This document shows positions 1 through 13,217 of a stretch of 13,217 nucleotides of DNA, in pieces; positions within the stretch are counted from its first letter, which is position 1; every line of letters starts with the position of its first letter. The position numbers and the translations under genes were made by a program. The notes beneath the pieces were generated by a model. It was not told where the DNA came from. It worked only from the letters and a program-made list of their open reading frames with translations, and did not search any database. Origin of the DNA: Lachnospiraceae bacterium AM48-27BH (GTDB lineage: Bacteria; Bacillota; Clostridia; Lachnospirales; Lachnospiraceae); contig QUFC01000070.1 of NCBI GenBank assembly GCA_003478355.1, positions 1 to 13,217 of the forward strand, written 5' to 3'.

Positions 1-27
1 ATGCTGCGCTGACCGTAAGAACACATA
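1..27. other. Unassigned left edge
   Basis: This short stretch precedes the first repeat. One frame reads a few codons and stops at about 26-28, so it could be the tail of an upstream gene, but it is too short to assign. Confidence 0.2.
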
Positions 28-107
28 GGCTAGAAAGCAAAAATCCCATCAGCGAAGCTGATCTGGAATGGATTTTGCTCGTAACTATGAAGGTACTGAA
101 TAGTTAC
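28..107. repeat. Palindromic intergenic repeat A, copy 1
   Basis: This 80-bp stretch is nearly identical to 6605-6685. The differences are a C/A change, one missing T in a T run, and a few bases at the junction of the two halves. It contains nested inverted repeats: GCAAAAATCC against GGATTTTGC, enclosing ATCAGC-GAA-GCTGAT, followed by GTAACTAT (81-88) against ATAGTTAC (100-107). It lies just upstream of yqeY. It looks like a small non-autonomous palindromic element or a dispersed terminator-like repeat. No transposase is present. Confidence 0.8.
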
Positions 108-134
108 GAAAAACAGAATTGGAGGAAACAGATC

Positions 135-581
135 ATGAGCAAAATTGATGTAGTAAGAGCCGCAATGGTAGAGGCAATGAAGAACAAGGATAAAGCCCGC
201 AAGGACGCGTTATCTATGCTCTTAAGCGTTTTAAAGAACGCGGAGATCGACAAACGTTCCCCACTGACAGAGGATGAGGAAAATGCGGTAGTTAAGAAGG
301 AGATCAAGCAGTGCCAGGAGACATTTGATACTGCGCCAGCTGACCGTGCTGATATCAGAGAAGAGGCAGCTCAGAGAATCGCCGTTTATAAGGAGTTCGC
401 TCCAGAGGATATGAGCGTTGACCAGATCAAGGAGGTGATCCAGTCTGTTCTTTCTGAACTTGGTATCGAGGCGCCTACTGCCGCAGATAAAGGAAAGATC
501 ATGAAGGTTCTGATGCCAAAGGTAAAAGGCAAAGCAGACGGTAAAGTGGTGAACCAGACTCTGGCAGAATTAATGAAATAA
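135..581 (+). CDS. yqeY: GatB/YqeY domain protein
   Basis: The protein has 148 residues, the usual length for stand-alone YqeY. Its typical features are the N-terminal helix with MKNKDKARKDALSMLLS near residues 15-31, the ED-rich middle part, and the C-terminal signature GKIMKVLMPKVKGKADGK before NQTLAEL. The YqeY domain resembles the C-terminal tRNA-binding tail of GatB, the subunit of the Asp/Glu-tRNA amidotransferase. The stand-alone protein is thought to act near tRNA or translation, but its role is not firmly known. I start it at ATG 135, where GGAGG at 121-125 is well spaced. The frame is open further upstream, but that part is the palindromic repeat A and is unlikely to be coding. The gene is flanked on both sides by palindromic repeats and shows no clear promoter of its own. 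Confidence 0.93.
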   Translation: MSKIDVVRAAMVEAMKNKDKARKDALSMLLSVLKNAEIDKRSPLTEDEENAVVKKEIKQCQETFDTAPADRADIREEAAQRIAVYKEFAPEDMSVDQIKEVIQSVLSELGIEAPTAADKGKIMKVLMPKVKGKADGKVVNQTLAELMK

Positions 582-583
582 TC

Positions 584-664
584 GTAACTGTTCAGAGCCA
601 ACCTCCAAAATGCTACGCATTTTACACCTGTTTTATGAAATTTTGCATGGCTCTGAACAGTTAC
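584..664. repeat. Palindromic intergenic element B
   Basis: A perfect 17-bp inverted repeat bounds this 81-bp element: GTAACTGTTCAGAGCCA at 584-600 and its complement at 648-664. A second hairpin lies inside: AAAATGC (607-613), loop TAC, GCATTTT (617-623). It fills the gap between yqeY and the dipeptidase gene. Its ends resemble the right half of repeat A: CTGAACAGTTACAAA here against CTGAATAGTTAC followed by AAA in copy 2. As RNA it would form a long stem and could end or stabilise the yqeY transcript, but no T run follows. Confidence 0.75.
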
Positions 665-695
665 AAATAATCGAAAATGGAAAGGAATACGCGTC

Positions 696-2114
696 ATGTA
701 CAAGAAAGAGATTGAAGCCTATATCGAGGCTCACAAGGAAGAGATGATCCAGGATATTTTCACTCTGTGCCGGATCAACAGTGAGAAGATGCCTTACGAA
801 GAGGGCAAACCATATGGAAAAGGCCCGGCGATGGCATTAGATGCAGCGATGGCGATGGCAGAGGGCTATGGATTTTCTGTGACCAACTATGATTATTTTG
901 TAGGAACTGCTGATTTAAATGACAAAGAGAAACATCTGGATATTTTAGCACATCTGGATGTGGTTCCTGCAGGAGAAGGCTGGGAGGTGACACAGCCATT
1001 TGATCCAATTTTAAAGGATGGCAGATTATATGGTCGTGGAACTGCCGATGATAAAGGCCCTGCTGTTGCAGCCCTTTATGCGTTCCGTGCTGTAAAAGAA
1101 CTGGGAATTCCGTTATCGAAGAATGCACGTCTGATCCTGGGAACGGATGAAGAATGTGGAAGCTCTGATATTGACCACTACTACAAGGTTGAAAAAGAAG
1201 CTCCGATGACCTTTTCTCCGGACGCTGCTTTCCCGGTAACAAATGTGGAAAAAGGCAGACTGGATGGCCATTTTACTGCAAACTTTACACCTTCTGAAGC
1301 ACTGCCAAGACTGGTATCTTTTGATGCCGGGATCAAAGTGAATGTGGTCCCTGGTAAGGCATATGCCGTGACGGAAGGTCTGGACCGTGAAGTGATGGAT
1401 CAGGTGGCTGCAGAGGTGGAAAAAGAGATCGGTGTTCATTTTGATCTGGAGTCCGAGGATACTGCAGCCGGTGTCTGTCAGGTGAAGGTCACTGCAGTAG
1501 GAACCGGCTCCCATGCGGCTCATCCATATGATGGCAACAATGCGCTGACCGGACTGTTAACCTATCTGACCAGACTGGATTTCGCTCCATGCCAGCAGAT
1601 GGAGGTTCTGAAAAATCTTCTTACTTTAATTCCGCATGGTGATGTGAATGGCAAGAATCTTGGTGTTGCTATGGAGGATGAGATTTCTGGCGAACTGACT
1701 CTGGCATTCAGCATTCTTCATGTGACTGCTGATCAGTTAGAAGGAAGCTTTGACAGCCGCTGCCCAATCTGCTCCAATGAGGACAATGTGCTGAAGGTAG
1801 TCAAAGCGAAGATGGCAGAGATTGGCATCGACATGGATACCGAGCATATGAGAGAACCACATCATGTAGATGGTAATTCTCATTTTGTGCAGACACTTCT
1901 GAAGGTGTATGAGGAATATAGCGGACGCAAGGGCGAGTGCCAGTCCATGGGTGGCGGTACTTACGTCCATAGCCTGAAAAATGGTGTTGCCTTCGGTGCA
2001 GCACTGCCGGAGACGGATAACCGGATGCATGGTGCTGATGAATTTGCAGTACTGGATGAGCTGTTGTTAAGTGCGAAGATCTTTGCTCAGGTAATCGTGG
2101 ATCTTTGCTCATAA
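696..2114 (+). CDS. pepV: M20 family dipeptidase (PepV/Sapep type)
   Basis: The protein has 472 residues, the usual size of the PepV/Sapep branch of M20 metallopeptidases. These cleave dipeptides and some short peptides with two zinc ions in the cytoplasm. Metal and catalytic motifs are in order: AHLDVVPAG with His86 and Asp88, GRGTADDKGP with Asp119 bridging the metals, DEECGSSD with Glu152-Glu153, SPDAAFP with Asp176, and a late MHGADEF with His445. The middle part (about 190-390) is the lid and dimerisation-like domain, including GTGSHAAHPYDGNNA. I start it at ATG 696 with GGAAAGGA at 679-686. The gene stands alone between element B and the methionine leader. It would release amino acids from imported peptides. 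Exact substrate preference cannot be read from the sequence, and other M20 peptidases of similar size (such as Xaa-His dipeptidases) belong to the same group. Confidence 0.9.
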   Translation: MYKKEIEAYIEAHKEEMIQDIFTLCRINSEKMPYEEGKPYGKGPAMALDAAMAMAEGYGFSVTNYDYFVGTADLNDKEKHLDILAHLDVVPAGEGWEVTQPFDPILKDGRLYGRGTADDKGPAVAALYAFRAVKELGIPLSKNARLILGTDEECGSSDIDHYYKVEKEAPMTFSPDAAFPVTNVEKGRLDGHFTANFTPSEALPRLVSFDAGIKVNVVPGKAYAVTEGLDREVMDQVAAEVEKEIGVHFDLESEDTAAGVCQVKVTAVGTGSHAAHPYDGNNALTGLLTYLTRLDFAPCQQMEVLKNLLTLIPHGDVNGKNLGVAMEDEISGELTLAFSILHVTADQLEGSFDSRCPICSNEDNVLKVVKAKMAEIGIDMDTEHMREPHHVDGNSHFVQTLLKVYEEYSGRKGECQSMGGGTYVHSLKNGVAFGAALPETDNRMHGADEFAVLDELLLSAKIFAQVIVDLCS

Positions 2115-2136
2115 ATGACAGATTGATAAAAAACAC

Positions 2137-2165
2137 TTGACAACCATGAAAAGCAGGAGTAGAAT
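2137..2165 (+). promoter_or_regulatory. SigA-type promoter of the met leader and metNIQ
   Basis: TTGACA at 2137-2142 and TAGAAT at 2160-2165 are separated by 17 bp, a near-consensus vegetative promoter. Transcription would start near 2172. The mini-ORF, the attenuator hairpin and metN follow on the same strand. Confidence 0.78.
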
Positions 2166-2219
2166 ACGCCATAAGAAATCCTAGTAATTTGATGGGGAAT
2201 TAAAACAGGAGGTACAGAT

Positions 2220-2339
2220 ATGTACAATTCAAAATCCATGATGATGAATATGTGTATGATGTGTGGCATGTGTTTCATGTGCTGTATGTTCATGTGCAAA
2301 AAATCAAGTGGAATTGAGTCGTATGGACTGTGCTTTTAA
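2220..2339 (+). CDS. Met/Cys-rich leader peptide upstream of metNIQ
   Basis: This is a 39-codon reading frame with an ideal ribosome binding site, AGGAGG at 2207-2212, seven bases before ATG 2220. Eleven codons are Met and seven are Cys. They are concentrated in residues 7-26, where stretches such as MCMMCGMCFMCCMFMC read almost only Met and Cys. The tail contains KKSSGIESYG and ends CF. It lies between a strong promoter and a terminator hairpin directly before metN. A Met-rich frame placed before a methionine transporter and a terminator is what ribosome-mediated attenuation would need: scarce charged Met-tRNA would stall the ribosome on the Met run. No known family is recognised. The alternative is a small metal-binding peptide, since Met and Cys also bind copper. 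That the frame is translated is inferred from the ribosome binding site and its composition. Confidence 0.75.
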   Translation: MYNSKSMMMNMCMMCGMCFMCCMFMCKKSSGIESYGLCF

Positions 2340-2399
2340 GAATCTGCTGAAGAAGGCAATCTGCTGGATCAGAAAAGAATGAGATATAGAAAGCCGCAG
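2328..2399 (+). promoter_or_regulatory. Possible antiterminator pairing in the met leader
   Basis: CTGTGCTTT at 2328-2336, the last codons of the leader frame, can pair with AAAGC (2390-2394) and GCAG (2396-2399), leaving C2395 bulged. That gives nine pairs, one of them G-U, and uses the ascending arm of the terminator. A ribosome stalled on the Met run (up to about 2294) leaves 2328-2336 free. One that reaches the stop codon at 2337 covers it. I found this pairing by eye and it is weaker than the terminator stem. Confidence 0.35.
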
Positions 2400-2422
2400 G
2401 TCTATAAGACTTGCGGCTTTTT
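2390..2422 (+). terminator. Intrinsic terminator (attenuator) before metN
   Basis: AAAGCCGCAGGTCT (2390-2403) pairs with AGACTTGCGGCTTT (2407-2420) across a three-base ATA loop, 14 pairs with one G-U. A run of five T at 2418-2422 overlaps the stem end. Only 40 bases lie between this hairpin and the metN start, with no recognisable promoter in them. Transcription of metNIQ must therefore read through it, so it is an attenuator rather than the end of a separate gene. Confidence 0.82.
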
Positions 2423-2462
2423 GCATAACAGAAAAGTCCGAGTGGATAATTTAGGAGGAAGT

Positions 2463-3476
2463 ATGGAACAGCCAATCATCCAGATCAGAAATCTGGGAAA
2501 GGAATTTAAAACAGCCAATGGCCCGGTGAGAGCATTAAACGATATCAACCTGGATATCAATCAGGGAGAGATTTTTGGTATCATCGGTCTTAGCGGTGCA
2601 GGAAAAAGTACTCTGGTGCGATGTATCAATTATCTGGAGGTACCGACAGAGGGTGAGGTGTTATTTGAGGGACAGAGTCTTTCAGCGATGAGCGGGGCAG
2701 AGCTTCGCAAGGCAAGACGGTCCATGGGCATGATCTTCCAGCAGTTTAATCTGCTGGCACAGAGAAATGTCATTGGAAATGTCTGTTTCCCAATGGAGTT
2801 GGCAGGTGTGCCAAAGAAGGAAGCCAGAGAACGTGCGATGGAGCTTTTAAAGACCGTAGGACTGGAAGATCGTGCGAAAGCGTATCCGGCACAGTTATCG
2901 GGTGGTCAGAAGCAGAGAGTTGCTATTGCAAGAGCATTAGCCACGAATCCGAAAGTAATCCTTTGTGATGAGGCAACCAGTGCCCTGGATCCCAATACAA
3001 CCAAATCGATTCTGGCACTGTTAAAAGAAATCAATAAAAATTTAGGTGTGACTGTGATCGTGATCACTCACGAGATGGCAGTGATTGAAGCAATCTGTGA
3101 CCGGGTGGCAATCATTGACCAGAGCCATATCGCAGAAGTGGGAACTGTTTCTGAGATCTTCTCCGAGCCCAAATCCCAGATCGGCCGCCAGCTGATCTTA
3201 GGAGATGCCGTGAAGCACGTTTCCTTCGGAACATCCAGACAGATCCGTCTGATCTTTGACGGAAGAGAGTCTTCAGAACCGGTAATTTCCAATCTGGTTC
3301 TGGCATGTAAGGTTCCGGTGAATATCATGTATGCATCTACTACCGATGTGAATGGCAAGGCAATGGGTCAGATGATCATCCAGCTTCCAGAAGAGGAGGC
3401 CGATGCAGACCGGGTGATTCATTATCTGAAAACCGTGAAAATCGCATATGAGGAGGTAACTAGTCATGAGCTTTGA
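2463..3476 (+). CDS. metN: Methionine ABC transporter ATP-binding protein MetN
   Basis: The protein has 337 residues. It is the ATPase that drives methionine import through MetI, with substrate delivered by MetQ, on the inner face of the membrane. ABC motifs are complete: Walker A GLSGAGKST (42-50), Q-loop FQQFNLL (92-98), signature LSGGQ (145-149), Walker B VILCDEATSALD (165-176) with Glu170, and the switch His203. After about residue 262 comes a NIL domain (to 337), which in MetN binds cytoplasmic methionine and shuts the transporter down (trans-inhibition). This domain separates MetN from general amino-acid ATPases. I start it at ATG 2463 with AGGAGG at 2453-2458. An in-frame upstream start is rejected because it would begin before the terminator hairpin. 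The gene overlaps metI by 11 bases. Confidence 0.96.
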   Translation: MEQPIIQIRNLGKEFKTANGPVRALNDINLDINQGEIFGIIGLSGAGKSTLVRCINYLEVPTEGEVLFEGQSLSAMSGAELRKARRSMGMIFQQFNLLAQRNVIGNVCFPMELAGVPKKEARERAMELLKTVGLEDRAKAYPAQLSGGQKQRVAIARALATNPKVILCDEATSALDPNTTKSILALLKEINKNLGVTVIVITHEMAVIEAICDRVAIIDQSHIAEVGTVSEIFSEPKSQIGRQLILGDAVKHVSFGTSRQIRLIFDGRESSEPVISNLVLACKVPVNIMYASTTDVNGKAMGQMIIQLPEEEADADRVIHYLKTVKIAYEEVTSHEL

Positions 3477-4131
3477 TGCATCAACCATTGCAATGTTAAA
3501 AACCGGAATCTGGGAGACTGTCTATATGACGATGCTTTCCTCTTTCCTGGCTTATGTGATCGGTCTTCCATTGGGCGTGATTCTGGTGGTGACCGATGAG
3601 GGCGGATTTTATCCGATTCCATGGCTTCAGAAGATTTTGGGATTGGTGATCAACCTGCTTCGCTCAGTTCCATTTCTGATTCTGTTATTTATTGTGCTTC
3701 CGCTTTCTAAGATCGTCATCGGAACCCGTATCGGTTCTCCGGCAATGATCATTCCATTGACCATTGCGGCAGCACCTTATGTGGCGCGAGTGGTAGAGTC
3801 CTCTTTCCGTGAGATTGATGCCGGTGTGATCGAAGCGGCAAAATCCATGGGTGCTTCTACCTGGCAGATCATCTGGAAGGTGCTTCTTCCAGAGTGTAAG
3901 CCTTCTTTATTAGTAGGAGCTGCACTGGCAGTCACTACCATTTTGAGTTACTCTGCGATGGCTGGATTTACCGGAGGAGGCGGCCTTGGCGCCATTGCCA
4001 TCAACTACGGTTATTACCGTTATCAGCCAGCCCTCATGTGGGTTGCAGTCGTACTGCTGGTGGTTTTGGTTCAGATCATTCAGGAGATCGGCATGAGATT
4101 TTCCAAGGCGGGAGATAAGAGAATCCGATAA
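3466..4131 (+). CDS. metI: Methionine ABC transporter permease MetI
   Basis: The 221-residue protein is an integral membrane permease with about five membrane segments, matching MetI in length. The start region reads MSFDASTIAMLKTGIWETVY. The coupling EAA loop is visible from Glu123 (EAAKSMGAS) to the LP at 141-142, and is the part that contacts MetN. Segments at about 17-42, 56-80, 93-111, 146-170 and 185-208 are strongly hydrophobic. Start ATG 3466 follows AGGAGG at 3451-3456 and lies within the end of metN, so the two are probably translationally coupled. A gap of 76 bases, holding a hairpin, separates it from metQ. Methionine, possibly including D-methionine, is the expected substrate. 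Confidence 0.95.
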   Translation: MSFDASTIAMLKTGIWETVYMTMLSSFLAYVIGLPLGVILVVTDEGGFYPIPWLQKILGLVINLLRSVPFLILLFIVLPLSKIVIGTRIGSPAMIIPLTIAAAPYVARVVESSFREIDAGVIEAAKSMGASTWQIIWKVLLPECKPSLLVGAALAVTTILSYSAMAGFTGGGGLGAIAINYGYYRYQPALMWVAVVLLVVLVQIIQEIGMRFSKAGDKRIR

Positions 4132-4144
4132 ACGAGGTTTGATT

Positions 4145-4168
4145 AGAAAGACAGGATAACTGTTTTCT
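4145..4168 (+). promoter_or_regulatory. Intercistronic hairpin between metI and metQ
   Basis: AGAAA (4145-4149) and ACAG (4151-4154), with G4150 bulged, pair with CTGT (4160-4163) and TTTCT (4164-4168) around loop GATAA. Nine pairs form an AT-rich stem without a following T run. Such a hairpin might protect the downstream metQ message and help make the binding protein more abundant than the permease. This is inference. Confidence 0.35.
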
Positions 4169-4207
4169 ATAATAAAAGGTTTTCAAAACGAGAGGAGAAA
4201 AAACATT

Positions 4208-5116
4208 ATGAAAAAGACATTTGGAGTAGTTACAGCAGCAGTTTTAGCAGCAGCGAGTATTGCAGGATGCTCTGGAAACAAAGCGGCAGAGACCACAGCA
4301 GCAGAGACCACAGCAGCAGAAACTACAGCAGCTGAGAGCAGCGCAGCAGAAACAACAGCAGAGGAAACAACAGCATCTTCTGGAGAGTTACAGAAGATCG
4401 TAGTTGGCGCAAGCCCGGCACCACATGCTGAAATCTTAAAGGCAGCAAATGATGTATTAAAAGAAAAAGGTTATGAGTTGGAGATCAAAGAGTATGTAGA
4501 TTACATTCAGCCAAACCTGGCACTGGAGTCCGGCGATCTGGATGCAAACTATTTCCAGCACCTGCCATACCTGGAGTCCTTCAATAAGGAGAACGGTACT
4601 AATTTAGTATCTGCAGGTGCCATCCACTATGAGCCATTTGGCGTTTATGCAGGTAAGACAACTTCTCTGGATGAGTTACAGGACGGTGCAACCATCGCAG
4701 TACCAAATGATACCACCAACGAGGCAAGAGCGCTTCTTTTGTTAGAGGCACAGGGCCTGATCAAGTTAAAAGAGGATGCTGGTTTAACTGCAACGAAGAA
4801 TGACATTGTTGAGAATCCAAAGAACCTTCAGTTGTATGAGGTTGAGGCTGCTCAGCTTCCACGTGTGATCGGTGATGTGGATGTAGCAGTTATCAACGGT
4901 AACTATGCAATCGAGGCTGGTTACAAAGTATCTGACGCACTGGCAGTTGAGGCTTCTGACTCCTTAGCAGCAACAACCTATGGTAACGTAGTAGCAGTTC
5001 GCGCAGGCGAGGAAAATGATCCGGCTATCCAGGCACTGATTGAGGCACTGACCAGTGATGAGGTAAAAGCATTCATTGAGAGCACTTACGATGGAGCAGT
5101 TGTTCCGTTATTCTAA
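4208..5116 (+). CDS. metQ: Methionine-binding lipoprotein MetQ (NlpA family)
   Basis: The 302-residue protein begins with a lipoprotein signal peptide; the lipobox SIAGC puts the lipidated Cys at residue 21. Residues 22-60 form a flexible linker of AETTA units, and the NlpA fold follows from about residue 62 (KIVVGASPAPHAEIL). Binding-site motifs of MetQ are present: FQHLPY near 116-121, PNDTTNEARAL at 166-176 with Arg174, and VINGNYAI further on. The protein sits on the outer face of the membrane and hands methionine to MetI. ATG 4208 follows AGAGGAG at 4191-4197. The terminator at 5138-5171 ends the operon. MetQ homologues can prefer D-methionine or related compounds, and the exact ligand is not resolved here. 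Confidence 0.94.
   Translation: MKKTFGVVTAAVLAAASIAGCSGNKAAETTAAETTAAETTAAESSAAETTAEETTASSGELQKIVVGASPAPHAEILKAANDVLKEKGYELEIKEYVDYIQPNLALESGDLDANYFQHLPYLESFNKENGTNLVSAGAIHYEPFGVYAGKTTSLDELQDGATIAVPNDTTNEARALLLLEAQGLIKLKEDAGLTATKNDIVENPKNLQLYEVEAAQLPRVIGDVDVAVINGNYAIEAGYKVSDALAVEASDSLAATTYGNVVAVRAGEENDPAIQALIEALTSDEVKAFIESTYDGAVVPLF
4286..4375 (+). repeat. Tandem 15-bp repeat encoding the MetQ AETTA linker
   Basis: Six 15-base units encode AETTA three times, then AESSA, AETTA and EETTA (residues 27-56 of MetQ). The units are similar at DNA level, the first two almost identical, so the copy number may vary by slippage. The linker is Thr-rich and acidic. Confidence 0.75.
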
Positions 5117-5137
5117 TGAATCAGATCGTTCAAGTCG

Positions 5138-5171
5138 AAAGGGGATCTTCTGTTTACAGAGGATTCCCTTT
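5138..5171 (+). terminator. Terminator after metQ
   Basis: AAAGGGGATCTTCTG (5138-5152) pairs with CAGAGGATTCCCTTT (5157-5171) around a TTTA loop, 15 pairs including two G-U. Only a weak T-rich stretch follows. It ends the metNIQ unit. Confidence 0.6.
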
Positions 5172-5181
5172 GTTGTATACT
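5153..5181 (+). promoter_or_regulatory. Promoter for the DUF4190/DUF975 pair
   Basis: TTTACA (5153-5158) and TATACT (5176-5181), 17 bp apart, form a good SigA-type promoter. The -35 box lies in the loop and descending arm of the metQ terminator. Transcription would start about 25 bases before the start codon at 5213. Confidence 0.6.
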
Positions 5182-5212
5182 AGTGATATTTCATAGGAAA
5201 GAGGGAATTGTT

Positions 5213-5491
5213 ATGGAAGAAACAAACAAGATGGCGTTGGCTTCTATGATCGCAGGAATTCTGTCCATTGTTCTTTCGTGCTGCTGCGGACTTGGCATGA
5301 TCGCCGGTGGCCTGGCAGTGATCTTTGCGGGTCTGTCCAGGGTCGATGAACCTTTAAGCTCTAATGCAAAGGTGGGGCTGATCACAGGAATCATAGGAAT
5401 GATCTTCAGTGTGATCGCAGTAATTGTGCTTGTCATGCTGGTTGGAGCCATGAGTGGAACATTAGGAATGCTGGGAGGTGTTTGGAGATGA
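5213..5491 (+). CDS. Small DUF4190-like membrane protein
   Basis: The 92-residue protein has two strongly hydrophobic stretches (about residues 8-41 and 53-80) separated by a short polar loop, SRVDEPLSSNAKVG. The layout KMALASMIAGILSI, a Cys triplet (CCCGLG), then a Gly-rich second segment matches the DUF4190 type of small membrane proteins, whose function is unknown. I start it at ATG 5213 with GGAAAGAGGG at 5197-5206; an earlier in-frame start at 5183 is unlikely because it lies right after the promoter. Its stop codon overlaps the next start in ATGA, so the two genes are probably translationally coupled. It may act with its neighbour at the membrane. No specific role can be inferred. Confidence 0.75.
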   Translation: MEETNKMALASMIAGILSIVLSCCCGLGMIAGGLAVIFAGLSRVDEPLSSNAKVGLITGIIGMIFSVIAVIVLVMLVGAMSGTLGMLGGVWR

Positions 5492-6297
5492 CCAGAAGAG
5501 CCGAATTAAAACAGAAAGCCAGAGGTTCTTTAAAAGGAAATTATGGTGTGGTTGTTGGAGTAACGCTGTTGTCTTCTGTTGTTCTTGGAGTATGTTCCGG
5601 AATTCTGCAGCTGGTTTGCAGTGTTGTGGGAACATTTTCTACAGCTGGATCGATTGCCCTTGGCGGAGCAGCCGGACTGGGATCTCAGGTTAGTATAGCC
5701 GTTGTAACGGGTTCGGTTCCCAGTATTGTATGTTCGCTTCTTACCAGCATTATATATAGCGGTCTGACCTATATCCTGATGGTTGGTGGAATCAGAGTTT
5801 ATTTAAAACTGTGCGCAGGAGAAAAGGCGGGGATCGGAGATCTGTTCTGGGGATTTCAGAACGATCCCATACGTTTTGGAGGAATCGGTGCGCTGATCAG
5901 TGCGGTGATGGAGCTTTGCCTTCTTCCGGTCGTGATTCTGGCTGTGGCTATGAGTGTGAGCAAGGAGAGTGGTTTCCTGCTCTTTGCTGTGCTTTTTATG
6001 CTGGTGTATGGTCTGGTCCTGACAGTTGTGGGAATCTATCTGGCATTGACCTTTGGGATGTTCCTTTATGTTTTAGTGGACCGTCCGGAAATGACGTTAT
6101 GGCAGGCCCTTGGAGAAAGCAGGAGACTGATGAAGGGAAACCGGATCCGTCTGGTGATGCTGCAGATCAGTTTTATAGGCTGGGGACTTATTTCCATATT
6201 GACTCTGGGAATTGGTCTTTTGTGGTTAAATGGTTATATTCTCTGTACGACTGCATGGTTTTATAAGGATTTGTATCGTTCACTTAACCTTGAATAG
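5488..6297 (+). CDS. DUF975-like integral membrane protein
   Basis: The 269-residue protein opens with TRRAELKQKARGSLKGNY, the conserved N-terminal motif of DUF975 proteins of Firmicutes. About six hydrophobic segments follow (about 20-45, 50-75, 85-105, 130-160, 165-195 and 220-250). The segment RPEMTLWQALGESRRLMKGN is the typical amphipathic motif before the last membrane segments. The family is uncharacterised and predicted to be in the cell membrane. The ATG at 5488 is nine bases after GGAGG (5474-5478) and overlaps the previous stop by four bases. A TTG six bases earlier is too close to the ribosome binding site. No catalytic residues or transport signatures are seen. The gene ends just before the hairpin at 6308-6351. 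Confidence 0.82.
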   Translation: MTRRAELKQKARGSLKGNYGVVVGVTLLSSVVLGVCSGILQLVCSVVGTFSTAGSIALGGAAGLGSQVSIAVVTGSVPSIVCSLLTSIIYSGLTYILMVGGIRVYLKLCAGEKAGIGDLFWGFQNDPIRFGGIGALISAVMELCLLPVVILAVAMSVSKESGFLLFAVLFMLVYGLVLTVVGIYLALTFGMFLYVLVDRPEMTLWQALGESRRLMKGNRIRLVMLQISFIGWGLISILTLGIGLLWLNGYILCTTAWFYKDLYRSLNLE

Positions 6298-6307
6298 TAC
6301 AAGAGAG

Positions 6308-6351
6308 AAAACGCATAGGATATAGCAAAAAAGGCAGGTCCTGTGCGTTTT
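6308..6351 (+). terminator. Hairpin between DUF975 and ylmC/ymxH, overlapping the TTG start
   Basis: AAAACGCATAGGA (6308-6320) pairs with TCCTGTGCGTTTT (6339-6351), 13 pairs with one G-U, and an 18-base loop. Only four T end the arm, so it is a weak terminator. Its right arm includes the first two bases of the TTG start at 6350, and the loop holds GGCAGG, the only purine-rich candidate ribosome binding site. It could therefore control translation of the next gene instead. Confidence 0.5.
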
Positions 6352-6610
6352 GCGTATTTCCGATTTAAAACAAAAAGAAGTGATCAATGCACAAGATTGT
6401 AAAAGGCTTGGATTTGTGGGCGATGTGGATTTTGATATGAAGAGTGGATGTATGACTGCCATCATTGTTCCAGGCCCGGGAGCGTTCTGCGGATTTTTGG
6501 GGCGGGAGAAGGAATATGTGATCCCATTCTGCGATATCTGCCAGGTGGGAGATGACATTATTCTGGTCCATGTAAAACAGAAAGATGTGGAGATTCCTGT
6601 ACATGGCTAG
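6350..6610 (+). CDS. ymxH: PRC-barrel YlmC/YmxH family protein
   Basis: The 86-residue protein begins MRISDLKQKEVINAQD, the conserved opening of YlmC/YmxH proteins, so TTG 6350 is the likely start even though it lies in a hairpin and has only a weak ribosome binding site (GGCAGG at about 6333-6338). The rest reads as a single PRC-barrel beta domain: LGFVGDVDFDMKSG, then IIVPGP, then REKEYVIPFCDICQVGDDIILV. In spore formers such genes are usually expressed during sporulation, and the PRC barrel binds partner proteins or RNA. The precise role is unknown. In many Clostridia it lies next to nrdR, as here. The stop codon TAG at 6608-6610 is inside repeat A copy 2. Confidence 0.82.
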   Translation: MRISDLKQKEVINAQDCKRLGFVGDVDFDMKSGCMTAIIVPGPGAFCGFLGREKEYVIPFCDICQVGDDIILVHVKQKDVEIPVHG

Positions 6611-6685
6611 AAAGCAAAAATCCAATCAGCGAAGCTGATCTGGAATGGATTTTTGCACATAACTATGAAGGTACTGAATAGTTAC
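6605..6685. repeat. Palindromic intergenic repeat A, copy 2
   Basis: This is the second copy of the 28-107 repeat, 81 bp. The outer pair GCAAAAATCC (6614-6623) and GGATTTTTGC (6647-6656) encloses ATCAGC (6625-6630) and GCTGAT (6634-6639); then TAACTAT (6660-6666) pairs with ATAGTTA (6678-6684). It overlaps the stop codon of ymxH and may also work as its terminator. Confidence 0.8.
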
Positions 6686-6714
6686 AAAATTCCATAGGTG
6701 ATATCATAAAAATC

Positions 6715-6743
6715 TTGCCATTTTCAGACCGCTGGAGTAAAAT
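6715..6743 (+). promoter_or_regulatory. Promoter of the nrdR operon
   Basis: TTGCCA (6715-6720) and TAAAAT (6738-6743) are 17 bp apart. A start near 6750 would give a 60-base leader containing the small hairpin at 6748-6773. No clear NrdR box is seen. Confidence 0.55.
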
Positions 6744-6747
6744 GTAC

Positions 6748-6773
6748 ATAACTGTTTCATACTTTACAGTTGT
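6748..6773 (+). promoter_or_regulatory. Small hairpin in the nrdR leader
   Basis: ATAACTGT (6748-6755) pairs with ACAGTTGT (6766-6773), eight pairs with one G-U. Its arms resemble the AACTGTTCAG ends of the palindromic elements, so it may be a degenerate member of that family. Confidence 0.3.
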
Positions 6774-6810
6774 AAATACAGACAAAATCGTTTTTTAGGA
6801 GGAAACATCA

Positions 6811-7263
6811 TTGAAATGCCCATATTGCGGGGAAGACGATACAAAGGTAATCGATTCCAGACCAGCAGATGACAACAGCTCGATCCGCAGACGTCGTCAG
6901 TGTGAACGGTGCGGCAAGCGATTTACGACATATGAGAAACTGGAGACGATGCCATTTATGGTGATTAAGAAAGACCGGACCAGGGAACCGTATAACCGCT
7001 CCAAGGTGGAGGCCGGGATCGTTCGTTCCTGCCATAAGCGTCCGGTTTCTACGCAGCAGATCAACGCCATGCTGGATGAGATCGAGAATGAGATCTTCAA
7101 TTGTGAAGATAAGGAAGTGGAGACTACCGTGATCGGGGAACTGGTCATGGATAAGTTAAAAAAGCTGGATGAAGTAGCATATGTCCGCTTTGCTTCCGTG
7201 TACCGGGAGTTTAAAGATGTGAATACTTTTATGGAGGAGCTTGGAAAGCTCTTAAAAAAATAG
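6811..7263 (+). CDS. nrdR: Transcriptional repressor NrdR
   Basis: The 150-residue protein is a repressor of ribonucleotide reductase genes, acting through nucleotide sensing. It begins MKCPYCGEDDTKVIDSR, with zinc ribbon cysteines at 3, 6, 31 and 34 (CERCGKRF), followed by the RRRRQ basic patch and the ATP-cone domain from about residue 46 to 136. Length and order match NrdR closely. The start is TTG 6811, which gives the conserved N-terminus and lies eight bases after AGGAGG (6797-6802). It opens a probable operon with yqeG and the aro genes; the gap to yqeG is 17 bases. Its own targets, the nrd genes, are not in the window. Confidence 0.96.
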   Translation: MKCPYCGEDDTKVIDSRPADDNSSIRRRRQCERCGKRFTTYEKLETMPFMVIKKDRTREPYNRSKVEAGIVRSCHKRPVSTQQINAMLDEIENEIFNCEDKEVETTVIGELVMDKLKKLDEVAYVRFASVYREFKDVNTFMEELGKLLKK

Positions 7264-7280
7264 AAAGAGACGGAACATGA

Positions 7281-7796
7281 ATGCTGGAGGTCTTTTATCC
7301 AAAGAAAATGCTGGACTCAGCTTATGAGATTCCATATGAAACAATGTATGAGAGGGGAATCCGCGGTGTGATCTTTGACATTGATAACACGTTGGTTCCC
7401 CATGGAGCACCGGCGGACGAACGAGCTCTGGACTTATTCCGCCGGTTCCATCAGATGGGTATGAAAACCTGTCTGCTGTCTAATAATAAAGAACCAAGGG
7501 TGGCAGCTTTTGCGGCACAGGTGGATTCTCCCTATATTTATAAAGGCGGAAAACCGAAAAAAAGTGGATATGAGGCGGCCATGAAGAAGATGGGAACGGA
7601 TCGCGAGACCACGATTTTTGTAGGGGATCAGTTGTTTACCGATGTTTACGGTGCGAATCGCGTGGGACTCTATAGCTTTCTGGTAAAACCCATTCATCCA
7701 AAAGAGGAGATCCAGATCGTACTGAAACGTTACCTGGAGGCTGTGGTGCTGTTCTTTTACCGGAGACAGCTTCGGAAAGAGAAAAAGATGCAGTAG
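7281..7796 (+). CDS. yqeG: YqeG family HAD phosphatase
   Basis: The 171-residue protein belongs to the HAD superfamily IIIA, YqeG type. The catalytic motif GVIFDIDNTL puts the nucleophile at Asp33 and the acid/base at Asp35. Motif II is LLSNN with Ser67. Lys94 lies within KPKK, and motif III is VGDQLFTDVYG with Asp116 and Asp121. The N-terminal sequence YPKKMLDSAYEIPYE is typical of the family, whose substrate is not established in most bacteria. The start is ATG 7281 with only a weak purine-rich ribosome binding site after nrdR. It is the second gene of the nrdR operon. Its last residues are basic (RRQLRKEKKMQ). Confidence 0.88.
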   Translation: MLEVFYPKKMLDSAYEIPYETMYERGIRGVIFDIDNTLVPHGAPADERALDLFRRFHQMGMKTCLLSNNKEPRVAAFAAQVDSPYIYKGGKPKKSGYEAAMKKMGTDRETTIFVGDQLFTDVYGANRVGLYSFLVKPIHPKEEIQIVLKRYLEAVVLFFYRRQLRKEKKMQ

Positions 7797-7835
7797 GTCT
7801 GCATATTTACAAGAAACGGAAATGAGGGATAGACG

Positions 7836-8705
7836 ATGATCAGTGGAAAAGCGATGGTTTGCGGTGTGATCGGAAATCCGGTTGGACATTCTCTTTCGCC
7901 GATGATGCATAATTATTATGGAGAGGCACTGAAGCTGGATTATATTTATGTGCCCTGCAATGTGGATGACGATAAAGTGGGTGAGGCGATCCGCGGTGCT
8001 TATGCTTTGGGATTTGAGGGAATTAATGTGACCGTGCCTCATAAACAGCGGGTGATGGAGCATCTGCTGGAGATTGATGATGCAGCCAGATGTATCGGCG
8101 CAGTCAATACGCTGGTTCGGATGGAGGGCGGTTATAAGGGATATAATACAGATGCGGATGGTCTGTACCGTGCCATTATGGGACATGGGATCAATCCTGA
8201 AGGAAAAGATTGTCTGATGATCGGAGCCGGAGGTGCGGCAAAAGCGGTGGCGTATATGCTGATGAAGCATGGTGCGGCATCGGTGGTGATCTTAAACCGC
8301 ACCATGGACAAGGCATGGACGCTGGCAGAGGAGATGAACCGTCAGTTTGGACGTGAAACCATAAAAGCCATGGCGCTGGAAGATTATGGAAAGCTGGAGA
8401 AAGAACATTATCTGGCTTTTCAGACCACGAGTGTTGGCATGTATCCGAAAGTGGGACATGCTCCGATTGAGGATACTGCCTTTTATAAGAAAATCCAGAC
8501 AGCAGTGGATATTGTATACACACCGGCGAAAACCCGCTTTATGGAGCTGGTGGAAGAAGCAGGCGGACAGGCAGTTGGCGGTCTTGATATGCTGATCTAC
8601 CAGGGAATCATCGCGTTTGAATTATGGAATCCCGGTGTGATCGTAACAGAGAAGATGGTGGACACCGTCAGACAAATGATGACAGAGAGGTTAAATAACA
8701 GGTAG
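7836..8705 (+). CDS. aroE: Shikimate dehydrogenase AroE
   Basis: The 289-residue protein reduces 3-dehydroshikimate to shikimate with NADPH, the fourth step of the shikimate pathway. Substrate-binding motifs are GNPVGHSLSPMMHN (Ser19 and Ser21), INVTVPHK with catalytic Lys70, and GAVNTLV with Asn91. Then NTDADG carries Asp106, the other catalytic residue. The NADP site is a Gly-rich loop, GAGGAAKAVAY from 130. The C-terminal part includes DIVYTPAKTRF and GLDMLIYQG, usual in AroE. ATG 7836 has a GAGGG ribosome binding site at about 7824-7828. aroK follows after five bases. Quinate activity (YdiB-like) cannot be excluded, but the cluster with aroK and aroQ favours AroE. Confidence 0.95.
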   Translation: MISGKAMVCGVIGNPVGHSLSPMMHNYYGEALKLDYIYVPCNVDDDKVGEAIRGAYALGFEGINVTVPHKQRVMEHLLEIDDAARCIGAVNTLVRMEGGYKGYNTDADGLYRAIMGHGINPEGKDCLMIGAGGAAKAVAYMLMKHGAASVVILNRTMDKAWTLAEEMNRQFGRETIKAMALEDYGKLEKEHYLAFQTTSVGMYPKVGHAPIEDTAFYKKIQTAVDIVYTPAKTRFMELVEEAGGQAVGGLDMLIYQGIIAFELWNPGVIVTEKMVDTVRQMMTERLNNR

Positions 8706-8710
8706 AAACC

Positions 8711-9217
8711 ATGGGAAAGCATGTGATCATGACCGGTTTTATGGGCGCCGGTAAGACAACAGTGGGAAAAGCACTGGCAGAAAAACAGAAGGTTCCATTT
8801 CTGGACACAGACCAGTTGATTGAAGAAAAGGCTGGCATGACCATTAGCCGAATTTTTGAGACGCAGGGGGAGGAAGCTTTTCGAAAAATGGAGACCTCTG
8901 TGCTGGAGGATCTTTTGAAACGTAATGACCAGACTGTGATCTCTGTGGGAGGTGGATTGCCGCTAAGAGATGAAAACCGGGAATTGCTGCGGAAGCTGGG
9001 AACTGTGGTTTATTTGCAGGTAAAACCAGAGACGGTCCTGGAACGGTTGAAAGGTGATCATACCAGACCCATGCTGCAGGGCGGCGATGCAGGAGAACGG
9101 GTGCGTTCCCTGTTAGAGTACCGGACACCTTTGTACCAGAAAGCAGCTGATCTTGTAGTGGATGTGGATGATAAGACCGTAAGCAGGATTGCGGAGAAAA
9201 TCATAGAATTATTGTGA
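8711..9217 (+). CDS. aroK: Shikimate kinase AroK
   Basis: The 168-residue enzyme phosphorylates shikimate at the 3-hydroxyl, using ATP. The N-terminal P-loop GFMGAGKTT (9-17) binds ATP. Asp32 and Asp34 (LDTDQLIEEK), Arg58 (EEAFRKME) and the GGG triplet at 80-82 bind shikimate. The lid region contains DHTRPMLQG with the lid Arg. Length is normal for a small shikimate kinase. The start ATG 8711 lies only five bases after the aroE stop, with the ribosome binding site inside the end of aroE, so the two should be coupled. Confidence 0.95.
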   Translation: MGKHVIMTGFMGAGKTTVGKALAEKQKVPFLDTDQLIEEKAGMTISRIFETQGEEAFRKMETSVLEDLLKRNDQTVISVGGGLPLRDENRELLRKLGTVVYLQVKPETVLERLKGDHTRPMLQGGDAGERVRSLLEYRTPLYQKAADLVVDVDDKTVSRIAEKIIELL

Positions 9218-9245
9218 TTGTTGCGGAAAAAGAGAGGAGAGAATC

Positions 9246-9677
9246 GTGAAATTACTGGTATTAAACGGTCCCAATTTAAATTTTCTGGGAATCCGGGAAA
9301 AAGGAATTTACGGCAATCAGGATTATGCGTATCTGATAGAACGTCTGCAGAAGAAGGCAGAGGCGGAAGGCCATGAACTGGAAGTGTTTCAGAGTAATTA
9401 TGAAGGCGGGCTGATCGATAAAATACAGGAAGCCTATTATACCGGTGTTGAGGGCATCATCATTAATCCGGGAGCATTTACCCACTACAGCTATGCGCTG
9501 AGAGATGCTCTGGCGTCAGTGGAGATCCCAAAGATTGAGGTCCATATTTCCAATGTCCACAAACGGGAGGAGTTTCGCCATGTATCCGTAACAGCTCCAG
9601 TATGTACCGGACAGGTGGTTGGTCTTGGGTTAAAGGGCTATGAACTGGCTATGGATTACCTGACTGAAAAAAAATAG
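9246..9677 (+). CDS. aroQ: Type II 3-dehydroquinate dehydratase AroQ
   Basis: The 143-residue enzyme converts 3-dehydroquinate to 3-dehydroshikimate, the step before AroE, in a flavodoxin-like dodecamer. The start motif MKLLVLNGPNLNFLG is typical, followed by Arg17, catalytic Tyr22 (GIYGNQDY), the INPGAFTHYSYALRDA segment with Asn74 and His80, and EVHISNVHKREEFRH with His100 and Arg111. The start is GTG 9246, after AGAGAGGAGA at 9231-9240. It is the last gene of the aro cluster; a separate promoter for efp follows. Gene order aroE-aroK-aroQ places three successive pathway enzymes in one transcript. Confidence 0.95.
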   Translation: MKLLVLNGPNLNFLGIREKGIYGNQDYAYLIERLQKKAEAEGHELEVFQSNYEGGLIDKIQEAYYTGVEGIIINPGAFTHYSYALRDALASVEIPKIEVHISNVHKREEFRHVSVTAPVCTGQVVGLGLKGYELAMDYLTEKK

Positions 9678-9697
9678 GGATTCTTGGCAAAAAATAG

Positions 9698-9726
9698 TTG
9701 AAATTGTATGCTGGATAGTATAAAAT
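9698..9726 (+). promoter_or_regulatory. Promoter of efp
   Basis: TTGAAA (9698-9703) and TAAAAT (9721-9726) are 17 bp apart. A second, weaker combination starts with TTGGCA at 9684. Transcription would start about 35 bases before ATG 9768. Confidence 0.55.
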
Positions 9727-9767
9727 ATAATGGATAATGAGAATTTTAATTAGGAGGAATATCATTT

Positions 9768-10325
9768 ATGATATCTGCGGGCGATTTTAGAAACGGCATC
9801 ACCTTAGAGATTGATGGAAACGTATATCAGATTATGGAGTTCCAGCACGTAAAACCAGGTAAAGGTGCTGCTTTCGTTAGAACAAAGATCAAAGATGTGA
9901 TCAACGGCGGTGTAGTTGAGAGAACTTTCCGTCCAACTGAGAAGTTCCCGGCTGCAAGAATTGACCGTGTAGACATGCAGTATCTGTACGCTGATGGTGA
10001 TCTGTACAACTTCATGGATGTTAATACTTACGAGCAGGTTGCATTAAACACTGATCTGATCGGTGATGCATTAAAGTTCGTAAAAGAGAACGAGATGTGT
10101 AAGATCTGCTCTTACAACGGAAAAGTATTCTCCGTAGAGCCACCATTATTCGTAGAGTTAGAGATCACAGATACCGAGCCAGGTTTCAAGGGTGATACAG
10201 CAACAGGTGCTACCAAGCCAGCTACTGTTGAGACAGGTGCGGTTGTATATGTACCTCTGTTCGTTAACCAGGGCGATAAGATCAAGATCGATACACGTAC
10301 AGGCGAGTATCTGTCCCGTGTATAA
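9768..10325 (+). CDS. efp: Elongation factor P
   Basis: The 185-residue protein is EF-P, which helps ribosomes move past proline stretches. It has three beta-barrel domains: an N-terminal KOW-like part, then two OB-like parts. The modifiable loop reads VKPGKGAAF with Lys32 at its tip, as in the Bacillus type that carries a 5-aminopentanol group, rather than the beta-lysylated type (inference). The C-terminal sequence INQGDKI-like ([16 protein letters not shown]) is conserved. The start ATG 9768 has AGGAGG at 9752-9757. Codon use is highly biased, typical of an abundant translation factor. Confidence 0.97.
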
Positions 10326-10358
10326 TTTTGGAAGAATATTTGCTTAAAGAAGTTGAAG

Positions 10359-10392
10359 GGCTGCTGCTTTTTACAAGTGGCAGTCTTTTTTT
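10359..10392 (+). terminator. Terminator after efp
   Basis: GGCTGCTGC (10359-10367) pairs with GTGGCAGTC (10377-10385) through nine pairs including several G-U, and seven T follow (10386-10392). The position, just after the efp stop, fits an intrinsic terminator. Confidence 0.7.
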
Positions 10393-10406
10393 ATCTCAGT
10401 CGAGAA

Positions 10407-10467
10407 GACTCCCACATCTTCAGATGGTGAGTAATAACAAATTAGTCTCAGTGGGAGGTGGGTTCGA
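10407..10467. mobile_element. Structured repeat C, copy 1 (possible IS200/IS605 end relic)
   Basis: This copy shares with 13145-13197 the elements GACTCCCAC, TCTTCA, ATGG/GTGG then GAG, CAAATTAGT and TCAGTG, then GGGAG. CTCCCAC can pair with a nearby arm (AGATGGTGAG) or with GTGGGAG (10451-10457), so alternative hairpins exist. It ends GGTTCGA, like the scaffold end of TnpB omega-RNAs. No transposase gene is present, so this is at most a relic or a non-autonomous element. Confidence 0.45.
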
Positions 10468-10553
10468 TGCAATCTTGCCTGCAGGAGAATTTTAGACGCA
10501 AAATTATGACCCTAAACATCATATTATTTGTTCTCGATAAATCTCAGCATATG

Positions 10554-10562
10554 TGGTATAAT
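10554..10562 (+). promoter_or_regulatory. Extended -10 promoter of the NSS transporter
   Basis: TGG followed by TATAAT (10557-10562) forms an extended -10 box. There is no good -35 box at standard spacing. The start codon is 49 bases downstream. The gap 10326-10610 holds only the efp terminator, repeat C and this promoter. Confidence 0.4.
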
Positions 10563-10610
10563 AACCGAACAGTTTTGTTTTTTCACGAATAAAGATAACA
10601 GGGGGAACAC

Positions 10611-11984
10611 ATGAAGAATCATAATCACAAAAGAAGTACATTTTCTGGGAAACTGGGATTTGTCCTGTCTGCAGCCGGGGCGTCGGTGGGACTGGGCAAT
10701 ATCTGGCGTTTTCCGTATCTGGCGGCAAAATATGGCGGGGGAATTTTCCTGCTGATCTATATTTTACTGGCACTGACCTTTGGTTACACCATGATCATGG
10801 CGGAGACATCCATTGGACGCATGACCAAGAAGAGTCCGGTAGGTGCATATGCCAGCTTTGGCAGATCCAAATGGCTGTCCTTTGGAGGCTGGATCAATGC
10901 GGTGATCCCGCTTTTGATCGTTCCATATTACTCGGTGATCGGTGGATGGGTGATCAAATATCTGGTCGGATATTTGACTGGCAACGGATCAGCATTGGCG
11001 GCTGATGGCTATTTCTCCACATTTATTTCGGATGGTTTTTCTACAGAGATCTGTTTCCTGATCTTTGCAGGAATCACACTGGGAATCATTTATGCGGGCG
11101 TCCGTAATGGAATTGAGCGTGTGTCCAAGTTTATGATGCCGATTCTGGTGGTCTTATCCGTGATGATCGCCGTTTATTCCATGACCAGACCGGGTGCTGT
11201 GAGGGGAATTCAGTATTTCCTGGTGCCGAATCTTAAGAATTTTTCCTGGATGACTGTGGTGACAGCCATGGGACAGATGTTTTACTCTTTATCCATCGCC
11301 ATGGGTATTCTGATCACTTTTGGGTCCTATATGAAGAAGGATATTTCCATCGAAGGTTCTACAGAACATGTCGAGATCTTTGATACTGCCATTGCGATCA
11401 TGGCAGGTCTGATGATCATCCCGGCAGTATTTGCGTTTTCAGGTGGAGATCCAGATACCTTGCAGGCAGGTCCGGCGCTGATGTTTATTACGATCCCGAA
11501 GGTATTTGCCAATATGGGCATGGGAACCTTTGTGGGCGTGTTGTTCTTTATACTGGTGTTATTTGCAGCCTTGACCAGCTCGATTGCCTTGACAGAGAGT
11601 TCGGTTTCTACCATTGAGGATGAATTGGGCTGGAGCCGGAAAAAATCAACTTTGTTAGTAGCAGTTGTTATGGTGATTTTAGGAACCTTATCCTGTCTGG
11701 GATATGGCCCTCTTGCATCTGTAACGATTATCGGAATGCAGTTTCTGGATTTCTTTGATTTTATGACCAACTCTGTGATGATGCCGATTGCAGCTATCGC
11801 TACCTGCCTCCTGGTATCCAGAGTGATCGGTGTGGAGAAAATCGAAGAAGAAGTGACCCAGGGCGGAAAGCCATTTAAACGGAAACGGGTGTTCAATATG
11901 ATGATACGCAGATTGTGCCCGATTTTTGCGGCGATCATTCTGATCAGCTCGGTTGCCAATGCGTTTGGATGGATTTCTATGTAA
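10611..11984 (+). CDS. Sodium:neurotransmitter symporter family transporter
   Basis: The 457-residue protein is a sodium-driven amino-acid or amine importer of the NSS (SNF) family, related in design to LeuT and MhsT. The first membrane segment carries AAGASVGLGNIWRFPY (21-36) with Asn30, a sodium ligand position, then YGGG. The unwound TM6 region reads SLSIAMGILITFGSY (226-240), and TM8 has LTSSIALTES (321-330) with Thr322-Ser323-Ser324 at the second sodium site. About eleven membrane segments are predicted, as in bacterial members lacking TM12. The start ATG 10611 follows AGGGGG at 10600-10605. It stands alone between the repeat C region and the PLP enzyme. The substrate cannot be read; hydrophobic or aromatic amino acids are usual. 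Confidence 0.93.
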   Translation: MKNHNHKRSTFSGKLGFVLSAAGASVGLGNIWRFPYLAAKYGGGIFLLIYILLALTFGYTMIMAETSIGRMTKKSPVGAYASFGRSKWLSFGGWINAVIPLLIVPYYSVIGGWVIKYLVGYLTGNGSALAADGYFSTFISDGFSTEICFLIFAGITLGIIYAGVRNGIERVSKFMMPILVVLSVMIAVYSMTRPGAVRGIQYFLVPNLKNFSWMTVVTAMGQMFYSLSIAMGILITFGSYMKKDISIEGSTEHVEIFDTAIAIMAGLMIIPAVFAFSGGDPDTLQAGPALMFITIPKVFANMGMGTFVGVLFFILVLFAALTSSIALTESSVSTIEDELGWSRKKSTLLVAVVMVILGTLSCLGYGPLASVTIIGMQFLDFFDFMTNSVMMPIAAIATCLLVSRVIGVEKIEEEVTQGGKPFKRKRVFNMMIRRLCPIFAAIILISSVANAFGWISM

Positions 11985-12010
11985 TTTTTTAGCATTTGTG
12001 AAAATATTGT

Positions 12011-12039
12011 TAGACAAATTCATATCCTAGTGGTATAGT
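12011..12039 (+). promoter_or_regulatory. Promoter of the PLP enzyme gene
   Basis: TAGACA (12011-12016) and TATAGT (12034-12039) are 17 bp apart, and TGG before the -10 box gives an extended -10. A start near 12046 would leave a leader of about 37 bases. Confidence 0.5.
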
Positions 12040-12082
12040 GGGAGAAAAATAAAAGCTAAGACAGGGAAAGGGGAGTATAAAT

Positions 12083-13141
12083 ATGTCCCAGACATTGGAA
12101 GATGCGGAAAAATTATTTCAACTGCTTCCGCATGTACGACTTGGATTTTTTCCAACGCCATTTTATAAGCTGGATCGGCTTTCTGAGAAGCTTGGCGTGA
12201 ATCTGTACATCAAAAGGGATGATTTTACCGGTATGAATCTGTTCGGAGGCAATAAGATCCGGAAACTGGAATACCTGTTAGGTGAGGCAAAGGCATTCGG
12301 ATGTGAGTATGCCATTACTTATGGTGCCACACAGTCTAATCATGCCATGGAGACAGCAGCGGCCTGCCGGAGATGTGGGATCAAGCCGATCCTGTATCTG
12401 ACAGCAGTGGTAGAGCCAGATGAGAAGGATGTCCGGGCGAATCTGCTGCTGGATAAGATCCTGGGTGTGGAGCTGCATATTGTGGACATCAAGCCTGGTG
12501 AGACCGAGGATGAGGCGGAGGCCAGATCCTTTCAGATGGGTGCAGAACGGGCGGCAGAGTTAAATGCTTCTGGTCATCCCTGTTATGACATTCCCATGGG
12601 TGGTGCCAGTGTGACTGGTTCGGTTGGATTTGCCCATGGTTTTGTGGAATTCCAGAGACAGTTAGAGGAGACTGGAATCAGAGCAGATTATATTTTTCAT
12701 GCGACTGGTACCGGCGGAACCATGGCTGGTCTGGCAGCAGGAAGAAAGCTGGTAGAGAATCCGGCAAAGATCGTATCTGTAACAGTAAGTTATAAAAATG
12801 AAGCCTATGTGAAAAAAGTAGAGGATCTGGCAAATGAGGTGCTAAAAAAGATTGACAGTCCCCTGCGGGTGACAAGAGAGGATCTGTGTATTGATACTGG
12901 GTATTTTGCTCCAGGCTATGAACAGCCAAACGAAGCGGCAAGTGAGGCGATCAGGCTTCTTGCCCGCACAGAAGGATTGTTTGTGGATCCTGTATACACA
13001 GGAAAGGCTCTGGCTGGCCTGATCGACTATGTACGCAGTGGAAAGGTACCGCAGGGAAGCAATGTGGTATTCTGGCACACTGGAGGCGCTACGGCATTAT
13101 TTGCGGAGCAGGAGATCCTGGGAGATTTATATCAGATGTGA
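12083..13141 (+). CDS. dcyD: D-cysteine desulfhydrase-like PLP enzyme
   Basis: The 352-residue protein belongs to the ACC deaminase/D-cysteine desulfhydrase branch of fold-type II PLP enzymes. LFGGNKIRKLEYLL places the PLP lysine at Lys58. ATQSNH (82-87) and the Gly-rich ATGTGGTMAG (207-216) hold substrate and PLP phosphate. The position occupied by Glu in ACC deaminases (DPVYEGK) is DPVYTGK here (Tyr305, Thr306), and the later HLGG Leu is HTGG (Thr333). Thr or Ser at these sites marks desulfhydrases, so the likely reaction is D-cysteine to pyruvate, ammonia and hydrogen sulfide. It starts at ATG 12083 with GGGGAG at 12070-12075. Its last codons lie in an inverted repeat with bases to the right. 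The symbol dcyD is tentative. Confidence 0.82.
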   Translation: MSQTLEDAEKLFQLLPHVRLGFFPTPFYKLDRLSEKLGVNLYIKRDDFTGMNLFGGNKIRKLEYLLGEAKAFGCEYAITYGATQSNHAMETAAACRRCGIKPILYLTAVVEPDEKDVRANLLLDKILGVELHIVDIKPGETEDEAEARSFQMGAERAAELNASGHPCYDIPMGGASVTGSVGFAHGFVEFQRQLEETGIRADYIFHATGTGGTMAGLAAGRKLVENPAKIVSVTVSYKNEAYVKKVEDLANEVLKKIDSPLRVTREDLCIDTGYFAPGYEQPNEAASEAIRLLARTEGLFVDPVYTGKALAGLIDYVRSGKVPQGSNVVFWHTGGATALFAEQEILGDLYQM

Positions 13142-13215
13142 GATGACTCCCACCTCTTCAGGTGGCGAGGAGCAAATTAGTATCAGTGGTGGGAGTCAAT
13201 CCCCCATCTGATATA
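13128..13215. repeat. Outer inverted repeat spanning the gene end and repeat C
   Basis: TATATCAGATG (13128-13138) is the exact reverse complement of CATCTGATATA (13205-13215). The left arm encodes the last residues of the upstream protein. Inside lie GACTCCCAC and GTGGGAGTC. Together they give a long, nearly continuous hairpin that could act as a terminator. The bases after the right arm are outside the window. Confidence 0.7.
13145..13197. mobile_element. Structured repeat C, copy 2 (possible IS200/IS605 end relic)
   Basis: GACTCCCAC (13145-13153) can pair with GTGGGAGTC (13189-13197). Alternatively CCACCT (13150-13155) pairs with AGGTGG (13160-13165) over a CTTC loop. These two choices share CCAC and exclude each other. 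The copy aligns with 10407-10467 through its conserved middle CAAATTAGT. No transposase is in the window, so the type of element is inferred. Confidence 0.45.
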
Positions 13216-13217
13216 GC

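Follow-up and report, generated by a model that had tools for sequence, protein, structure and literature searches.

The stretch of DNA analysed here (hereafter the window; 13,217 nucleotides from Lachnospiraceae bacterium AM48-27BH, contig QUFC01000070.1) carries a metNIQ operon for methionine uptake. The order promoter, Met-rich open reading frame (ORF), terminator and metN was set out in a preliminary description of the sequence, and all four were re-found in the window. The features of the locus are listed below in window coordinates, with the RNA regions numbered according to their predicted pairing.

2137-2165, + strand: promoter TTGACA-17-TAGAAT, matching the consensus at 11 of 12 positions, with the transcription start expected near 2172
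2177-2201, no strand assigned: imperfect palindrome AATCCTAG-N9-GGGGAATT over the start region, a candidate repressor operator
2207-2212, + strand: Shine-Dalgarno sequence AGGAGG of the leader ORF, 7 nt ahead of the ATG
2220-2339, + strand: leader ORF MYNSKSMMMNMCMMCGMCFMCCMFMCKKSSGIESYGLCF, 39 codons with 11 Met and 7 Cys, stop codon at 2337-2339
2222-2245, + strand: region 1 (codons 1-9), predicted to pair with 2303-2324 at -16.4 kcal/mol (z -1.6)
2303-2337, + strand: region 2, over the ORF end; 2303-2324 pairs with region 1 and 2317-2337 with region 3
2389-2411, + strand: region 3 (5' arm and loop of the terminator plus the first bases of its 3' arm), predicted antiterminator with 2317-2337
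2387-2423, + strand: intrinsic terminator (3:4), -24.7 kcal/mol, z -8.8, equalled by none of 200 shuffles
2463-3476, + strand: metN, ATPase of a methionine ABC transporter with a C-terminal NIL domain; Shine-Dalgarno sequence AGGAGG at 2453-2458
3466-4131, + strand: metI, permease (NF008049 at 210.3 bits, cut-off 212; PF00528, BPD_transp_1, over its cut-off)
4208-5116, + strand: metQ, substrate-binding lipoprotein (TIGR00363 at 192 bits, cut-off 228.85; PF03180, NlpA lipoprotein, at 308.8 bits, over its cut-off)

For metN, the best NCBIfam model is TIGR02314, at 354 bits and thus under the equivalog cut-off of 499.7, and PF00005 (ABC_tran) and PF09383 (NIL) both score over their cut-offs. The window MetN is up to 85% identical to MetN of Lachnospiraceae records, and MetQ matches solved chains that are themselves named MetQ (4got, 4yah, 6cvl). 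A repetitive AAETT linker follows the lipoprotein signal of MetQ (window 4280-4375).

The counts first given for the leader ORF, 39 codons with 11 Met and 7 Cys behind a good ribosome binding site, are confirmed, and the expectation that relatives would likewise carry a Met-rich ORF before metN is borne out. Defining a leader as an ORF that starts with ATG, has no more than 60 codons and at least 6 Met, and lies no more than 700 nt from metN, we find one at the same place in 64 of the best 80 of at least 553 MetN relatives; these 80 are close relatives and not an even sample. Together with the window, these loci make up our set of 65 leaders, 64 of which have a Shine-Dalgarno-like sequence ahead of them. 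In a separate chance test (ORFs of 10-60 codons, at least 4 internal Met and at least 12% Met), an ORF preceded by a Shine-Dalgarno sequence was present in 52 of the same 80 upstream regions (best 80 of at least 553), as against 1 of 1016 control segments, these being 700-nt segments from the same loci and mostly coding DNA; when the Shine-Dalgarno requirement was lifted, 20 of the 1016 controls contained a Met-rich ORF. The frame is open over up to 27 codons in all 65 leaders (by selection), in none of them in frame +1, and in 43 in frame +2.

Met codons are concentrated at region 1, as is characteristic of amino-acid leader attenuators: codons 2-15 contain on average 4.65 Met across the 65 leaders, and never fewer than 3. 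Alignment of 36 leaders yields the consensus MxxxxxMQMNMxMMxGMxMMCRMFxCxK, in which C21 is invariant, and the C-termini of the peptides vary freely among loci. A comparison of the leader peptide with Pfam and NCBIfam returned no family at E<=0.1.

Sixteen of the 80 loci lack a called leader, and in nine of these 16 (L001, L026, L028, L035, L041, L042, L044, L046, L063; again among the best 80 of at least 553) an Rfam T-box stands at the leader's place. As for the other loci, little sequence lies upstream of metN before the contig end in L022 and L033, metN follows closely after another open frame in L006, L070 and L071, and L065 has a leader with 5 Met, under the cut-off of at least 6. No leader ORF was found upstream of metN in L048, which completes the 16, nor in L115, yet promoter, palindrome and terminator are retained at both loci.

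The promoter at 2137-2165 is the top scorer among 29 promoter-like matches in the window. Across relatives, 59 of 61 leader loci have TTGAC[AG] in the 220 nt ahead of the ORF, against 6.4 expected, and a promoter matching at least 10 of 12 positions lies ahead of the ORF in 61 of the 63 leader loci examined (window included). Between terminator and metN, we find no promoter-like match of at least 9/12 on the + strand of the window and none of at least 10/12 in any of the 63 leader loci (window included), 15 of these gaps being scored as 0 and some of them being too short to hold one. The earlier statement that metN has no promoter of its own 3' of the terminator consequently stands in the window and across the leader loci alike. 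In four loci (L024, L036, L058, L077) a long GC-rich, insert-like sequence widens the gap between terminator and metN to as much as 262 nt, and these widened gaps are likewise free of a promoter of 10/12.

The palindrome at 2177-2201 has a form that we take to resemble an Rrf2/CymR-type operator. A stricter palindrome of the ATTCCTA..TAGGAAT type occurs near the transcription start, 5' of the leader, in 7 of the 65 leader loci (L037, L039, L043, L049, L073, L075, L079), where about 0.1 would be expected; it matches neither the window's own site nor any of the 9 T-box loci. The presence of such sites over the start region suggests that a second control may act on the same promoter. At the gathering score, no Rfam family is found in the window, and the T-box (RF00230) and SAM families (RF00162 or other) give no match there even at E<=1. 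The initial remark that neither an S-box nor a T-box is present therefore holds for the window, although T-boxes do precede metN in some of its close relatives.

A terminator of 14 bp had been reported between the ORF and metN. The hairpin is indeed present, whereas its length differs, the computed fold having 17 pairs and a 3-nt loop; the figure depends on how pairs are counted, because the U tract also pairs in the fold. Two pattern scans missed this terminator, which was placed by hand and verified by folding. Among the 65 leaders, a hairpin with a T-run was located by scan between ORF and metN in 60; the terminators of the window, L068, L069, L072 and L079 were placed by hand, and in L024 and L038 the position was revised by hand.

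Within the window, the predicted antiterminator (2:3) comprises 20 bp at -20.7 kcal/mol (z -3.5). This is equalled in 8 of 2000 shuffles and by 1 of 348 further 74-nt segments of the window, and 2317-2337 is the best partner of region 3 anywhere within 2172-2385. The 1:2 helix, by itself, is weak here (z -1.6) and shares only 8 nt with the arm of 2:3. When the RNA was folded as it would stand before region 4 exists, with the 12 nt behind the A-site codon treated as covered by a stalled ribosome, the antiterminator was optimal if the A site held codon 13 or 14, and a different fold was optimal if it held codon 7, 8, 9 or 11. The leader of the window probably works chiefly by having region 2 masked at the stop codon, the 1:2 helix acting as a helper.

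The pairing layout was first suggested by folding 16 loci singly. In these, region 1 corresponds to the codons for MQMN (CCAUGCAGAUGAA) and pairs with UUCAUYUGUAUGG just 3' of the stop, the codons for GMxMMCR form an inner hairpin, and in several of the loci UGUAUGGAUUGUGA of the region 2 stretch pairs with UCGCAAGUCUGUGCA of the terminator 5' arm. By calculation this is the classical arrangement, in which the 5' part of the ORF pairs with region 2 and region 2 pairs alternatively with region 3; the mutually exclusive 1:2, 2:3 and 3:4 helices are all present, 1:2 being weak in the window alone.

Further support comes from comparing each locus with its relatives. In 44 dereplicated loci from the 65, own partners of 1:2 pair at a mean of -22.9 kcal/mol as against -19.7 for partners swapped between loci (z -7.1, equalled in 0 of 20000 permutations), and those of 2:3 at -13.6 against -12.6 (z -3.4, 13 of 20000); measured against a shuffled partner, z falls below -2 for 1:2 in 33 of the 44 loci and for 2:3 in 15 only. 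Base-pair counts cover 51 loci, which form 38 distinct rows; 10 loci of the window type were set aside and 4 more skipped. Here, standard pairs make up 87% of 1:2 against 30-46% in slid registers, and 82% of 2:3 against 27-50%, and these paired fractions were equalled in 18 of 2000 column shuffles for 1:2 and in 331 of 2000 for 2:3. Base changes on both sides of a pair were also considered as proof of pairing and dropped: there are 6 such cells per helix, a number that 32 (1:2) and 28 (2:3) of 2000 shuffles made without regard to relatedness also reach, and slid registers show equal numbers (up to 7 for 1:2 and up to 9 for 2:3). Few two-sided changes are to be expected where one arm serves two partners, and a clear case does exist in the Lacrimispora group, where CC to CU in region 1 accompanies GG to AG in region 2. 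Since the two-sided changes do not decide, the case for pairing is built on the paired fractions, on the comparison with swapped partners and on where the elements lie.

With regard to placement, region 2 is nearly invariant within the main clade, and its motif is recognisable (at least 12/17) in 52 of 61 loci examined. Relative to the ORF end, its start falls in the range -21 to +22 nt in all but one of these 52, despite the differing C-termini, such that the stop codon is positioned for a terminating ribosome to cover region 2; the exception is L004, at +48. Additionally, the best partner of region 3 within the leader is centred no more than 35 nt from the stop in 55 of 65 loci and elsewhere in 10, the stretch searched having a median of 157 nt, whose length alone would give somewhat under half.

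Close relatives of the window also provide natural exchanges of the leader for another device. A tree of 81 MetN rows places the window within a clade of 22 rows (support 100/97), of which 11 have leaders, 9 have T-boxes and 2 are other loci; the two rows nearest to the window (L035 and L001) both carry T-boxes. Leader and T-box have been swapped inside the window's own clade. The Rfam alignment of the L035 element is that of a full T-box, with AUG at the position expected for the specifier. The T-boxes of the leaderless relatives presumably read the same tRNA as the leader, and the occurrence of two devices at one gene, one of them a tRNA sensor, speaks for tRNA-Met as the signal. One SAM riboswitch was found somewhere in each of the 12 leader-bearing genomes examined.

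In 299 genomes of the H. hathewayi family, a profile built from the 36 leader peptides gave 14 matches at E<=0.01, one in each of 14 genomes, and every one of them lies 5' of a metN homologue. Over a class sample of 391 genomes the same profile gave 3 matches: the centre genome again, one further metN locus, and one weak match (E 0.008) without metN nearby. In searches of six genomes with a single peptide, the metN locus was the top match each time, and one genome had a second, insignificant match elsewhere.

The family also has Met leaders before metN that seem unrelated to the window's. A search of 120 of its genomes gave a MetN match at E<=1e-100 in 54, and 16 of the 54 upstream regions (two of which are shorter than 700 nt) contain a Met-rich ORF, 11 of them with a Shine-Dalgarno sequence, compared with 1.5% and 0.1% of shuffles respectively. 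Eight of these ORFs are of the window's kind (L104-L110 and L168), seven could not be aligned with it by eye (L112, L121, L128, L131, L132, L156, L159), and that of L147 looks like chance and was rejected as a leader. Ten loci were examined further: the seven non-aligning ones, two of the window's kind (L109 and L168), and L130, which had fallen short of the cut-off. Scanning located a terminator in 8 of the ten, the exceptions being L112 and L168. The end of the ORF, or the stretch behind it, pairs with the terminator 5' arm at z<=-2 in 4 loci (L109, L128, L131, L159) and weakly in 4 (L121, L130, L132, L156). The leaders of L128 and L132 resemble each other, both ending in HDxVYFPAP, and the codons for FPAP (CCTGCACC) show complementarity to GGTGCA in the terminator 5' arm, with pairing z of -2.4 and -1.2. 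A search of 20 of the 54 family loci with Rfam revealed T-boxes before metN in L103 and L117, and among the same 20, L124 has a T-box-like sequence recognised by pattern only. Judged from their sequences, the non-aligning Met leaders suggest either repeated origin or very fast divergence.

These observations very probably reflect a transcription attenuator of metNIQ that acts through the ribosome and senses the charging of elongator tRNA-Met. The conserved ORF with its Shine-Dalgarno sequence, the complementarity of the arms across loci, the terminator, the stop codon at region 2 and the replacement by T-boxes are computed features of the loci; stalling, termination, read-through and methionine as the signal are what we infer from them. 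The proposal of ribosome-mediated attenuation in response to methionine, made in the preliminary description, thus gains support at the sequence level from ORF conservation, exclusive pairing and T-box replacement, with the methionine response as the inferred part. Under the proposed mechanism, RNA polymerase would start near 2172 and a ribosome would follow on the Met-rich ORF. With ample Met-tRNA, the ribosome would reach the stop codon at 2337-2339, which lies at the end of region 2, so that on terminating it would cover region 2 (2303-2337); region 3 would then fold with region 4 and transcription would end at about 2423. If Met-tRNA were short, the ribosome would stall on the Met codons of the window leader (7, 8, 9, 11, 13, 14), keeping region 1 open and region 2 free to pair with region 3 (2389-2411), and the resulting antiterminator would block the terminator and allow metNIQ to be transcribed. 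In the event that the leader is not translated at all, 1:2 and 3:4 would form and transcription would end.

A twist of such a system is that a Met leader must initiate with the very amino acid that it senses. A starved cell should also be low in initiator fMet-tRNA, which would work against initiation on the leader and counts against an attenuator. A potential solution lies in the stacking of Met codons, if elongator tRNA runs out first, leaving a floor below which the switch fails closed. We advance this solution tentatively, together with the idea that Met leaders before metN arose more than once in Lachnospiraceae and swap with T-boxes; the combined proposal is a possible extension, falling somewhat short of probable. 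Given that methionine is the first residue of every protein, the system would allow a direct test in which the charging of elongator and of initiator tRNA-Met is read apart.

Several alternative hypotheses may explain parts of this pattern. It had been suggested that the leader senses methionine and perhaps cysteine as well, and the window does contain 7 Cys codons, two of which (12 and 15) fall within codons 2-15 and near region 1, while Cys occurs in codons 16-30 of all 65 leaders. However, codons 2-15 contain a mean of just 0.29 Cys across the 65 leaders and none in 47 of them, Cys21 falls in the inner hairpin, and a ribosome stalled far behind region 1 should free region 1, favouring 1:2 and hence termination. 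With Cys codons lying mostly away from region 1, the suggestion of cysteine is unsupported, and we regard a role for it as unlikely. Less likely again is nascent-peptide arrest of the TnaC type, in which the peptide would stall the ribosome on a ligand (methionine or SAM) and the Met codons would not be tRNA sensors. Such arrest would account for peptide positions conserved beyond Met, above all the C21 shared by the 36 leaders, yet the residues concerned are encoded by RNA that is itself paired (the MQMN codons with region 2, the GMxMMCR codons in the inner hairpin). Moreover, codon 7 is CTG rather than ATG in 7 leaders of the L003-type clade with complementarity kept (given one hand-set gap) and is CAG in L013, at the cost of one pair; C-termini differ freely, and the other Met leaders before metN have no peptide that can be aligned by eye. 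Taken together, these points make arrest by the peptide improbable.

The long hairpins within the ORF in the 16 loci folded, and the near invariance of region 2 in the main clade, could also be read as an undescribed riboswitch, that is, a structured RNA binding a ligand or protein, with the ORF as a by-product. Against this reading, 64 of 65 leaders have a Shine-Dalgarno sequence and the stop codon sits at region 2; the window is without an Rfam family at threshold, and other relatives show different sequences with the same ORF logic, all of which leaves this explanation very improbable. Clusters of Met and Cys suit Cu(I), and the leader could accordingly be a functional small protein rich in Met and Cys, such as a copper binder, made from the same transcript as metNIQ. 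A terminator separates the ORF from metN, however, and T-boxes replace the ORF in relatives, the 14 family-wide matches all lie before metN, the ends of the peptide vary and no Pfam or NCBIfam family is reached at E<=0.1. We rejected a small metal-binding protein on this context, and find it the most far-fetched of the alternatives.

The attenuator favoured here has the layout familiar from the trp, his and leu operons, in which a leader ORF rich in cognate codons is combined with exclusive 1:2, 2:3 and 3:4 helices and a stop codon at region 2. The window shares with them the cognate-rich ORF, the exclusive helices, a terminator before the operon and a stop at region 2, and differs in its amino acid (methionine, which is also the initiator), its host (Lachnospiraceae) and its target (an uptake operon). 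Leader attenuation itself is classical; methionine is the unusual input here. Methionine control in Gram-positive bacteria is usually told in terms of S-boxes and T-boxes, and gut Lachnospiraceae appear to use ribosome stalling at a methionine uptake operon, with natural sensor swaps within one clade. As the leader has no match in Pfam or NCBIfam and the RNA none in Rfam, the element could become a new Rfam entry.

The T-box (RF00230) resembles the window's leader in controlling termination ahead of a methionine gene, and occupies the same place in 9 leaderless relatives, but it binds tRNA directly with no need of a ribosome, and is absent from the window. In staphylococci the methionine T-box prefers the initiator tRNA (PMC3771891). 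Leader attenuators are on record elsewhere in Firmicutes, where a Leu-rich leader precedes ilv-leu in Staphylococcus aureus (PMC5794164) and a His leader, along with leader peptides that replace T-boxes, occurs in bacilli (PMC2965389); these resemble the window's attenuation but concern other amino acids, and no methionine leader is named in the accessible portions of either paper. A uORF and a terminator are likewise shared by the fthC motif of Streptococcus, for which methionine was suggested as the signal; that motif is suggested to act via initiation rate (tRNA-fMet) and not by way of runs of Met codons, and belongs to another gene (PMC11109978). The earlier remark that its author knew of no described case in this group agrees with our findings, insofar as the accessible open PMC literature yielded no methionine leader attenuator in Firmicutes and one prediction in Streptomyces (PMC8079986).

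That prediction, metL of Streptomyces lividans TK24, is the closest precedent found: like the window's leader it is a short ORF with Met codons ahead of metNIQ, and an attenuator was proposed from RNA-seq (PMC8079986). It differs in being leaderless and in its composition of 29 codons, among them 3 Met (one being the start), 3 Cys and 7 Thr, and the authors state that a typical Rho-independent terminator is missing (PMC8079986). A comparative study of Actinobacteria detected no conserved RNA structure ahead of methionine operons (PMC1262725).

Elsewhere in the window, the ORF at 12083-13141 encodes a PLP enzyme of the D-cysteine desulfhydrase / D-cysteate sulfo-lyase group (under the curated cut-offs), and is possibly another sulfur gene. 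Furthermore, the minus strand has two copies of a small hairpin, ATCAGCTTCGCTGAT, with T-rich sequence behind it, at 48-62 and 6624-6640.
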